Shown here: positions 1 through 64,000 of the stretch, piece by piece
Numbering within the stretch: the first letter of the stretch is position 1
Layout: each line of letters opens with the position of its first letter
Notes under the pieces: generated by a model
The model's database searches: none
Told to the model about the DNA's origin: nothing
What the model saw: only the letters and a program-made list of their open reading frames with translations
Source of the DNA: Sphingopyxis italica
GTDB taxonomy: Bacteria > Pseudomonadota > Alphaproteobacteria > Sphingomonadales > Sphingomonadaceae
Assembly: GCF_011926545.1 (NCBI RefSeq)
Contig: NZ_JAATIT010000003.1
Location: 496,001 to 560,000, forward strand
Reading direction: 5' to 3'
Length of the DNA: 64,000 nt
Made by a program: the position numbers and the translations under genes

Positions 1-2
1 AG

Positions 3-86
3 AATGGACAAGGCCTTTGGTGGGAACCGGGGGCGGATGCGCCGTCTCGCGGTCCCGATCTTGAGAACGCCTTGGGCGGCGAATGA
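3..86 (+). CDS. C-terminal fragment of a phage-type protein, cut by the window start
   Basis: An open frame enters from the left edge and stops at TGA 84-86, giving a 27-residue acidic tail that ends ...NALGGE. It lies 15 bp ahead of the internal-virion-type gene on the same strand, so it is probably the preceding late gene of the same prophage operon. Too little is visible to name a product. The call rests on the open frame and the tight spacing. Confidence 0.5.
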   Translation, partial: NGQGLWWEPGADAPSRGPDLENALGGE

Positions 87-101
87 CGAAAGGAAATATC
101 T

Positions 102-608
102 ATGTGTGATCCGGTTCTAGGGCTGACGATCGCTTCGGCGGCTGTCACCTCCGCAGGCCAAATCCAGGGCGGTATCTATGCCTCGCAAATGTCCCGATAC
201 AAGGCGCAGGTCGCCGAGCAGAACAAGCAGGCGTCCCGCGAGGCGGCGAACGACGCTATCGTGCGAGGGCAGGAACAACAGCGCCAGCTCGGGCGAGATG
301 TGGCCGCGCGGGTTGGTGCGCAAGAGGCACGGATGGGGGCGAACAACATCGATCCCACATTCGGCAGCGCGAGCCGCGTGATCCTCGATACGGAGATGAT
401 CGGCGCGGAGGATTCGGCGGCGCTGTCGGAGAACAACCGCCGCGAGGTTCGCGCTCGGGCGATGGATGCGTGGAATTACGAAAGCGAGAGCCGTGCCGCG
501 CGGGCGGAAAGCAAGCAGGCCAAGGTTGCCGCGGGCTTCGCGGTCGCTTCAACCCTGCTCGGGTCCGCGACGCAATATTCGCGGTATCGCAGCCAGCAGT
601 TCGGGTAG
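102..608 (+). CDS. Phage internal virion / DNA-ejection-type protein
   Basis: The 168-residue protein has a short hydrophobic N-terminus (residues 7-22, GLTIASAAVTSAGQ) followed by a long Ala/Glu/Arg/Gln-rich helical stretch (about 30-150) with little hydrophobic core. This resembles T7 gp14-like internal virion proteins and their prophage relatives, which help form the DNA ejection channel; that is family knowledge. GAAAGG lies ahead of the ATG. The preceding frame ends 15 bp upstream, so the two probably share a late operon. No integrase, terminase or portal gene lies in the window, so this is only the edge of the prophage. The assignment rests on composition and layout and is moderate. Confidence 0.6.
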   Translation: MCDPVLGLTIASAAVTSAGQIQGGIYASQMSRYKAQVAEQNKQASREAANDAIVRGQEQQRQLGRDVAARVGAQEARMGANNIDPTFGSASRVILDTEMIGAEDSAALSENNRREVRARAMDAWNYESESRAARAESKQAKVAAGFAVASTLLGSATQYSRYRSQQFG

Positions 609-619
609 GCAGCGAAACG

Positions 620-886
620 TTATTCTGCGGGAAAGGCGTGCAGGACTGTCTTCCAGAAGGTTTCTACCTCGTGGAGTGCCGCGTGGCTCAGCACCGGATG
701 CCCGCCCTTGTCGAGTAAAGCGTCAACGGCGTCGATGCTGCGATTTCGCCATTTTTCCGCATAAGCTCGCGGGTCGTCCTTGGTTCGGCATATCTCGGTG
801 TATAGGTCTGCGACTAAATAACGGATCGCCATCTCGTGGCCAAATCGCCGAGCGAGAGCATCTTCGTCCAAGTCAGTTCCTTTCAT
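620..886 (-). CDS. Small hypothetical protein (prophage-edge cargo)
   Basis: An 88-residue soluble, mainly helical protein with an acidic N-terminus and an aromatic C-terminal segment (WKTVLHAF). I do not recognise a family. It is convergent with the phage gene, 11 bp apart, and is the last gene before the tRNA, a position where temperate phages often carry accessory genes. There is no clear ribosome binding site at the ATG at 886; an internal ATG at 832 is an alternative. Residue composition looks like a real protein rather than a GC-rich shadow frame. Confidence 0.5.
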   Translation of the reverse strand: MKGTDLDEDALARRFGHEMAIRYLVADLYTEICRTKDDPRAYAEKWRNRSIDAVDALLDKGGHPVLSHAALHEVETFWKTVLHAFPAE

Positions 887-1078
887 ATGGAATATCGACG
901 GGACGATAAGCCGACTGCGAGAGCAAGTCTATTGCAGCGCGCGATACCCTCAATGGTGTTCCATCCGTGTTGCATGGATTCGCCGGTAATGCCGGGGAAC
1001 GGACGGGAAACAGCGAGAAACAGGGAGAACAGGATGGAACACGAAAATTCCACTGACCCACGTTAAGTCATTGAAAAA

Positions 1079-1155
1079 TGGTGCACCCGCCGCGATTCGA
1101 ACGCGGGGCCCCCAGATTAGGAATCTGATGCTCTATCCTGCTGAGCTACGGGTGC
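1079..1155 (-). tRNA. tRNA-Arg (anticodon CCT)
   Basis: Read on the minus strand, a 7-bp acceptor stem GCACCCG/CGGGTGC encloses a D arm (TAGCTCAGC), an anticodon stem TCAGA/TCTGG with loop TTCCTAA (anticodon CCT, reading AGG), and a T arm with GTTCGAATC. The discriminator A and CCA are encoded. All stems pair. The 3' end faces the phage genes at 1-886, the usual geometry when a phage has integrated into a tRNA 3' end. Confidence 0.95.
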
Positions 1156-1204
1156 GCCGCCGCTCGTGTAGCGGCGGAGCGCGCGGAGCGTCAATCGGCT
1201 TGGA

Positions 1205-1666
1205 TCAATTGGCCGCCTCGGGCGGTACGATCGGCACCAGCAAGGGCATCGCGGCGATCCCGTCGTCGCGGAGCGCCTCCGCCTCGTCGGGCGAAGCCTG
1301 GCCGTGGATCAGGTCCTCGGCCGCGCGTCCCTCGTGCATCGCGCGCGCGGCATTGGCGAAATCGCGGCCGACCCAGCGCGATTGCGGCAGCATTTCGGCC
1401 TGTTTTGCCGCGATGCCGGCGAGCAGCTTGCGCACCAGTTCGGGGCGGGGCTCGGGCTCCGCCGGCGCCGAAACGGGCACGATCGAGGCCTGATTGGACT
1501 TCGCGCCGACCCGCGGCGCCATCACCGCCTTCGTCACCGCGCTGTCGCCGCAGACCGGACAGGCGATCAGGCCGCGCGCCTGCTGGTCGGCGAAGCTGTC
1601 GCTGCTCGCGAACCAGGCCTCGAACCGGTGATCGCCGGCCGCGCAGCAAAGATCGAACACGATCAT
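1205..1666 (-). CDS. DUF1178 family protein
   Basis: The 153-residue protein begins MIVFDLCC and has a CPVCG zinc-ribbon-like knuckle near residue 36 with upstream residues HRFEAWF. This matches DUF1178, a family of unknown function widespread in alphaproteobacteria. The middle (about 50-75) is Pro/Glu-rich and probably a linker; the C-terminal part is helical. It starts 3 bp after the glutaredoxin stop and is probably cotranscribed with grxC and comF, which suggests a thiol or metal link but does not prove one. Confidence 0.85.
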   Translation of the reverse strand: MIVFDLCCAAGDHRFEAWFASSDSFADQQARGLIACPVCGDSAVTKAVMAPRVGAKSNQASIVPVSAPAEPEPRPELVRKLLAGIAAKQAEMLPQSRWVGRDFANAARAMHEGRAAEDLIHGQASPDEAEALRDDGIAAMPLLVPIVPPEAAN

Positions 1667-1669
1667 GGG

Positions 1670-1930
1670 TCAGGCGGCTCCGATCAGCGCGTCGAGTTCG
1701 CCCTTCGCGTCGAGCGCGGCGAGGTCGTCGCTGCCGCCGACATGCTTTCCGCCGATAAAGACCTGCGGCACGGTGCGGCGCCCGTTCGCGCGGGCGACCA
1801 TCGCGTCGAACCCTGCGCGGTCCATCGTCACGTCGATTTCGCGGAAATCGGCGCCCTTGCCGTCGAGCAGCATCTTCGCCCGCGTGCAATAGGGGCAGAA
1901 AGCCTTCGTATAAACTTCGATCTGGGCCAT
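1670..1930 (-). CDS. grxC: Glutaredoxin 3 (GrxC)
   Basis: An 86-residue single-domain dithiol glutaredoxin. The CPYC redox site is at residues 12-15, the cis-proline motif TVPQVFI at about 53-59, and the glutathione-binding GG(S)D at about 66-69. It reduces protein and glutathione-mixed disulfides in the cytosol using glutathione. Length is typical of GrxC. Its ATG lies 4 bp after the comF stop and its stop 3 bp ahead of the DUF1178 gene, indicating a compact three-gene operon. Confidence 0.95.
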   Translation of the reverse strand: MAQIEVYTKAFCPYCTRAKMLLDGKGADFREIDVTMDRAGFDAMVARANGRRTVPQVFIGGKHVGGSDDLAALDAKGELDALIGAA

Positions 1931-1934
1931 GCGG

Positions 1935-2795
1935 CTATCCTGTCATCCTTTCGGTCTGCATATCGGAATCCAACGAAGCAAAGTCAAATATGTTGCCCCC
2001 CACCGCGTCGGGGACGACGCGCGCCCAGGTCAGCGCCGACACCCGCATCGCGCCGCTCCGTCGCAGCGCCCGCGCCGCGGCGCGCAGCGTCGCCCCGCTC
2101 GCATGAACATCGTCGACCAGCACCAGATGCTTTCCCGCCGCGCGCGCCTTGGCATCGGGCGCCAGCGCGAAGGCGCCAGCAACGATGCGCTCGCGCTCCT
2201 TGCGCCCCTTGCCGCGCAGCGATGCGGTCGGCTTGACGCGGAGCAGCAGATGATGATCGCGCGGCGCACCCGTCAGCCGCGCGAGTTCGTCGGCGAGCAG
2301 CGCGGCCTGGTTGAACCCGCGCGACCACAGCCGCCAGCGGTGCAAGGGCACCGGAACGAGCAGGACCGCATCGATATCGCCCAGCACGACGAGTTGGCGC
2401 GCCATCAACCGCGCCATCAGCCGCGCATGCCCGGTCCGCCGCCCATATTTGAGCCGCAGCGCGACCGTGCGGGCGACGGGGCCATAGGCGAGCGCCGACG
2501 GCGCGCCCTGGAAGGGCGGCGGATCGGCAAGGCACGCCCCGCACGCCAGCGCCACGCCAGGCGCGGCCGTAGGCAAAGGGATCGAGCAATGGGCGCATCC
2601 TGGCCCGCCTAGGAAATCGAGCGACGACCAGCAGGCGAGGCAGAATTGGCGATCGTCGCCGACGATCACCCCGCAACCCGGGCAACGCGGGGGCAGCGCA
2701 TAGTCGACGATCGCGCGCGTCGCGGCGCGCAGACCGCCCAGCCATGCCTCGGCCGGCGCGTCGGTTTTTTCGGCTTCCCCCGTCGCCTTTGCCAT
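1935..2795 (-). CDS. ComF family phosphoribosyltransferase-like protein
   Basis: A 286-residue protein with an N-terminal four-cysteine zinc finger (CPGC, CLAC, CAHC, CGAC between about residues 30 and 80), a middle segment LLVPVPLHRWRLWSRGFNQA typical of ComF, and a C-terminal phosphoribosyltransferase PRPP loop LVLVDDVHASGAT. ComF proteins act in natural transformation where a DNA-uptake system exists; elsewhere their role is uncertain. First gene of the comF-grxC-DUF1178 operon and divergent from the methyltransferase at 2838. An upstream ATG at 2813 would add six residues. Confidence 0.9.
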   Translation of the reverse strand: MAKATGEAEKTDAPAEAWLGGLRAATRAIVDYALPPRCPGCGVIVGDDRQFCLACWSSLDFLGGPGCAHCSIPLPTAAPGVALACGACLADPPPFQGAPSALAYGPVARTVALRLKYGRRTGHARLMARLMARQLVVLGDIDAVLLVPVPLHRWRLWSRGFNQAALLADELARLTGAPRDHHLLLRVKPTASLRGKGRKERERIVAGAFALAPDAKARAAGKHLVLVDDVHASGATLRAAARALRRSGAMRVSALTWARVVPDAVGGNIFDFASLDSDMQTERMTG

Positions 2796-2837
2796 CCGCG
2801 GGTTGTGAAGCATCGCCGGGGGCTGCACAAGCGGCGC

Positions 2838-3689
2838 ATGTCGCAAGCCCCACGTTCGCTTTTCTCGCCCGCCCGCCACCGCGCCCAGCGCGACCGCATG
2901 GCGCGCCTGCCCGCGGCCGCCAATTTCCTCGCGCCGATCATCGCCGAAACCTTGCTCGACCGGCTGACGATGGTGACGCGCGAATTTCCCCGAACCCTGC
3001 TCGTCGGCGCGCACGACCCCGCGCTGATCGACCATCTTCGCGCTACCGGCACCGACCTCATAATCATCGAGGCGGCGCCCCGGCTCGCAAGCCGGACTGC
3101 GGCGATCGCGGTCGAGGCCGATGCGGTCGACCTGCCATTCGGCAGCTTCGACCTCATCGTCTGGCCGGGCGGGCTCGACAGCGTCAACGACGTGCCCGGC
3201 GCGCTCGTACGACTGCGCGCGCTGCTCGCGCCCGACGGCCTGCTGCTCGGCGCCTTCGTCGGCGACGGCAGCCTGCCGCGCCTGCGCCGCGCGGTGATGG
3301 CCGACGGCGTGCGGTCGATCGCGCGGTTGCACCCGCAGATCGATCTCGCGGCGATGGGCAATCTGCTCCAGCGCGTCGGCTTCGCGCTTCCCGTCGTCGA
3401 TGTCGAGGCGCTGATCGTGCGCTATGGCGACTGGTTCGCGCTCGCACGCGACTTGCGCGCAACCGGCCTGTCGAGCCGCCTCGATCCCGCACCGCCGCCG
3501 CTGACCCGCGACGAGGCGGCGCGGATCGCCGCGGCGTTCGCGGCGCAAGCCGACCCCGACGGCCGCATCGGCGAAAGCTTTCGCCTCGTCCATTTCAGCG
3601 GCTGGGCGCCGCATCCCGATCAACCGCAGCCCGCGCGACGCGGCAGCGGCACCGCTTCGCTGACGGAGGCCCTCAAGCCGAAGGGCTAG
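2838..3689 (+). CDS. Class I SAM-dependent methyltransferase (BioC/NDUFAF5-like)
   Basis: A 283-residue protein. The N-terminus RHRAQRDRMA...FLAPIIAETLLDRL matches the helical lead-in of the BioC/NDUFAF5-type methyltransferases. A degenerate nucleotide-binding region TLLVGAHDP and the motif FDLIVWPGGLDSVNDVPGAL correspond to the post-I and IV motifs of the Rossmann fold. The mitochondrial relative NDUFAF5 is a complex I assembly factor that hydroxylates an arginine; BioC acts in biotin synthesis. The usual glycine-rich motif I is weak here. Divergent from comF, with its stop overlapping the convergent Nudix gene by 4 bp. Confidence 0.8.
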   Translation: MSQAPRSLFSPARHRAQRDRMARLPAAANFLAPIIAETLLDRLTMVTREFPRTLLVGAHDPALIDHLRATGTDLIIIEAAPRLASRTAAIAVEADAVDLPFGSFDLIVWPGGLDSVNDVPGALVRLRALLAPDGLLLGAFVGDGSLPRLRRAVMADGVRSIARLHPQIDLAAMGNLLQRVGFALPVVDVEALIVRYGDWFALARDLRATGLSSRLDPAPPPLTRDEAARIAAAFAAQADPDGRIGESFRLVHFSGWAPHPDQPQPARRGSGTASLTEALKPKG

Positions 3690-4114
3690 ATCAGTGCCTC
3701 GAGCAGCCCGATCAGCGGCTTGTCGGCGGGCGGCATGTCGAGGCCGTGTAGTTCTACCGGGCGCACCCAGCGAAGCGCGCTCGCATGCTGCGCGACCGGC
3801 GTTCCGTGCCATTTGCGGCATACGTAAAGCAAGAGCAGCAGATGCCGGTCGCCCAGCATGTCGCTCGCAAAGCAGGCGGGCGCGAGGCAGGCGTGATCGA
3901 CATCGATCGCCAGTTCCTCGGCCAGTTCGCGGATCAGCGCCTGCTCGGGCGTTTCGCCCGGCTCGAGCTTGCCGCCCGGAAACTCCCAGAGTCCCGCCAT
4001 CGCCAAGCCTTCGGGGCGCTGCTGGACGAGCAGCCGCCCGTCGCGGTCGACCAGCGCCGCGGCGACGACAACCAGCGATGTTTTTGGCGGTTTTCCGGGG
4101 ATGAGCGCGGACAA
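3686..4114 (-). CDS. mutT: Nudix hydrolase, MutT-like (8-oxo-dGTP diphosphatase)
   Basis: The protein has a complete Nudix box, GGKLEPGETPEQALIRELAEEL, preceded by LWEFP, the pattern of MutT-type 8-oxo-(d)GTP diphosphatases that clear oxidised nucleotides. The most plausible start is TTG at 4114, with AGGAAGG placed 7 nt upstream, giving 142 residues, close to family length. A longer ATG start at 4180 would add a 22-residue segment colliding with the Flp promoter region. Tail-to-tail 4-bp overlap with the methyltransferase. Confidence 0.85.
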   Translation of the reverse strand: MSALIPGKPPKTSLVVVAAALVDRDGRLLVQQRPEGLAMAGLWEFPGGKLEPGETPEQALIRELAEELAIDVDHACLAPACFASDMLGDRHLLLLLYVCRKWHGTPVAQHASALRWVRPVELHGLDMPPADKPLIGLLEALI

Positions 4115-4179
4115 ATTGTTAACCTTCCTATGCGAATGCTGGATTCCTCGGGAACTATATTTCAGTCGGGGGTGGAACA

Positions 4180-4350
4180 ATGCGAAACTTTTACAGGCTG
4201 ATGCGGTCGACCAGGGCCGCCACGGCCGTCGAATATGGGCTGATCCTGGCCCTCGTCTTTCTGGCGGCCGTCGTCGCGGTCAGCAACGTCGCCAACTCCA
4301 CCGGCAATATGTGGGGCAAGGTTTCGACCGCCGCGGACGCGAATATGTAG
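4180..4350 (+). CDS. Flp/Fap-type (type IVb) pilin
   Basis: A 56-residue prepilin: basic leader (RNFYRLMRSTR), then ATAVEYGLILAL leading into one hydrophobic helix (about 20-38). The EYG element at the start of the helix is the hallmark of Flp pilins exported by Tad systems. The residue usually glycine at the prepilin-peptidase cleavage point is alanine (RAA|TAVEYG region). GGGGTGG precedes the ATG. Together with the second pilin at 4495 it forms an isolated pair: no cpa or tad assembly genes are near. Confidence 0.85.
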   Translation: MRNFYRLMRSTRAATAVEYGLILALVFLAAVVAVSNVANSTGNMWGKVSTAADANM

Positions 4351-4494
4351 CCGCGGCGGCTGTCCCTTTTCGGGGCGGCCATGGGGCCCGTCCCCTCGCG
4401 CGACATTAAGATTTTCAAAACCTATTCGCCCTAAACCGCAGATGTTGACCCAGACCAGACCGTCAACAGGGTAAGTGAAATCAGGAGACCAGTC

Positions 4495-4656
4495 ATGAAG
4501 TTCATCAAAAAGTTCGTCCGCGACACCAAAGCCGCCACCGCCATCGAATATGGCCTGATCGCGGCTCTCATCGCCGTCGCCGGCATCTCGGCCATGGGCC
4601 TCGTCGGCAACAGCGTCAGCAACACCTTCAATTCGGTTGCGTCGAACCTCGACTAA
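4495..4656 (+). CDS. Flp/Fap-type (type IVb) pilin
   Basis: A 53-residue prepilin with basic leader KFIKKFVRDTK, the ATAIEYGLIAAL motif and a single transmembrane helix (about 18-38), ending in a small polar tail. It matches Flp pilins of Tad pili, used for surface attachment. As in the upstream copy, alanine replaces the expected -1 glycine. AGGAG lies ahead of the ATG, and a strong intrinsic terminator follows 40 bp after the stop. The 144-bp gap to the first pilin suggests its own promoter or mRNA processing. Confidence 0.9.
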   Translation: MKFIKKFVRDTKAATAIEYGLIAALIAVAGISAMGLVGNSVSNTFNSVASNLD

Positions 4657-4696
4657 TCGCGTTGGTTTGCGCGCTTCGCGCGCAACGAAAACGGAA

Positions 4697-4725
4697 GGGC
4701 GGTGGGTCATCCCACCGCCCTTTTT
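4697..4725 (+). terminator. Rho-independent terminator after the Flp pilins
   Basis: A perfect 10-bp inverted repeat GGGCGGTGGG / CCCACCGCCC with loop TCAT is followed by five T. This is the cleanest intrinsic terminator in the window and ends the pilin transcript just before the convergent M48 protease gene. Confidence 0.92.
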
Positions 4726-4738
4726 CGTGGTTTCGGAC

Positions 4739-6244
4739 TTATCGGTTCGCGTAGACCACGACCTTGACCTTCTGCCCCGGCGTCAGCCGGCTTGAAGCGG
4801 TCAGCCGGTTGAGCACCTGGAACCGTTCGGTCTGATAATTGCTGTACGCCATCCGCCGCGCCAGGCTGGCGACGGTATCGCCGCGGCCGACGGTGACGAC
4901 GTCGACGCGCCGCGGCCGGATCGCCGCCGCCTCGGCCGAGCTCAACCTCCGCACGCTGGTAAACATCGAATTGAAGGCGCTGCCCCGGCCCGCCTGTGTC
5001 AGCGCGACGAAGTGGAACGCCTGCCCGCGCGAAAATTCATAGGCGAAGACGGTGACGTCGACCTGACCCGACTGGCTGTTCACGCGCGCGGTCGAATAGG
5101 ACGCCGGGATGCCGTTCACGGTCGTCCGCTGGATCGCGCTCGGGCTGATCGACGCATTGCCGGCGACCGCCCGGAAAGCCGCCGAGATATAGGCGTTCAT
5201 GTCGCCACTATACGCTCCGGTCGAAAATTGCGCCTGTCCGCCATTGCCGCTGATCGACACCGCATCGGCGCTGTTCTGCATCCCGTAGCCGTTCGGCACC
5301 GTGAAGCGCAGCCGGAGATCGGGGTGCAGGAAATCGCGTCCTTCGATAACGCCCTGCGCCGGGTCGTCGCCGTACAGCACGCCGTCGACCGACGCGAGAA
5401 AGGCGTCGGCGTTGCGGTTACCGCCGCGCGCACCGACGCGGCTCGCCAGCGTTTGCGCGTTCCGCACGCGCGAGGCGGGGTCGGGGTGCGTGCTCGCCCA
5501 TTCGGGCAGCGACCGCGCATCGCCGCCCGACAGGCGCGCGTCGAGGTTCGTCTGATTGGCGAGGCTCGCGAGCATCGTGGACAGCGCGAGCGGATCGTAA
5601 CCCGCACTGCGGAGATATTGGACACCCAGCTGGTCGGCCTGCAACTCCTGACTGCGCGAGAAGCCCAGCGTCGCGAGCTGCGCGACGCGCATCGAATTAT
5701 TCTGGAGCAACCCGCCCAGCCCGCCGAGCAGCCCGCCATTGTCGCCGATCGCGCTGCCGAGCACCGCGCCGAGCACGCCGAGGATCGAATTGCGCGTCGC
5801 CGCCGACTGGCGCTTCTTGCTGTGCTGCGCAGCGACATGGCCGACTTCGTGCCCGAGGACGCCGGCAAGCTCCGCCTCGTCGTTCATCAGCGCCATCAGC
5901 TGGCGGGTGACATAGATATAGCCGCCGGGGATCGCGAAAGCGTTGTTCACCGGCGAATTGAGCAGCGTCACGGTGAAATCGCTGGGCGACCGCGACAGGC
6001 CCGATTGCATCGCGATATTCTGTCCGACGCGGTTCACATAAGCGGCCTGTGGCCCTTTGTACGCGCCGCCGAATTCCTGGAGCAGCTGCGGATGCGCCTC
6101 GTCGCCCTGCTTGCGTTCGGCGGGCGAGATATTGGTCTGGGTCTTGATCGCCTTCAGCTGCGCGTCGGCGGGACTGCTGCCCCCTGCCATCGCGCAGCCC
6201 GTCAGAACCAGTGCCAGCGCCATCGTCGTCGTCATCCGGGCCAT
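4739..6244 (-). CDS. M48 family metalloprotease lipoprotein with C-terminal LysM-like domain
   Basis: A 501-residue protein. A lipoprotein signal peptide ends in the lipobox LTGC (Cys about 17). The M48 zinc site HEVGHVAAQH follows, with the third ligand region ELQADQLGVQYL. The C-terminal 50 residues (VDVVTVGRGDTVASLARRM...LTPGQKVKVVVY) form a LysM-like peptidoglycan-binding repeat. It resembles the BepA/YfgC group of periplasmic proteases that act on outer-membrane proteins (family knowledge). The ATG at 6244 is preceded by GGGAGGTG, so I prefer it to the ATG nine codons upstream. Confidence 0.92.
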   Translation of the reverse strand: MARMTTTMALALVLTGCAMAGGSSPADAQLKAIKTQTNISPAERKQGDEAHPQLLQEFGGAYKGPQAAYVNRVGQNIAMQSGLSRSPSDFTVTLLNSPVNNAFAIPGGYIYVTRQLMALMNDEAELAGVLGHEVGHVAAQHSKKRQSAATRNSILGVLGAVLGSAIGDNGGLLGGLGGLLQNNSMRVAQLATLGFSRSQELQADQLGVQYLRSAGYDPLALSTMLASLANQTNLDARLSGGDARSLPEWASTHPDPASRVRNAQTLASRVGARGGNRNADAFLASVDGVLYGDDPAQGVIEGRDFLHPDLRLRFTVPNGYGMQNSADAVSISGNGGQAQFSTGAYSGDMNAYISAAFRAVAGNASISPSAIQRTTVNGIPASYSTARVNSQSGQVDVTVFAYEFSRGQAFHFVALTQAGRGSAFNSMFTSVRRLSSAEAAAIRPRRVDVVTVGRGDTVASLARRMAYSNYQTERFQVLNRLTASSRLTPGQKVKVVVYANR

Positions 6245-6279
6245 CAATGCACCTCCCTGCCTTACCGTCATTCAACCAT

Positions 6280-6369
6280 ACCGCCCGTGCTGAGTTTGTC
6301 GAAGCACCGTCCTTTTTCGGCCAAGCCAAAGGGAAAGGACAGTCCTTCGACAAGCTCAGGGCGAACGGT
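6280..6369. repeat. Imperfect inverted repeat with sphingomonad CTTGTCGAAGG element
   Basis: The left arm (ACCGCCCGTGCTGAGTTTGTC...) pairs imperfectly with the right arm (...CCTTCGACAAGCTCAGGG), the two halves running about 35 nt each around a short purine-rich centre. CCTTCGACAAGCTCAGG is an intergenic repeat common in sphingomonads. It lies between the accA stop and the M48 gene start. Confidence 0.75.
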
Positions 6370-6429
6370 GGATAGAAATAGCCATAGCCAGGAAGGAAAC
6401 GCCAGCTTCCGTGTTCTGGTTCCGGCCGG

Positions 6430-7377
6430 TCAGGCGCGTCCCATCGCGAGGAATTTTTCCTCGCGCGCGGCGAGCAGCGTATCGCGCGGCAACCCCGCCA
6501 GCGCGGCCAGCTCCTGTTCGATCGCATCGCCCAGCGAAGCGATCGCGGCTTCGGGCGCGCGGTGCGCGCCGCCGACGGGTTCGGCGACGATCCGGTCGAT
6601 GACCTTGAGACCGAGCAGGTCCTGCGCCGACATTTTCATCGCCGCGGCGGCATCCGCCGCCTTGTCCGACGTGCGCCACAGGATCGAAGCGCAGCCTTCG
6701 GGCGAGATCACCGAATAGACCGCATGTTCGAACATCAGCACGCGGTTGGCGGCGGCCAGCGCGATGGCCCCGCCCGAACCGCCCTCGCCGACCACGGCCG
6801 CAACCATCGGCACGCCAAGCGCGAGGCATTGTTCGGTCGAGCGCGCGATCGCCTCGGCCTGCCCGCGCTCCTCGGCCTGAATGCCCGGAAAAGCGCCCGA
6901 AGTGTCAACGAGCGTCACCACCGGCAGGCCGAAGCGGTCGGCGAGCTGCATCAGGCGGATCGCCTTGCGATAGCCCTCGGGCTTCGCCATGCCGAAATTA
7001 TGCTTCATGCGCGACGGGATATCGTCGCCCTTTTCATGGCCGATCACCATCACCCGGCGGCCGCGAAAGCGCGCGAGCCCGCCGAGGATCGCCTGATCGT
7101 CGGCGAAATTGCGGTCGCCCGCCAGCGGCATCCAGTCGTCGAACAGCCCCGCGACATAATGTTTGAAATGCGGCCGGTCGGGATGGCGCGCGACCTGCGT
7201 CTTTTGCCACGGCGTCAGCTTGCCATAGATTTCGCGCAGCAGTTTCGAGGACTTGTCCTCCAGCCGCGCGATGTCATTGTCGATGTTGAGCGACGGGTCG
7301 TCGCCCATTTCGCGCAGTTCGGCGATCTGTCGATCGAGCGCGGCGACCTGTTTTTCGAAGTCCAGAAAGGCTGTCAT
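6430..7377 (-). CDS. accA: Acetyl-CoA carboxylase carboxyltransferase subunit alpha
   Basis: A 315-residue AccA of normal length. The N-terminal helical region ([15 protein letters not shown]) is followed by the crotonase-fold core with [29 protein letters not shown] and [14 protein letters not shown]. With AccD it transfers the carboxyl group from carboxybiotin to acetyl-CoA, giving malonyl-CoA for fatty-acid synthesis in the cytosol. It lies 9 bp after the xerD stop on the same strand, so it is probably the distal gene of a transcript starting at the envelope protein at 10099. Confidence 0.97.
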
Positions 7378-7386
7378 GCGGAGTCG

Positions 7387-8298
7387 CTAGGACGATGATG
7401 TGTCAAGGTCAACGCCATCCATGCGAGCAAGCGGGTGACGCTTGTTGACCAGCTCGACGAGGCGGCGGCTATCGACATGCGTGTAAATTTCGGTGGTCGC
7501 GATGTCGGCGTGGCCGAGCATCAATTGCAGCGCGCGCAGATCGGCGCCGCCTTCGAGCAGGTGCGTCGCAAAGGCGTGGCGCAGCACATGCGGGCTGATC
7601 GCGGTCGGGTCGATCCCGGCGCGCGCCGCGAGTTCGCGCAGCATCTGGAACAGCCGCACGCGCGAGATATGCGCCTTGCCCGACGGGAAGAGCCAGGGTG
7701 ACCCGTCGACGAGCAGCGGCAGCCAGCGATCGAATGCCGCGCGTGCGCGCTGCGACAAAGGCACCAGCCGTTCCTTGTCGCCCTTGCCGCGGACGATCAG
7801 ATATTCGCGTTCGCCCGCCACGGCGCGGCGCGGAAGCGACACGAGTTCGCTCGCGCGGAGACCCGACCCATAGAGAAGTTCGAGCAGCAGCAGCATGCGT
7901 ACGGCGTTTGCCGACGGCGCTTCCCCAGCGGCTTCTTCACCCGCTTGCTCGAACAGCCGTTCGACATCGGCGTGGGTCAGGATGCGCGGCAACGGCCGCC
8001 GCGTTGCGGGCCGCGCTATGTCGAGCGCCGGATTGTCCGCCCGCTCGCCCTCGTCCAGCAGGAAAGCGTAGAACTGCCGCAGCGCCGACAATTTGCGCGC
8101 CGCGCTGCTCGCGGCAAGCGGCTGATAATCGGCCATCAATTTGCGCAAAGTCGAAGCATCGGCGTCGCCGAGCGGGCCTTTGATCCACTCGACCGCCTGT
8201 TCGAGATCGCGGCGATAGGCGGCGAGCGTGTTGCGCGACGCCCCGCGCTCGGCCGCCATCATTTCCAGAAAGCGGCCGATTAACGCGCCGTCAGACAC
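7387..8298 (-). CDS. xerD: Site-specific tyrosine recombinase XerD
   Basis: A 303-residue recombinase with an N-terminal SAM-like core-binding domain (1-85) and C-terminal catalytic domain: Arg in LLYGSGLRASELVSL, Lys in VRGKGDKERLVPL, HVLRHAFATHLLEGG (HxxR), LGHADIATTEIYTHV (His and Tyr nucleophile). It resolves chromosome dimers at dif with XerC. The start is GTG at 8298, overlapping the last 8 bp of the upstream envelope protein, so translation is probably coupled. It is not phage-linked: it sits in the core-gene block. Confidence 0.95.
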   Translation of the reverse strand: MSDGALIGRFLEMMAAERGASRNTLAAYRRDLEQAVEWIKGPLGDADASTLRKLMADYQPLAASSAARKLSALRQFYAFLLDEGERADNPALDIARPATRRPLPRILTHADVERLFEQAGEEAAGEAPSANAVRMLLLLELLYGSGLRASELVSLPRRAVAGEREYLIVRGKGDKERLVPLSQRARAAFDRWLPLLVDGSPWLFPSGKAHISRVRLFQMLRELAARAGIDPTAISPHVLRHAFATHLLEGGADLRALQLMLGHADIATTEIYTHVDSRRLVELVNKRHPLARMDGVDLDTSSS

Positions 8299-10099
8299 GC
8301 ACCAAGGCTTCGGCCGCGATCATCCGCGCTTCGGCTTCGAGGCCGACGTCGCGCAGCGCGCGGACGATATAATAGAGATGGTAGGGCGGCACTTTCGACC
8401 ATTCGCCCTGCATACCCGTCGCCGCGAGCAGCGCCACCATGCCCGGCTCTCGCCGCTCGGCCGCCGCCATGATCGCCCGCGACCAGCGCGTCTGCTTGCC
8501 CAGGTCGACACTGAGGTCGCTCGCCGCCGAGGCCGCGGCGTTCGCATCGAGCCGCCCGAGACCCGCGAGACCCGCGAGCAGGAATTTCGAGCGCAGCGTG
8601 TCTACGCTGTCGTCATCGTCCGAAAACCGCTCGACCGCGCCCGCGCTCGTGCCGCTGAGCGCCCGCGGCGAACCGACCGCGAGCACGCCCCACGCGCGGC
8701 TGCCCACCGACACGCTTGGAACCCAGGCGAGCGCATTCGCGTCATAACCGCCCGCGAGCATCGACCCCAACAGTTGCCACGGATCGCCGCCGGTATCGGT
8801 GCTGGGTGAAAGCGCGGCGGCGGCGCGCGCGGTCGCGACCATCGCGGCATAGGTTTGCGCGGTGTTTCCGCCCGCCGCCCACAGCTGCTCCATCGCGGCA
8901 TAACGTTCGGCGCCGGTGGCGAGACGAAAGGCGCCGCGAAGCTGCTCTGTCTGCGCCGCGAGCGTTTCGCCGGGCTCTTCCTCGCTCGCCGCGGCGCTGA
9001 GCAGCGACACATAGGCCTCGTTCGACAGCACCCCCCGCGCCGCCGCCTCGGGCGCTGCGGCGATGCGGTCCGCCATGTCGGTCATCGGCGCGAGAACCAT
9101 CCAGCCCTTCATATAATAGGGCGCGACGGTCCGCAGCGTTTCGGGAACCGGAATCGCGGTCGCGGTGGCCATGCCGAAACGCCAGCTCGTCAGCCGGTCG
9201 ATATTGTCCCATTCGATCGTCGTCGAACGCCGGCCCGCGCCGGTCGCCCCAAGCACGCGTTCGGCGAGCAGAACGTCGAAGTTCGAAATCTTGCCGCTCG
9301 ACCGCACGCGGCCGATCGCCCAGCCGGCCGGTCCGGCCTCGCCCGACAGGCCCGCGCAAATCGCGGCCGAAAGGCGCCACGTTTGCTGATCGCCATGCGC
9401 GAGCCCCGCCGGCACATAGGGGCACATGCCCGCCGGATCGGCGGTGGCGAGATAGACTTGCTGCGCCGCGGCGACGAGGCGCGGGCTCGCGCGGTCATAA
9501 TCGACCGACTGGACGATCCGGCGCGCGGTGGTCGATTCGCCCATGCGAAGCAGCAGCGACGCGCGCTCGGCGGCCAGGTCCGCGCCGTTGATGGTGTCGG
9601 GCGTATCGATCGCCGATGCGAGGGCGCGGCGAAGCAATATCTGGCCCCAGCGTGAGGCGAACTGACCGCTCGTCTTGCGCATGATCGCCGCGGCATATTG
9701 CCCGCGAACCCCGAACGCGTCGGGGGCAAGCCCCCCGGTTTCGGGGGTGAGCGGCCCGATGCGGGTGAGCAGGCGGCGCGCGCCGGGCGGCAGATCATAT
9801 TTCAGCCCGCCCGATTCGACCTCTTCCTCTTCCTCGCCCTCTTCATCCGCTGCGCCGACCGTGGTGGTATCGAGCGTCGGCGTGACCGGCGGCGGCACGG
9901 CGCCGTTCGTCGGCGCCGAACCCGGCGTGGGCGTCGCGGCGGGTGACGGCGTCGGTGAGGATTTCGGGGCGGGCGTGTCGGGGGGCGTGCCGAACCCTTC
10001 GGGCAACAGCGATTCCTGTGCGATCACAGGCAGCACCAATATGGCGGCGAGCGCGGTGGCCGACAGGCCCAGCGTCAACGACAGCGTGTTTTTTTTCAT
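8291..10099 (-). CDS. Large secreted envelope protein of unknown function
   Basis: A 602-residue protein with a Sec signal peptide (KKNTLSLTLGLSATALAAILVLPVIAQ), then a Pro/Thr/Ser/Ala-rich linker (about 40-82) and an acidic run of Glu (about 86-97). A long Ala-rich helical domain follows (about 100-602). The repeated hydrophobic-Ala helices suggest a TPR-like or alpha-solenoid fold, but I see no named domain. It starts opposite aroK with about 144 bp between them, and its end overlaps xerD by 8 bp. Cofactors or catalytic residues are not visible. Confidence 0.85.
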   Translation of the reverse strand: MKKNTLSLTLGLSATALAAILVLPVIAQESLLPEGFGTPPDTPAPKSSPTPSPAATPTPGSAPTNGAVPPPVTPTLDTTTVGAADEEGEEEEEVESGGLKYDLPPGARRLLTRIGPLTPETGGLAPDAFGVRGQYAAAIMRKTSGQFASRWGQILLRRALASAIDTPDTINGADLAAERASLLLRMGESTTARRIVQSVDYDRASPRLVAAAQQVYLATADPAGMCPYVPAGLAHGDQQTWRLSAAICAGLSGEAGPAGWAIGRVRSSGKISNFDVLLAERVLGATGAGRRSTTIEWDNIDRLTSWRFGMATATAIPVPETLRTVAPYYMKGWMVLAPMTDMADRIAAAPEAAARGVLSNEAYVSLLSAAASEEEPGETLAAQTEQLRGAFRLATGAERYAAMEQLWAAGGNTAQTYAAMVATARAAAALSPSTDTGGDPWQLLGSMLAGGYDANALAWVPSVSVGSRAWGVLAVGSPRALSGTSAGAVERFSDDDDSVDTLRSKFLLAGLAGLGRLDANAAASAASDLSVDLGKQTRWSRAIMAAAERREPGMVALLAATGMQGEWSKVPPYHLYYIVRALRDVGLEAEARMIAAEALVRV

Positions 10100-10243
10100 C
10101 GCGCCGCGCCTTCGGCAATCTTGTCGGTCACATTCACCTCAATCATTCCGGCCTGATCGGTCATGACGCCGCAGCCCGCCGTTCGTCCGGTATCGCGCAA
10201 AACCATTGTTCCGCGCCGCACGGGCGGTATAGCCGCGCGCACC

Positions 10244-10822
10244 ATGTCGCGAAACCCGAAAAGCCCGGCTGCTGCCATCCCCGCGTCGATCCGCGACCGG
10301 TCGATCGTGCTCGTCGGGTTGATGGGGTCGGGCAAATCTACGATCGGCCGCCGCCTCGCGCAGCGGCTGGGCATGCGCTTTGCCGACGCCGACGACGAGA
10401 TCGAGCGCGCCGCCGGCATGACGATTTCCGACATTTTTTCGCGCTTTGGCGAGGCGCATTTCCGCGATGGCGAGCGTCGCGTGATCGCGCGCCTGCTCGC
10501 CGAAAAGCCGATGGTGCTCGCGACCGGCGGCGGCGCCTTCATCAACGAGGAAACGCGCGCGCTGATCCTGAAGGACAGCGTCTGCGTCTGGCTCGACGCC
10601 GACATCCCGACCCTCGTCGAGCGCGTCGGTCGCCGCAGCCACCGCCCGCTGTTGAAGGACCGCGACCCCGGCGAGGTGCTTCGCGAACTGGCGGCGGTCC
10701 GCAATCCCATCTATGCCGAGGCGCCCTTGCGCGTCAGTTCGGCGAGCACGCCGCACGATCATACGGTGCGCGCGATATTGGAGGCCCTATCAAAGTGGGA
10801 AGATCCGCTATGGAAACGCTGA
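10244..10822 (+). CDS. aroK: Shikimate kinase
   Basis: A 192-residue kinase from the ATG at 10244. Walker A is GLMGSGKST, the shikimate-binding DxD region is FADADDEIE, the GGG motif is LATGGGAF, and RPLL lies in the lid. It phosphorylates shikimate at the 3-hydroxyl with ATP in the chorismate pathway. An in-frame ATG at 10163 would add 27 basic residues with no domain content. The stop overlaps aroB by 13 bp, the conserved aroKB coupling. Confidence 0.95.
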   Translation: MSRNPKSPAAAIPASIRDRSIVLVGLMGSGKSTIGRRLAQRLGMRFADADDEIERAAGMTISDIFSRFGEAHFRDGERRVIARLLAEKPMVLATGGGAFINEETRALILKDSVCVWLDADIPTLVERVGRRSHRPLLKDRDPGEVLRELAAVRNPIYAEAPLRVSSASTPHDHTVRAILEALSKWEDPLWKR

Positions 10823-11916
10823 CGGTCGAGCTGGGCGCTCGCAGCTATCCGATCCTGATCGGCGACGGGCTGATCCGCAAAATCGGCGAGCATGTCGCGC
10901 CGCTGCTGAAGCGCCCGCGGACGATGATCGTCACCGACGCGCATGTCGCCGACCATTATCTGATTCCGCTCGGCACCTCGCTCGCGATGGAGAATATCTC
11001 CATTTCCTCCTTCGTGCTCGAGCCCGGCGAAGGCACGAAGAGCTGGGCCGGCCTCGCGCGCCTGACCGAATGGCTGATCGGCGAAGGCGTCGAGCGCGGC
11101 GACCATGTCATCGCACTGGGGGGCGGGGTGATCGGCGACCTCGTCGGTTTCGCGTGCAGCATCGTCAAGCGCGGCTGCAACTTCATCCAGGTCCCGACCA
11201 CCTTGTTGGCGCAAGTCGACAGCAGCGTCGGCGGCAAGACCGCGATCAACGTGCGCGCGGGCAAGAACCTGATCGGCGCCTTTCATCAGCCGGCGATGGT
11301 CGTGATCGACCCGACGACGCTCGAAACGCTGCCGCGCCGCGAGCTCGGCGCCGGCTATGCCGAGGTCGTCAAATATGGGCTGATCGACGACGCGGACTTT
11401 TTCGCCTGGTGCGAAGCGAACGGCGCGGCCTTGCTCGCCGGCGACAGTGTTGCCCGTCACAAGGCGATCGCGCACAGTGTCGCCGCCAAGGCGCGCATCG
11501 TCGCCGCCGACGAGCGCGAGACGCAGGATATCCGCGCCCTGCTCAACCTCGGCCACAGCTTCGGCCATGCGCTTGAGGCCGAGACGGGCTATTCGGACCG
11601 GCTGCTGCACGGCGAGGCGGTCGCGGCGGGCATGGTCCTCGCGCACCAATTCTCGGCCGCTAACGGCCTCTGCCGCACCGAAGACGCGATGCGCGTGCGC
11701 GACCACCTCGCCAGCCTCGACCTGCCGCATAGCCTGGCGAGCGCGGGCGTGAACATAGGCGGCGCTGAACTCGCCGCGCATATGGCGCACGACAAGAAGG
11801 TGCGCGGCGGCAAGCTGCCGCTCATCCTCACCCGCGGCATCGGGCAGAGCTTCGTCACCGACAAATTTGGCCTCGATAGGGTGGCGGCGTTCCTCGACGG
11901 ACAGCGTGCCGCATAG
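10810..11916 (+). CDS. aroB: 3-dehydroquinate synthase
   Basis: A 368-residue AroB. NAD-binding GGGVIGDLVGFACSIVKRG, substrate-loop TTLLAQVDSSVGGKTAIN, metal ligands in ELGAGYAEVVKYG, LLNLGHSFGHALE and HGEAVAAGM are all intact. It converts DAHP to 3-dehydroquinate, the second step of the shikimate pathway, using NAD and a divalent metal. The ATG at 10810 lies inside the end of aroK. It converges on the antiporter gene with 6 bp between stops. Confidence 0.97.
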   Translation: METLTVELGARSYPILIGDGLIRKIGEHVAPLLKRPRTMIVTDAHVADHYLIPLGTSLAMENISISSFVLEPGEGTKSWAGLARLTEWLIGEGVERGDHVIALGGGVIGDLVGFACSIVKRGCNFIQVPTTLLAQVDSSVGGKTAINVRAGKNLIGAFHQPAMVVIDPTTLETLPRRELGAGYAEVVKYGLIDDADFFAWCEANGAALLAGDSVARHKAIAHSVAAKARIVAADERETQDIRALLNLGHSFGHALEAETGYSDRLLHGEAVAAGMVLAHQFSAANGLCRTEDAMRVRDHLASLDLPHSLASAGVNIGGAELAAHMAHDKKVRGGKLPLILTRGIGQSFVTDKFGLDRVAAFLDGQRAA

Positions 11917-11922
11917 GAACGG

Positions 11923-13809
11923 CTAGCTCTCGCTCGTCAGTCCCGCCGCCTCATTCTCTTCGCGGGCCGCTTTCGCCGCTTGCCGCTTGCGGCGGAATTT
12001 TTCGAGCACGCTGTCGGCCTCGCGCCCGCCGCCCGGCTTGAAGCGATGGTCCATTCCCGCCGACAGGTCGCCCTCGTCGAGCTGCACCTGCAGCCGCGTA
12101 TCGTCGAGATGGCGCAGGGTCGCCTCGACGTCGTCCATCTCAGCCGGGTCGACATCAAGGTGGCGCAACGCCGTCAGCCCCATCGCGATCGAGCTTTCAA
12201 ACACCTCGCGGATGACGCCATCGACACCGGATCCGTCGATCGCGAGCAATTGTCGCCTGTCGAACACGCGCATCAATATCTTCGCGTTCGGGAAGGCCTC
12301 AACGATCGGTCTCATCGCTTCGGCGTCGACCGACGCATCATCCATGCAGAAGATGATCAGCCGCGCTTCCTCGGCCCCCGCCCGGCGGAGCAGGTCGATC
12401 CGCAACCCGTCGCCGAAATAAACCTTGGTGTCGAAGCGGCTCGACAGCTCGATCTGGCTCGGCTTCTTGTCGATCAGCGTGACCGAGCAGGCGACGCCGT
12501 GCAACATCTGCGAGACGATCTGACCAAAGCGCCCATAACCGACGACGATCGCCGACCCGCGCGGCGCATCGGCCGGGTCGTCGAGCGCCGGCTGGTCGGT
12601 TTCGGGCGCGAATTCCAGATTGCGTGCGAACAGCATCAGAAAGGGCGTCGAAATCATCGACAAGGTGACGACGGCACTGAACAGGCTCGCCGCTTCGGGC
12701 TGGATGAGCAACGCGTCGGTCGCTTGCGCAAAAAGGAGGAAACCGAACTCGCCGCCCTGGCTCAGGAGCAAGCCAAGCCCCAGCGCCGCTTTCCAGGGCT
12801 TGCCGAAGAGGCGGATGATCAAGGCGAGGACCGAAAATTTGACGGCGACCAATCCCGCCGCGAGCGCGAGCACCAGCAACGGGCGCTCGATAACCGCACC
12901 GATGTCGAGCACCATGCCGACCGCGAGGAAGAAGAGGCCAAGCAGGATCAGGCGGAAGGGCTCGATGTCCGATTCGATCTCGTGCCGGTAGGGCGAGTCC
13001 GCGAGCATCACGCCCGCAACGAAAGCGCCGAGCGCTGGCGAGACGTGCAGGCTGTGCATCAACGCCGCGCTGGCGAGAACGGTAAGCAGGCCGACGACGA
13101 CGAACAATTCGCGCTCGCCATAACGTCCGATGATCCGGAGCAACGGATTGACGACGAAGCGGCCGGCAAGAACCAGCACGACGATCGCCCACAACGTGAA
13201 GAAGGCCATCTGCCACCCCGACGGCGCGGAAGGATCGGCCGGCGCCCGCGACAGCACGGCGACGATGGTGATCATCGGGACGATCGCCAGATCCTGGAAC
13301 AGCAGGATCGAAAAGGCCTTTTCGCCGAAGGGCGAGTTGATCCGGCCCGAGCTTTTGAGCCCCGGCAGCACCTGCGCGGTCGACGACAGCGCGAGCGGCA
13401 GGCCGAGCGCGAGCGAAGCCGCGGGACTGAACCCGAGCGTCAGATGGATGAGCGCGGTCAGCACCAGCCCCGTCACCACGACCTGAACCATGCCGAGCCC
13501 GAAGATCGCGCGCCGCATCTGCCACAGCCGACCGGGCGACAATTCGAGCCCGACGAGGAAGAGCAGGAAAGCGATGCCAAGCTCGGCAAAGGCCAGCTTC
13601 GATTCGCCGCCACCGACAAGCCCTAGTCCGTGCGGCCCGACGATCGCGCCCGCGATCAGGTAACCGAGCACGGCGCCAAGGCCGAGCCGGCGGAAGATCA
13701 GCACGAACAAGGTCGCAACCCCGAGCAGGATCGCGCCTTCGATCAGCGCGGTGTCGGTAGCCCTCTCGGCCGCTTCGGAGGCGGCCGCCGTGAGCGCGAG
13801 CAGCGTCAC
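11923..13809 (-). CDS. KefB/CPA2-type monovalent cation:proton antiporter with RCK domain
   Basis: A 628-residue protein. Roughly 12-13 transmembrane segments (about 25-400) form a Na/H-exchanger (CPA2) domain with FLLFLVGLELSPGRLW and LLSQGGEFGFLLFA. A TrkA-N/RCK domain begins at IVVGYGRFGQIVSQML. A charged, low-complexity C-terminal tail (about 590-628) ends the protein. It resembles glutathione-regulated K efflux or Na/H antiporters. The start is GTG at 13809 in a GTGA overlap with the upstream scaffold gene. A second, different member begins beyond the right edge and ends at 63418. Confidence 0.92.
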   Translation of the reverse strand: MTLLALTAAASEAAERATDTALIEGAILLGVATLFVLIFRRLGLGAVLGYLIAGAIVGPHGLGLVGGGESKLAFAELGIAFLLFLVGLELSPGRLWQMRRAIFGLGMVQVVVTGLVLTALIHLTLGFSPAASLALGLPLALSSTAQVLPGLKSSGRINSPFGEKAFSILLFQDLAIVPMITIVAVLSRAPADPSAPSGWQMAFFTLWAIVVLVLAGRFVVNPLLRIIGRYGERELFVVVGLLTVLASAALMHSLHVSPALGAFVAGVMLADSPYRHEIESDIEPFRLILLGLFFLAVGMVLDIGAVIERPLLVLALAAGLVAVKFSVLALIIRLFGKPWKAALGLGLLLSQGGEFGFLLFAQATDALLIQPEAASLFSAVVTLSMISTPFLMLFARNLEFAPETDQPALDDPADAPRGSAIVVGYGRFGQIVSQMLHGVACSVTLIDKKPSQIELSSRFDTKVYFGDGLRIDLLRRAGAEEARLIIFCMDDASVDAEAMRPIVEAFPNAKILMRVFDRRQLLAIDGSGVDGVIREVFESSIAMGLTALRHLDVDPAEMDDVEATLRHLDDTRLQVQLDEGDLSAGMDHRFKPGGGREADSVLEKFRRKRQAAKAAREENEAAGLTSES

Positions 13810-14231
13810 GCCGCCGCCCGCTCCTCGAGCGCCGCGACCGCGGCATCGAAGGGCAGCAGGATCGCCCCCTGACGCGCGGGATAGTCGCGCGCGGGGGCGA
13901 GCAGATCGAAGCCCGGCCAGTCGGGCCGATCGCCCTCGCCCGCGAACCAGCCCGCGATGGCGCCCCGCGCGGCGCGGATTTCGGCGAGCCCCAATCCCGG
14001 CGCATGGCGCGCGAGCAGCGCCGCCGACGCTTGGCCAAGCGCGCAGGCTTCGACGTGCAGGCCGACGCGCGTCACAAGGCCCGTATCGTCGGTGTCGAGA
14101 TCGAGGATGATCGCGCTTCCGCACAGCGGGGCGCGCTTGCTGGCGCGGAGACGCGCATCAGCGAGCGGCAGATAGTCGGCGGTCGCGACCGCGAGCGCCA
14201 ATATGTCGCGATTGTACAGCGGCGCGCTCAT
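13806..14231 (-). CDS. NifU/IscU-like iron-sulfur cluster scaffold protein
   Basis: A 141-residue protein with the family start LYNRDILALA, the first cluster cysteine in APLCGSAI, and the segment VEACALGQASAALL that matches CxxxxASAS of IscU/SufU. The third cysteine expected near the C-terminus is not evident; the tail is FDAAVAALEERAAA. It may therefore be a divergent scaffold or a carrier-type variant. It overlaps the antiporter by GTGA and CvpA by 4 bp, a compact operon that does not include isc or suf genes. Confidence 0.85.
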   Translation of the reverse strand: MSAPLYNRDILALAVATADYLPLADARLRASKRAPLCGSAIILDLDTDDTGLVTRVGLHVEACALGQASAALLARHAPGLGLAEIRAARGAIAGWFAGEGDRPDWPGFDLLAPARDYPARQGAILLPFDAAVAALEERAAA

Positions 14232-14767
14232 GGTGCGTCGTCCTTCGCGGCCTCGGCCTCGCGCGCTTCGGCCCGCCGCTCGGCGATCACCTTGCTCATC
14301 GCCGCGCTCGTCGCGTTGAGCGCCGGATAGGTGCGGCTGCCCGTCATCCAGGCCGGACGCTGCGCATTCCCGTAGCCGATGTCGTAGAGCAAAGTCACGA
14401 CCATGAAGCCGATCGTCGCGATCAGCAGCCCCTTCACCGCGCCGAACCCCGCACCGAGCCCGCGGTCGAACCCGCCGACGAGCGACGCGCGGCTGCGCTG
14501 CCCCATCGCGCGCGATCCCCATTTGGCGAGCACAAACACGCCGCCGAACAACAGCACGAACGCCAGCATCGCCGCGCCCCCCTCGGTCCCGACCCAGCCC
14601 ACGAGCAGGTCGGTGACAAGCGGATGAAAGAAGCGCACTGCCGCGATCGCGAGGACCCACGCCAGCAGCAGCGTCACTTCCTGCACGAGGCCGCGCGAAA
14701 AACCGAGCACCGCGCCGCCGCCGACCAGCACCAGCACGACGATATCCAGAGCCGTCAGACTTCCCAT
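14228..14767 (-). CDS. CvpA family inner-membrane protein
   Basis: A 179-residue protein with four transmembrane segments (about 5-22, 28-46, 65-85, 103-122), the CvpA pattern TALDIVVLVLVGGGAVLGFSRG and LVGGFDRGLGAGFGAVKG. The C-terminal 50 residues are charged and helical. CvpA proteins were linked to colicin V production and purF; the general role is in envelope homeostasis and remains unclear. It lies 10 bp after the radA stop, so radA-cvpA-scaffold-antiporter form one minus-strand cluster. Confidence 0.9.
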   Translation of the reverse strand: MGSLTALDIVVLVLVGGGAVLGFSRGLVQEVTLLLAWVLAIAAVRFFHPLVTDLLVGWVGTEGGAAMLAFVLLFGGVFVLAKWGSRAMGQRSRASLVGGFDRGLGAGFGAVKGLLIATIGFMVVTLLYDIGYGNAQRPAWMTGSRTYPALNATSAAMSKVIAERRAEAREAEAAKDDAP

Positions 14768-14777
14768 TTTGCGGTCG

Positions 14778-16139
14778 CTAGTCGCGACCGAGCATCAGGT
14801 CAACGAGTTCGCCGAGCCGGGCGAAGCCGGTGACCGAAATCCCGCCGACCCCTTTCATTCCTTGTGGCCCCCAACCGCGCGAAAAACCGAGCTTCGCCGC
14901 TTCGCGCAGGCGCAGCCCATCGTGCGCGACTTGCCGCACCTCGCCCGACAGCGACAGTTCGCCGAAGACGATCGCATCCGCGGGGACCGGCCGCTCGCTG
15001 AACGCCGAGATCAGCGCGGCGGCGACCGCGAGATCGGCGGCGGGATCGGTGAGCCGATAGCCGCCCGCGATGTTGAGATAGACTTCGGCGGCGCCCATCT
15101 GCAGCCCGCAGCGCGCCTCCAGCACCGCAAGCACCATCGCGAGGCGCCCGCTGTCCCAGCCCACGACGGCCCTGCGAGGCGTCGCTCCGCTCGCGAGGCG
15201 CACGGTGAGCGCCTGCACTTCGACGAGCACCGGGCGCGTGCCCTCCAATGCGGGAAAGACCACCGATCCCGGCACGTCGCGGCTGCGGTCGGTCAGGAAC
15301 AGGCTCGACGGGTTGCTCACCTCGCCCAACCCTTCCTCGCCCATCGCGAACACCCCGATCTCGTCGGTGCCGCCGAAGCGATTCTTCACGGCGCGCAGGA
15401 TGCGATACTGGTGGCTGCGCTCCCCCTCGAACGCCAGCACCGTGTCGACCATATGTTCGAGCACGCGCGGTCCCGCGATCGTGCCGTCCTTGGTCACATG
15501 GCCGACCAGCACGATCGCGGCGTCGCTGTCCTTGGCATAGCGGATCAATTCCTGCGCGCTCGCGCGGACCTGGCTCACCGTTCCGGGGGCACTGTCGATC
15601 AGGTCGCTGTGCATCGTCTGGATCGAATCGATCACGACGAAATCGGCGTCGCGGCCGTCGAGCGTCGCAAGGATGTCGCGCACCGAGGTCGCGCTCGCGA
15701 GCGCGACCGGCGCATTGCCGAGCCCCAGTCGCTGCGCGCGGAGCCGCACCTGCGCCGCGGCCTCCTCACCGCTGATATAGACGACCGACTTGCCCGCCTT
15801 CGCCAGCCGTCCCGCCGCTTGGAGCAGCAAGGTCGACTTGCCGATTCCCGGATCGCCGCCGATCAGCGTCGCCGACCCCGCGACGAACCCGCCGCCCAGC
15901 GCCCGGTCGAACTCGGCGATCCCGCAGAGCATGCGCTCGGGCATCTTGCTGTCGGCGTCGAGCGTTTCGAGCGCGAGCGTCCGCCCCCCGCGGCTAAGAT
16001 CGTGCTTCGCCGAAAACACCGTCTCGCCGGCTTCCTCGACCAGCGTGTTCCACTCGCCGCAGTCGGCGCACTGCCCCTGCCAGCGATAGGTGGCGGAGCC
16101 GCAGTTCTGGCAGACATATTGACGTTTCGCTTTGGCCAT
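14778..16139 (-). CDS. radA: DNA repair protein RadA
   Basis: A 453-residue RadA (Sms) with an N-terminal zinc finger (CQNCG...CADCGEW), RecA-like core with Walker A GGDPGIGKSTLL and the family-specific KNRFG motif (VKNRFGGTDEIGVF), and a C-terminal Lon-like domain. It is an ATP-dependent branch-migration helicase acting in recombination and DNA uptake. Length and domain order are complete. First gene of the minus-strand cluster leading into cvpA. Confidence 0.97.
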   Translation of the reverse strand: MAKAKRQYVCQNCGSATYRWQGQCADCGEWNTLVEEAGETVFSAKHDLSRGGRTLALETLDADSKMPERMLCGIAEFDRALGGGFVAGSATLIGGDPGIGKSTLLLQAAGRLAKAGKSVVYISGEEAAAQVRLRAQRLGLGNAPVALASATSVRDILATLDGRDADFVVIDSIQTMHSDLIDSAPGTVSQVRASAQELIRYAKDSDAAIVLVGHVTKDGTIAGPRVLEHMVDTVLAFEGERSHQYRILRAVKNRFGGTDEIGVFAMGEEGLGEVSNPSSLFLTDRSRDVPGSVVFPALEGTRPVLVEVQALTVRLASGATPRRAVVGWDSGRLAMVLAVLEARCGLQMGAAEVYLNIAGGYRLTDPAADLAVAAALISAFSERPVPADAIVFGELSLSGEVRQVAHDGLRLREAAKLGFSRGWGPQGMKGVGGISVTGFARLGELVDLMLGRD

Positions 16140-16266
16140 GCCCGGCGCTTAACCGGAACAAAGGACGAACGCTAGCGCTTTCATCGAAGCCGACGGTTCA
16201 GTTTTGGCCCGCGTTGTTCTAGGGGGTCGTCAAATCCGAATCGCCTCGCACAAGAAAGCCCATCCC

Positions 16267-16917
16267 ATGAAATTCTTCGCCGACACCGCCGAAATCGCCG
16301 ACATCCAGGAACTCGCCGCGACCGGCCTGCTCGACGGCGTCACCACCAACCCGTCGCTGATCGCCAAGTCGGGCCGCGACTTCAAGGACGTGACCCGCGA
16401 AATCTGCGCGCTCACCACCGGCCCCGTATCGGCCGAAGTCGTCGCGCTCGACCATGCAACGATGATGAAGGAGGCCGAAATCCTCCGCAAGATCGCCGAC
16501 AATGTCTGCATCAAGGTGCCGCTGACGATCGACGGGCTCAAGACGTGCAAGGCGCTGACCAGCGACGGCACGATGGTCAATGTCACGCTCTGTTTCTCGG
16601 CGGCGCAGGCGCTACTCGCCGCGAAGGCCGGCGCGACCTTCGTCTCGCCCTTCGTCGGCCGCCACGACGACAATGGCTTTGACGGCATGCAGCTCATCTC
16701 CGACATCCGGCTGATCTACGACAATTATGGCTATGAGACCGAGATCCTCGTCGCGAGCGTCCGCCACGGCATCCATGTGCTCGAAGCCGCGAAGATCGGC
16801 GCCGACGTGATGACCGCGCCGCCGTCGGTGATCAAGGGGCTGTTCAAGCATATCCTGACCGAAAAGGGCATCGAAGGCTTCCTCGCCGACTGGGCGAAGA
16901 CCGGGCAGTCGATCTGA
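16267..16917 (+). CDS. tal: Small transaldolase (TalC/FSA type)
   Basis: A 216-residue TIM-barrel enzyme: FFADTAE at the start, GVTTNPSLI, Schiff-base lysine in NVCIKVPLT, and SPFVGRHDD. In fructose-6-phosphate aldolases the residue after SP is tyrosine; here it is phenylalanine as in small transaldolases, so transaldolase activity is more likely (inference from known family residues). It would link the pentose phosphate pathway to glycolysis. The ATG at 16267 gives the standard length; the longer frame adds only a basic leader. Confidence 0.93.
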
Positions 16918-16940
16918 GACACGCCTCACGCTCTTAGCAG

Positions 16941-16956
16941 TTGACGTAAACGTTAA
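16941..16956. promoter_or_regulatory. TTGACGT-AA-ACGTTAA near-palindrome (putative operator)
   Basis: A 16-bp near-palindrome with one mismatch sits 38 bp ahead of the enoyl-CoA hydratase start. The sequence type, TTGACGTxxACGTCAA, resembles sites ahead of acyl-CoA and branched-chain amino-acid catabolic genes in proteobacteria. A perfect version lies at 63266-63281 ahead of another acyl-CoA gene pair. The regulator is not identifiable here. Confidence 0.6.
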
Positions 16957-16993
16957 GTCATCGCGATACTCGCCCGAAAGGGAGAGATTCGCG

Positions 16994-17788
16994 ATGACCG
17001 ACACCACCATCCTCGCCGAACAGCGCGGCCATATCCTGATCGTCACGATCAACCGGCCCGAGGCGCGCAACGCCGTCAATGCCGCGGTCCACATCGGCAT
17101 CGGCACCGCGCTCGAAGAGGCCGAGACGGATTCCGAAATCCGCGCCGTCGTCATCACCGGCGCGGGCGACAAGAGCTTCTGCGCCGGCGCCGACCTCGTC
17201 GCGCTGTCGCGCGGCGAAAGCCTCTATCCCGACGATCCGGCGCAGCAGGCATGGGGTTTCGCGGGGATGGTTTCGCACCCGATCTCGAAGCCGATCATCG
17301 CCGCGGTCAACGGCTTCGCCTTTGGCGGCGGCTGCGAGATCGCGCTGATGAGCGACATCATCGTCGCCGCGGACCACGCCCAATTCGGCCTGCCCGAAGT
17401 CAAGGTCGGGCTGTTCGCCGCGGCGGGCGGCGCCTTCCGCCTCGCGCAGCAACTGCCGAAGAAGCTCGCGATGGAATATATGCTGACCGGCGACCCGATC
17501 CCCGCCGCGCGCGCCGCCGAATTCGGGCTGGTCAATCATGTCGTCCCGCTTGCCGAGCTCATGCCCACCGCGCTCGCGCTCGCCGAAAAGATAGCTGCCA
17601 ATGCCCCGCTGTCGGTGCAGGCGTCGAAGCGCGTCGCGCTCGGCATAGAGGACGGCCGCATCGCCGCCGACGCGCCCTTTTGGGAGCATAACACGCGCGA
17701 ACGCGGCGTGCTGATGCGCAGCGAGGATGCCCGCGAAGGCCCGCTTGCCTTCGCGCAGAAGCGCAAGCCCGAGTGGAAAGCGCGCTGA
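16994..17788 (+). CDS. Enoyl-CoA hydratase (crotonase family)
   Basis: A 264-residue crotonase. Both catalytic glutamates are present: GGGCEIALMSD and GLPEVKVG. The oxyanion-hole segments CAGADL and FAFGGG are intact. It hydrates trans-2-enoyl-CoA in beta-oxidation or related acyl-CoA catabolism. GGGAGAG precedes the ATG, and a TTGACGT-type near-palindrome lies just upstream. The thiolase-like gene follows after 2 bp, so both are probably one transcript and act on the same acyl-CoA pathway. Confidence 0.92.
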   Translation: MTDTTILAEQRGHILIVTINRPEARNAVNAAVHIGIGTALEEAETDSEIRAVVITGAGDKSFCAGADLVALSRGESLYPDDPAQQAWGFAGMVSHPISKPIIAAVNGFAFGGGCEIALMSDIIVAADHAQFGLPEVKVGLFAAAGGAFRLAQQLPKKLAMEYMLTGDPIPAARAAEFGLVNHVVPLAELMPTALALAEKIAANAPLSVQASKRVALGIEDGRIAADAPFWEHNTRERGVLMRSEDAREGPLAFAQKRKPEWKAR

Positions 17789-17790
17789 CG

Positions 17791-19308
17791 ATGACCCAAG
17801 GGACAAAAACGTCCGATCCCGAACGCATTCCCGTCATCATCGGGGTCGGGCAGATCAACGACCGGCCTGAAGACCCCGATCAAGGCCTCGACTCGCTCGG
17901 CCTGATGGTCGAGGCATTGAAGATTGCCGACGCAGATGCGGGCGGCGGGCTCCTCGCCGATCTCGACAGCCTCGCGATCGTCGATCAGATCAGCTTCCAC
18001 AGCCTCGGCAAGCTCTGCGAGCCGCTCGCCGCCGCGATCGGTGCCAATCCCGCGATCAATTACCAGTCCGCCGCGCCTCACGGCGACACGCCCGTCCGGC
18101 TGCTCAACGAGGCCGCGAACCGCATTGGCGCGGGCGAGGTCAAGCTCGCCGCGATCGTCGGCGGCGAGGCGCTGCGCACCGCCGCCGGCCGCGCTGCCAA
18201 GGCCGCGAGCGGCGAGGACAAGAGCTATAATGCGATCCGCAAGGTCGCGACACGACGCGAGCCCAATTACGCCCAGAAGCACGGCCTCGCCGCGCCGGTC
18301 GATGTCTATCCGCTCTACGAAAATGCGACACGCGCCGCGTGGGGCGAAAGCCTCGAGGATGCGCAGTTCGAAAGCGCCGAAATCTGGTCGCGCTTTTCCG
18401 ACGTCGCCGCCGCCAACGACGGTGCATGGATCCGCAAGCCCGCAAGCCCCGAGGACATCCTCAAGGTCGACGAGCGCAACCGCCCGATCGCTTTCCCCTA
18501 TTCGAAACTGATGGTCGCCAATTCGTCGGTAAACCAGGGCGCGGGCTTCATCGTCGCGAGCCTGGCCGAGGCATGGCGCCGCGGCATCCCCGAAGATCGC
18601 CTGATCCATATCGGCATGGGCGCGGCGGCAAAGGAGCCGCCAAGCATCCTCCACCGCGACCGCTACGACGGCAGCGTCAGTATGGAAACCTCGATCACCC
18701 GCACGCTCGAACTGAACGCAATGACCGCCAAGGATTTCGATTTTGTCGAGCTTTACAGCTGCTTCCCCTGCGTGCCCAAGATGGCGCGGCGCATCCTCGG
18801 CTGGCCGTGGGACCGCCCCGCGACGGTGTTCGGCGGCCTCACCTTCGGCGGCGGGCCGATCGCCAATTATATGAGCCATGCTGTCGTCTCGATGGTCGAA
18901 AAATTGCGCCACGAGGGCCGCTACGGGTTCCTCTTCGCCAATGGCGGCTTCGCGACCGACAATCATTGCATCGTGCTGGGCAACAAGCCGATTGCCGCCG
19001 CGAGCTTCCCACAGGATTTCGACTATCAGGCCGAAGCCGAAGCGAAGCGCGAGCCGGTCCCCGAGCTGATCGAGGATTATGCGGGGCCGGCGACGATCGA
19101 GAGCTATACGGTGTTTTATGGCCGTGATGGGGCGCCGAAAGCCGGTGTGGTCGTGGCGCGCACGCCCGCAGACAAGCGCACGCTCGCGCATGTCGATGTC
19201 AGCGATGCAGTAATGCTGGCGTTCCTGACCGATGGCAAGGCTGAGCCGGTTGGGACAACCGGCCAGATCGTGCCAATCGATGAAGGTTTCGGCTGGCGCG
19301 CAGCCTGA
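17791..19308 (+). CDS. Thiolase-like acetyl-CoA acetyltransferase with extra C-terminal domain (TLP1-like)
   Basis: A 505-residue thiolase-superfamily protein (IPVIIGVGQINDRPEDP at the start, NQGAGFIVASLAEAW, FVELYSCFPCVPKMA). After about residue 410 there is an added OB-like domain (TIESYTVFYGRDGAPKAGVVVAR...), the layout of thiolase-like protein type 1. Classical thiolase CxxxH motifs are not obvious, so thiolytic activity is uncertain and a lipid or acyl-CoA carrier or transferase role is possible. The ATG at 17791 follows the hydratase stop by 2 bp. Confidence 0.85.
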   Translation: MTQGTKTSDPERIPVIIGVGQINDRPEDPDQGLDSLGLMVEALKIADADAGGGLLADLDSLAIVDQISFHSLGKLCEPLAAAIGANPAINYQSAAPHGDTPVRLLNEAANRIGAGEVKLAAIVGGEALRTAAGRAAKAASGEDKSYNAIRKVATRREPNYAQKHGLAAPVDVYPLYENATRAAWGESLEDAQFESAEIWSRFSDVAAANDGAWIRKPASPEDILKVDERNRPIAFPYSKLMVANSSVNQGAGFIVASLAEAWRRGIPEDRLIHIGMGAAAKEPPSILHRDRYDGSVSMETSITRTLELNAMTAKDFDFVELYSCFPCVPKMARRILGWPWDRPATVFGGLTFGGGPIANYMSHAVVSMVEKLRHEGRYGFLFANGGFATDNHCIVLGNKPIAAASFPQDFDYQAEAEAKREPVPELIEDYAGPATIESYTVFYGRDGAPKAGVVVARTPADKRTLAHVDVSDAVMLAFLTDGKAEPVGTTGQIVPIDEGFGWRAA

Positions 19309-19309
19309 T

Positions 19310-19415
19310 CTCCCCTCCCATTCATGGGAGGGGTCGGGGGAGGGCCTGTTTCGACGCGACGGCGCGGGAGCGTCACATGCCCTCCCCTAGCCCCTCCCGC
19401 AAGCGGGAGGGGAAC
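19310..19415. repeat. GC-rich double-hairpin repeat between convergent genes
   Basis: Two hairpins, CTCCCATTCATGGGAG and CCCTCCCGCAAGCGGGAGGG, flank a centre, with a long-range pair GGGGGAGGGC/GCCCTCCCC. It fills the gap between the stops of the thiolase-like gene and the ALDH gene. A near-identical element with a different centre lies at 22985-23092, also between convergent stops, so a bidirectional terminator role is likely (inference). Confidence 0.8.
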
Positions 19416-19418
19416 TGG

Positions 19419-20918
19419 TCAAATGTCGAACGAAACCCCCTGCGCCAGCGGCAGCACGTCCGAATAATTCAGCGTATTGGTCGCGCGGCGCATATAGGCC
19501 TTCCAGCTGTCCGAACCCGACTCGCGCCCGCCGCCGGTCTCCTTCTCGCCGCCAAACGCCCCGCCGATCTCGGCGCCGCTCGTCCCCAAATTAACGTTCG
19601 CGATCCCGCAATCGCTTGCGACCAAGAAGCGCTCGGCCTCGCGCATGTCGGTGGTGAAGATCGCCGACGACAGGCCAGCCGCGACGTCGTTATGCAACTC
19701 GATCACCGCGTCGAGGTCGTAATAGCGCATGACATAGAGGATCGGCGCAAAGGTCTCTTCGAGCACCGGGCCGACCTGCCCCGGCATCTCGACGAGCGCC
19801 GGCTTCACATAAAAGCTCGCGCCTTCGCCAACGCGCTCGCCGCCGTGAACGACACCGCCCGCCGCCTTGGCGGCCGCGAGCGCGTCCTGCATCATCTCAT
19901 AGGCCGCGCGGTCGATCAGCGGACCGACGAGCACCTCGCCCTCCAGCGGATTGCCGACGCCGACGCTCGCATAAGCTGCCTTCAGCTTGGCGACGAACCC
20001 GTCGTAGATGCTGTCGTGCAGGAATAGGCGCCGCGTCGTCGTGCAGCGCTGCCCCGCGGTCCCCATCGCGCCGAACGCGACGCCGCGCAGTGCGAGGTCG
20101 AGGTCGGCCGAGGGCGCGACGATCACGCCATTGTTGCCGCCAAGTTCGAGGATCGCGCGCGCGAAACGCTGCGCCAGCCGCGGCGCGACCGCGCGGCCCA
20201 TCCGCGTCGAGCCGGTCGCCGACACCAGCGCGACGCGCTTGTCGTCGACCAGCGCCTCGCCGGCTTCGCGCCCGCCGATCAGCAACTGTGCCAGCCCCGC
20301 GGGCGCGTCGCCGAACCGCGCCACCGCACGCTCGAAAATCGCCTGCGTCGCCAAGGCGGTCAGCGGTGTCTTTTCCGACGGCTTCCAAACCACGCTGTTG
20401 CCGCACACCAGCGCGAGCGCCGCGTTCCACGCCCACACGGCAACGGGAAAGTTGAACGCCGAAATCACCCCGACGGGCCCAAGCGGATGCCAGACCTCCA
20501 TCATCCGGTGCCCCGACCGCTCGGTCGCGATCGTCAGCCCGTAGAGTTGGCGCGACAGCCCGACCGCGAAGTCGCAGATGTCGATCATCTCCTGCACCTC
20601 GCCCGCGCCTTCGGACGGGATTTTGCCCGCCTCGATCGTCACCAGCTTCGCCAGATCGTCCTTCGCCGCGCGCAATTCCTCGCCCCACAGGCGGACGAGT
20701 TCGCCCCGCCGCGGCGCGGGGACATGGCGCCACGCGCGAAAAGCCGCGGTCGCGGCGTCGAGCTGCGCGTCGATCGCGGCGCCATCAACCACCTGCACCA
20801 TCGCCAGTTGTTCGCCCGTCAACGGCGTCACCGACGGCATCGATCCGTCGGTCCACAGCGTGCGGTCCACGCCGAGTCCATCGAGCAACCGCGCGACCTC
20901 TTGGCCCAATGCCGTCAT
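19419..20918 (-). CDS. ALDH7-type aldehyde dehydrogenase (probable L-aminoadipate-semialdehyde / P6C dehydrogenase)
   Basis: A 499-residue NAD-dependent dehydrogenase. The ALDH7-like motifs are [37 protein letters not shown] with general-base Glu, and [13 protein letters not shown] with nucleophile Cys. This pattern fits the antiquitin/AmaB group that oxidises alpha-aminoadipate semialdehyde in lysine catabolism, though no other lysine-catabolic genes are near. AAGGGA precedes a double ATG; I use the second (20918). Divergent from acs with about 100 bp between them. Confidence 0.85.
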
Positions 20919-21016
20919 CATCTGTCCCTTCATTGGCGCCGACGCGCCCTTGCAGTTTGTGGCTCGCGGGTTATCGCAGCGGGCGAACAATGCAATGCCG
21001 ATTGGGAGAGTCGTCC

Positions 21017-22981
<1,965 letters not shown>

Positions 22982-22984
22982 TCT

Positions 22985-23092
22985 TCCCCCCTCCCATTTA
23001 TGGGAGGGGTCGGGGGAGGGCCTGTCCCCGAACCGAAGTATTGAGAGAGCTACAAGCCCTCCCCTAGCCCCTCCCGCAAGCGGGAGGGGAAC
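22985..23092. repeat. GC-rich double-hairpin repeat between convergent genes (second copy)
   Basis: Same design as 19310-19415: hairpin CTCCCATTTATGGGAG, then CCCTCCCGCAAGCGGGAGGG, sharing both flanks almost base for base while the central 35 nt or so differs. It spans the whole gap between the acs stop and the Anbu stop. Confidence 0.8.
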
Positions 23093-23827
23093 TTAGAAAT
23101 GAAAGTCCGGCAGTTCGGCCAGCGCGATCCCCAGCGCCTCGGCCCAGCCGTTCGCGACGCTTTCGAAATAGGGGTCGTTGCGCTCGAAGCGGCGCTCGCG
23201 CACTGTGGTGAAGTCGTCGCGCTCATGGATTTTCAGGTCGATCGGCAGGTCCACCCCCGCATTCGCCCGGATCGTCGAATCGAACGAGACGCAGAGCAGT
23301 TTCACCGAATCCTCGAACGACATCGCGGGATCATAGGATCGCACGATGATCGGCCGGCCATATTTGGTCTCGCCGATCTGAAAAAAGGGATTATCCTCCC
23401 CCGCCTCGATGAAATTGCCTTCGGGATAGATCAGGAACAGCCGCGGTTCGGCACCCTTGATCTGCCCGCCGACGATCAGCGAGGCGCGGAACAGCGAATC
23501 CGCCGCGGATTGGCCCTCGTCGTTGTGGCGCATCACGATGTTGCGCAGCGTTTCGCCGACGATCGTCGCGACCGCGAACATCGACGGCGCCGCCAGGATC
23601 GACGGATGCCGCTCCTCGGGCGCCTTGGTGCGCTCGTCGAGCAGGCTCACCACGGCTTGCGTCGTCGCCAGATTGCCCGCCGACATCAGGGTGATCACGC
23701 GCTCGCCCGGCACGTGCCAGCTGCGCATCTTGCGGACCTGCGAAATGTCGTCGACGCCCGCATTTGTGCGGGTGTCCGACATGAACACCAGTCCCTTGTT
23801 CAACCGCATGCCGACGCAATAAGTCAT
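23093..23827 (-). CDS. Anbu proteasome-like (Ntn-hydrolase) peptidase
   Basis: A 244-residue protein starting MTYCVGMRLNKGLVFMSDTRTNAGVD. Removal of Met would expose Thr2 as the N-terminal nucleophile, with the Asp of SDTRTN and a later Lys region completing the proteasome-type Ntn fold. This is the Anbu (ancestral beta-subunit) group, related to HslV and 20S beta subunits; known members form open helical rings. No chaperone ATPase is adjacent. The ATG at 23827 is chosen because it places Thr at position 2. Last gene of the ATP-grasp operon, 46 bp after the transglutaminase stop. Confidence 0.92.
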   Translation of the reverse strand: MTYCVGMRLNKGLVFMSDTRTNAGVDDISQVRKMRSWHVPGERVITLMSAGNLATTQAVVSLLDERTKAPEERHPSILAAPSMFAVATIVGETLRNIVMRHNDEGQSAADSLFRASLIVGGQIKGAEPRLFLIYPEGNFIEAGEDNPFFQIGETKYGRPIIVRSYDPAMSFEDSVKLLCVSFDSTIRANAGVDLPIDLKIHERDDFTTVRERRFERNDPYFESVANGWAEALGIALAELPDFHF

Positions 23828-23873
23828 CGAATCCCGTATTCCCCGCCCGGAAAGTCCTGATCGTCCGGCCCGC

Positions 23874-24677
23874 TTATTGCTGGACCTGCAATTGGACAAC
23901 CAGATTTTCCTGCGCCGCACCATAGCGCATGCCGCGAACCGGGGCCGCATCGCGATAATCGAGCCCGGTCGCGACGCGAATATAACGCCGGTCGGGCGAG
24001 TGGCCGTTGCTGATATCGAACCCGATCCAGCCGATATGCTCGAAATGCGCCTCGGCCCAGCCGTGCGTCGCATCCTGACGCGTCCGGTCGTTCATCATCA
24101 GATAGCCCGAGACATAGCGCGCCGGATGCCCCAGATGACGCATCGCGGCGATGAAGATATGCGCATGGTCCTGGCACACGCCGCCCTCGCCGGCGAGCGC
24201 CTGCTCGACTGTCGTCTCGGCGTCGGTGACCCCGATCCGGTAAGGGAGCTTGTCGAGGATCAGCGCCGACAGCGCATGCGCCCGCTCGATGTCGTTCGCG
24301 AAATCGCGGCCGAGTTCGGCGGTCAGTGAGCGCACCCCGCGTCCCGCGCGCGTCAGCGGGGTGGGCCGCAGGAAGGTCCAGAGCGGCATCGCGCCGCGGT
24401 GCGGTCCGATCACGCCATCCCATGTGATCAGCTCGACTTCGCCGGTGCAGCGGATGACGAGTTCGCTCGTCCCGCCGTTTACCGCGATCAGATCGACGCC
24501 ATTGCCATGATGATCGGTATAATGAAGCTGCTGCGCGCCGCCCTCGATCTCGATCGTCCAGTCGTGGATCAGCTGCTGTCCCGGCCGTTCCTTTGGCGTC
24601 AGCTTGACCTGCTGCAGCGCGTAGCGGACCGGGCTGTCGTACCGATAATGGGTGATGTGTTCGACGCGCAGGCGCAT
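23874..24677 (-). CDS. Transglutaminase-like cysteine peptidase family protein
   Basis: A 267-residue protein with an N-terminal beta domain (RVEHITHYRYDSPVRYALQQVKLTP) and a transglutaminase-core catalytic triad: Cys in GEGGVCQDHAH, His in THGWAEAHFE, Asp in GFDISNG. Such proteins act as peptidases or amide-bond remodelling enzymes. The ATG at 24677 lies 2 bp after the alpha-E stop with GGAG inside that gene's end; a GTG two codons earlier (24683) is possible. It is the third gene in an operon with ATP-grasp, alpha-E and Anbu. Confidence 0.92.
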   Translation of the reverse strand: MRLRVEHITHYRYDSPVRYALQQVKLTPKERPGQQLIHDWTIEIEGGAQQLHYTDHHGNGVDLIAVNGGTSELVIRCTGEVELITWDGVIGPHRGAMPLWTFLRPTPLTRAGRGVRSLTAELGRDFANDIERAHALSALILDKLPYRIGVTDAETTVEQALAGEGGVCQDHAHIFIAAMRHLGHPARYVSGYLMMNDRTRQDATHGWAEAHFEHIGWIGFDISNGHSPDRRYIRVATGLDYRDAAPVRGMRYGAAQENLVVQLQVQQ

Positions 24678-24679
24678 AG

Positions 24680-25624
24680 TCACTCCACAAAACGGTAATC
24701 GCGCTCGATCTGCCGCGCGAGCGCGGCATTGGCGCGGAGGAAGTCGGTTATGAACTCGTGCAGCCCGCCGTCAAAGATCGACGCGATCGGGCGCGAGAGC
24801 CGGTCGCGGCTGATCGCCGTGCCCATTCGCACCGCCTCGGCCTCCTCGCCATAACTGCGCTGGAGCAGCCCGAGATTGTCGTTCATCTGATCGCAGCAGA
24901 AAGCGAGGCTGCGCGGCATCTGCTTGTAGAGGATCAGAAATTCGGCGATTTTCAGCGCGCTGATCTCGGTCCCATAGAGCCAGTGATAGGCGCGGTGCGC
25001 CGACACCGAGCGCAGGATCGTCTCCCACTGCACATTGTCGATCGAGCTGCCGATATGCGCGACCGACGGCAGCAGCAGATAATATTTGACGTCGAGGATG
25101 CGCGCGGTGTTGTCGGCGCGTTCGAGGAAGGTGCCGAGCCGTGCGAAATTATAGCCGTCGTTGCGCAGCATCGTACCCGAAAAGGTCCCGCCGACCTGCG
25201 CGCTCTGCCGCCGGATCGCCGCGAGCACATCGGGCAAATCATCCTCGCGCACCTGCCGCTTGAGCAGCGCGCCGAGCGTCATCCAACTCGTATTGACCGC
25301 CTCCCACACCTCGCGGGTCATATAGGTGCGCGCGGTGCGCGCATTGTCGCGCGCGCGCTTGACCACCGACAGGATGCTCGACGGATTGGCGGGATCGCGC
25401 AGCAGGAAATCGACGACGCGTTGCGAGATATAATCCTCGCCATGCGCCTGCCGGAACGCGAAATCCTGCCCCGCGGTGACGAGCACCGACCGCCATTCCG
25501 ACCGCGCGGTGCTCGACCGCGTCAGCGCGATGCGAAACCCCGCGTCGATCAGCCGCGCATTATTCTCGCTCCGTTCGAGATAGCGCGCCATCCAGTAGAG
25601 GCTGCCGGCGGTTTTCCCCAGCAT
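24680..25624 (-). CDS. Alpha-E domain protein (DUF403)
   Basis: A 314-residue almost wholly alpha-helical protein, beginning MLGKTAGSLYWMARYLERSENNARL, the signature of the alpha-E family, with FARLGTFLERADNTARILDVKYY in the middle as a second related helix pair. Its biochemical role is unknown. The family is nearly always encoded beside the circularly permuted ATP-grasp gene and a transglutaminase, as here. GGAGG inside the end of the ATP-grasp gene serves as its ribosome binding site; 5 bp separate stop and start. Confidence 0.92.
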   Translation of the reverse strand: MLGKTAGSLYWMARYLERSENNARLIDAGFRIALTRSSTARSEWRSVLVTAGQDFAFRQAHGEDYISQRVVDFLLRDPANPSSILSVVKRARDNARTARTYMTREVWEAVNTSWMTLGALLKRQVREDDLPDVLAAIRRQSAQVGGTFSGTMLRNDGYNFARLGTFLERADNTARILDVKYYLLLPSVAHIGSSIDNVQWETILRSVSAHRAYHWLYGTEISALKIAEFLILYKQMPRSLAFCCDQMNDNLGLLQRSYGEEAEAVRMGTAISRDRLSRPIASIFDGGLHEFITDFLRANAALARQIERDYRFVE

Positions 25625-25629
25625 CGCCG

Positions 25630-27069
25630 TCAGTCCTCCAGGACCCAGGTGTCTTTGGTCCCGCCGCCCTGGCTCGAATTGACCACCAGCGACCCCTTGC
25701 GCATCGCGACGCGCGTCAGCCCGCCGGGCGTGATCTTGATCCCCTGCGGCGACATCAGCACGAAGGGACGCAAATCCACATGCCGCGGCGCGAGCCCCGC
25801 CTTGGTGAAGATCGGCACCGTCGAGAGCGACAGCGTCGGCTGCGCGATATAATTGCGCGGGTTCGCCTCCAGCTTGGCACGGAAGGCCGCGATCTCCTTC
25901 TTGCTCGCCGCGGGGCCGACAAGCATCCCATATCCGCCCGACCCGTGCACTTCCTTCACCACCAGTTCGGGCAGCCGGTCGAGCACCTCGCGCAGATGCT
26001 CGGGTTCCGAACAGCGCCACGTCGGCACATTGGGCAGCAACGCCTTCTCGCCCGTATAGAATTCGATGATGTCGGGCATATAGCTGTAAAGCGCCTTGTC
26101 GTCGGCGATGCCCGTGCCCGGCGCGTTGGCGATCGTGATCGCGCCGGCGCGATAGACGTCCCAAATCCCCGGCACCCCGAGCACCGAGTCCGGCCGGAAG
26201 TTCAGGGGATCGAGGAAGTCGTCGTCGACGCGGCGATAGAGGACGTCGATCGGGGTATAGCCCTGCGTCGTGCGCATCGCGACGCGGCCATCGACGACGC
26301 GAAGGTCGTGCCCCTCGACCAGTTCGGCGCCCATCTGGTCGGCGAGAAAGCTGTGCTCGAAATAGGCGCTGTTGTGGATGCCGGGCGTCAGCACCGCGAC
26401 CGTCGGCGTGCCGTTGCAGGCGGGCGGCGCGCAGGCCGCGAGCGACTTCAGGAGGTTGAGCGGATAGTCGCCGACTTCGCGCACCGAAATCTTCGCGAAC
26501 AGCTCGGGGAACATCTGGAGCATCGTCTCGCGATTCTCGAGCATGTAGGACACGCCCGAGGGCGTCCGCGCATTATCCTCGAGCACATAATATTCGTCGG
26601 CGCCGGTCCGGACGATATCGATGCCGCTGATATGCGTATAGACCCCGCCCGGCGGGTCCATGCCCATCATCATCGGCAGAAAGGCCTCGTTGCGCGAGAT
26701 CAGCTCGACCGGCACGCGGCCGGCGCGCAAAATCTCCTGCCGGTGATAGATGTCGTGGAGGAAGGCGTTCAATGCGCGCACGCGCTGTTCGATCCCGCGC
26801 GACAGCCGCCGCCATTCGCTCGCCGCGATGATCCGCGGCACGACATCGAAGGGGATCAGCCGCTCGTCGGCTTCATCCTCGCCATAGACGTTGAAGGTGA
26901 TGCCGGTGGTGCGGAAAAACGCCTCCGCCTGCTGCGTCTTGCGCTGGATGCGCGCCGTATCCTCGCGGCCGAACCAGTCCGAATATTCGCGATAGGGCGA
27001 CCGGACCTCGCCCCCCTGTCCGGTCATCTCGTCGAAAAAATGAATGCGCCAGCCCTTTCCACGCAACAC
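25630..27069 (-). CDS. Circularly permuted ATP-grasp protein (CP_ATPgrasp_2)
   Basis: A 479-residue protein: FDEMTGQGGEVRSPYREYSDWF at the start, VPRIIAASEWRRLSRGIEQRVRALN, VLEDNARTPSGVSYMLENR and LVVKEVHGSGGYGMLVGP, all typical of the DUF404/407 permuted ATP-grasp family. ATP-grasp enzymes join a carboxylate to an amine, so this member is predicted to make or attach a peptide or amide; the substrate is unknown. The start is GTG at 27069 (the only nearby choice that keeps FDEM); the ribosome binding site is weak. First gene of the four-gene operon. Confidence 0.9.
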   Translation of the reverse strand: MLRGKGWRIHFFDEMTGQGGEVRSPYREYSDWFGREDTARIQRKTQQAEAFFRTTGITFNVYGEDEADERLIPFDVVPRIIAASEWRRLSRGIEQRVRALNAFLHDIYHRQEILRAGRVPVELISRNEAFLPMMMGMDPPGGVYTHISGIDIVRTGADEYYVLEDNARTPSGVSYMLENRETMLQMFPELFAKISVREVGDYPLNLLKSLAACAPPACNGTPTVAVLTPGIHNSAYFEHSFLADQMGAELVEGHDLRVVDGRVAMRTTQGYTPIDVLYRRVDDDFLDPLNFRPDSVLGVPGIWDVYRAGAITIANAPGTGIADDKALYSYMPDIIEFYTGEKALLPNVPTWRCSEPEHLREVLDRLPELVVKEVHGSGGYGMLVGPAASKKEIAAFRAKLEANPRNYIAQPTLSLSTVPIFTKAGLAPRHVDLRPFVLMSPQGIKITPGGLTRVAMRKGSLVVNSSQGGGTKDTWVLED

Positions 27070-27249
27070 GCCACCGGTCCGGCCGCGATGCTTAGGGCGT
27101 CCGCGGCCCCATAGTTCCTGCCTGCTGCGTCGCTTGTCTGGCTACGCGGCCCTCAAGCTTATGAAGGCGATGCTAATCGCGCCCGCGCACCTTGGCAAGC
27201 AGGCTTGTGGGGCCGATTGATACGGTAACATCAGGGGGTTGCGACCATC

Positions 27250-27378
27250 TAGCCCCTCCCCTTCAGGGGAGGGGTTGGGGTGGGGGTCATCGGCCTTGCG
27301 TAAGGCCGATGACCCCCACCCGCTGCGACTAAGCCAGCAAGCTGGCAAGCCTCGCTGCCTCCCCTGAAAGGGAGGGAT
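27250..27378. repeat. Nested GC-rich inverted repeat downstream of secA
   Basis: Contains CCCCTCCCCTTCAGGGGAGGGG, a central hairpin GGGGGTCATCGGCCTTGCG / TAAGGCCGATGACCCCC, and a right arm CCTCCCCTGAAAGGGAGGG. This lies inside the 317-bp gene-free stretch 27070-27386 between secA and the ATP-grasp operon. The remaining part of that stretch (27070-27249) should hold the operon promoter, but I cannot point to -35/-10 boxes. Confidence 0.75.
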
Positions 27379-27386
27379 GGATTGCG

Positions 27387-30122
27387 TCAAATCGCCCCGT
27401 GGCAGTGCTTGTACTTGCGTCCCGACCCGCAGGGACACGGCGCGTTGCGGCTGATCTCCAGCGCGGCATAGGGATTTTCGCCCTCGGGCAGATCGGGCCT
27501 CGGCACCTGCATCGGCGGCAGCGTGTTCGCGATCACGCCCAGCGCGCCCGCGTCGATGTCGCCGCTATTGTCCTCGCCGGTGAACGGATCGATGTGCGTC
27601 GTCAGGAAATCGGGCAGGTCGGGGAGCGGCATCGGCTCGGGCTCTTCGAAGCGCAGGTCGATGCGCGCAACGGTGCGCGTCACGTCCTCGCGGATATTCG
27701 ACAACATGCGCTCGAACAGCGCGAAGGCTTCCTGCTTATATTCGTTGATCGGCTGCTTCTGCGCATAGGCGCGCAGGAACACGACCTGACGCAGCGCGTC
27801 GAGGGTCGAGAGATGCTCCTTCCAATGATGGTCGAGCGTCTGGAGCAAGACCGACTTTTCGATCCCCTTCCACGTCTCCGCATCGACGAGACCGGCCTTC
27901 TCGGCGGCGACCGCGTCGGCCGCCTGCTGGATGCGCTCTTCGAAGATTTCGGCATCGACCGCATCCTCCTGCATCCATTCATCGATCGGCGGCGACAGGT
28001 CGAGGATGTTGGCGACGCGTTCCTTCATCGCCTCGACATCCCATTGTTCGGGATAGCTGCCCGGGGGGCACGCGTCGGCGATGATCGAGTTGACCGTCTC
28101 GGCGCGCATCGCGGTCATCACCTCGTCGACCGTCTCGCTGTCGATGATCTCGCCGCGTTGTTCGTAGATGACCTTGCGCTGGTCGTTCATGACATTGTCA
28201 TATTCGACGACCTGCTTGCGGATGTCGTAGTTGCGCGCTTCGACCTTCTTCTGCGCGGTCTCGATCGCCTTCGACAGCCATTTCGACCCGATCGCCTCGC
28301 CGTCCTCCAGATTCTTGTTCATCATCTTGGAAAAGAGCGTGTCGGGGCCGAAGATGCGCAGCAGATCGTCGTCGAGGCAGAGGTAGAATTTCGACAGGCC
28401 GGGGTCGCCCTGACGCCCCGAACGGCCGCGCAGCTGGTTGTCGATGCGGCGGCTTTCGTGGCGTTCGGTCGCCAGCACGAACAGCCCGCCGGCGGCCAAC
28501 ACCGCCTCGCGCTCGGCTTCGACCTCGGCCTTGATCCGCGCGATACCCGCGTCGCGCTCGGGGCCTTCGGGCAGGTCCTTCAACTCGTCGTCGATGCGGA
28601 ATTCTTCGTTGCCGCCGAGTTTGATGTCGGTGCCGCGGCCCGCCATGTTCGTCGCGATCGTCACCGCGCCGGTGCGTCCCGCCTGCGCGACGATATGCGC
28701 TTCGCTCTCGTGGAAGCGCGCGTTGAGGACGCTGTGCGGAACGCCGTCCTTTTCAAGAAAGGACGACAGCAACTCGGACTTTTCGATCGACACGGTGCCG
28801 ACGAGCACCGGCTGGCCGCGCTCGTTCGCCTCGCGGATCGTCTTGGCGATCGCGCCGAACTTGTCGGTGATATTCTTGTAAAACTCGTCTTCGTCGTCCA
28901 CGCGCGCGATCGGGCGGTTGGTTGGAATGTTGACGACATTCATCTTGTAGATGTCGAAGAATTCGGCGGCTTCGGTCGCCGCGGTGCCGGTCATGCCCGA
29001 AAGCTTCGGATACATGCGGAAATAATTCTGGAAGGTGATCGATGCCAGCGTCTGGTTCTCGGGCTCGATCTGCACGCCCTCCTTCGCCTCGACCGCCTGA
29101 TGCAAGCCGTCGGACCAGCGGCGCCCGTCCATCATGCGGCCGGTGAACTCGTCGATGATCACGACCTTGCCGTCCTTGACGATATAGTCGGTGTCGATGC
29201 GGAACATCTGGATCGCTTTCAACGCCTGGTTGACGTGATGAACGACCTGCGTGTTTTCGATGTCGTAGAGATTGTTGCCCTGAAGCAGCCCGGCCGCTTC
29301 GAGCAGCCGCTCGACATGCTCGGTGCCGTCTTCGGTCAGGTTGATCGATTTGGACTTTTCATCCTTCTCATAATCATCCTCGGTCAAATGATGGACGACC
29401 TCGTTGACGCGGATATAAAGCTCGGACTTGTCGTCGGTCGGGCCCGAGATGATCAGCGGGGTGCGCGCTTCGTCGATCAGGATCGAATCGACCTCGTCGA
29501 CGATGCCGAAGTTGAATTCGCGGTGGACCATCTGCTGGCGGTCGAACTTCATATTGTCGCGGAGATAATCGAAGCCCAGCTCGTTATTCGTCGCATAGGT
29601 GATGTCGCTGTTATAGGCGTCGCGGCGCTGCATTTCGTTGAGGTTGGGGACGATGATTCCGGTCGTCAGGCCGAGGAAGCCGTAGACGGTGCCCATCCAT
29701 TCGGCGTCGCGCGTCGCGAGATAGTCGTTGACCGTCACGACATGGACGCCCTTGCCCTCGAGCGCGTTGAGGTAACAGGGCAGCGTCGCCATCAGCGTCT
29801 TGCCCTCGCCCGTCGCCATTTCGGCGATCTCGCCGCGGTGAAGGACGACGCCGCCGACCATCTGCACGTCGAAATGGCGCATGCCGAGCGTGCGGACCGC
29901 CGCTTCGCGCACCGTGGCAAAGGCTTCGGGAAGGATGTCGTCGAGCGTCTCGCCGGCGGCGAGCCGGTCGCGGAATCTCTGCGTCTGCGCCTGGAGACCG
30001 GCGTCGTCGAGCGCCTGCATCGCGGGCTCGAACGCGTTGATCTTGTCGACGATCTTGCGGATCGAAGCGACATAACGGTCGTTGGACGAGCCGAACAGGC
30101 TCTTGGCAAGGCCAGCAAACAT
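27387..30122 (-). CDS. secA: Preprotein translocase ATPase SecA
   Basis: A 911-residue SecA. Walker A in [13 protein letters not shown], Walker B region [21 protein letters not shown], the PPXD and scaffold domains, and a second motor domain ending [10 protein letters not shown]. The C-terminal zinc-binding SEC-C motif [14 protein letters not shown] (SecB/lipid contact) closes the protein. It drives preproteins through SecYEG. The ATG at 30122 gives [17 protein letters not shown], the usual N-terminus. Confidence 0.98.
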
Positions 30123-30231
30123 GGGTTTTTCCTTGGGATCAGAATGAAATGGCGGCATTGTGGCCGCGAAAATACAGGAAACGAGCCCCTATCGCGGGGC
30201 GGCGCCTCGGGAGGGCGCAGACATCGCCACG

Positions 30232-30498
30232 CTATTCGAGCGCGCGGTCGCTACCGGTAAGCAGGCCGGGAAGGTACGGCGGAGCCGCCTTGCGCGGCTT
30301 GCCGCTGCCGCTCGACGTACGTCGCGGCGGAGTCGTGGTGGTGGGGCGGCGCTCGCTCTCGCTCGCTTCGGCCTTGCCCGCCGTTTCGGCCAGCAAAACC
30401 AGTGCCCCCATCGCCGCCGGCGTGGCGGGCGCAGCCACCGCCCGGTCGGCGGTCGCCAGGCCGGTCAGCAATGCCAAAAGGGTCAGCAATAACCGCAA
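30232..30498 (-). CDS. Small secreted hypothetical protein
   Basis: An 88-residue protein with a Sec signal peptide (RLLLTLLALLTGLATADRAVA), then a Lys/Arg/Ser/Thr/Pro-rich mature part and a C-terminus ending DRALE. Short exported proteins ending DRA(R/L)E are, to my memory, seen in sphingomonads, with no function known. It lies upstream of secA on the same strand with a 109-bp gap. The composition is low in information, so a spurious frame cannot be excluded. Confidence 0.5.
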   Translation of the reverse strand: MRLLLTLLALLTGLATADRAVAAPATPAAMGALVLLAETAGKAEASESERRPTTTTPPRRTSSGSGKPRKAAPPYLPGLLTGSDRALE

Positions 30499-30599
30499 GA
30501 ATCGCCCCTATATACGTCCGGAGCGTGGAATATTGCGCCCCGTTCCCTGAACATAGGGTGAAAGCGGGGCGGCGTCTAGGGGCGGTTGCCACCCCATCT

Positions 30600-30710
30600 C
30601 GTCATCCGGGCGAAGCCTGTCCTGAGCGCCTGCAAGGCAGTCGAAGGGGCCGGGATCTCACCCTGTCAGGTTAACGCACCGGCGAGATCCCGGCCTTCGC
30701 CGGGATGACG
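30600..30710. repeat. 111-bp palindromic intergenic repeat, copy A
   Basis: Outer arms CGTCATCC(G/C)GGCGAA and TTCGCCGGGATGACG pair, as do inner arms GGGATCTC/GAGATCCC. A CTGTCCTGAGCGCCTGCAAG insert lies only in the left arm. Same length as copy B at 32201-32311 and nearly the same sequence in the arms, but the 24-nt central loop is inverted between copies. Confidence 0.85.
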
Positions 30711-30717
30711 AAATGGC

Positions 30718-31242
30718 TTATTCGGCTGATTCCAGCCCCGGATTCAGGCCCTTCACTTCGATCAGGAAGCTTTTGGGCTTCTTGAACAATTTGCTTTTTC
30801 GATTGACCTTCAGGCCGACGGTTTCGGCCAGTTCCATCACGAAATGAACGCAGTTGCGTTTGTTGAGGCTGTAGCTCGGCTGTTCGCGGTCGCGCCATTC
30901 GGCGACCTTCGCCAAAACCCGGCCATAGGTCGCATCGTCGATCGTCACGTCGAACTGGCGGTCGCTCTTGGCGATATAGTCCGCCTTCGAAGATTCGACC
31001 TTGCCCTTCACCGATCCGAAGAGGATCGCGGGGCTGACCGATGTCGCGGTAAAACCGTAATTGACGTCGACGACCTCTCCCGTCGCGTCGAGCGTCCCCT
31101 TCATCACGATGAAGGCGTGCGGGAAACGATCACCGAAATCATGGCTGTAAAAGCTCACGACCACGTCGGCGCGCGCCGGGGCGGAAAGGCCCGCGCACAG
31201 CATCAACAGCGACAGGAGGATCAAGCGAAAGCCGCGGGTCAT
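30718..31242 (-). CDS. Exported hypothetical protein, possible permuted papain-like (LRAT/YiiX-type) fold
   Basis: A 174-residue protein with a Sec signal peptide (FRLILLSLLMLCAGLSAPARA) and a mature domain with FPHAFIVMKG early and SLNKRNCVHFVMELAE late. A histidine before, and a cysteine in an NC(V)HF motif after, a beta core is the order found in permuted NlpC/P60 and LRAT-like enzymes, so a hydrolase or acyltransferase role is possible. This is inference from motif order only. The ATG at 31242 gives a proper signal peptide; the longer frame adds a basic leader. Confidence 0.75.
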   Translation of the reverse strand: MTRGFRLILLSLLMLCAGLSAPARADVVVSFYSHDFGDRFPHAFIVMKGTLDATGEVVDVNYGFTATSVSPAILFGSVKGKVESSKADYIAKSDRQFDVTIDDATYGRVLAKVAEWRDREQPSYSLNKRNCVHFVMELAETVGLKVNRKSKLFKKPKSFLIEVKGLNPGLESAE

Positions 31243-31352
31243 CCCCGCCCTCTTAGCGAGCGCCGCCCGATCTTGCCAAGCCGCGATTGCCGCTTGACCG
31301 CGGCGCCGACTTCGCATCATGTCTCATTGACATCGATGTAAGGAGGGGCCGG

Positions 31353-32156
31353 ATGGCACGGAAAGCGATTTTCATCACCGGGGGCGGATCGGGCATCGGC
31401 CGCGCGGTCGCGCGCCATTTCGCGGGGCAAGGCTGGTTCGTCGGCATCGCCGACGTCAACCGCGCCGGGATCGACGAGACCGCGGCATTGCTCCCCGAAG
31501 GCGCGTCCTCGCGCCATGTGATGGACGTGCGCGACCGCGACCAGTGGCGGGCCGCGCTCGACGAGTTCGCCAAAGCGAGCGGCGGCCGCCTCGACGTCCT
31601 CTTCAACAACGCCGGCATCGGGTCGGGCGGGCAATATATGGATATGGATCCGCAAGAGGCCGACCGGCTGATCGCGATCAATTTCGGTGGGGTCGTCAAC
31701 GGCATTTATGCGGCGCTACCGCTGCTGGGGGCGACGCCGGGATCGGCGATCCTCAACACCGGATCGGCGTCGGGCTTCTATGGCGTCGCGGGCCTCGCGG
31801 TCTATTCGGCGACGAAGTTCGCGGTCCGCGGGCTGACCGAGGCGCTGGAGATAGAATTCGCCAAGCACGGCATCAAGGTGCGCTCGCTGATGCCCGGCTT
31901 CATCGACACGCCGCTGCTCGATCAGGTCAGCGCCGACAGCAACGAACCCGCGCGCACCCGCCTGTCGGCCAGCGGGTTCGAGATTTCGCCGGTCGAGGAT
32001 GTCGCGCGCGCGGCGTGGGACGCGGTGCATGGCGACCGCGTCCATATGCCCGTCGGCAAGATGGCCAGGCGGCTGTCGCGCCTCGCGCGCTGGTTCCCCG
32101 GCCTGATCGTGCGCCAGTCGAAGAAGATCGACGGGCTGGGCACGGCGGGGCATTGA
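31353..32156 (+). CDS. SDR family oxidoreductase
   Basis: A 267-residue classical short-chain dehydrogenase: TGGGSGIGRAVA cofactor motif, DVRDRDQW with the acidic Asp, NNAGIG, catalytic Ser in TGSASGFYG, and YSATK. The C-terminal 35 residues are basic and hydrophobic (MARRLSRLARWFPGLIVRQ), perhaps membrane-associating. The substrate is unknown. AAGGAGGGG lies 7 nt ahead of the ATG, and a 16-bp partial palindrome TTGACATCGATGTAAG overlaps that ribosome binding site (31327-31342). Confidence 0.92.
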   Translation: MARKAIFITGGGSGIGRAVARHFAGQGWFVGIADVNRAGIDETAALLPEGASSRHVMDVRDRDQWRAALDEFAKASGGRLDVLFNNAGIGSGGQYMDMDPQEADRLIAINFGGVVNGIYAALPLLGATPGSAILNTGSASGFYGVAGLAVYSATKFAVRGLTEALEIEFAKHGIKVRSLMPGFIDTPLLDQVSADSNEPARTRLSASGFEISPVEDVARAAWDAVHGDRVHMPVGKMARRLSRLARWFPGLIVRQSKKIDGLGTAGH

Positions 32157-32200
32157 GCTTCGGGGTCCGCTTTGGGGTGGATTGACGACATTAGCTTATT

Positions 32201-32311
32201 CGTCATCCCGGCGAAGCCTGTCCTGAGCGTCTGCAAGGCAGTCGAAGGGGCCGGGATCTCGCCGGTGCGTAAAACCGTTAGGGTGAGATCCCGGCCTTCG
32301 CCGGGATGACG
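32201..32311. repeat. 111-bp palindromic intergenic repeat, copy B
   Basis: Matches copy A (30600-30710) along both arms, including the one-sided CTGTCCTGAGCGTCTGCAAG insert, but its 24-nt loop reads as the reverse complement of copy A's loop at 19 of 24 positions. It lies between the SDR gene and the convergent DUF2807 gene. Confidence 0.85.
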
Positions 32312-32359
32312 ATGAAAAGGATGGCGGCAACCGCTCGAAACCTGCCCCTCCAACCGAAG

Positions 32360-33082
32360 CTATTTCCCCGCCCCGCAGGTCACCGATCCGCTGCCGACAT
32401 TGCGCACCGTGCAAACCGGCCGCCCGAGCACGACGACCTTGCCGATCCCGCGCGCGGTGACCGCGGCGCTCTTGACCGCGTGCAGGATGTGGTCGCCCGC
32501 GCCCTCGCTGTCGCTGATCAGTTCGCCCACCGCCAGCGCGCCGGCATCGAGCGCGCCCGCGCCCGACAGCGTCATCCGCGCGGTCTTGGCGGCGCCGCCG
32601 AGCGTCATCGTGCCGTTGCCGATCATCGCCACCTGCAACCGGTCGGCCGCGATCTCGCCGACGGTCAATTCCCCGGGACCGCGCAGGCCGACCATCGCGC
32701 GCTGTCCCTTCAGCTTGTCGATCCGGAGCGAGCCGGCCCCGGCCAGCGTCGCGCTGTTCAGATGCGCCGCGTTCACCCGGATCGTCACCGGTCCGCGCGG
32801 CCCCCGGCGCTTTTCATCGCCGGCGAACTGGCGCTGGCCGATCACCAGCTTGCCGTCGCGCGCTTCGAGGCTCAGCCGGTCGAGCGCATCCTGCGGCCCC
32901 GTCGCCACCGCGCTGACGGGCGCGCGCGTCACCACCTCGACCAAAACATCGGCGGTCACTTCGATCGCCTCGAAGCTGGTAAGGCCGAAGCGTTTCTCGG
33001 CCGCCGACGCGGGGCTGGCGAGCGACAGGGCGGCCGCCGCGACGGCGACCCCCCTTGCGATGGATGGCAGGGCGCTGGTCAT
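32360..33082 (-). CDS. Secreted head-GIN/DUF2807 protein
   Basis: A 240-residue protein with a Sec signal peptide (VAVAAAALSLASPASA) and a repetitive beta-strand domain with LAGAGSLRIDKL, LRGPGELTVGEI and LSGAGALDAGAL, each a short turn ending in a G-x-G step. This is the beta-helix-like DUF2807 (head GIN) family, of unknown function. It lies 43 bp downstream of a second DUF2807 gene on the same strand; the two are probably cotranscribed but are not close copies. Confidence 0.85.
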   Translation of the reverse strand: MTSALPSIARGVAVAAAALSLASPASAAEKRFGLTSFEAIEVTADVLVEVVTRAPVSAVATGPQDALDRLSLEARDGKLVIGQRQFAGDEKRRGPRGPVTIRVNAAHLNSATLAGAGSLRIDKLKGQRAMVGLRGPGELTVGEIAADRLQVAMIGNGTMTLGGAAKTARMTLSGAGALDAGALAVGELISDSEGAGDHILHAVKSAAVTARGIGKVVVLGRPVCTVRNVGSGSVTCGAGK

Positions 33083-33125
33083 GCTGCCGCCCTAGTCTTT
33101 TCGGCCCGGCAGCACCATAGCCGCG

Positions 33126-33875
33126 TCAGTTGCAGGTCGCGGTGCCCGATCCCATCGTGCGCGTCGAGCATTTGCCGCCGCCCCCGATCGTCGCATCGCC
33201 GGAACCCAGAATCGAAATGTCGGCGCTGCCGCTTGCCTTCGCATCGACGTCGCCCGATCCGGTGATCGACACGTCGAGCGTCGTCGCGGCGAGCCCGCCC
33301 GCCGCGATATTGCCCGATCCGGTCACGTCGAAATTGCCCGACCCGATCGTGCCGCCGCCGACCTCGATATCGCCCGACCCCGACACGGTGACTTTGGCGC
33401 TCTTGCCGTTCAGTGCCGCGACCTTGAGGTCGCCCGATCCGGTCACGACCGCCTCGACCGTGTCGCCGTCGACCGCATCGGCGTCGATCTCGCCCGATCC
33501 GGTCAGCCGCACGGCGCGAAGCGCCGGCATGGTGATCGCGATCTCGACATCATTGTCGTCGCCCCGGAAGCTGAAACCCGAATTCTTGCGCCCGATCGAC
33601 AGCATGTCGCCGTCGAGTTCGATTTCGAGCTCGTCGATTACGGCTTTCGGCCCCTTGGCGGTGATCGAAAAGGCATCGCCGCGGCGAATGGTGACGTCGT
33701 CGGGCCCCGCGACCTTGACGCCGGTGAAGCCCGAGACGTCGAAGCTCTGCGTCGTCAACGGCCCGGCGTCGACCGTGCGTTTGTCATTTCTGCCGTCGCT
33801 CGTCACTTCGGCGCTGCACGCCGTGACGGTCATCGCGAGAGCCAGCGGCAGTGCCGCCATCGTCCAGTTACGCAT
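33126..33875 (-). CDS. DUF2807 (head GIN) lipoprotein
   Basis: A 249-residue protein with a lipoprotein-type leader (ALAMTVTAC, Cys about 20), then regular turns with the pattern GSGxxxxxx: LTGSGEIDADAV, VTGSGDLKVAAL, VSGSGDIEVGGG, VTGSGNIAAGG, ITGSGDVDAKA, ILGSGDATIGG. The strict spacing implies a right-handed beta-helix-like stack, the DUF2807 fold. First gene of a tandem pair with 32360-33082; divergent from the Gre-like gene, with 120 bp between. Confidence 0.88.
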   Translation of the reverse strand: MRNWTMAALPLALAMTVTACSAEVTSDGRNDKRTVDAGPLTTQSFDVSGFTGVKVAGPDDVTIRRGDAFSITAKGPKAVIDELEIELDGDMLSIGRKNSGFSFRGDDNDVEIAITMPALRAVRLTGSGEIDADAVDGDTVEAVVTGSGDLKVAALNGKSAKVTVSGSGDIEVGGGTIGSGNFDVTGSGNIAAGGLAATTLDVSITGSGDVDAKASGSADISILGSGDATIGGGGKCSTRTMGSGTATCN

Positions 33876-33995
33876 CGCAAAATCTCCTTCGTGTGTTATT
33901 TACGTAACACACGCCCGCCGCCATTGTCCAGTGCAAGCCGCCATCTTGTCGCCACCTTCGTGGGCCAGAGGCGCGCATCTTTCAGGAAAGAGACG

Positions 33996-34472
33996 ATGAG
34001 CGTAGCCTTTCGCCGCGAGAGCGACGACGAACATAAAGAGCCCGAGTATGAACTGCCGATCCCGGTCGGGCCGAATCTCGTCACCCCGCGCGGCCTTCGC
34101 CTGCTCGGCGAGGAGGTCGTGCGCCTCCAGGCGGCCATCGCCGCCGAAACCGACGAGGAAGCTCGTAAGAAACTCCAGCGCCGGCTGCGCTATTTCCATA
34201 CCCGCCAGGCGACCGCCGACGTGCAGGCACCGGCCTCGGGCGATGTCGCCTGCATCGGCAGCCGCGTCCGCTATGCGCTGAACGGCACCGAGCGCGCCGT
34301 CACGATCGTCGGCCATGACGAGGCCGACCCCGCCGCGGGCCGTATCGCCTTCACCGCGCCGCTCGGCCGCGCCTTGATGGGCACCGAGGCTGGTGACATG
34401 GTGGCATTTCAGGGGCGCGAGGATGCGATCGAAATCCTTGCCGCCGCCGCCGATCGGGAGGTCATGGCATGA
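33996..34472 (+). CDS. GreA/GreB family transcription elongation factor-like protein
   Basis: A 158-residue protein: an N-terminal charged extension (1-27), a helical hairpin beginning NLVTPRGLRLLGEEVVRLQ, and a C-terminal FKBP-like domain (VACIGSRVRYAL...APLGRALMGTEAGDMVAF). The hairpin is only about 40 residues, against about 75 in true Gre factors, and lacks the acidic tip, so like Rnk it should bind RNA polymerase without stimulating transcript cleavage (inference). AGGAAAG lies ahead of the ATG. ATGA overlap with the next gene couples translation. Confidence 0.88.
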   Translation: MSVAFRRESDDEHKEPEYELPIPVGPNLVTPRGLRLLGEEVVRLQAAIAAETDEEARKKLQRRLRYFHTRQATADVQAPASGDVACIGSRVRYALNGTERAVTIVGHDEADPAAGRIAFTAPLGRALMGTEAGDMVAFQGREDAIEILAAAADREVMA

Positions 34473-34648
34473 AGGACAAGTTCGAGCGTCACAAGCAGCC
34501 GTGGACCGCGGCCGAGATCGACAAGCTCCACACGCTCGCCAAAAAGGGCATGGCATTGAAAGCGATCGCCAAGGCGCTGACGCGCAGCGAGGAATCGGTG
34601 AAAGTCCGCGCCAAGGCCGAGGGCCTCTCGATCGCGAAGTTGCACTGA
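34469..34648 (+). CDS. 59-residue SANT/Myb-like helix-turn-helix protein
   Basis: A short protein of three predicted helices: WTAAEIDKLHTLAKKG, LKAIAKALTRS and EESVKVRAKAEGL, the pattern of SANT/Myb-like or minimal HTH domains that bind DNA or RNA polymerase. The ATG overlaps the Gre-like stop as ATGA. It is followed by the flavoprotein after 7 bp. Coupling to a Gre-like factor suggests a joint role at RNA polymerase, which is not established. Confidence 0.82.
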   Translation: MKDKFERHKQPWTAAEIDKLHTLAKKGMALKAIAKALTRSEESVKVRAKAEGLSIAKLH

Positions 34649-34655
34649 AACTTCC

Positions 34656-35828
34656 ATGACCGCTCCCGATTATGACGCCATCGTGCTGGGTGCCGGCGCG
34701 GCCGGGCTGATGTGCGCCGCGGTCGCGGGGCAAAGGGGGCGGCGCGTTCTGCTGCTCGATCACGCCGAGCAGGTCGGGAAGAAGATTCTGATCTCGGGCG
34801 GCGGGCGGTGCAATTTCACCAACATTCACACCGCGCCCGACCGCTATATCTCGGCGAACCCGCATTTCGCCAAATCGGCGCTCGCGCGCTATACGCCCGC
34901 CGATTTCATCGCCCTCGTGGACGGCTACGGTATCGCGCATCATGAAAAGACGCTCGGCCAGCTTTTCTGCGACGGCTCGGCGAAACAGGTGGTCGCGATG
35001 CTGCTGGGCGAATGCGCAAAGGGCGGCGTCGATGTCCGCTGCGGCCAGCCGGTGCGCGAGGTGACGCACGCCGATGGCGCATTCGGCGTAGCCTTCGGCG
35101 ACCAGAACTTCACCGCCCCCAATCTCGTCATCGCGACCGGCGGTCCGTCGATCCCCAAGATGGGCGCGAGCGGCTTCGCCTATGATCTTGCGCGCCGGTT
35201 CGGGCTGAAGGTCGTCGAGCCGCGCCCGGCGCTCGTTCCGTTGACGCTCGGCGGCGGTGATGTGCTGTTCCGCGACCTCAGCGGCGTCGCGACCCCGGTC
35301 GGCGCGCGCGCGGGAAAAACGGCTTTCCGCGAAGCCGCGCTCTTCACGCACAAGGGCCTGTCCGGCCCCGCGATCCTTCAGGTGAGCAGCTATTGGCGCC
35401 ACGGCGAGCCGTTGACGATCGACTTCCTCCCCGATGCCGCGCCCGGCTGGCTGCTCGAAGCCAAGCGCGCGCGCCCGCGCGCGACGCTCGCCGCGGCGCT
35501 CGCGCTCCCCGATCGCCTCGCCCAGACGCTGGCCGAACGCCTCGCGCTGGCGGGCGAACTCGGCGCGCAGAGTGATCGCAAGCTCGCCGAGGCCGAAGCA
35601 CAGCTCAAACGCTGGCCCTTCCATCCCAATGGCACCGAAGGCTTCGCCAAGGCCGAGGTCACCGTCGGGGGAATTTCGACCGCAAACCTGTCATCGCAAA
35701 CAATGATGGCCAAAAGCGTTCCCGGCCTGTATGCGGTCGGCGAAGCCGTGGACGTCACCGGGTGGCTGGGCGGCTATAATTTTCAATGGGCCTGGGCCAG
35801 CGGATATGCTGCGGGTCAAGCCCTTTAG
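34656..35828 (+). CDS. HI0933-family flavoprotein (NAD(P)/FAD-dependent oxidoreductase)
   Basis: A 390-residue protein of the HI0933/YhiN group: FAD-binding IVLGAGAAGLMCAAVAGQRGRRVLLLDHAE, ISGGGRCNFTN, VIATGGPSIPKMGASGFAYDLA and the closing GEAVDVTGWLGGYNFQWAWASG. Substrate and physiological role are unknown in the family. It follows the 59-residue HTH protein by 7 bp, probably in the same transcript. Confidence 0.9.
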   Translation: MTAPDYDAIVLGAGAAGLMCAAVAGQRGRRVLLLDHAEQVGKKILISGGGRCNFTNIHTAPDRYISANPHFAKSALARYTPADFIALVDGYGIAHHEKTLGQLFCDGSAKQVVAMLLGECAKGGVDVRCGQPVREVTHADGAFGVAFGDQNFTAPNLVIATGGPSIPKMGASGFAYDLARRFGLKVVEPRPALVPLTLGGGDVLFRDLSGVATPVGARAGKTAFREAALFTHKGLSGPAILQVSSYWRHGEPLTIDFLPDAAPGWLLEAKRARPRATLAAALALPDRLAQTLAERLALAGELGAQSDRKLAEAEAQLKRWPFHPNGTEGFAKAEVTVGGISTANLSSQTMMAKSVPGLYAVGEAVDVTGWLGGYNFQWAWASGYAAGQAL

Positions 35829-35852
35829 GAAAAACCCATATAATTCATCGTC

Positions 35853-35873
35853 ATGCTGAACATGTTTCAGCAT
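35853..35873. repeat. Small hairpin ATGCTGAA/TTCAGCAT upstream of the DEAD-box helicase
   Basis: An 8-bp perfect stem with loop CATGT, in the 150-bp gap between the flavoprotein and the helicase. It is part of an intergenic repeat of the sphingomonad type (CGTCATGCTGAAC...). The T-run that follows is 11 nt away, so it is not a clear terminator. Confidence 0.6.
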
Positions 35874-35978
35874 CCACGACCCAATTTTTTCGGACTCAGG
35901 CGATAGACCCGGGCCGAATCCCGGGCGGCGAAGAACGAAACCACGGCGCCTTTGCCGTTCCAGGATAAGAAGAACAAA

Positions 35979-37817
35979 ATGCCTTTCGAAAATCTTTCTC
36001 CCGTCCTTTCGGACGCCCTTACCGCGCGCGGCTATGAAGCGCTCACCCCCGTGCAGACGCATGTGACCGAGGCCGAGGCCAAGGGCCGCGACCTGCTCGT
36101 CTCCGCCCAGACCGGCTCGGGCAAAACCGTCGCCTTCGGCCTCGCGATGGCCGACGAGCTGATCGAGGACGGCCGCCTGCCCTTCGCGACCTCGCCGCTC
36201 GCGCTGATCGTCGCCCCGACGCGCGAACTCGCGCTGCAGGTCAGCCGCGAACTGAGCTGGCTTTACGGCAAGGCCGGCGCGCGCATCGCGACCTGCGTCG
36301 GCGGCATGGACGCCAGCAAGGAACGCCGCGCCCTCGGCCAGGGCGTGCAGATCGTCGTCGGCACGCCGGGACGCCTGCGCGATCACCTCGAGCGCGGCGC
36401 GCTCGACCTCAGCGCGCTGCGCGTCGCCGTGCTCGACGAAGCCGACGAAATGCTCGACATGGGCTTTCGCGACGATCTCGAGGAAATCCTCGACGGCACC
36501 CCCGAAACCCGCCGTACCTTGCTGTTCTCGGCGACGCTCCCGAAGCCGATCGTCCAGCTCGCCAAGCGTTACCAGCAGGATGCGCTTCGCATCTCGACCG
36601 TCGGCGAAGACCGCGGCCATGGCGACATCGCCTATCAGGCGGTGACCGTCGCGCCCGCCGACATCGAGGGCGCGGTCGTCAACCTGCTCCGCCTGCACGA
36701 CGCCGAAACCGCGATGCTGTTCTGCGCGACGCGCGACAATGTGCGCCGCCTTCACGCCAGCCTGGTCGAGCGTGGTTTCTCCGCGGTTGCCTTGTCGGGC
36801 GAGCATAGCCAGAACGAGCGCAACCAGGCGCTGCAGGCGCTGCGCGACCGCCGCGCAAAGGTCTGCGTCGCGACCGACGTCGCCGCGCGCGGCATCGACC
36901 TGCCGACGCTCAGCCTCGTCATCCATGTCGAAATCCCGCGCGACGCCGAGGCGCTCCAGCACCGTTCGGGCCGCACCGGCCGCGCGGGCAAAAAGGGCAC
37001 CGCAGTCATCATCGTCCCCTATCCGCGCCGCCGCCGCGTCGACGGCATGCTGCGCGGCGCGCGGATCAACGCCGAATGGATGGATGCGCCGACCGCCGCC
37101 GATGTGCGCGCGCGCGACCAGGAACGATTGATGGAGAAATTGCTGACGCCGGTCGAGCATGAAGCCGAAGATATCGAACTCGCGCAGCGCCTGATGGCCG
37201 AGCGCACGCCCGAAGACATTGCCGCATCGCTCGTTCAGGCGCACCGCGCGCTGATGCCGCCGCCCGAGGATCTGCTCGACAACGGTCCGCGCGGCCGCGA
37301 CGCCGCCGGCCGCCCCGAGCGCGGCGAGCGTTTCGAGCGGCCGGAACGCGGCGGCGAACGCCGCGACGGCTTCGAGGACAGCGTCTGGTTCCGCCTCAAC
37401 ATCGGCCGCCACCAGAACGCCGACCCGCGCTGGATCCTGCCTTTGCTCTGCCGCCGCGGCCATGTGAGCAAGAACGAAATCGGCGCGATCCGCATCGGTC
37501 CCAAGGAAACGATGTTCAACATCCCGCGCGCGATCGCCGACCGCTTCGCCGAGGCGGTGGTGCGGACCGCAAATCAGGATGGCGAGGACGATAGCGGCGT
37601 GTCGATCACCCCCGCGCCCGACGGCCCCACCTATCCGCCGCGCCGCGATAAGGGCCCGCGCGACGGCGCTCCGCGCAACACGCTCGGCCGGGCGCCCGGC
37701 GGCGATCGTGGTTTCGGTGATCGTTCGGGCCCGCGTGGCCCGGGCGGCCCGGGTGGCAACGACCGCTACAAGCCCAAGCCGTACGGCCAGCGCAGCCCGC
37801 GTCGTCCGAGCAAGTAG
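35979..37817 (+). CDS. DEAD-box RNA helicase with DbpA-type RNA-binding domain
   Basis: A 612-residue helicase: Q-motif region GYEALTPVQ, motif I SAQTGSGKT, DEADEMLDMGF, SAT (LLFSATLPKPI), and QHRSGRTGRAG. A DbpA/CsdA-like RNA-binding domain follows (EDSVWFRLNIGRHQNADPRW...FNIPRAIADRF, about 470-535). The tail is Gly/Arg/Pro-rich and basic, like RGG tails. Likely a DeaD/CsdA-type factor in ribosome assembly or RNA decay. AGGATAAGAAG precedes the ATG. Confidence 0.93.
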   Translation: MPFENLSPVLSDALTARGYEALTPVQTHVTEAEAKGRDLLVSAQTGSGKTVAFGLAMADELIEDGRLPFATSPLALIVAPTRELALQVSRELSWLYGKAGARIATCVGGMDASKERRALGQGVQIVVGTPGRLRDHLERGALDLSALRVAVLDEADEMLDMGFRDDLEEILDGTPETRRTLLFSATLPKPIVQLAKRYQQDALRISTVGEDRGHGDIAYQAVTVAPADIEGAVVNLLRLHDAETAMLFCATRDNVRRLHASLVERGFSAVALSGEHSQNERNQALQALRDRRAKVCVATDVAARGIDLPTLSLVIHVEIPRDAEALQHRSGRTGRAGKKGTAVIIVPYPRRRRVDGMLRGARINAEWMDAPTAADVRARDQERLMEKLLTPVEHEAEDIELAQRLMAERTPEDIAASLVQAHRALMPPPEDLLDNGPRGRDAAGRPERGERFERPERGGERRDGFEDSVWFRLNIGRHQNADPRWILPLLCRRGHVSKNEIGAIRIGPKETMFNIPRAIADRFAEAVVRTANQDGEDDSGVSITPAPDGPTYPPRRDKGPRDGAPRNTLGRAPGGDRGFGDRSGPRGPGGPGGNDRYKPKPYGQRSPRRPSK

Positions 37818-37825
37818 CGAACCAT

Positions 37826-37850
37826 CCCTTCCTCTTTAGAGGAGGGGCTT
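37826..37850 (+). terminator. Probable terminator after the DEAD-box helicase
   Basis: A 9-bp stem CCCTTCCTC/GAGGAGGGG (one G-T pair) with loop TTTA, followed by CTTTC. The stem is strong but the T tract is short, so the call is tentative. Confidence 0.5.
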
Positions 37851-37917
37851 TCATCGCACCGACCTTGCGCTCTTCTCTCCGGTCCACCAGATGGACCGGA
37901 GAGCAGGAGAGCGGCGC

Positions 37918-38904
37918 ATGCAAGCGATCGAAGCCTTTATCGAAAGCCAGGGCGGACCCGAGGTCATCGACTGGCGCGAGGTGACGCTCGGCGATCCCGG
38001 CCCCGGCGAGGTGCTCGTCCGCCAGAGTGCGGTCGGGCTCAACTATCTCGACACCTATCACCGTGATGGGACCTATCCGATCGACCTCCCCGGCGGGCTG
38101 GGCGTCGAAGCCGCCGGCGAGGTGATCGCGATCGGCGCCGACGTTCACGGCCTCCAGCCCGGCGACCGGGTCGCGACCTTCGGGCCGCAGCGTAATGCCT
38201 ATGCGTCGGCACGGCTCGTCCCCGCATCCTCGCTGTTCAAGCTGCCGCCCGGCATCGACGATGAAACCGCCGCCGCCGCGCTGCTCAAGGCCTGCACGGT
38301 CGAGGCGCTCGTCGACCGCTGCGCCAGGGTCGAAGCGGGCACGACCGTGCTCGTCCACGCCGCGGCGGGCGGGGTCGGGCTGATCCTCGTCCAGTGGCTG
38401 AAGGCGATTGGTGCGACGGTGATCGGCACGGTCAGCACCGAAGCGAAGGAGCACGCCGCGCGCGAAGCCGGCGCCGACCATGTCATCCGCTACAAGCAGG
38501 ACGATGTCGCCGCGCACGTCCGCGAAATCACCGACGGCCAAGGCGTCCCTGTCACCTTCGACGGCATCGGCATGGCGACGTGGGCGACCTCGCTCAAAGC
38601 GACCGCGCGGCGCGGGCTCATCGTCAGCTACGGCAATGCCGGTGGCCCGGTGACCGGCGTGAACCTGGGCATCCTGGCGCAACATGGATCGCAGTTCGTC
38701 ACCCGTCCGACCCTGTTCGACTATTACCACCTTCCCGGCGAGCGCGCCGCGGGCGCCGCGCGCGTGTTCGAGATGATCGAGGGCGGCGCGGTGAAGATCA
38801 CCGTGGGCCAGCGTTATTCGCTGGAGGATGCGGCACGCGCGCACACCGACCTCGAAGCCGGGCGCACGACGGGGTCGAGCCTGCTGATTCCCGAGCATCC
38901 ATAG
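37918..38904 (+). CDS. NADPH:quinone oxidoreductase (zinc-independent MDR)
   Basis: A 328-residue medium-chain reductase: N-terminal GroES-like domain (PGEVLVRQSAVGLNYLDTYHRDGTYP) and Rossmann domain with VLVHAAAGGVGLILVQWLKAIGATVIGTV. No structural zinc cysteines are present, as in quinone oxidoreductase 1 types. It reduces quinones or enones with NADPH. GGAGAG precedes the ATG at 37918. It stands alone between the helicase and an opposite-strand gene. Confidence 0.92.
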   Translation: MQAIEAFIESQGGPEVIDWREVTLGDPGPGEVLVRQSAVGLNYLDTYHRDGTYPIDLPGGLGVEAAGEVIAIGADVHGLQPGDRVATFGPQRNAYASARLVPASSLFKLPPGIDDETAAAALLKACTVEALVDRCARVEAGTTVLVHAAAGGVGLILVQWLKAIGATVIGTVSTEAKEHAAREAGADHVIRYKQDDVAAHVREITDGQGVPVTFDGIGMATWATSLKATARRGLIVSYGNAGGPVTGVNLGILAQHGSQFVTRPTLFDYYHLPGERAAGAARVFEMIEGGAVKITVGQRYSLEDAARAHTDLEAGRTTGSSLLIPEHP

Positions 38905-38966
38905 ACCCTTCCCGCTGGCGGGACGGCAGCGCGTTTTGACTCAGCGTCGCCGGTCCGGCGAAAGGG

Positions 38967-39830
38967 CTATTGGCCCGAACGCCCGATCGTCCAGGTCGCG
39001 AGGACCTCCTCGCTCGTCGGGTTTTCGAGCCGAACGGTGTCGATACGCGCGCCGATGACGCAGATCGGGCGCTGCTCGGCCCCGGCGGGCTGGATGCAGC
39101 GGATCGGCGCATTCCCGGCGATGGCTTCGATCCGGCCCGCAATACGCAGACGGAATCCCCGCGAACCGTCGAATTTATCGGCGGCGACGCGCGTCACCGT
39201 TTCGAACGGCCGCCCGTTGCGGCGCCCGTCGCGATCCGCATCGCCTTCGAAGAATTGAGCGATGGCGAGCGTCTGCCCAGGTAAAGTGAGCGGTTCGACG
39301 CCGCGCGAGAAGGCCTGTCCCGCGCGCGGCGGGCAGGCGCCGCTGCTCGACCAGGGCCGCGTGATCCAGAAGCCTTCGGCGGCGCCGGTGGTCGCCCGGT
39401 TGTCGAGATTCCAGTCGGCCTTGCTCCACATCGTCGGCTTGACCGACACGCGCAGCGTCCCCTCCGCTTCGTCATAGCGCCACTGCATAGGCAGGCTGGT
39501 TTCGGCCTCGCTCGGCCCCCCGCATCCGAACGGCAGCAGCAGTTCGAAACGGCGCCCGGCAGCGTCGGCCACCGCCTTTGGCATGGCCTCGCCCGACGCG
39601 AAAGCATCCGCCGCACGCTGCGTGAGCGCGATGAGGTCGCCGCGTCCGAGGTCTTTGGGCGTTTCGGGGACGGGCGCCGGGGTGGGCGCCGGAACGACGA
39701 CGGGCACGGGCGCCGGGGGCACCGGCGCGGTCGTCCGGCCGAGAAAGAAGCCGCCACCGCCGACGACGAGAATTGCGGCGAGTCCGCCGGCGATGGCGAG
39801 CCGGCTGGTTCTGACGCTGGGTTCCTGCAT
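38967..39830 (-). CDS. Membrane-anchored hypothetical protein
   Basis: A 287-residue protein: one N-terminal transmembrane or signal segment (RLAIAGGLAAILVVGGGGFFLG), then a Pro/Val/Ala-rich linker (APVPPAPVPVVVPAPTPAPV, about 35-57), and a soluble domain of about 220 residues with four well-spaced cysteines (FGCGGP, GACPP, RCIQP, PICVIG) that could pair in the periplasm. No family recognised. GAGGGACG precedes the ATG at 39830, which is preferred to the ATG 14 codons upstream. Confidence 0.8.
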   Translation of the reverse strand: MQEPSVRTSRLAIAGGLAAILVVGGGGFFLGRTTAPVPPAPVPVVVPAPTPAPVPETPKDLGRGDLIALTQRAADAFASGEAMPKAVADAAGRRFELLLPFGCGGPSEAETSLPMQWRYDEAEGTLRVSVKPTMWSKADWNLDNRATTGAAEGFWITRPWSSSGACPPRAGQAFSRGVEPLTLPGQTLAIAQFFEGDADRDGRRNGRPFETVTRVAADKFDGSRGFRLRIAGRIEAIAGNAPIRCIQPAGAEQRPICVIGARIDTVRLENPTSEEVLATWTIGRSGQ

Positions 39831-39931
39831 CGTCCCTCGATAGCAAATCCGCGCGCATCCTCCAGACCCCAAGCAAAATTTTTTTGTCGTTGGACATTGA
39901 CTTGGGAGCGATGCCGCATGACGCAGGATCG

Positions 39932-41242
39932 ATGTCGGTGGACCAGATCCTGACCTTGTTCGTCCTCGCCGCAGTGGTCGCGGCGCTCATCTGGGACAAG
40001 GTGCGAGCCGATGTCGTCGCGCTGACCGGCGCGGCGGTGCTGCTGATGACGGGGGTCGTGCGGCCGGTCGAGGTGCAGAGCGCTTTCGCCAGTCCGGCGA
40101 TCATCGCCCTCGCGTCGCTGTTCGTCATCGCCTATGCGCTCGAACTCGCCGGGCTGCTCGACCGCGCCATCGCATCGGCGGTCGCGATGTGCCGGCGGCT
40201 CGGCACCGGCGGTATCTGGCTGCTGCTCTCGATGATCGGCTCGGTATCCTGCTTTCTCAACTCGACGCCGATCGTCGTCCTCGGCGCGCCGGTGATTCGC
40301 GACGTATCCACCTCGCTGGGACTTTCACCCAAGCGTTTCCTGATCCCGCTGTCCTACGTCACCATCCTCACCGGCTGCTGCACCCTGATCGGCACGTCGA
40401 CCAACCTGCTCGTCGACGACATGGCGAGCGTCGCGGGGCAGCCGCGTTTCGGCATTTTCGAAATCACGCCCGTCGGCATTCCGATGGCGCTCGCCGGCGG
40501 GCTCTACCTTTTTCTGGTGAGCGGCCGGCTGCTCGGCGGGCGTTACGCGGCCGAGGAACGCGAGGGCGCGCCGGCCGAGATCGATCAAGCGCATATCGGC
40601 AGTGCACAGATCGGCGATGCCCGCCTGTTCGAGGTGAAACGCCCGCTCCAGCCGCTGAAGGCCGCGATCGCGCTCGTGACATTCGTCGCGGCGGTCGCGC
40701 TCGCGACGATGGGCGTGGCACCGATCGCGGCGACCGCCTTCGCGGGCGCCGTCTTGCTGATCCTGCTGCGCGTGATCAGCGCCGACGAGGCCTATAGCGG
40801 GCTGAGGCCCGAAATCCTGATCCTGATCGCGGGCATGGTGGTGATCGGCATCGCGATGGAGCAGAGCGGGCTCGCGGCCGAAGCATCCGAGCTGCTCATC
40901 AACAGCGTTCACGGCCTCAACCCGCTGATCGCGCTCATCATCCTTTATCTCCTGACGATGATCCTCACCGAACTTTTGTCCAACGCGACCGTCGCGGTGC
41001 TCATCACGCCCGTCGCGGTGGCGCTCGCCGACAGTCTCGGCGTCAGCCCGCGGCCCTTCCTCGTCGCGGTGATGATGGCGGCGAGCGCCGCCTTCGCCAC
41101 GCCCTTCGGCTATCAGACCAATGTCATCGTCTATCAGATGGGCGGCTATCGCTATCTCGACTTCGTGCGCATCGGCCTGCCGCTCAATATCATCACCTGC
41201 GTGGTGGCGATCATGGCCATCCAGTTCTTCTTTCCGTTCTAG
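39932..41242 (+). CDS. SLC13/DASS-family permease
   Basis: A transporter of about 436 residues with roughly 11-12 transmembrane segments. It has two inverted-repeat signatures: GSVSCFLNSTPIVVLGAPVI and later LTELLSNATVAVLITPVAVALA, with GTSTNLLVDDMA between them, the SNT-type motifs of DASS/CitT-like sodium-coupled transporters of dicarboxylates or sulfate. There are no TrkA-C domains. The start is uncertain: ATGs at 39884, 39911 and 39932 are in frame, and I use 39932 (AGGA just upstream). Substrate unknown. Confidence 0.88.
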   Translation: MSVDQILTLFVLAAVVAALIWDKVRADVVALTGAAVLLMTGVVRPVEVQSAFASPAIIALASLFVIAYALELAGLLDRAIASAVAMCRRLGTGGIWLLLSMIGSVSCFLNSTPIVVLGAPVIRDVSTSLGLSPKRFLIPLSYVTILTGCCTLIGTSTNLLVDDMASVAGQPRFGIFEITPVGIPMALAGGLYLFLVSGRLLGGRYAAEEREGAPAEIDQAHIGSAQIGDARLFEVKRPLQPLKAAIALVTFVAAVALATMGVAPIAATAFAGAVLLILLRVISADEAYSGLRPEILILIAGMVVIGIAMEQSGLAAEASELLINSVHGLNPLIALIILYLLTMILTELLSNATVAVLITPVAVALADSLGVSPRPFLVAVMMAASAAFATPFGYQTNVIVYQMGGYRYLDFVRIGLPLNIITCVVAIMAIQFFFPF

Positions 41243-41251
41243 GTCCTGATC

Positions 41252-43273
41252 CTATTCGACGCGGCGAAACCGGATGGCGGTCCCGCCGCCGGGGGCGAGG
41301 CTTAGCGTCAGCGTGTCGGCGCGGGTGACCTGCCGCTTCTCGATCGTCAGCGCGCCCGGATTGCTGCGATAATCGGCGCCGGGACCGTCGGCATAGATCT
41401 GCGCCTCGTAGCGCGCACCCGGCGCGAGGAAGGCCAGCGGCTGCCGAAGCTCGCGCGCCTCTTCGTCTCCGATCGCGCCGAGATACCAGTCGCCGCCGCC
41501 GCGCTGCTGTCGCGCGACGACGATATAGTCGCCGATCGCGCCCTGGAGCGTGTGCGATCGCTCCCAGTCGGCGGGCACGTCGCGGATGAACCGGAACGCG
41601 TCCGGCCGCGCTTCGTAATTTTCGGGGAGGTCGGCCGCCATCTGGATCGGCGAATAGATGACGACATATTCGGCGAGCTGGGTCGCGAGCGTCGATTGCA
41701 CCCGCCGCGTCAGCTCGGTGCCGCCGCGTGCGATGTCGAAGATGCCGGGCGTATAATCCATCGGCCCGCCGAGCATCCGCGTGAAGGGCAGGATCGTCAT
41801 ATGTTCGGGCGGATTGGTCGGATTGCCCCAGGCGTTGAATTCTTGCCCGCGCGCGCCCTCGCGGCTTACCCAATTGGGCCAGGTGCGGCGCAGCCCGGTG
41901 TCCTTCACCGGCTCGTGCGTGTTGATCGCGATGCGATGCTCCGCGGCGCGCTTCACGACGTCGAGATGGTGGCGCACCATATATTGGCCCGCGAACCATT
42001 GCATCCCGCCAGCCCCATCCTTGATCGTCCCGCTGTGGCGGACATAGCCGGTCTTGATCAACGACACGCCGTGGTCGGCGTAGAGTTTCAGCGCGGCGTC
42101 CAGCTGCCGCGCATAATTTTCGACCCCGCCGCCGGTTTCATGATGGCCGATCAGCTTGACCCCCTTCGCCTTGCCGTAGCGCGTGATCTCCGCAAGGTCG
42201 AAATCGGGATAGGCGCGGGTGAAGCTGAACTTGTCGCCATTGGCGATCCAGTCGCCGTCCCAACCCTTATTCCACCCCTCGACGAGCACGCCGTCGAATC
42301 CATATTGGGCGGCGAAGTCGATGTATCGCTTCACGTTGGCGGTGTTCGCGCCATGCTTGGGGCCGCTGCCCCAGGTCGATTTCTCGAGGTGCATTTCCCA
42401 CCAGATGCCGACATATTTGCCGGGCTTGAACCATTGGCCGATGCCCGAAACCTTGCTCGGCTCGTTGAGGTTGAGCGTGATCCGGCTGTCGGCGAGCGCA
42501 CCAGGGGTTTCGCCGACGAGGACGGTGCGCCACGGCGTCGTAAACGGCCCCGTCTTTTTCGCGAGTATGCCGTCAGGCCAGGGCATCAGCCAGGCATTAT
42601 AGGTGCCCGCGCCATCGCCTTGCAGCAGCATCGACGGGAAATCGACCAGCGCCGCTTCGTGGAAGCTGAGATAGAGGCCGTTGTCACCCTTCAGCGTCAG
42701 CGGGGTTTCGGCGAGCGTGATCCGCCGCGCGTCGGTCTGTTTATAGAGATATTCGTCGCGTTCCTGCCCCAGCCCCTCGTACCACCAGGCCTGATACGCG
42801 CCGACGGTGCGGAACTGGCTGTGGTCGGCGACCACCGACACCGCCTGCCCGGCGGGGATCGCGCCATAATCATAACGGAAGCCGAAGCCGTCGTCGAAGA
42901 GGCGGAAGGTCACCCCGACCGCCCGGTTGAGCGGCGTGTCGCCGGCGAGCGTCACCGACAGCTGATTGTGACGGTCGCGGATCAGCCTTTGCTCGCCCCA
43001 CGGCTGTTCCCATGTCGTATCGACCGAGCTTCGCCTGGCGGTGCCGAGGCCCGCGAAGCGCGGATCGGCTTCTCCCGCGAAGCGCAGCCCGAGCCGCGAC
43101 GGCGCGATGACCGTCACGCCGCCACGCGTCACCCGATAGCGCGCCTCGCCATTTTCGACCGATACGCACAGCTCGAGTATCTTGCCGGGGGACTGCGCAC
43201 ATTCGCGCGCCGCCGCAGGCGAAGCCATGGCGAGCATCGACAGGCCGAACAGGGGAAGCGTCTTCAGGTTCAT
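41252..43273 (-). CDS. Glycoside hydrolase family 97 (probable inverting alpha-glucosidase)
   Basis: A 673-residue periplasmic enzyme with signal peptide (LPLFGLSMLAMASPAAA), N-terminal beta-sandwich (1-270), TIM barrel (about 290-570) and C-terminal domain. The glutamates in HHETGGG, NTHEPVKDTGLRRTWPN and REGARGQEF match the calcium and catalytic glutamates of SusB. The aspartate nucleophile of retaining GH97 enzymes is absent (LIKTGYV at that strand), so the inverting alpha-glucosidase type is predicted. GAGAG precedes the ATG. Last gene of the TonB-receptor operon. Confidence 0.93.
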   Translation of the reverse strand: MNLKTLPLFGLSMLAMASPAAARECAQSPGKILELCVSVENGEARYRVTRGGVTVIAPSRLGLRFAGEADPRFAGLGTARRSSVDTTWEQPWGEQRLIRDRHNQLSVTLAGDTPLNRAVGVTFRLFDDGFGFRYDYGAIPAGQAVSVVADHSQFRTVGAYQAWWYEGLGQERDEYLYKQTDARRITLAETPLTLKGDNGLYLSFHEAALVDFPSMLLQGDGAGTYNAWLMPWPDGILAKKTGPFTTPWRTVLVGETPGALADSRITLNLNEPSKVSGIGQWFKPGKYVGIWWEMHLEKSTWGSGPKHGANTANVKRYIDFAAQYGFDGVLVEGWNKGWDGDWIANGDKFSFTRAYPDFDLAEITRYGKAKGVKLIGHHETGGGVENYARQLDAALKLYADHGVSLIKTGYVRHSGTIKDGAGGMQWFAGQYMVRHHLDVVKRAAEHRIAINTHEPVKDTGLRRTWPNWVSREGARGQEFNAWGNPTNPPEHMTILPFTRMLGGPMDYTPGIFDIARGGTELTRRVQSTLATQLAEYVVIYSPIQMAADLPENYEARPDAFRFIRDVPADWERSHTLQGAIGDYIVVARQQRGGGDWYLGAIGDEEARELRQPLAFLAPGARYEAQIYADGPGADYRSNPGALTIEKRQVTRADTLTLSLAPGGGTAIRFRRVE

Positions 43274-43301
43274 CGCGTCTCTCATACTGGGGGGAAGATC
43301 G

Positions 43302-44348
43302 TTATGCCCGGAAAGCGGCGGTCAGCTGCCGCCGCAACGCGGCGTGCTCGTCGGGGCGCATCGGACCGAGCGCACCGCGCAGCGCCGCCGGGATATGCGC
43401 CGCCGACACGTCGGGATCGCCGAACACATGCGTATCGAACATCGCCCGCCAATAGGCGCGCTCGCCCGGCGGCAGTTGCTTGAGCGCGAGCAGCGCGGCG
43501 AGGAAGATGGTGTTCGGGCTTTCGACACCCGTCGCCGCATCGCCCCACCAATAATTGACCATCGCATTATAGGGATCGAGCGAGGCGACATGATGCCACC
43601 AATATCGGGGGATGAAGATCGCATCGCCGGGATCGAGCGTCGCGACGCGCGCGGCGGCGAGCGCATCGCGAAAGCGCGGAAATCGTCCGAAATCGGGGTC
43701 CTCCGGATCGACGAGCGACAAGGGCGGCGGATTGTCGAGCGGCCCGATATAGAGGTTCGCGACCTGATCGGGCGGGAACAGGGTGAAACGCCGCCGCCCC
43801 GCGATCACGCAGGCGAGACCATGGTCGCGGTCGTTGTGCGTCTGCGTCTTCACCGCGCCGCCGAGCCACAGCTTCGGCCCGACGTCGGCGGGCAGCAGCG
43901 GCATCGGGTTCTGGCGGACGAAATCGGGCAGCGCGTCGGCGAGCGTCAGCATCTGGATCGCAATCGTCGGCACATTGTCTTGTCCGATCAATCCTTCGAT
44001 CCGCGCCAGCGTGCTCCGCAGCGGCGCGTGGCGCTTGGTGAAGGTGAATTCGCGCATGTCGGCGCGATAGGCGAAACGTCCGCGCGCCCGCGCGGGTGCC
44101 TCCATCACCGGCACCGGCGTCCCGCGATCCAGGCCCGCCAGATAGGCGTTGAGGCGGCCGGGCGAATGGCGCCCGGCCGCCAGCGCGACCCAGTCGTCGA
44201 TCAGCCCCTTGATGACGACGGGAATGCCAGCCGTGACGAGCGCGGCGAAGTCGGCGGGTGCGGGTGCGGCGCGCGCCGCGATGCGCGGCAGGGGGGCGAG
44301 CGGCGAACAAGCGACCACGACGCGATCGAGGCGCGCGGGTTCAGTCAT
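43302..44348 (-). CDS. Cupin-like (JmjC-related) domain protein
   Basis: A 348-residue protein of the cupin_8 group, with iron ligands THND at about 195 and a distal histidine in RYWWHHVASL. This suits a 2-oxoglutarate/Fe(II) hydroxylase of protein or small-molecule substrates. N-terminal segment FAALVTAGIPVVIKGLIDDW is the usual entry helix and strand. It overlaps the degenerate halogenase by 8 bp and ends 28 bp before the GH97 gene. Such cupins often accompany TonB-receptor/halogenase clusters in alphaproteobacteria. Confidence 0.87.
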   Translation of the reverse strand: MTEPARLDRVVVACSPLAPLPRIAARAAPAPADFAALVTAGIPVVIKGLIDDWVALAAGRHSPGRLNAYLAGLDRGTPVPVMEAPARARGRFAYRADMREFTFTKRHAPLRSTLARIEGLIGQDNVPTIAIQMLTLADALPDFVRQNPMPLLPADVGPKLWLGGAVKTQTHNDRDHGLACVIAGRRRFTLFPPDQVANLYIGPLDNPPPLSLVDPEDPDFGRFPRFRDALAAARVATLDPGDAIFIPRYWWHHVASLDPYNAMVNYWWGDAATGVESPNTIFLAALLALKQLPPGERAYWRAMFDTHVFGDPDVSAAHIPAALRGALGPMRPDEHAALRRQLTAAFRA

Positions 44349-45816
44349 GCGCAGGCTGCAGGATGCGCGCGAGACAGGCGTCGTGCGTCGGCTGGCGCAG
44401 CACCGCTTCGCGCACGAAACCGAGCATCTTGCGGAAATGCGCCTTCACCTCTTCGGGGGGCAGCCGGTCGGCGGCGGGACGCCAGCTTTGGGGGATGATC
44501 CCGTGCCCGACGAGCAGCGCGCGCCAGCTGTCGGGCGGCAGGCTCTCATCCTCGAGCGGCGGAAGTTCGCCGCGTGCGGTGAAGAGGTCGATCCGGTGCG
44601 TCAGTTCGTCGGGCACCGGCAGCGCGCGCGCCGCGTCCCAGAAGGCGCCCGAATAGCGCTGAAGCGCATGGTGCGCCGTCTGGAAATCGGCGACGCGCGC
44701 GAAATGCGAGCGCAGGACGCGATTATATTCGGCGCGCCGTGCTTCATAGCCGGCGCCGTCGGCGGGATAGGCGGCAAGCAGATGCACGATAGCGAGTTGC
44801 AGTCCGTGCAACGCGAACCCGTGGACCGGATCGAAAACGCACGCCGCATCGCCGAGGGCGATAACATTGCCCCCCCATGGCTCCGCCGCGACGCCCGCCG
44901 CGAACGGGCGGATCGTCACCCCTCCGAGCGGCAGGCCGACGATCTTTTCCGCCGCTTTCAGCGCCGCTTCGTCGGTGGTCAAGGCGTGCGAAAAGACATG
45001 CTGGATGTGGATATGCGTCAGGCTGGGGAACAGTCCGGTCCATCCGCCCTCGCTCGCGCGAATTTCGGCATAGGCGGGCAGCGCGGCGGGGCGCGGCGCC
45101 AGCGCGCGCAGCACCCGGTCGCCGGGCGTGTCCCACGCCTCGAAACCATCGCCGCCAGACAGCAGACGTTCGCGCGTCAGATCGGCGAACAGCGCGCTTT
45201 CGATCCGCCTACCGTCGTCGAGCAACAGCGCCGCGATCCCGTCGCCACGCTCGACGGTGATGTTCGCCGCCTCGAAGAGTTCGACACCCAGATGCCGCGC
45301 GATCGCCTGCAGGCTCTTGGCGTAAGCGGCGGCGGGCAGATGATAGCCGTAATCGCTGCGGCCGTAGACCTCGCTGTCGGTGTCGGGGAAGAACAGCCGC
45401 CCGCCGAGCGCCGCGCTCGCGGTCAGCGAGAAATCGTCGAGCCCGACGCCGAGGCCGTGATGGCGCGCCCTGACCCAATGCGGGAAGAAATCGCCGCCGT
45501 CGATCGCCGTCCCATGGGCGCCATAGCTGTGTAGGAAGGACGGCCGTCCCGCGCCGCTCGCATCGACGAAATTCTGCCCGAGCGTGAACGCCCCGCGCGT
45601 GTTCCGCAGCAAGGCCGCCTCGTCGATGCCGATCTGATTGTGCAGCGCCTCGATCGCGGGCAGCGTCGGATAAAGGTCCGCCGCCCCCGCTTCCGCTGGC
45701 AATTCCACCGCGCGCACCGCGACACCCGCGGGCCCCAGCGCGCGCCGCAGCGCCGCCGCGGCAAGCCACAGCGGCGCATCGCGGCCGACCAGCGTGATGC
45801 CCCGCGCGCCGCTCAT
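44341..45816 (-). CDS. Degenerate tryptophan-halogenase-like protein, catalytic motifs lost
   Basis: A 491-residue protein aligning end to end with the neighbouring halogenase. The FAD motif GGGTAGW is here VGRDAPLWLA. The active-site lysine (Lys79 in the intact copy) is Thr78 (RGAFTLG). WTWRIP is WTGLFP, and EPLESTS is DPVHGFA. Yet GIDEAALLRNTRGAF, YGYHLPAAAYAK and the fold-forming segments remain, with no stop or frameshift. It cannot be a working halogenase; it may bind FAD poorly or act as a partner subunit. ATGA overlap with the intact copy couples translation. Confidence 0.88.
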   Translation of the reverse strand: MSGARGITLVGRDAPLWLAAAALRRALGPAGVAVRAVELPAEAGAADLYPTLPAIEALHNQIGIDEAALLRNTRGAFTLGQNFVDASGAGRPSFLHSYGAHGTAIDGGDFFPHWVRARHHGLGVGLDDFSLTASAALGGRLFFPDTDSEVYGRSDYGYHLPAAAYAKSLQAIARHLGVELFEAANITVERGDGIAALLLDDGRRIESALFADLTRERLLSGGDGFEAWDTPGDRVLRALAPRPAALPAYAEIRASEGGWTGLFPSLTHIHIQHVFSHALTTDEAALKAAEKIVGLPLGGVTIRPFAAGVAAEPWGGNVIALGDAACVFDPVHGFALHGLQLAIVHLLAAYPADGAGYEARRAEYNRVLRSHFARVADFQTAHHALQRYSGAFWDAARALPVPDELTHRIDLFTARGELPPLEDESLPPDSWRALLVGHGIIPQSWRPAADRLPPEEVKAHFRKMLGFVREAVLRQPTHDACLARILQPAHD

Positions 45817-47354
45817 GCCGCGCTCGCCGCGGGCGGGCTCGCCGCCTCCGACGCGCAATAGCCCGCGATGAAATCGGCATGCGGCGTCATGTCGGCGGCG
45901 TTGACCGCGATCCGCATCGCAAGATCGTCGAGCCGCGCCTGCAAGTCTGCCGCCGGCAGGCGACGAGTTAGCGGACTCGCCGCCGACGGCAGAACGCCCT
46001 GCCCCTCGAGCACCGACAGCCAGCTGTCGCGCGAGAAAAGGCCAAGCTTGTAATCGGGCGCGACCGCGCTTTCGCGAAACAGCGCGAGCTTGTGCGCGAG
46101 GCTGTCGGGGAGCGGCATCGTCCGCACATGGTCCCACAGCGGTTCGCCGATGCGCTCATTGGCGGTGTAGTGGAACACCAGAAAATCGCGGATGCGGTCG
46201 TGGTGGATTTCGAACAGGCGGTTGAATTCGCGCACCATGCGCGGGTCGACGCGCTCGCCGCGCCGCGGCACCAGTCCGGCGAGGTCGGTCGTCGCGGCCT
46301 GGATCAGGAAGATGCTCGTCGATTCGAGCGGTTCGAGAAAGCCGCTCGCGAGCCCCATTGCGACGACATTGCCCGCCCAGCCCGCCGCGCGGCGTCCGGC
46401 CTGGAAGCGCAGCAGCCGCGGCTCGTCGAGCGCCGCGCCGTCGAGCGCGTCGAGCAGGGTCCGGCGCGCTTCTTCTTCGCCGCAGAAGGCGCTGGAAAAG
46501 ACATGGCCGTTGCCGATCCGGTGCTGAAGCGGGATGCGCCAGGTCCAGCCGCCGCGCTGCGCCGTCGCGCGCGTATAGGGGGTGAGCGGCGCGACGCTCG
46601 CGCACGGCACCGCCAGCGCGCGGTCGCAGGGGAGCCACGCGCTCCAGTCGAGCCACGGCACGCCCATCGTCTGGCCAAGAAGGAGCGAGCGGAAGCCCGA
46701 GCAGTCTATGAAGAGATCGCCCGCGACCTCGTCGCCCGAAGCCAGCGTCAGGCTCGCGACATCGCCGCTTTGGGTATCGCGCACGACATCGAGGACCTTG
46801 CCCTCCATGCGGCGGATGCCGCGCGCCGTCGCCCATTTGCGCAAATAGGCGGCATAGAGCCCGGCGTCGAAATGATAGGCATAGCTGTAGGTCGAGCGGA
46901 TCGATTTCGGGTCGTCGTTCGGATGTTCGAAGCCGTTGGCGCGCGCCGCGGCGACCGCGAAGCTGTAATCCTGTAGCGAGCGGCCGTCGGTGCCCGCGAG
47001 CCGCGCGCGCGCCCAGTGATGCTGGAAATCGGCGCTCGCCCAGCGATCGCCGAAGGTGCCGAACGGATGAATGTAGCGCGCGCCGGGCCGCAGCCAGTCG
47101 ACGAACTCGATGCCGATCTTGATCGTGCCGCGCGTCGCGCGCATGAACTCGGCCTCGTCGATGCCGAGCCTGTCGTTGAAGCTCTTGATATGCGGCAGCG
47201 TCGCCTCGCCGACGCCGACGGTGCCGATCTCGTCGCTTTCGATCAGGGTGATGTCGTAATCGGCCGCCGCCAGCAGGCCCGCGAGGCCCGCCGCGCACAT
47301 CCAGCCCGCGGTGCCGCCGCCCAAAATGACGATGCGATAGGGCTCAGACGTCAT
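45813..47354 (-). CDS. FAD-dependent tryptophan-halogenase family protein
   Basis: A 513-residue flavoprotein: FAD motif ILGGGTAGWMCAAGLAG, GVGEATLPHI, catalytic lysine Lys79 in RGTIKIG, GWTWRIP (269-275) and FLEPLESTS with Glu344. These match PrnA-type halogenases (Lys79, Glu346). Homologues beside TonB receptors, such as BrvH-type enzymes, prefer bromide and free indole in vitro, so the true substrate is unknown. Starts 70 bp after the receptor stop and ends in an ATGA overlap with its degenerate paralogue. No flavin reductase is adjacent. Confidence 0.92.
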   Translation of the reverse strand: MTSEPYRIVILGGGTAGWMCAAGLAGLLAAADYDITLIESDEIGTVGVGEATLPHIKSFNDRLGIDEAEFMRATRGTIKIGIEFVDWLRPGARYIHPFGTFGDRWASADFQHHWARARLAGTDGRSLQDYSFAVAAARANGFEHPNDDPKSIRSTYSYAYHFDAGLYAAYLRKWATARGIRRMEGKVLDVVRDTQSGDVASLTLASGDEVAGDLFIDCSGFRSLLLGQTMGVPWLDWSAWLPCDRALAVPCASVAPLTPYTRATAQRGGWTWRIPLQHRIGNGHVFSSAFCGEEEARRTLLDALDGAALDEPRLLRFQAGRRAAGWAGNVVAMGLASGFLEPLESTSIFLIQAATTDLAGLVPRRGERVDPRMVREFNRLFEIHHDRIRDFLVFHYTANERIGEPLWDHVRTMPLPDSLAHKLALFRESAVAPDYKLGLFSRDSWLSVLEGQGVLPSAASPLTRRLPAADLQARLDDLAMRIAVNAADMTPHADFIAGYCASEAASPPAASAA

Positions 47355-47424
47355 GGCCGGTCCAACCTCCCTCTATCCGGCGTCGGAGCGCGACCGGCGC
47401 ATGGCCGGCCGCGCTCCGACGGCA

Positions 47425-50400
47425 TCAGAATTTGACGCGCGCCCCGAACTGGAAGCGGCGATCGACGCGGCCCCAGTTCGCATCGCGATAGACGGGCTTC
47501 GCCCCCGGGGTCAGCGGCGTGTCGCCGAAGATCTGCTGCTGATAAACCGCCGTCGTGTTGAGCAGATTCTGACCCTCGACCGACAGCTCGAGCCACGGCG
47601 TCGGCGAGATGCGGAGCGACGCGTCGAGGAAGCCGACCGATTTCTGGAACACCGGCAGGCCGATGCAGCAGTCGAGGTTGTTGGTCAGGAAGCGCGAGCG
47701 CCAGTTGTAGGCGACGCGAAAGGCGACCGGTCCCTTTTCGTAGAGGCCGACAAGGTTGAAGGTGTGCTTCGAAATGCCCGCGAGACGGTGCGAGTCCATC
47801 ACCACGCCGCGGCCGCCCGACACGTCGAGCCCGGCGCCAAAGCCGCCGGTGCCGCCGCCGTCGAGTGCGCCCTGCGTCACCAGATTGGAATTGCTGATCC
47901 CGCTCTGCCGGACATGAGTGTAGTTCGCCTGCGCGCCGAGGCCGCTGAGCAGGCCGGGCAGGAAGTCGAAGAAGGTCTGGAAACCCGTTTCCAAGCCATA
48001 AAGCTCGCCGCCGTCCTTCACGTTGCGCGGTCCGCGCATCAGCACCGTCTGTTCGGACCCGTTGTTGGTGAAGAGACGTTCGAATTCGCCATAAGCGACG
48101 GTGTTGCGCAGCTTTTTATAGAAGATGTCGGCGTGGAAGGAGGTGCTGCCGGCATAATGTTCGAAGGTAAGGTCGAACTGGTCGGCGAGGATCGGTTTCA
48201 GCCCGGCAAAGCCCGACTCGGCGCGGAAGGTGAAATTATAGCCGGTGATGTTGCCCGCGCCGTCGCGGATGATGTTCGGGCTGTCGGCGGATCCATCGAA
48301 CGACGGCGTCTGGATCGCGACGAAATTCCGGAGCAGGCCGAAGTCGGGCCGCGCCATCGCCCGCGAATAGGCGAAGCGGATGAAATTATTGTCGTCGAGC
48401 CCCAAGCGAACGTTGAAGCTGGGCAGGACCGTCGTGTAATCGGCCTTCAGATTGTTCGGCACGGCCGCGCCATTGGCGAAGGCCTGAATCTCGGGCGTCA
48501 GGAAACAGGCCGGATTGACGACGTCGCCCGGCGGCAGCGGCGTCCCGCACGGCCGGTTGAGCACCGGCGTGAAGATCGAGGATTGCGGGAAGCCGACATT
48601 GCCGACGCTGTCGATGTCGGTGCGCACGACGCGCACGCCGATATTGCCGCGGACGTTCATCCCGCCGAGCATCGCATTGTCGCCGCCGAAGCCCAGCATC
48701 GCATAGGCCGCCTTGGTCTTTTCGGTGACCTCCATCACCTCCGACGGGGTGAAGCAGCCGACCGTCGCCTCGGTGCGGTCGCAGATCGGGGTCCAGCCGG
48801 GAAGGATTGGCGGATTGACGTTCGATCCGCGGAGGCCATCGACCAGCCGGTCGCGGTCGCGCAGCGCATCGCGGCTCAGATAGACGAGTTCGCCATTGTC
48901 GAAGACGCCCCCGTTATAAAAGCCGCCGCCGAGGCTGACCGGTTCGAACAGACCCTGGCCATATCCGTTGAAATCGGCGCGCGCGCCGCAGCCGGCGGGA
49001 TAGGGCGCGGCCGAGCTGTTATCGACGTTGAATCCCGGCCCGTTGCAGTTCCACGGCGCCGCGATCGGCGTCCAGTTGAAGGTCGAATAGCGGACATTCT
49101 GGTTGCGGTCGGTGTAGCGGACGCCGACCTTCAGCGAGTCGATCCAGTCATTGCCGTCGAAATCATATTCGGCGTCGGCCTTGAGCGCGAGTTCCTCGGC
49201 GTCATTGTCCTCGAGATGCGCCTGGATGAAAGGCATCCAGTAATTGTGCGGATTGGCGAGGCCGCCGTCGGCATAGTTGATGTTGGTTCCGGGCAGCAGC
49301 TTAATGTTCGGTGTGCCGTCCTTGTTGACGCTATATTCGTAATCGGCGGCCGACGCGGTCGCGACGAGGATGTCGTCGTTCGTCGTCCTGGCCTTGATCC
49401 ATTGCGCATCGAAGTTGAGCTTGAACCGGTCGGTCACGTCCCACTGGAGGTTAGCCGACAGATCGCGCGTGCTTTCGCGATGGTCGAAATTGCGCGCCTC
49501 ATTCTCGAAATAAAGGCCGTTGCGATCGGGAACGGCGCAGGTCGAGCCGGGGCCGCAATAATTGACGAACGGCAGCCCGGGCACCGCCGAGCCGGTGTCG
49601 ATCATCTCGGCCGCGCTGCCGAAGCTGCCGCGCCAGCTGCCATAGCCCTGACTGAGCGTCGCGGAGCGCAGCATGCCGTCGGGGCCGAAGGTGAAGCCCG
49701 CATTGCCGGTCGGGGTGCGGAGGATCGACGATCCGACGGGATTGAACGCCGGGGTGCCGTAATAGGTGCCCTCGAGCTTCGCGTGCGAAACATTTTCGAG
49801 CCACGCATTGTCGTATGACGACTTGATGAACTGCACCGTCGCGCGGACATCGCCCGTCGGGCTTTCATATTGTCCCGCGAGCGCGATCCCCTCGCGCGTG
49901 CGGTCGTAATCGACCTGCGAATAGCGGATGCCGTCGGGAAGATAGGCCCAGCCCGTCCCGCCGAACGGGTTGGCGGTACAGGCGACGCTGCCGTCGGGAT
50001 TGACGATCCCGTTGCCTTCGGCATCGACCGCGCCCGCCGAGCAATAGGTGCGGATCTTGTCCATGATCACGCTTTCGGTGCGCGTGACGAGGTGGCTGCG
50101 CGCATAGTCGGCCATCAGGCCGAAGCGGCCGATGTCGGTGTCGAAGGTCTTGCTGACCAGCACCGAAAATTCGCCGTTCCACTTGTCCGAGCGGTCGCCA
50201 TAGGTCGCCTTGGCGTTCGCGGCGACGACCAGCCCCTTCTCGTCGAGCGGCAGGCGCGTGCGCAGGTCGACGGTGCCGGCGATCCCGCCTTCGATCATGT
50301 CGGCGGTCTGGTTCTTATAGGCATCGACGCGCGACATCAGCTCGGGCGAGATGTCGTTGAAGTTGAGCCCGCGATAGCTGTCGGCCGAAAAGCTGTCGCG

Positions 50401-50802
50401 GCCGTTGATCTCGGTCCGCACAAACGTCAGCCCGCGGATCAGCACCCCGGCGGGCTCGCCCGAAGGGTGGGTGCTGTCGTCGGTCGACTGCAGCCGCGAA
50501 ACGGTGATGCCGGGAACGCGCTGAAGCGCGCTGGCGACCGAATTGTCCGGAAAGGCCCCGATGTCGGTCGCGGTGATCGAATCGACGACGGTCAGCGCAT
50601 CGCGCTTGCGGTCCTGCGCGTCCTGCAGCGCCGCGCGCACGCCGACGACGACGATCTCGTCGCTCGCCGCCGCACTGTCTTCGGCGGGCGGCGCATCCTG
50701 CGCCAGCGCCGGCGACGCCATCAACAGGCCGGCGGTCACTACCGGCAGCGAAGCGCCCAACAGCATACGCCCGCGACATTTTACGAATCCCTTGAGCCTC
50801 AT
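47425..50802 (-). CDS. TonB-dependent receptor (carbohydrate type)
   Basis: A 1125-residue outer-membrane receptor: signal peptide (LLGASLPVVTAGLLMASPALAQ), TonB box DEIVVVG, plug domain (ALTVVDSITATDIGAFPDNSVASALQRVPGITVSR), 22-strand barrel, and terminal phenylalanine (RFQFGARVKF). The size and context (GH97, halogenase, MFS, LacI) indicate uptake of oligosaccharides, probably maltodextrin-like. GGGAAGGGGAGAG precedes the ATG at 50802. First gene of a five-gene operon running to 41252. Confidence 0.95.
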   Translation of the reverse strand: MRLKGFVKCRGRMLLGASLPVVTAGLLMASPALAQDAPPAEDSAAASDEIVVVGVRAALQDAQDRKRDALTVVDSITATDIGAFPDNSVASALQRVPGITVSRLQSTDDSTHPSGEPAGVLIRGLTFVRTEINGRDSFSADSYRGLNFNDISPELMSRVDAYKNQTADMIEGGIAGTVDLRTRLPLDEKGLVVAANAKATYGDRSDKWNGEFSVLVSKTFDTDIGRFGLMADYARSHLVTRTESVIMDKIRTYCSAGAVDAEGNGIVNPDGSVACTANPFGGTGWAYLPDGIRYSQVDYDRTREGIALAGQYESPTGDVRATVQFIKSSYDNAWLENVSHAKLEGTYYGTPAFNPVGSSILRTPTGNAGFTFGPDGMLRSATLSQGYGSWRGSFGSAAEMIDTGSAVPGLPFVNYCGPGSTCAVPDRNGLYFENEARNFDHRESTRDLSANLQWDVTDRFKLNFDAQWIKARTTNDDILVATASAADYEYSVNKDGTPNIKLLPGTNINYADGGLANPHNYWMPFIQAHLEDNDAEELALKADAEYDFDGNDWIDSLKVGVRYTDRNQNVRYSTFNWTPIAAPWNCNGPGFNVDNSSAAPYPAGCGARADFNGYGQGLFEPVSLGGGFYNGGVFDNGELVYLSRDALRDRDRLVDGLRGSNVNPPILPGWTPICDRTEATVGCFTPSEVMEVTEKTKAAYAMLGFGGDNAMLGGMNVRGNIGVRVVRTDIDSVGNVGFPQSSIFTPVLNRPCGTPLPPGDVVNPACFLTPEIQAFANGAAVPNNLKADYTTVLPSFNVRLGLDDNNFIRFAYSRAMARPDFGLLRNFVAIQTPSFDGSADSPNIIRDGAGNITGYNFTFRAESGFAGLKPILADQFDLTFEHYAGSTSFHADIFYKKLRNTVAYGEFERLFTNNGSEQTVLMRGPRNVKDGGELYGLETGFQTFFDFLPGLLSGLGAQANYTHVRQSGISNSNLVTQGALDGGGTGGFGAGLDVSGGRGVVMDSHRLAGISKHTFNLVGLYEKGPVAFRVAYNWRSRFLTNNLDCCIGLPVFQKSVGFLDASLRISPTPWLELSVEGQNLLNTTAVYQQQIFGDTPLTPGAKPVYRDANWGRVDRRFQFGARVKF

Positions 50803-51036
50803 CGCTCTCCCCTTCCCATGGCGCCCCCTTTTGCGGAGGCTTCCCTTAGCCGACGGCGAGAAAGCTCCCCGCTCATCATTTGCATGATTTTGCGCATTGT
50901 TGCACAAATGGCAAGCGTCTTTTGCGAGAGGCGGATATCGAGATTATACGACCTTAAATCATAGGATTACTTGGGATTTTGGCTCTCAATAGGCGCATCG
51001 GAAGAAAGCACCGCATACGTTTGCGCTCGATTTGCT

Positions 51037-51056
51037 TTATGCAAATTATTGCATAA
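51037..51056. promoter_or_regulatory. Perfect palindrome TTATGCAA-ATTA-TTGCATAA (putative LacI-family operator)
   Basis: A 20-bp perfect inverted repeat in the 279-bp region upstream of the TonB-receptor gene and just after the MFS stop. Its ATGCAA/TTGCAT arms recur at 52588-52602 over the MFS start. The LacI regulator at 52628 is the likely binder (inference). A looser TTGCGCA...TGCACAA pair lies at 50890-50907, nearer the receptor start. Confidence 0.7.
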
Positions 51057-51081
51057 GGCGGCGAAGCGAACGGATCGGATG

Positions 51082-52602
51082 TCAGGATCGCGAGGCGGGA
51101 ATCGCCAGGGCGGCAAGCGCGGCGGCGCCGAGGAAAAGCGCGGCCAGCGCCAGCGCCGGCGCGGGCTGGCCGCCGAACAGATGCTGCACGGCGCCGCCGA
51201 GGCAGATCGCGGCGACGAGCTGGGGCACGACAAGGAAGATATTGTGGATGCCGAGATAGACGCCGACTTTTCCGGGCGGCACGCTATTGACGATGATCGC
51301 ATAGGGCAGCGACAAGATAGCGGCCCAGGCGACGCCGATGCCAGCCGCCGCGATCCACAGCCACTCCGGGCCGGGCGCGAGCACGAAGCCCGCCATCCCC
51401 GCCGCGCCGCATAGCAGACAGAGAGCATAGGTGGCGCGCTCGCCGATCCGCGCCGCCAGCGCCGGCAGCGCGAGCGCGCCGATCGCCGCGACCCCATTAT
51501 AGGTCGCGAACAGGATGCCGACCCAGTCGGCCGCCGCGGAATAGGCGGCGGATGCCGGGTCGCTGCTCCCATAATAGCGGCTCGCGACGGTTGGCGCCGC
51601 GTAGATCCACAGCGTGAAGAGCGCGAACCAGGTGAAGAATTGCACCAGCGCGAGGCGTTTCAACGCCAGAGGCATGCGCGCATAATCCTCGCCGATCTGG
51701 AGGAGGCCCAGCGCGTCGGCGCCGCGCGCCCGGCGCCATGTCGCCGCGAGTTGTCCGACCCCGATCATCAGCGCCGAGCCCCCGAGAACGAACACTTCCC
51801 AGCGCCAGCGAAGCAGGATGGCGACCAGTAGCAAGCCCGCGCCGGCGAGCGCGAGCAGGCGTCCGCTCGCCCGGTCCACCGGAGCATCGACCGGCCTATC
51901 GGGCTCATCCTCCGTTGCTGGAGCGACGACCGCCGGCCGTTCGTGGGTCGAAGCCGCGGTCCAGAAGACCGAAAGCAGCAGGCAGGCACTGCCGATGTAA
52001 AAGGCGTAGCGCACCGCGGGGGGCAAGACGCCCGGCTCCGCCGCGCCCGATACGCCGAACCAGTTGACGAGCATCCATGGCAGCGACGAGGCGAAGACCG
52101 CGCCCGCGCCGATGAAGAAGACCTGGATCGCATAGCCCCTCGCGCGCTGCGCCTCGGGCAGATTGTCCGCGACGAGCGCGCGCGCCGGATCCATGCTGAT
52201 ATTGTTCGACGCGGTGAGCAGCCAGAGCGCGGCGACCGACGCCCACAGCGTCGCCGCATTGGGCATGATCAGCAGCGCCAGCGCCGTCAGCAGCCCGCCG
52301 GCGATCAGGAAGGGCCGCCGCCGGCCGAAGCGCGATCGCGAGCCGTCGCTGAGGTGGCCGACGATGGGCTGGACGATCAACCCGGTGATCGGCCCCGCGA
52401 TCCACAGCGCGGGCAGCGCGGCAACGTCGGCGCCGAGCGTCTGGAATATCCGCGTCGTGTTCGCATTCTGGAGCGCCCAGACGATCTGGATGCCGAACAA
52501 TGCAAAGCACATGTTCCAGATATGCAAATTCGCCCGGTCGAAACGCCGCGAATCATTATTCCCGCCACAGTTACGCGGGTCATCGACATGCAAATCTTGC
52601 AT
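51082..52602 (-). CDS. MFS transporter, sugar (GPH/SUC-like) type
   Basis: A 506-residue permease with 12 predicted transmembrane segments. The family-typical N-terminus is RANLHIWNMCFALFGIQIVWALQNANTTRIFQTLGA, and GHLSDGSRSRFGRRRPFLIAGG is the loop 2-3 motif. A central hydrophilic loop (about 215-240) is Pro/Glu-rich. It resembles sucrose/maltose proton symporters found with GH97 and TonB-receptor genes. The only upstream start that retains the N-terminal signature is ATG 52602, with GGGGAGGG 2 nt away. A palindrome overlaps this start codon. Divergent from the LacI gene. Confidence 0.92.
   Translation of the reverse strand: MQDLHVDDPRNCGGNNDSRRFDRANLHIWNMCFALFGIQIVWALQNANTTRIFQTLGADVAALPALWIAGPITGLIVQPIVGHLSDGSRSRFGRRRPFLIAGGLLTALALLIMPNAATLWASVAALWLLTASNNISMDPARALVADNLPEAQRARGYAIQVFFIGAGAVFASSLPWMLVNWFGVSGAAEPGVLPPAVRYAFYIGSACLLLSVFWTAASTHERPAVVAPATEDEPDRPVDAPVDRASGRLLALAGAGLLLVAILLRWRWEVFVLGGSALMIGVGQLAATWRRARGADALGLLQIGEDYARMPLALKRLALVQFFTWFALFTLWIYAAPTVASRYYGSSDPASAAYSAAADWVGILFATYNGVAAIGALALPALAARIGERATYALCLLCGAAGMAGFVLAPGPEWLWIAAAGIGVAWAAILSLPYAIIVNSVPPGKVGVYLGIHNIFLVVPQLVAAICLGGAVQHLFGGQPAPALALAALFLGAAALAALAIPASRS
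52588..52602. promoter_or_regulatory. Palindrome ATGCAA-ATC-TTGCAT over the MFS start codon
   Basis: A perfect 15-bp inverted repeat whose last three bases are the complement of the MFS start codon. Same arms as the operator at 51037-51056 but a 3-nt spacer. It lies between the divergent MFS and LacI genes, 26 bp from the LacI start, so it could serve both. Confidence 0.6.
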
Positions 52603-52627
52603 TCCCTCCCCCCAATCGTGCTAACGC

Positions 52628-53662
52628 ATGTCGGCGTCGAACATGAATGGCAAGCTTATGGGCACCAACAATACGAGATTGGAAGATTTGGCAAGGATGG
52701 CCGGCGTGTCGATCTCGACGGTGTCGCGCGCGCTCAACGACCATCCGCTGATCAGCCTGAATACCAAGAAGAAGGTCTGGGCGCTCGCACGCGAGCATAA
52801 TTATCCGTTTCGCAGCCATATGGCCGCCGCGCCGGTCGGCGCCGAAGGCTCGATCGTCGTCGTCACCCCGCATATGCAGGGCCGCCCGCTGCCGCTGTCG
52901 CATCCCTTCTTCCTCGAACTGCTCGCGAGCATCGGCGAAGCGGCGCGCGCGCGCGATTGCGACTTCACCGTCAGCCACACCGCGCCGCGCGACATCGACG
53001 ATTTGCTGACCGTGATGAACAGCAGCCGCGCCAACGGCGTCATCTTCCTCGGCCAGTCGATGCTCCACGACGGGTTCAACCAGCTTGCCGACGCGAACAG
53101 CAATTTCGTCGTCTGGGGTGCGCACCTGCCGGGGCAGAAATATCGTTCGGTCGGGTCGGACAATGTGCTCGGCGGGCGCCGCGCGACGCTGCATCTGGCG
53201 CGGCTGGGGCGCAAGGCGATCGCCTTCGTCGGATCGAGCGACCCCGAAGCGATGCAGCGGCGGCAGGGCTATGTCGAGGCGCTCGAGGCCAATGGGCTGG
53301 ATGCCGACCCCGCGCTCGACGTGCGCGTCGATTTCGGTTTCGAATCGGCCGAGCGCGCGCTCGGCCAGCTTCTCGCGCGCGGGCGCTGCCCCGACGCCAT
53401 CTTCGCGTCGAGCGACCTGATCGCGCTCGGCGCGATCCGCGCGCTGCGCAAGGCCAATCTGTCGGTGCCCAGGGACGTGTCGGTCGTCGGCTATGACGAC
53501 ATGCTGCTCGCGCGGCTCAGCACTCCCGCGCTGACGACGATCCAGCAGGACACGCTGGAGGCGGGCCGCCGGCTGGTGTCGCAGGTCATGGACCCGCAGG
53601 CCGAACAATATCTTGATTATTTGCCGACGCACCTGATTGTGCGCGAATCCTGCGGCGCCTGA
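52628..53662 (+). CDS. LacI family transcriptional regulator
   Basis: A 344-residue regulator: HTH TRLEDLARMAGVSISTVSRALNDHPLIS (residues about 16-43) with the hinge WALAREHNYPF, and a periplasmic-binding-type sensor domain (SIVVVTPH...VSVVGYDDMLLARLSTPALTTIQQ). It probably senses a sugar and controls the adjacent MFS and the TonB-receptor operon through ATGCAA/TTGCAT palindromes. The start is uncertain: ATGs at 52628, 52643 and 52658 all precede the HTH and none has a clear ribosome binding site. Confidence 0.92.
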   Translation: MSASNMNGKLMGTNNTRLEDLARMAGVSISTVSRALNDHPLISLNTKKKVWALAREHNYPFRSHMAAAPVGAEGSIVVVTPHMQGRPLPLSHPFFLELLASIGEAARARDCDFTVSHTAPRDIDDLLTVMNSSRANGVIFLGQSMLHDGFNQLADANSNFVVWGAHLPGQKYRSVGSDNVLGGRRATLHLARLGRKAIAFVGSSDPEAMQRRQGYVEALEANGLDADPALDVRVDFGFESAERALGQLLARGRCPDAIFASSDLIALGAIRALRKANLSVPRDVSVVGYDDMLLARLSTPALTTIQQDTLEAGRRLVSQVMDPQAEQYLDYLPTHLIVRESCGA

Positions 53663-53695
53663 CGCGCGCCGTCAGATCGCCAAGGAGATGGTCCT

Positions 53696-54862
53696 TTGAG
53701 TGTCGCCAGCATCGCCCTGCCCCGCATCTTTCGCATCGGGGGCGGCGCGTCGAAACAGCTGCCCGAAGTGCTCGCAAGTCTCGGCCTGTCACGGCCGCTG
53801 ATCGTGACCGACGCCTATCTCGTCAGCAGCGGGCGCGTCGATGAGCTGGAAAGCGGGCTGGCGGCGGCGGGGATCGCCGCGCGGGTGTTCGCCGATACCG
53901 TGCCCGACCCGACGGTGGCGTCGATCGATGCCGGCGTGGCGTTCTTGCACGAGGGCGAGCATGACTGCGTCGTCGGCTTCGGCGGCGGCAGCCCGCTCGA
54001 CAGCGCCAAGGCGATCGCGCTGCTCGGCCGGCACGGCGGGGCGATGGCCGATTACAAGGCGCCGCATGTGCAGGACGCGCCGGGGCTGCCGGTGATCGCG
54101 ATCCCGACGACCGCGGGCACGGGGTCGGAAGCGACGCGCTTCACGATCATCACCGACGAGGCGACCGACGAAAAGATGCTGTGCCCGGGGCTCGCCTATC
54201 TTCCGGTCGCGGCACTGGTCGATTACGAGCTGACCTTTACCAAGCCGGTGCGGCTCACCGCCGATACCGGGATCGATTCGCTGACGCACGCGATCGAGGC
54301 CTATGTGTCAAAGCGCGCGAACCCGTTCAGCGACGGCATGGCGCTGCTCGCGATGCGCGCGATCGCGCCCCATCTGCGGCGGGTGTGCGCCGACCCGATG
54401 GACGCGGCGGCGCGCGAGGCGATGATGCTCGGCGCGACGCAGGCGGGAATCGCTTTTTCGAACAGCTCGGTCGCGCTGGTCCACGGGATGAGCCGGCCGA
54501 TCGGTGCGCATTTCCATGTGCCGCACGGGCTGTCGAACGCGATGCTGCTGCCCGCGGTGACGGCGTGGTCGGCGCCCGCGGCGCTCAACCGCTATGCCGA
54601 CTGCGCGCGGGCGATGGAGGTCGCCGACGAGGCCGAGGGCGACCAGTCGGCGGTGGCGCGGCTGCTCGATGAGCTCGCGGCGCTGAACCGCGAACTCGAG
54701 GTGCCGGGGCCGGCGGCGTGGGGGATCGACGCGGCGCGCTGGGACGCGCTGGTCCCGACGATGTGCGCGCAGGCGGCGGCGTCGGGATCGCCCGCGAATA
54801 ATCCGCGCGTGCCCGATGCCGAGGAGATGGCGGCGCTCTATGCGCAGGTCTGGGCGGGTTAG
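53696..54862 (+). CDS. Iron-containing alcohol dehydrogenase
   Basis: A 388-residue group III alcohol dehydrogenase: NAD-binding GFGGGSPLDSAKAIAL, TTAGTGSEATRF, and metal ligands in DSLTHAIEAYVS, HGMSRPIGAHFHVPHGL. It resembles maleylacetate reductase or 1,3-propanediol/4-hydroxybutyrate dehydrogenases; the substrate is not clear. The start is TTG at 53696, 8 nt after AAGGAG; the nearer ATG (53688) is followed by a stop after two codons. It follows the LacI gene by 33 bp and overlaps the GFA gene tail-to-tail by 4 bp. Confidence 0.92.
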   Translation: MSVASIALPRIFRIGGGASKQLPEVLASLGLSRPLIVTDAYLVSSGRVDELESGLAAAGIAARVFADTVPDPTVASIDAGVAFLHEGEHDCVVGFGGGSPLDSAKAIALLGRHGGAMADYKAPHVQDAPGLPVIAIPTTAGTGSEATRFTIITDEATDEKMLCPGLAYLPVAALVDYELTFTKPVRLTADTGIDSLTHAIEAYVSKRANPFSDGMALLAMRAIAPHLRRVCADPMDAAAREAMMLGATQAGIAFSNSSVALVHGMSRPIGAHFHVPHGLSNAMLLPAVTAWSAPAALNRYADCARAMEVADEAEGDQSAVARLLDELAALNRELEVPGPAAWGIDAARWDALVPTMCAQAAASGSPANNPRVPDAEEMAALYAQVWAG

Positions 54863-55290
54863 GTAGGGCGATCAGTCGCCGGGGCTGTCTTTACCGGATT
54901 GCGCAGATGCTCGGGCAGCGGCAGATCGAGCCACGCGTGGCGCTGCTCGGCCCAGACCGCCTGTTCGGGCATCGGAAAGTCGCGATCGGCAAACGCCCCC
55001 GCCGCGACGCCGATCAGGTGCGGGAGACGTTCGGGTTCCCACCACAGCGACGAGCCGCAATCGGGGCAGAAATGGAAGGATACGTCGCGCCCGCTGGCCG
55101 ACGGACGCTTGAACGCCATGGCGCCCGCGACGGGCAATGCCACGCGCTCGCGGGGAAAAAAGGCGGCAACGCTGAAGAGCGATCCGGTTCGCCTTTGACA
55201 ATCGAAGCAATGGCAGAGCGACACCTTCGCGGGATCGCCCGTGCAGGTGAGGACGAGCTTGCCGCAGTGACAGGAGGCGGTGCGTTCCAT
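54859..55290 (-). CDS. GFA-family zinc protein (CENP-V/GFA)
   Basis: A 143-residue protein with zinc-binding CHCG near residue 8, CHCFDCQRRTGS in the middle and CPDCGSSLWW later, the full GFA signature. Family members include a glutathione-dependent formaldehyde-activating enzyme, but most have unknown substrates. The ATG at 55290 begins MERTASCHCG, the standard N-terminus. Confidence 0.92.
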   Translation of the reverse strand: MERTASCHCGKLVLTCTGDPAKVSLCHCFDCQRRTGSLFSVAAFFPRERVALPVAGAMAFKRPSASGRDVSFHFCPDCGSSLWWEPERLPHLIGVAAGAFADRDFPMPEQAVWAEQRHAWLDLPLPEHLRNPVKTAPATDRPT

Positions 55291-55496
55291 GGCGCGAAGG
55301 CATATCACCGCGCGCTGGGCAAACAAGTCTTGCCCGATCACCCGCAATTCGCACTTCGTTCATTGACCGGAAAGCCGCGCCCTGCTTAAGCGCGCTCGCC
55401 TCGCCTCCCGCTCTCCTACGTCTCGATGTGGAGGCGGGGCATCTCTTTCAAAAATCTTGTTATTGCGGGTCTGGGGCGAAGCATCGGGCGTAACCT

Positions 55497-56399
55497 TTAT
55501 GGCAGTCGCTCTCCCATCGCGATTTGCAGCACCGCATACCATTCGGCGCGCGTCCAGCGCGGGATGAACGCCTGCGGGATTTCCCCGATCCGTTCGACCT
55601 TTTGCGTGCCGACGATCGGGATCGGACGCGCGGGATGCGCCATGACCCAGCTATAGGTCGCCGCGGCGCGCGAGACGCCATATTCGGCGGCCTTGGCGTC
55701 GAGCAGCGCGGCGATCGCGCGGCCGCGCTCATCCGCCGGATCGCCGAGCCGACCGCCGCCGAGCGGCGACCAGGCGAGAAAGGCCATGCCCTGTTCCATC
55801 GACTGATCGAAGAGGCCGTCGAAGAGCGGGGCGAGGTGGAGCGGGGAAAATTCGCTTTGATGGCTGACCAGCGGAACGGGAAGGAAGCGGGCCAGCGCCG
55901 ACGTCTGAGCCGGCGTGAAGTTGGAGACGCCGATCGCTCCGACCTTGCCCGCGGCGTGCGCGTCTTCGAGTGTGCGCGCGATTTCTTGCGGGTGCGCGAG
56001 CAGGTCGGGACGGTGGATCTGCCACAGCTCGACCCGATCGGTGCGCAGGCGGCGAAGCGAGGCATCGATCGCCGACGCCAAATAGGGCGCGCTGCTGTCA
56101 TAGGGCACGCCCGGGATGATCCCGCCCTTGGTCGCGAGGACCATCGCCTCGCGACGCCCGGGGGCTTCGGCGAAGACGTCACCGAGCAGGGTTTCGGCCG
56201 ATCCGAAGCCGCCGGGCGTGTCGAAGCCATAGATGTCGGCGGTGTCGAACAGCGTCACCCCCGCCTCGAACGCCGCGTCGATACGCGCGCGGGCGGTGGC
56301 AAGATCGACGCCGGCAAAGCGCCACATGCCCCACGCGATAGGCGCGACGGCGTGCCCGGCGATGTCCACAGAAGCGGGAGCGGGAAGATGAGTCGGCAT
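55497..56399 (-). CDS. Aldo/keto reductase
   Basis: A 300-residue TIM-barrel reductase: DTADIYGF (Asp and Tyr of the tetrad), VLATKGGI (Lys), WQIHRPD (His), and the C-terminal NADPH-binding IPIVGTQKVERIGE. It reduces aldehydes or ketones with NADPH; the substrate is unknown. Its start lies 3 bp after the amidohydrolase stop, so the two are one transcript. Confidence 0.92.
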   Translation of the reverse strand: MPTHLPAPASVDIAGHAVAPIAWGMWRFAGVDLATARARIDAAFEAGVTLFDTADIYGFDTPGGFGSAETLLGDVFAEAPGRREAMVLATKGGIIPGVPYDSSAPYLASAIDASLRRLRTDRVELWQIHRPDLLAHPQEIARTLEDAHAAGKVGAIGVSNFTPAQTSALARFLPVPLVSHQSEFSPLHLAPLFDGLFDQSMEQGMAFLAWSPLGGGRLGDPADERGRAIAALLDAKAAEYGVSRAAATYSWVMAHPARPIPIVGTQKVERIGEIPQAFIPRWTRAEWYAVLQIAMGERLP

Positions 56400-56402
56400 C
56401 GC

Positions 56403-57245
56403 TCAGAGTCCGAGCAGCTTGCGCGCGTTGCCCGAGCGGATCTTCGCGCGCTCCGCGTCGGTGAGGTCGAGCTTCGCGAAAGCCTCAAGAGTCTTGGGTA
56501 GCGAGATTTGCGGGAAATCGGACGCGATCAGCACATGATCGACCCCAACGTTGCGGATCGTCCAGACATATTCCTCCTCGATCGGCGAATCGGCCGCGAG
56601 GATCACGCTCGCCGAAATGTCGAAATAGATATTGTCGGCGAAGAGATTTTCGGCGGTGCGCGCGAGCGCGAGGATATTCCAGAAGCGGAAGCCGAGCCCG
56701 CCCATATGGCCGAAGATGAACTTCGTCTTCGGCGCCGAGAGCGCGAGGTTGAAGAGCTTCTCATTATCGCTGGGGACGATGCTGGCATTGTCCATGACGA
56801 CGATCATGCCCCTGTCGCCCGCGTGCTTGACGAGCGTCAGCACGCGCGGGTCGGCGGCGTCGAATTTCTGCGTGTGCGGGTGGATTTTGAGCAGGCGGAC
56901 GCCGCCTGCGGCGACGCGGTCGACTTCGGCGAGCGCGGCGTCGCCGTCATAGGGGTGGACCGTCGCGATCGCGATCATGTCGGGGTTCTTCGCGGCGAGC
57001 GCGATCAGGGCGTCATTGCGACTGGCTATGTCCGCCGGATTGCCCGCGAGCGCCTGATTCGGGCCGCCGAACCACATCGCCCCGAAGGCGTCGACCGACT
57101 GGCCGGCGGCTTTCAGTTGCGCCCGATATTCGGCGAGCGACGCCTCGCCCTTGTGCAGATGAACATGGGTATCGACGACAGCATCCTGTGCGAAGGCAGG
57201 CGCCGACGTTGTAAGCAAGGCGATCGAAAGCAGCAGGGCTCGCAT
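56403..57245 (-). CDS. Exported amidohydrolase-family metal-dependent hydrolase
   Basis: A 280-residue protein with a Sec signal peptide (RALLLSIALLTTSAPAFA) and an amidohydrolase TIM barrel: HxH in VDTHVHLH, KIHPHTQKF, FGHMGGL and LIASDFPQ (metal Asp). Relatives are the amidohydrolase-2 decarboxylases and hydrolases. Unusually for these it is exported. CTGGAG precedes the ATG at 57245. Cotranscribed with the aldo/keto reductase. Confidence 0.9.
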   Translation of the reverse strand: MRALLLSIALLTTSAPAFAQDAVVDTHVHLHKGEASLAEYRAQLKAAGQSVDAFGAMWFGGPNQALAGNPADIASRNDALIALAAKNPDMIAIATVHPYDGDAALAEVDRVAAGGVRLLKIHPHTQKFDAADPRVLTLVKHAGDRGMIVVMDNASIVPSDNEKLFNLALSAPKTKFIFGHMGGLGFRFWNILALARTAENLFADNIYFDISASVILAADSPIEEEYVWTIRNVGVDHVLIASDFPQISLPKTLEAFAKLDLTDAERAKIRSGNARKLLGL

Positions 57246-57368
57246 GATGTCTCCAGTGCGCGAGGGGAGGAATGCCCCGACCTGCCACAAAGGATGCGCG
57301 CCGCCAATTACCTCACGCGCCGCGCGGTCCGCTTTTCGCTGATACCGTGCTGCCGGGCCCGGCGCGCC

Positions 57369-59000
57369 TCAGTTGGTCCAGTAGATATAATCCTGACCGT
57401 CCTTCCACGGCGCGTCGAGCGGCACGTCGATGCGCACGGGTCCTTCGACGAGGCCGGGCCAGATCGGTTTCGCCATGCCCCTGTTCTGCGCCTCGATCAT
57501 CGCGCTGAGTTCGGCGACGCGTTGCGGATCGCTCGCGGCGAGATCGTGGCGCTCGGTGGGATCGGCCGCAAGGTTGTAGAGGCGCGCCTTTTCGGGTCGC
57601 TTCGTCACCTGCAATTTCCAGTCGCCCGCGCGCACCGCGCGATAATCGCCCGAGCGCCAGAACATCGCGGGACGCTTCGCGGGTCCGGCGAGGATATTTT
57701 CGCTGTCGATCGTCCGGTCATTCGGCAGTTTCGCGCCCGCGGCCGCGGCGATCGTCGCGAAAATGTCGAGGTGCCCGGTCACGTCTGCCCGCTGCGTCCC
57801 GGCCGCGATGCCGCCCGGCCAGCGCATGAACAGCGGGGCGCGGATGCCGCCTTCGAAGAAGGTCGCCTTCCAGCCGCGGAACGGCGCGTTCAGATCGGGC
57901 ATGCCATTATACCAGGCGCCGCCATTGTCGCTGGTGAAGATGACAAGTGTGTTGTCGTCGATCCCCGCCTCTTTCAGCTTGGCCATCACGTCGCCGATGC
58001 GCCGGTCGAGCTGTGCGATCATCGCGCCGTAAACGCGCGTCTTGTGATCCTTGATCTGCGGCAGCTTGTCATAGTCGGCCTTGGTCGCCTGGAGCGGCGT
58101 GTGCGGCGCGTTGAAGGCGAGATACAGGAAGAAGGACCGGTTCCGGTTCGCCTCGATCGCCTCGATCGCCTCGTCGGCGAAATAGTCGGTCATATGCCCC
58201 TTGGGGTGGAACCGCTTGCTGCCGTTGAAGGTGACCGCGTGGCGCAAATTCGCCCAGATGAAGCGGTCGATCGGGTCCCAGGGCAGCTTGGCGTTGACGC
58301 CGTCCGGGTCATCTTCGGGCAGGAACATCGCCGCGCCCGCGAGGATCGCTAGGCTTTCGTCGAAGCCTTGCGCCTGCGGCTGGAGTTTCCGTGCTTCACC
58401 GAGATGCCATTTGCCGATGTGGAGCGTGTGATAGCCCGCCGCCTTCACCGCCTCGGCGATCGTCACTTCGCTCGCGGGGACGCCCATGTCGGGATAGGCG
58501 GGAATGTCGGGGGTGATCAGCTCGTCGTGGAAGATCGCGCGGTGCGGCCCGACGCCCTCACCATGCGCCAGATTTTCGGCGAACTCGACCGGGACCGCCG
58601 TATATTCGAAACCGAAGCGCGTCGGATAGCGCCCGGTCATCATCGCCGCGCGCGACGGCGAGCAGGTCGCGTTCGCGGCATAGGCGGTGGTGAAATTGAC
58701 GCCATCGCGCGCTAGCGCGTCGATGTTCGGCGTCTTGACGACCCCCGCCACCCCGCCGCCGCCCAGGCTGATGTCGTTATAGCCGAGGTCGTCGGCGACG
58801 ATCAGGATGATGTTCGGGGGTCGCTTTCCCTCCGGCGGTTTGGCCGGCCCCTGCTGCCACGCGATCGCGCGGTTTGGCTGCACCGGGTCCTTCCAGTCCT
58901 GGAGGATGCCGGGAATGCGATATTTATTCGCCTCGAACGCCCAATATCCCCCCGCGCCGGCGAGGAGCAATGCGGAGAAGGCGAGCCATCGTTTCTTCAT
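57369..59000 (-). CDS. Sulfatase (arylsulfatase type), membrane-tethered at N-terminus
   Basis: A 543-residue sulfatase. An N-terminal hydrophobic segment (AFSALLLAGAGGYWAFE) anchors or exports it; metal motif LIVADDLGYNDIS, formylglycine site CSPSRAAMMTGR (Cys type, needing a maturase), GKWHLGE, and SDNGGAWYNG. It hydrolyses organic sulfate esters in the periplasm. Three consecutive ATGs (59006, 59003, 59000) follow GGGGG; spacing favours the last. Divergent from the TetR gene. No maturase gene is nearby. Confidence 0.92.
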   Translation of the reverse strand: MKKRWLAFSALLLAGAGGYWAFEANKYRIPGILQDWKDPVQPNRAIAWQQGPAKPPEGKRPPNIILIVADDLGYNDISLGGGGVAGVVKTPNIDALARDGVNFTTAYAANATCSPSRAAMMTGRYPTRFGFEYTAVPVEFAENLAHGEGVGPHRAIFHDELITPDIPAYPDMGVPASEVTIAEAVKAAGYHTLHIGKWHLGEARKLQPQAQGFDESLAILAGAAMFLPEDDPDGVNAKLPWDPIDRFIWANLRHAVTFNGSKRFHPKGHMTDYFADEAIEAIEANRNRSFFLYLAFNAPHTPLQATKADYDKLPQIKDHKTRVYGAMIAQLDRRIGDVMAKLKEAGIDDNTLVIFTSDNGGAWYNGMPDLNAPFRGWKATFFEGGIRAPLFMRWPGGIAAGTQRADVTGHLDIFATIAAAAGAKLPNDRTIDSENILAGPAKRPAMFWRSGDYRAVRAGDWKLQVTKRPEKARLYNLAADPTERHDLAASDPQRVAELSAMIEAQNRGMAKPIWPGLVEGPVRIDVPLDAPWKDGQDYIYWTN

Positions 59001-59043
59001 CATCATCCCCCATATCGCGGCGTCGGCATGCTCGAAAACTATT

Positions 59044-59070
59044 GGCACTATATGTGTCACTATATGAGCC
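59044..59070. promoter_or_regulatory. CACTATATG direct repeat between sulfatase and tetR (putative operator)
   Basis: CACTATATG occurs twice, 12 bp apart, framed by GGCA and GAGCC, and centred on a GTGTCAC mini-palindrome. It lies about 40 bp upstream of the sulfatase and 52 bp upstream of tetR. A similar GGCACT...TATGTCA...TATATTGCC tract lies at 61608-61633 ahead of the other sulfatase. Confidence 0.55.
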
Positions 59071-59121
59071 GATACGCAAGATTGTTTGACCCCGGCGCCA
59101 AGTCGGGCCAGCAGGAACGCC

Positions 59122-59745
59122 ATGGCGACAGGGTCGGAAAAATCGAGCGCGCAAGAGATTGCACCGCCGCGGGTCGACGGCCGCCGCGAACGCGGGCGGT
59201 CGAGCCACCGGCGCATCGTCGAAGCGATGATGGAGCTGATCGCCCAAGGCGACCTGTCGCCGAGCGCGGCGCGCGTCGCCGAGGAGGCGGGCATTGGGCT
59301 GCGCACCGTGTTCCGTCATTTCGACGACATGGATGCGCTTTATGCCGAGATCACCGCGACGATCACCGAAGAGGTGATGCCGATCGTGATGGCGCCCTAT
59401 CCCGCCCAGCCTTGGCGGGATAATATCCGCGAACTCGTCGCCCGGCGTGTGCGGGTGTTCGAAACGACGCTGCCCTTTCGCCTCGCCGCCAATATCAAGC
59501 GGTATCAGTCGCCGTTCCTGATGGGGCAATATAGCCGCGTCGTGATGCTCGAGCGCGAGCTGATCCTGCGCCTGCTGCCCGCCGACGTGCGCGCCGACCG
59601 GATCGGCGTCGAGGCGCTGTGCGCGGCGCTGTCGTTCCACAGCTGGCGCACGCTGCGCCATGACCAGAGCCTGTCGGCCGAGGATGCGGGCGCGGTGATG
59701 GTGCGGATGGTCGAGGCGCAGCTGGCGGCGATCGCCGTCGACTGA
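59122..59745 (+). CDS. TetR family transcriptional regulator
   Basis: A 207-residue regulator with an N-terminal HTH: RRIVEAMMELIAQGDLSPSAARVAEEAGIGLRTVFRHFDDMDALYAEI (about 24-72), and a helical ligand domain. It lies between two sulfatase genes, divergent from the first and tail-to-tail with the second, and probably controls both. The ATG at 59122 follows AGGAACG; a longer frame from 59086 adds 12 residues. Confidence 0.9.
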   Translation: MATGSEKSSAQEIAPPRVDGRRERGRSSHRRIVEAMMELIAQGDLSPSAARVAEEAGIGLRTVFRHFDDMDALYAEITATITEEVMPIVMAPYPAQPWRDNIRELVARRVRVFETTLPFRLAANIKRYQSPFLMGQYSRVVMLERELILRLLPADVRADRIGVEALCAALSFHSWRTLRHDQSLSAEDAGAVMVRMVEAQLAAIAVD

Positions 59746-59749
59746 ATGC

Positions 59750-61585
59750 CTATCCGCTTTTCGCGCGGCGCCCGCGGCGGAGCGCCCAGATCAGGCCCGA
59801 CAGCAGCAGGACGAAGGCGCCGACCCACAGGCCGAAGCGGATCAGACGGGGCTTACCCTGATGTTCGAAGGCATAACGGTTGATCTGTTCGTCGGCGGTA
59901 TAACCTGCGGGCATGTCGAGCACGCCGTTCGCTTTCGCATAGGCGCGGTAGTCGGCCATCATCGTCCTGAAGCGGTCGGACTCGGCGGCGGCGAGGTCGC
60001 GCGTCTCGCCGGGATCGGCCTTGAGATTGAACAGCCGCCACGCACCATCGCCGGTCGGCGCGAGATTGCGCACCAGCTTGTAATCGCCGCGGAACAGCGC
60101 GGCATTGCCCGACAGTTCATAGCCGAGCGGCGCGTCGCCGTGGACGCTTCCCGCGCCGCCCTTCAGCATCGGCACGAGGCTGCGGCCCGTCACGGGCTCG
60201 ACCGCCCCGCCCCGCCAGCGTCCGCCATGACCGGATACGCCGGCAAGCTCGGTCAGCGTCGGCAAGATGTCGGTGACATGCGCGAGGCCGTCACTGATGC
60301 CGCCCGCGCGGATGTCGGCATGGCCCGGCCAGGCGATGATCAGCGGGACGCGCAGCCCGCCCTCGGACGCGGTGAATTTATAGCCCGATAGCGGCGACGC
60401 CGCCGCGCTCGCCCAGCCGGGCCCGATCGCCGAAAAGCTGCCGCGCCGGCCGATATTCGCGGTCGCAAGGTCATATTGCATGCCCAGAAACAGCCGGTTG
60501 CGCAGGCTGCTGAACGGATTGGTCGGCTCGGCGCCATTGTCCGACAGGAAGACGAAGATCGTGTTGTCGTAATCGCCGGCCGCTTTCAGATGCGCGACGA
60601 GGCGGCCGACCTCGCGGTCCATCGCGGTCGCCATGCCGGCATAGGCCCGCATCACGCGCACCGCCGCGGCGCGTTCCTCGGCGTCGAGCGTCCGCCAGTC
60701 GGGCGTCGTCGACATGGTGACCATCGGCACGCCCGCAGGGACGATGCCGAGCGCCGCTGCGCGCTTCGCCCGCGCTTCGCGGAGCGCCGTCCAGCCGTCC
60801 TGGTACATCGCCGAATAGCGCGCGATGTCGCTGTCGGGCGCCTGCACCGGGATATGATTGGCGAGGAAGTTGATCGATGCGAGGAAGGGTTTGCCGCTCG
60901 CGCGCCCCTCGTCGATATAGTCGATCATCCGCTGGACGACGAAGCGCGACGAATAATAATTTTTGGGCAGCGTCGCGGGCTTGCCGTTCTCGGTCCAGTT
61001 CGCCTTGTCGTACATGCCCTCGATCGGGCGCTGCTCGAAATTGTCGGCGCCGGCGTCGGCGAGGCTGAAGGCGCGGTCGTAGCCGCGCGCGTGCGGCAGC
61101 CGCGTCGCGTCGCTGCCGAGGTGCCATTTGCCGGTGAGATAGGTGCGGTAACCCGCCGCCTTCAAAAGCTCGCCGATCGTCACCACGCGGTGGTTCAGCA
61201 CCGTATCGTAACCGGGCTTGCCGCGATGTTCGTCGGGGATCGTCTCGGGCATGTTGCCGAGCCCGTTGCGGTGGTTCATCACTCCCGTCTGCAGCATCGC
61301 GCGCGACGGCGAGCAGGACCCCGCGACATGGAAGTTCGAAAAGCGCACCCCGGCGTAGGCGAGCGCGTCGATGTTCGGGGTCGCGAATTCGGCGCCGAAG
61401 GAACCGACGTCGGAAAAGCCCCAGTCGTCGGCGAGCAGGATGACGATGTTCGGATGATCCGGCGCAGGCTTGGCGGGCTGCGCCTGCACGGGAAAAGCGC
61501 CGATCAGGGCGGCGATAGCGATGATGGCAGCACGCCGGGACCCGCCTATGCGACCCAGCCTAGTGGTCCTCCAGCGTACTGCCAT
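59750..61585 (-). CDS. Sulfatase (arylsulfatase type) with C-terminal membrane anchor
   Basis: A 611-residue sulfatase: signal peptide (RRAAIIAIAALIGAFPVQAQ), ILLADDWGFSDVGSFG, formylglycine site CSPSRAMLQTGV, GKWHLGSDA, SDNGAEPTNP, and a single C-terminal transmembrane helix followed by a basic tail (LWVGAFVLLLSGLIWALRRGRR). It is unlike the first sulfatase in length and insertions, so the two should act on different sulfate esters. GGGGGTGGGAG precedes the ATG at 61585; the longer start at 61612 lies inside the putative operator. Confidence 0.92.
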   Translation of the reverse strand: MAVRWRTTRLGRIGGSRRAAIIAIAALIGAFPVQAQPAKPAPDHPNIVILLADDWGFSDVGSFGAEFATPNIDALAYAGVRFSNFHVAGSCSPSRAMLQTGVMNHRNGLGNMPETIPDEHRGKPGYDTVLNHRVVTIGELLKAAGYRTYLTGKWHLGSDATRLPHARGYDRAFSLADAGADNFEQRPIEGMYDKANWTENGKPATLPKNYYSSRFVVQRMIDYIDEGRASGKPFLASINFLANHIPVQAPDSDIARYSAMYQDGWTALREARAKRAAALGIVPAGVPMVTMSTTPDWRTLDAEERAAAVRVMRAYAGMATAMDREVGRLVAHLKAAGDYDNTIFVFLSDNGAEPTNPFSSLRNRLFLGMQYDLATANIGRRGSFSAIGPGWASAAASPLSGYKFTASEGGLRVPLIIAWPGHADIRAGGISDGLAHVTDILPTLTELAGVSGHGGRWRGGAVEPVTGRSLVPMLKGGAGSVHGDAPLGYELSGNAALFRGDYKLVRNLAPTGDGAWRLFNLKADPGETRDLAAAESDRFRTMMADYRAYAKANGVLDMPAGYTADEQINRYAFEHQGKPRLIRFGLWVGAFVLLLSGLIWALRRGRRAKSG

Positions 61586-61607
61586 CACTCCCACCCCCTC
61601 GGGATAT

Positions 61608-61633
61608 GGCACTTACTATGTCAATATATTGCC
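61608..61633. promoter_or_regulatory. GGCACT...TGCC element ahead of the second sulfatase
   Basis: GGCACTTACTATGTCA then ATATATTGCC, 22 bp upstream of the sulfatase start. It shares the GGCACT beginning and a TATGT(GT)CA(C/A)TATAT core with the element at 59044-59070 by the tetR gene, suggesting the same regulator. Confidence 0.5.
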
Positions 61634-61664
61634 GAGTCAATGGGCGATGCGGGATCGCTTGACC

Positions 61665-62453
61665 TTATCGTCCGCGATAGTCCGGGGCGCGTTTTTCGAG
61701 GAAGGCGGCGAGCGCCTCGCGATGATCTTCGGTCGCCGAAAGGATCACCTGCTGCCGATCCTCGATCGCCATCGCGGCCTCGAGGCTGGGCGCGTCGATG
61801 TTGAGGTTCAGCGCCTGTTTCGAAAGACGCAGGCCATAGGGCGCGGTCGCAAGCATCTCGTCGGCGAGCGCGAGGCCGCGATCGAGCAATGCCTCTTCCT
61901 CGACGATTTCGCTGACGAGCCCCACGCGCAGCGCGCGCTCGGCGTCGATGAAGCGGCCGGTCAGGATCATTTCGGACGCGAGGCTGGCGCCGACCAGACG
62001 AGGCAGGAAATAGCTCGACGCCATGTCGCAGCCGCCGAGGCCGATGCGAATATAGGCGGCGTTGCAACGGAACGACGGCGCCGCGTAACGCACGTCGGAG
62101 GCGAGCAGCAGCGACAGCCCGCCGCCGCACGCCGCGCCTTGGCCGAGCGCGATGACCGGCTGCGGACAGGCGCGCATCTTGCGATAGATGTTGCCGATGC
62201 TGGTCTGGGTGCGCAGCGTGCGGAGCACCGGTGTTTCGCCCGACGACCGGTCTTCCTGAATGTCGAGCCCGGCGCAAAAACCGCGCCCGGCACCGCGCAG
62301 GATCACGACGCGCACCTCAGGGCGGTCGGCGAGGCCGCCGAAATAGGCATTGAGTTCGTCGACCAGTCCCTCGTTCAGCGCATTGAGGCGTTCGGGCCGG
62401 TTGAGCGTCGCGATCTCGACCGCGCCGCGGCGTTCGACCAGCAGTTCGCTCAC
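61665..62453 (-). CDS. Enoyl-CoA hydratase/isomerase family protein lacking catalytic glutamates
   Basis: A 262-residue crotonase fold: RGFCAGLDIQED and GQGAACGGGLSLLLASD. The first catalytic Glu of hydratases (GGGCE) is Leu, and the PE of the second site is replaced in NAAYIRIGLGGCD, so simple hydration is unlikely; an isomerase, hydrolase or other crotonase activity is possible. The start is GTG at 62453 in a GTGA overlap with the SDR gene. It follows the TTGACGT palindrome-led SDR, probably one acyl-CoA or alcohol oxidation unit. Confidence 0.9.
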   Translation of the reverse strand: MSELLVERRGAVEIATLNRPERLNALNEGLVDELNAYFGGLADRPEVRVVILRGAGRGFCAGLDIQEDRSSGETPVLRTLRTQTSIGNIYRKMRACPQPVIALGQGAACGGGLSLLLASDVRYAAPSFRCNAAYIRIGLGGCDMASSYFLPRLVGASLASEMILTGRFIDAERALRVGLVSEIVEEEALLDRGLALADEMLATAPYGLRLSKQALNLNIDAPSLEAAMAIEDRQQVILSATEDHREALAAFLEKRAPDYRGR

Positions 62454-63226
62454 AATGTCTGCCCGTCGTCGATGGTGATGACGCTGCCCGTAATGCCGAG
62501 CGCGGCATCCGAGCAGAGCAGTAGCAGCGGCGCGTGGAGGTCACTCGGCGGCCGCATCCGCTGGCGCGGAAAGCTCTTCACCATCGCGGCGCCGGTGTCG
62601 CTTTCGAACAATTCGGCGGTCATTTCGGATTCGAAATAGCCGGGCTGGATGACATTGACGCTGATCCCGCGCCGCGCCCATTCGCGCGCGAGCGCCTTGC
62701 CCAAATGACGCACCGCCGCCTTGGTCGCGCCATAGACCGAGGTCGCGGGAAAGACCTTCTCGGCGGTGATCGACCCGATCAGGACGATGCGGCCGTTCTG
62801 CCTTTCGCGGCTGCCCGCCTTGTCGAGCCGCTTGGCGCCTTCGGTCGCGGTCAGGAAGACGCCGCGGACGTTGGCGGCGAGCAGAAAGTCGACCTCGTCG
62901 ACCGACAGCCCCATCGCCATCTTCTCGGTCGCGACGCCGGCGTTGGCGACAATGGTATCGACGGTGCCGAAAGCGGCCTCGGCGGCGTCATAGGCGGCTT
63001 TGGTCGACGCTTCGTCGGTGACGTCCATGCTGACCGCGACCGCCTGCCCGCCCGCCGCTTCGATCGCCGCGACCTGCTCGGCGAGTTTGTCGGCGCGGCG
63101 AGCGGCGAGCACGACCTTAGCGCCCGCGGCGGCAAGCGCCCTGGCGAAGCCCGCGCCGAGCCCGGATGACGCTCCGGTTACCAGCGCGACGCGTCCCGTC
63201 AGATCGAACTTCGGTTGCTCGGCCAT
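62450..63226 (-). CDS. SDR family oxidoreductase
   Basis: A 258-residue short-chain dehydrogenase: TGASSGLGAGFARA, NAGVATEK, Ser in IGSITAEKV, YGATKAAV (Tyr, Lys), and IQPGYFESEM. It resembles the 3-hydroxyacyl/steroid-type SDRs and is coupled to the enoyl-CoA-hydratase-like gene by a GTGA overlap. AAGGGAAG precedes a double ATG (63229/63226); I use 63226. The perfect palindrome TTGACGTTTACGTCAA lies 40 bp upstream. Confidence 0.92.
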   Translation of the reverse strand: MAEQPKFDLTGRVALVTGASSGLGAGFARALAAAGAKVVLAARRADKLAEQVAAIEAAGGQAVAVSMDVTDEASTKAAYDAAEAAFGTVDTIVANAGVATEKMAMGLSVDEVDFLLAANVRGVFLTATEGAKRLDKAGSRERQNGRIVLIGSITAEKVFPATSVYGATKAAVRHLGKALAREWARRGISVNVIQPGYFESEMTAELFESDTGAAMVKSFPRQRMRPPSDLHAPLLLLCSDAALGITGSVITIDDGQTL

Positions 63227-63265
63227 CATCTTCCCTTTCCTTCGTTTGCTACGCATTGGTCGCGA

Positions 63266-63281
63266 TTGACGTTTACGTCAA
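63266..63281. promoter_or_regulatory. Perfect palindrome TTGACGT-TT-ACGTCAA (putative operator)
   Basis: A 16-bp inverted repeat with 7-bp arms, upstream of the SDR/hydratase-like pair. It is a match to the near-palindrome at 16941-16956 ahead of the enoyl-CoA hydratase. The sequence resembles the sites of acyl-CoA catabolic regulators of the LiuR/PsrA-like kind; the binder is not encoded here. Confidence 0.7.
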
Positions 63282-63417
63282 CGGGCAGGACTGGAAGGAA
63301 AAGCGTGACAAAGGGGTTGACGATCCTATTTTGTTCTCTTAATGTTCTTCTTGTGCACAACAAACCTCATCCCCCGTCGCGGCTGCCGAGCGCGGCGGGC
63401 GGGGGATAAAGGTCCGG

Positions 63418-63999
63418 TCAGCGCCCTCTGCCGGGCTTGACGATATATTGATCGCGATCCTCGACCGGGACATTGCCCTGGATCAGATGCCGGCTGGCGT
63501 AGACGCCGCCGCAGATTTCGATATCGAACCGTTCCTGATCGCGCCGCCGCGTTTCCTCCATGATGTCGCCGATCGCTTCCTCGTCGACTTCGAGCCGGCG
63601 CAGCGCCTCTTCCGCCATCACCAGCGCCGATTCGAAGGTTTCGCGCACCATATAGTCGGCGTTGGCGTGGACCAGCTCGATCGCATGTTCGCGGTCGAAC
63701 GCGCGCGCCAGCAAGGGGGTATGCGGAAACTCGGCCTTCACCAGCTCGACAATCTTGAGCGTCGTTTCGCGGTCGTCGGTCGCGACGATGATCATCCGCG
63801 CCTTCTGTGCGCCGGCGGCGTGAAGGATGTCGAGCCGTGTGCCGTCGCCGTAATAAATCTTGAAACCGAAGGCCAAGGATTCGCGGATCGCGATCGTGTC
63901 GGTGTCGATCAGCGAGATCGAGCAGCCGTTGGCGAAGAGCGGCTGGCTGACGATCTGGCCGAAGCGCCCGAAGCCGATCATCAATATGCTGGCGCTGAG
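63418..63999 (-). CDS. KefB-type cation:proton antiporter, C-terminal part, cut by window end
   Basis: About 194 visible residues: ...SASILMIGFGRFGQIVSQPLFANG is the Rossmann motif of a TrkA-N/RCK domain, followed by YYGDGTRLDILHAAGAQKARMIIVATDD and a short C-terminal tail. The upstream transmembrane domain lies outside the window. The same RCK motif is VVGYGRFGQIVSQ in the antiporter at 11923-13809; the tails differ, so these are separate paralogues. Its frame stays open through the window end. Confidence 0.85.
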   Translation of the reverse strand, partial: LSASILMIGFGRFGQIVSQPLFANGCSISLIDTDTIAIRESLAFGFKIYYGDGTRLDILHAAGAQKARMIIVATDDRETTLKIVELVKAEFPHTPLLARAFDREHAIELVHANADYMVRETFESALVMAEEALRRLEVDEEAIGDIMEETRRRDQERFDIEICGGVYASRHLIQGNVPVEDRDQYIVKPGRGR

Positions 64000-64000
64000 A

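Follow-up and report, generated by a model that had tools for sequence, protein, structure and literature searches.

Introduction

The Anbu operon, which joins genes for an ATP-grasp protein, an Alpha-E protein, a transglutaminase-fold protein and the proteasome relative Anbu, is of a kind that has already been published; PMC6376114 and PMC5666114 credit Iyer 2009. Earlier work on it comes from Yersinia bercovieri and Pseudomonas aeruginosa, and both papers cite Iyer 2009 and Valas & Bourne 2008. According to PMC6376114, the ATP-grasp protein of the Y. bercovieri operon liberates orthophosphate from ATP, and Anbu does not stimulate this release of phosphate; a pull-down with Anbu as bait detected no four-protein complex, and several Anbu proteins displayed no peptidase activity with the standard substrates described there. 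The S1 pocket of Anbu is given as T20, F30, T48, L52 and S55 in PMC5666114.

Published expression data connect these genes with nitrogen. In P. putida, PP_2685 (Anbu) and PP_2688 (ATP-grasp) were higher on nitrate than on ammonium by log2 values of 4.4 and 4.0, respectively (PMC8050072), DUF404/407, DUF403 and two transglutaminase-like proteins are found in an NtrC- and sigma-54-dependent cluster (PMC5491218), and an association with urea metabolism is reported from marine metagenomes (PMC3597751). The RimK/RimB and RloA-RloB-RloC systems likewise place an ATP-grasp ligase beside a peptidase, and Rlo also has a transglutaminase-fold protein; they differ in having a RimK-like ATP-grasp, an aspartic peptidase and a membrane-bound, inactive transglutaminase, making this a comparison of how such systems work and nothing closer (PMC12239564).

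Results

The DNA under study is a stretch of 64,000 nucleotides from Sphingopyxis italica (the window), in which four same-strand genes occupy positions 27069-23093 of the minus strand with intergenic gaps of 5, 2 and 46 bp (Table 1). An earlier note had described the four families, their order, the shared strand and these gaps, and translation and Pfam searches bear it out; the matches of all four proteins exceed the curated cut-offs, and the expected catalytic residues are intact by sequence comparison. The order is identical in 56 of 80 named relatives, a count in which some loci are interrupted by contig ends, so the arrangement is not due to chance. Alpha-E was found in 57 of the 60 congeners sampled. 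The published Anbu operon and that of the window are alike in families, order and Thr nucleophile, neither has an AAA+ gene, and no difference was found in the genes. The window's operon is thus an ordinary, intact member of the known four-gene family. The note's statement that the combination is known and its substrate unproven agrees with what PMC6376114 and PMC5666114 report.

Table 1. Features of the Anbu operon and of the region upstream of it (window positions)
Feature	Position	Strand	Details
Upstream region of operon	27070..27386	-	Follows the preceding same-strand gene, whose end is 27387
Circularly permuted ATP-grasp type 2 ligase	25630..27069	-	479 aa, GTG start; PF14403 CP_ATPgrasp_2 1.4e-165
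Alpha-E, internally duplicated all-helical protein	24680..25624	-	314 aa; PF04168 2.8e-88
Transglutaminase-fold protein	23874..24677	-	267 aa; PF08379 Bact_transglu_N 7.7e-20 and PF01841 Transglut_core 7.2e-20
Anbu (Anbu-1-like)	23093..23827	-	244 aa, begins Met-Thr-Tyr; Pfam Proteasome 3.8e-8

The ATP-grasp gene may start at GTG 27069 or TTG 27066; a start at ATG 27027 would remove D13-E14, of which E14 is conserved. Its profile match exceeds the cut-off and its putative ATP-site residues are conserved, as expected of a circularly permuted ATP-grasp of type 2. Ten residues (E164, N166, R168, D323, K325, K372, G378, G379, D432 and N464), which we take to be those of the ATP site, are all kept in the window protein and in each of the 39 unfused rows of the alignment. 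The only solved relative found at E<=0.001 was 3n6x (E 3.9e-214), which the family profile (PF14403) spans from end to end and which belongs to the same family as the window protein; its title, 'Putative glutathionylspermidine synthase', is an annotation and not the outcome of an assay, and we know of no activity for it.

Alpha-E is an internal duplication whose halves align with one another (hhalign probability 99, E 6e-18). The predicted model of the window protein has a pLDDT of 95.1 and a pTM of 0.92; a search for a relative with a solved structure found none. The ATP-grasp gene lay immediately 5' of Alpha-E in all of the examined loci that held both, split or fused. We collected 53 ORFs in which the two are fused; in a FastTree tree the fused clade is set apart by a branch with a support of 100. 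The ten ATP-grasp residues, each present in 39/39 unfused rows, occur in only 0-9 of 49 fused ones; N94, R96, N111, W44, D178 and W200 of Alpha-E are likewise found in 37-39 of 39 unfused rows as against 0-3 of 16 fused rows, and the ER core of Alpha-E is retained in the fused clade. Because this sister has diverged so far, the loss of residues alone is no proof of contact. A natural fusion of 800 residues was modelled by AlphaFold2 with a pLDDT of 92.8 and a pTM of 0.91, which makes freely moving domains unlikely and predicts a single rigid body for the fused sister, this confident model being one of the sister protein and not of the window's unfused pair.

The sister cluster combines the fused protein with a small transglutaminase and often with a large transglutaminase protein, which in the single case checked was DUF2126. 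It shares the ATP-grasp and Alpha-E families with the window operon and retains the transglutaminase triads in 27 of 28 rows, whereas its fusion has replaced the ATP-site residues. The fetched fused loci contained no Anbu apart from that of unfused neighbours. The genome of the window has no fused sister and carries one Alpha-E.

In Anbu, T2, D18 and K33 are invariant (18/18 aligned), and Thr is second in all 87 Anbu domains that the profile matches from position 1 or 2 onward (77 MT, 9 VT, 1 LT), so that the Thr reported earlier at position 2 is both real and common to relatives. The window protein has the Anbu-1 traits of Thr directly after Met and equivalents of Asp17 and Lys32(33). Upstream of this start the reading frame continues without a stop, for 326 aa in all; relatives share the 244-aa start. 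Solved relatives are 5loy, 5nyj, 5nyf, 5nyw and 5lox. Set against the published S1 residues, and numbered from Thr1 in an alignment made without the P. aeruginosa sequence, the window protein has T21 and L53, with S49 for T48, T56 for S55 and V31 for F30. In an HslV/20S proteasome system, a gene for an AAA+ unfoldase would be expected alongside that of the peptidase; none was found by Pfam among the four genes of the window operon. A second proteasome-family gene of this genome, at C2:591461, appears HslV-like by eye.

The transglutaminase-fold protein has a Cys168-His205-Asp221 triad, whose columns are occupied by C in 46, H in 50 and D in 49 of 50 rows, and a solved relative, 3isr. This gene is missing between Alpha-E and Anbu in 4 of 18 Anbu-linked operons of the class sample (L026, L030, L033, L056), and four transglutaminase proteins adjoining unfused pairs have lost the Cys (L023, L025, L034, L053). 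An active transglutaminase is therefore not a fixed part of the operon, and the gene is less constant than the earlier note implies.

Alpha-E was present in 30/30 Anbu genomes of a class sample of 115 and in 68/69 of a phylum sample of 200; the samples overlap, and related genomes are counted in them as independent. In at least 60 of these 68 phylum genomes, Anbu and the best Alpha-E match were no more than 10 kb apart, and Anbu genomes carry Alpha-E even when the two genes are unlinked. Nine of the 30 Anbu matches of the class sample were divergent or partial, and unlinked. The exception is G258, a genome given as 100% complete, with Anbu and neither ATP-grasp nor Alpha-E. Alpha-E occurred without Anbu in 10 of 40 class genomes and 44 of 112 phylum genomes, showing that the ligase does not need Anbu.

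Sigma-54-like sites preceded 28 of 138 ATP-grasp genes, as compared with 2/140 for Alpha-E, 3/137 for the transglutaminase and 1/86 for Anbu; the background was 52 in 2235 random stretches (2.3%), and permuted motifs gave a mean of 2.8 and a largest value of 12. This placing, mostly before the first gene, agrees with the published expression under nitrogen limitation and speaks for one transcription unit in the relatives, not in the window itself. Such a site lies upstream in a fifth of the scanned relatives but not in the window, where the 330 bases before the operon held none over threshold (best 15.9 of 20.9; mean of its own shuffles 15.7). An NtrC-like match was looked for there and none was found, and one weak sigma-70-like match was at chance level. 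The genome does have rpoN. Use of the operon under nitrogen limitation is likely in many lineages and doubtful in the window's own organism.

Discussion

Our findings suggest a more definite role for Alpha-E than the earlier note, which had the family right and called its role unknown. Comparative evidence makes it a probable part of the ligase, since the sister family fuses it to ATP-grasp, the fusion is predicted to be one rigid body and the residues of both have changed together. That the two proteins function as one ligase we consider probable, and the unfused pair of the window would presumably assemble in the same way.

The best explanation, to which we give an even chance, is an ATP-driven amide ligation module with amide-breaking enzymes of its own, which would serve cells short of nitrogen. 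The ATP-grasp enzyme would turn a carboxylate into an acyl phosphate and couple it to an amine, with Alpha-E as a subunit that has no separate activity and probably aids in holding or closing the substrate/ATP site. Anbu, as an Ntn hydrolase with Thr1 exposed once Met is removed, would cleave or recycle the ligase product; that it acts on this product is for us just short of evenly balanced. The Cys enzyme of transglutaminase fold would hydrolyse or transfer an amide belonging to this pathway, more loosely tied to it than Anbu and replaceable, probably by the sister-cluster transglutaminase where one exists. We infer the direction of both of these steps.

Anbu might instead be a protease that degrades proteins for turnover under nitrogen limitation, with the other three genes forming a biosynthetic unit of their own, linked to it by common regulation alone. 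The earlier note took the lack of an unfoldase to mean that Anbu may handle peptides and not folded proteins; PMC5666114 argues the other way, from inhibitor binding that would suit the degradation of proteins, and with a proteasome-like S1 pocket also described, its authors deem peptide synthesis less likely; the 44 phylum genomes with Alpha-E alone and G258 with Anbu alone point the same way. This reading sits poorly with an operon that has no AAA+ gene and with the several Anbu proteins for which PMC6376114 found no peptidase activity, and shared regulation alone is insufficient because Alpha-E accompanies Anbu in 98 of 99 cases (two overlapping samples summed), even unlinked. We think it unlikely.

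The position of a proteasome relative beside two amide-forming families also recalls protein tagging, an idea credited in PMC6376114 to Iyer 2009 and Valas & Bourne 2008: ATP-grasp and Alpha-E (and the transglutaminase) would link proteins to a peptide or amino acid, and Anbu would remove the tag or degrade the tagged proteins. A Bpt-like transferase follows the Alpha-E pair in one lineage, where a divergent Anbu lies near clpS-clpA. Bpt and ClpS/ClpA are components of another N-terminal tagging pathway; these neighbours, however, come from a lineage with conserved synteny and could be there by coincidence. Among ORFs of >=70 aa in 56 fetched stretches, a survey that would miss shorter tag peptides, no ubiquitin-like gene or unfoldase turned up repeatedly in a fixed position next to the operon, and we regard tagging as very unlikely. 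Glutathionylspermidine synthetase/amidase pairs a Cys amidase with a circularly permuted ATP-grasp, and a similar small-molecule cycle, in which the ligase would join glutathione or another peptide to an amine, for instance a polyamine, and the nitrogen would be freed again by the two hydrolases (Cys and Ntn), is compatible with the amide-ligation module as a specific case of it. The nitrogen-linked expression (PMC8050072, PMC5491218) suits this cycle; the sole pointer to the synthetase is the 3n6x title, an annotation, and the recurring neighbours included no gene noticed as polyamine-related. We consider this particular case improbable.

To return to the amide-ligation module, a joint and rather speculative reading would make Alpha-E a co-catalytic, duplicated helical clamp in a two-protein amide ligase of a new class, one that operates under nitrogen limitation. 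The ancient fused sister would have swapped its ATP site for conserved R166, Q168 and E323 and would work only beside an active pair, its chemistry having passed to the DUF2126 amidoligase. Anbu would have arisen as a dedicated hydrolase of the ligase product, so that the proteasome-like fold would here have begun as a hydrolase of amide metabolites or tags and not as a general protease. The proteasome may have had Anbu as its precursor, a possibility under discussion, and the papers cited here name no substrate or function for Anbu. The rewired fused sister is a natural comparison by which ATP-site and substrate-site residues may be separated. Should Alpha-E belong to the ligase and Anbu act on its product, a defined enzyme of two proteins and a growth condition, nitrogen limitation, could replace random peptides as the starting point in the hunt for the substrate.

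Organisation of the operon

The four genes of the Anbu operon in Sphingopyxis italica are packed on one strand with gaps of 5, 2 and 46 bp, and Pfam curated cut-offs upheld the identities that the earlier note had given them. That note had also called the combination already known; PMC6376114 and PMC5666114 do describe it, and both credit Iyer 2009, so the window operon is an ordinary example of an operon type already described. The genome has a single Alpha-E gene and the four-gene set is therefore the only such set there. A second proteasome-family gene elsewhere in the genome is one that we take, by eye, to be HslV-like; by the same judgement the gene preceding the operon on its strand, ending at 27387, is presumably secA-like and the convergent gene following it acetyl-CoA synthetase-like. 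Alpha-E was present in 57 of 60 sampled congeneric genomes, and the closest ATP-grasp among the matches listed, 80 named relatives that may omit records of very near genomes, is that of Sphingomonas ursincola (80% identity). A GC-rich palindrome occurs five times in the window, where none is expected by chance, and includes two pairs with a spacing of about 80 bp.

Features of the window and of the loci compared with it
Feature	Location	Strand	Size	Remark
ATP-grasp, circularly permuted	first gene of 27069-23093	minus	479 aa	Pfam curated cut-off passed
Alpha-E	24680-25624	minus	314 aa	Pfam curated cut-off passed
Transglutaminase-fold protein	third gene of 27069-23093	minus	267 aa	Pfam curated cut-off passed
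Anbu	last gene of 27069-23093	minus	244 aa	Pfam curated cut-off passed
Palindrome CCCTCCC-N6-GGGAGGG	19313-19332, 19392-19411, 22989-23008, 23069-23088, 27254-27273			
Second proteasome-family gene	G000:C2:591461-591970 (L176)			
Fused ATP-grasp-Alpha-E ORFs	L037, L043, L057, L058, L060, L061, L062, L064-L074, L179-L213			
Sister clusters in the seven genomes with a missing or Cys-less transglutaminase	L068, L067, L066, L058, L064, L065, L070			
Fusion on Tsukamurella plasmid	L214:1238-7356			

All residues that are invariant in 39 rows of unfused ATP-grasp (encoded separately from Alpha-E) are present in the window's protein at the compared positions, and C168, H205 and D221 are in place in the transglutaminase-fold protein. 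The Thr at position 2 of Anbu, noticed earlier from the sequence, belongs to a Met1-Thr2 start that is invariant, with D18 and K33, in 18/18 aligned proteins; Thr comes directly after the start residue in every one of the 87 Anbu domains, even divergent ones, that the profile matches from position 1 or 2 onwards. According to PMC5666114, crystals and mass spectra show Anbu with an N-terminally exposed catalytic Thr.

Co-occurrence of Anbu and Alpha-E

The same four-gene order was found in 56 of 80 named relatives, themselves retrieved through ATP-grasp. Of 115 genomes sampled from the class, 40 carry Alpha-E and 30 carry Anbu, and all 30 Anbu genomes have Alpha-E (hypergeometric 2e-19); nine of the 30 Anbu matches, with E 1e-29 to 1e-45, are only partial or diverge from the rest. 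In a phylum sample of 200 the figures are 112, 69 and 68/69 (5e-22), the sole exception, G258, also having no ATP-grasp; these probabilities are overstated, given that the samples share genomes and that relatives are counted as if independent. No more than 10 kb separates Anbu from the best Alpha-E match in at least 60 of the 68 phylum-sample genomes; in the remaining eight the two still co-occur but lie apart or, in G042, G229 and G358, on different contigs. The dependence is one-sided: Alpha-E occurs without Anbu in 10/40 class-sample and 44/112 phylum-sample genomes.

The transglutaminase is a looser member of the operon than the other parts. Thirteen of the 18 Anbu-linked operons of the class sample, which count that of the window, keep all four genes in order on the same strand; L055 has Anbu on the opposite strand, and in four (L026, L030, L033, L056) Alpha-E and Anbu are not separated by a transglutaminase gene. 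Where the gene lies beside an unfused pair its Cys column is S, Y, P or G in L023, L025, L034 and L053. The genomes of these last four loci and of L026, L030 and L033 all carry a sister cluster, with fused ATP-grasp and Alpha-E, and its small transglutaminase, which keeps the Cys in 17/17 rows. Among class-sample loci, the unfused pair has a Cys-bearing transglutaminase next to it in 15 of 21 whose genome lacks a sister cluster and in 3 of 13 whose genome has one (Fisher p 0.012, not corrected for relatedness; 5 of 39 loci set aside as uncertain).

In six class-sample loci (L035, L038, L039, L040, L045, L050) the unfused pair is immediately followed by a Bpt-like gene of the same orientation, and the one checked, that of L039, has ATE_N/ATE_C domains. 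L053 has a Bpt-like gene near the operon on the opposite strand. Bpt, ClpS and ClpA are members of the N-degron pathway. The six genomes with this Alpha-E-Bpt order and two more carry a divergent, unlinked Anbu (L163-L170). Five of these eight genes (L163, L165, L167, L168, L169) have clpS and clpA at a distance of a few kb or less, in three genomes (G015, G040, G079) combined with a Bpt neighbour; synteny in these loci extends more widely, so the neighbourhood may be inherited gene order only. With I (V in one) at the place of T20, and Arg residues near position 50, these proteins resemble at both places the Anbu-2 subtype described in PMC5666114.

The fused family and the place of Alpha-E

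Fused ATP-grasp-Alpha-E ORFs number 53, from 18 class-sample loci and 35 of the phylum sample; in L060 the ATP-grasp part is split over two frames. A small transglutaminase is near the fusion in 18/18 class-sample loci and a large protein with a leading transglutaminase domain in 11/18, the one checked (L064) having DUF2126, a domain annotated as putative amidoligase. Of the 18 class genomes with the fusion, 16 also have an unfused pair (the remaining two are 84% and 78% complete), and so do 35/35 phylum genomes, as judged for these from score and frame length.

A branch with support of 100 sets the fused proteins apart from the others (FastTree, 66 ATP-grasp rows). When 49 fused rows were compared with the 39 unfused, residues invariant in the latter proved to be kept rarely or never in the former: E164 (0), N166 (0), R168 (2), D323 (1), K325 (1), K372 (9), G378 (4), G379 (6), D432 (0) and N464 (0). 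We take the replaced residues to be those of the ATP and metal sites. The site looks rewired, rather than simply decayed, because some replacements are themselves conserved (N166 to R in 34, R168 to Q in 38, D323 to E in 48); at least 90% of fused rows retain R96, D151, D165, E238, R279, D287, R434 and D473. Changes of this type (E164A, N166R, R168Q, D323E, K325P, K372L) also mark an actinobacterial fusion carried by a Tsukamurella plasmid, in which E238 is replaced by D. On that plasmid aspS and a DUF389 gene precede the fused protein and its transglutaminase.

The alignments of Alpha-E residues 1-130 and 131-314 match over 123 columns (hhalign probability 99, E 6e-18): Alpha-E is internally duplicated, and each half has an ER motif (R14..E17-R18; E168-R169). 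The model of the window's protein is all helical (pLDDT 95.1, pTM 0.92); no solved structure matched by sequence (best E 0.34) or, in Foldseek with the model, at E<=0.001. N94, R96, N111, W44, D178 and W200 occur in 37-39 of 39 unfused and 0-3 of 16 fused Alpha-E proteins; the fused ones retain the ER core, and R92 in 7/16. A natural fusion, L180 (800 residues, 75-row alignment), was modelled with pLDDT 92.8 and pTM 0.91, and in our reading so high a pTM would be hard to reach for domains of 480 and 300 residues without firm packing between them. Gene order, fusion, this apparent packing and the parallel change of residues in both proteins together lead us to read Alpha-E as a subunit of the ligase. 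The parallel change has an alternative cause in divergence of the fused clade. The partial view of the literature that we had contains no statement of the Alpha-E duplication, of the parallel changes, or of the near-obligate pairing of the seemingly rewired fusion with an unfused pair.

Regulation

Sites resembling sigma-54 promoters, found with a simple score whose consensus and weights were set by ourselves (threshold 85% of maximum), lie upstream of ATP-grasp in 28 of 138 regions, which include fused, unfused and related loci, against 52 of 2235 random stretches (Fisher 4e-16); permuted motifs gave a mean of 2.8 and at most 12. Before the other genes they are few (Alpha-E 2/140, transglutaminase 3/137, Anbu 1/86). 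These sites agree with several reports: PP_2685 and PP_2688 of P. putida are up on nitrate (PMC8050072), the B. cenocepacia cluster I35_5080-83 depends on NtrC and sigma-54 (PMC5491218), a predicted sigma-54 regulon includes COG3484 (PMC12316311) and metagenomes show an association with urea (PMC3597751). Work cited in PMC5666114, where expression was unchanged under various other conditions, counts against such a nitrogen link. The window operon has no site over threshold upstream, though rpoN is in the genome, so the link should not be transferred to S. italica as it stands.

A proposed pathway

ATP-grasp and Alpha-E most likely join a carboxylate to an amine, and the amide so formed, or a related one, would be processed by Anbu and, less regularly, by the transglutaminase-fold enzyme. 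The Yersinia ATP-grasp sets phosphate free (PMC6376114), which is consistent with a ligase that has not been given its real substrate. Pull-down and peptidase assays reported in the same source were negative; they form the chief argument against the four proteins making up a tight machine, though not against a pathway. The transglutaminase of the sister cluster may serve both clusters, and if it does, the two would be linked in one pathway.
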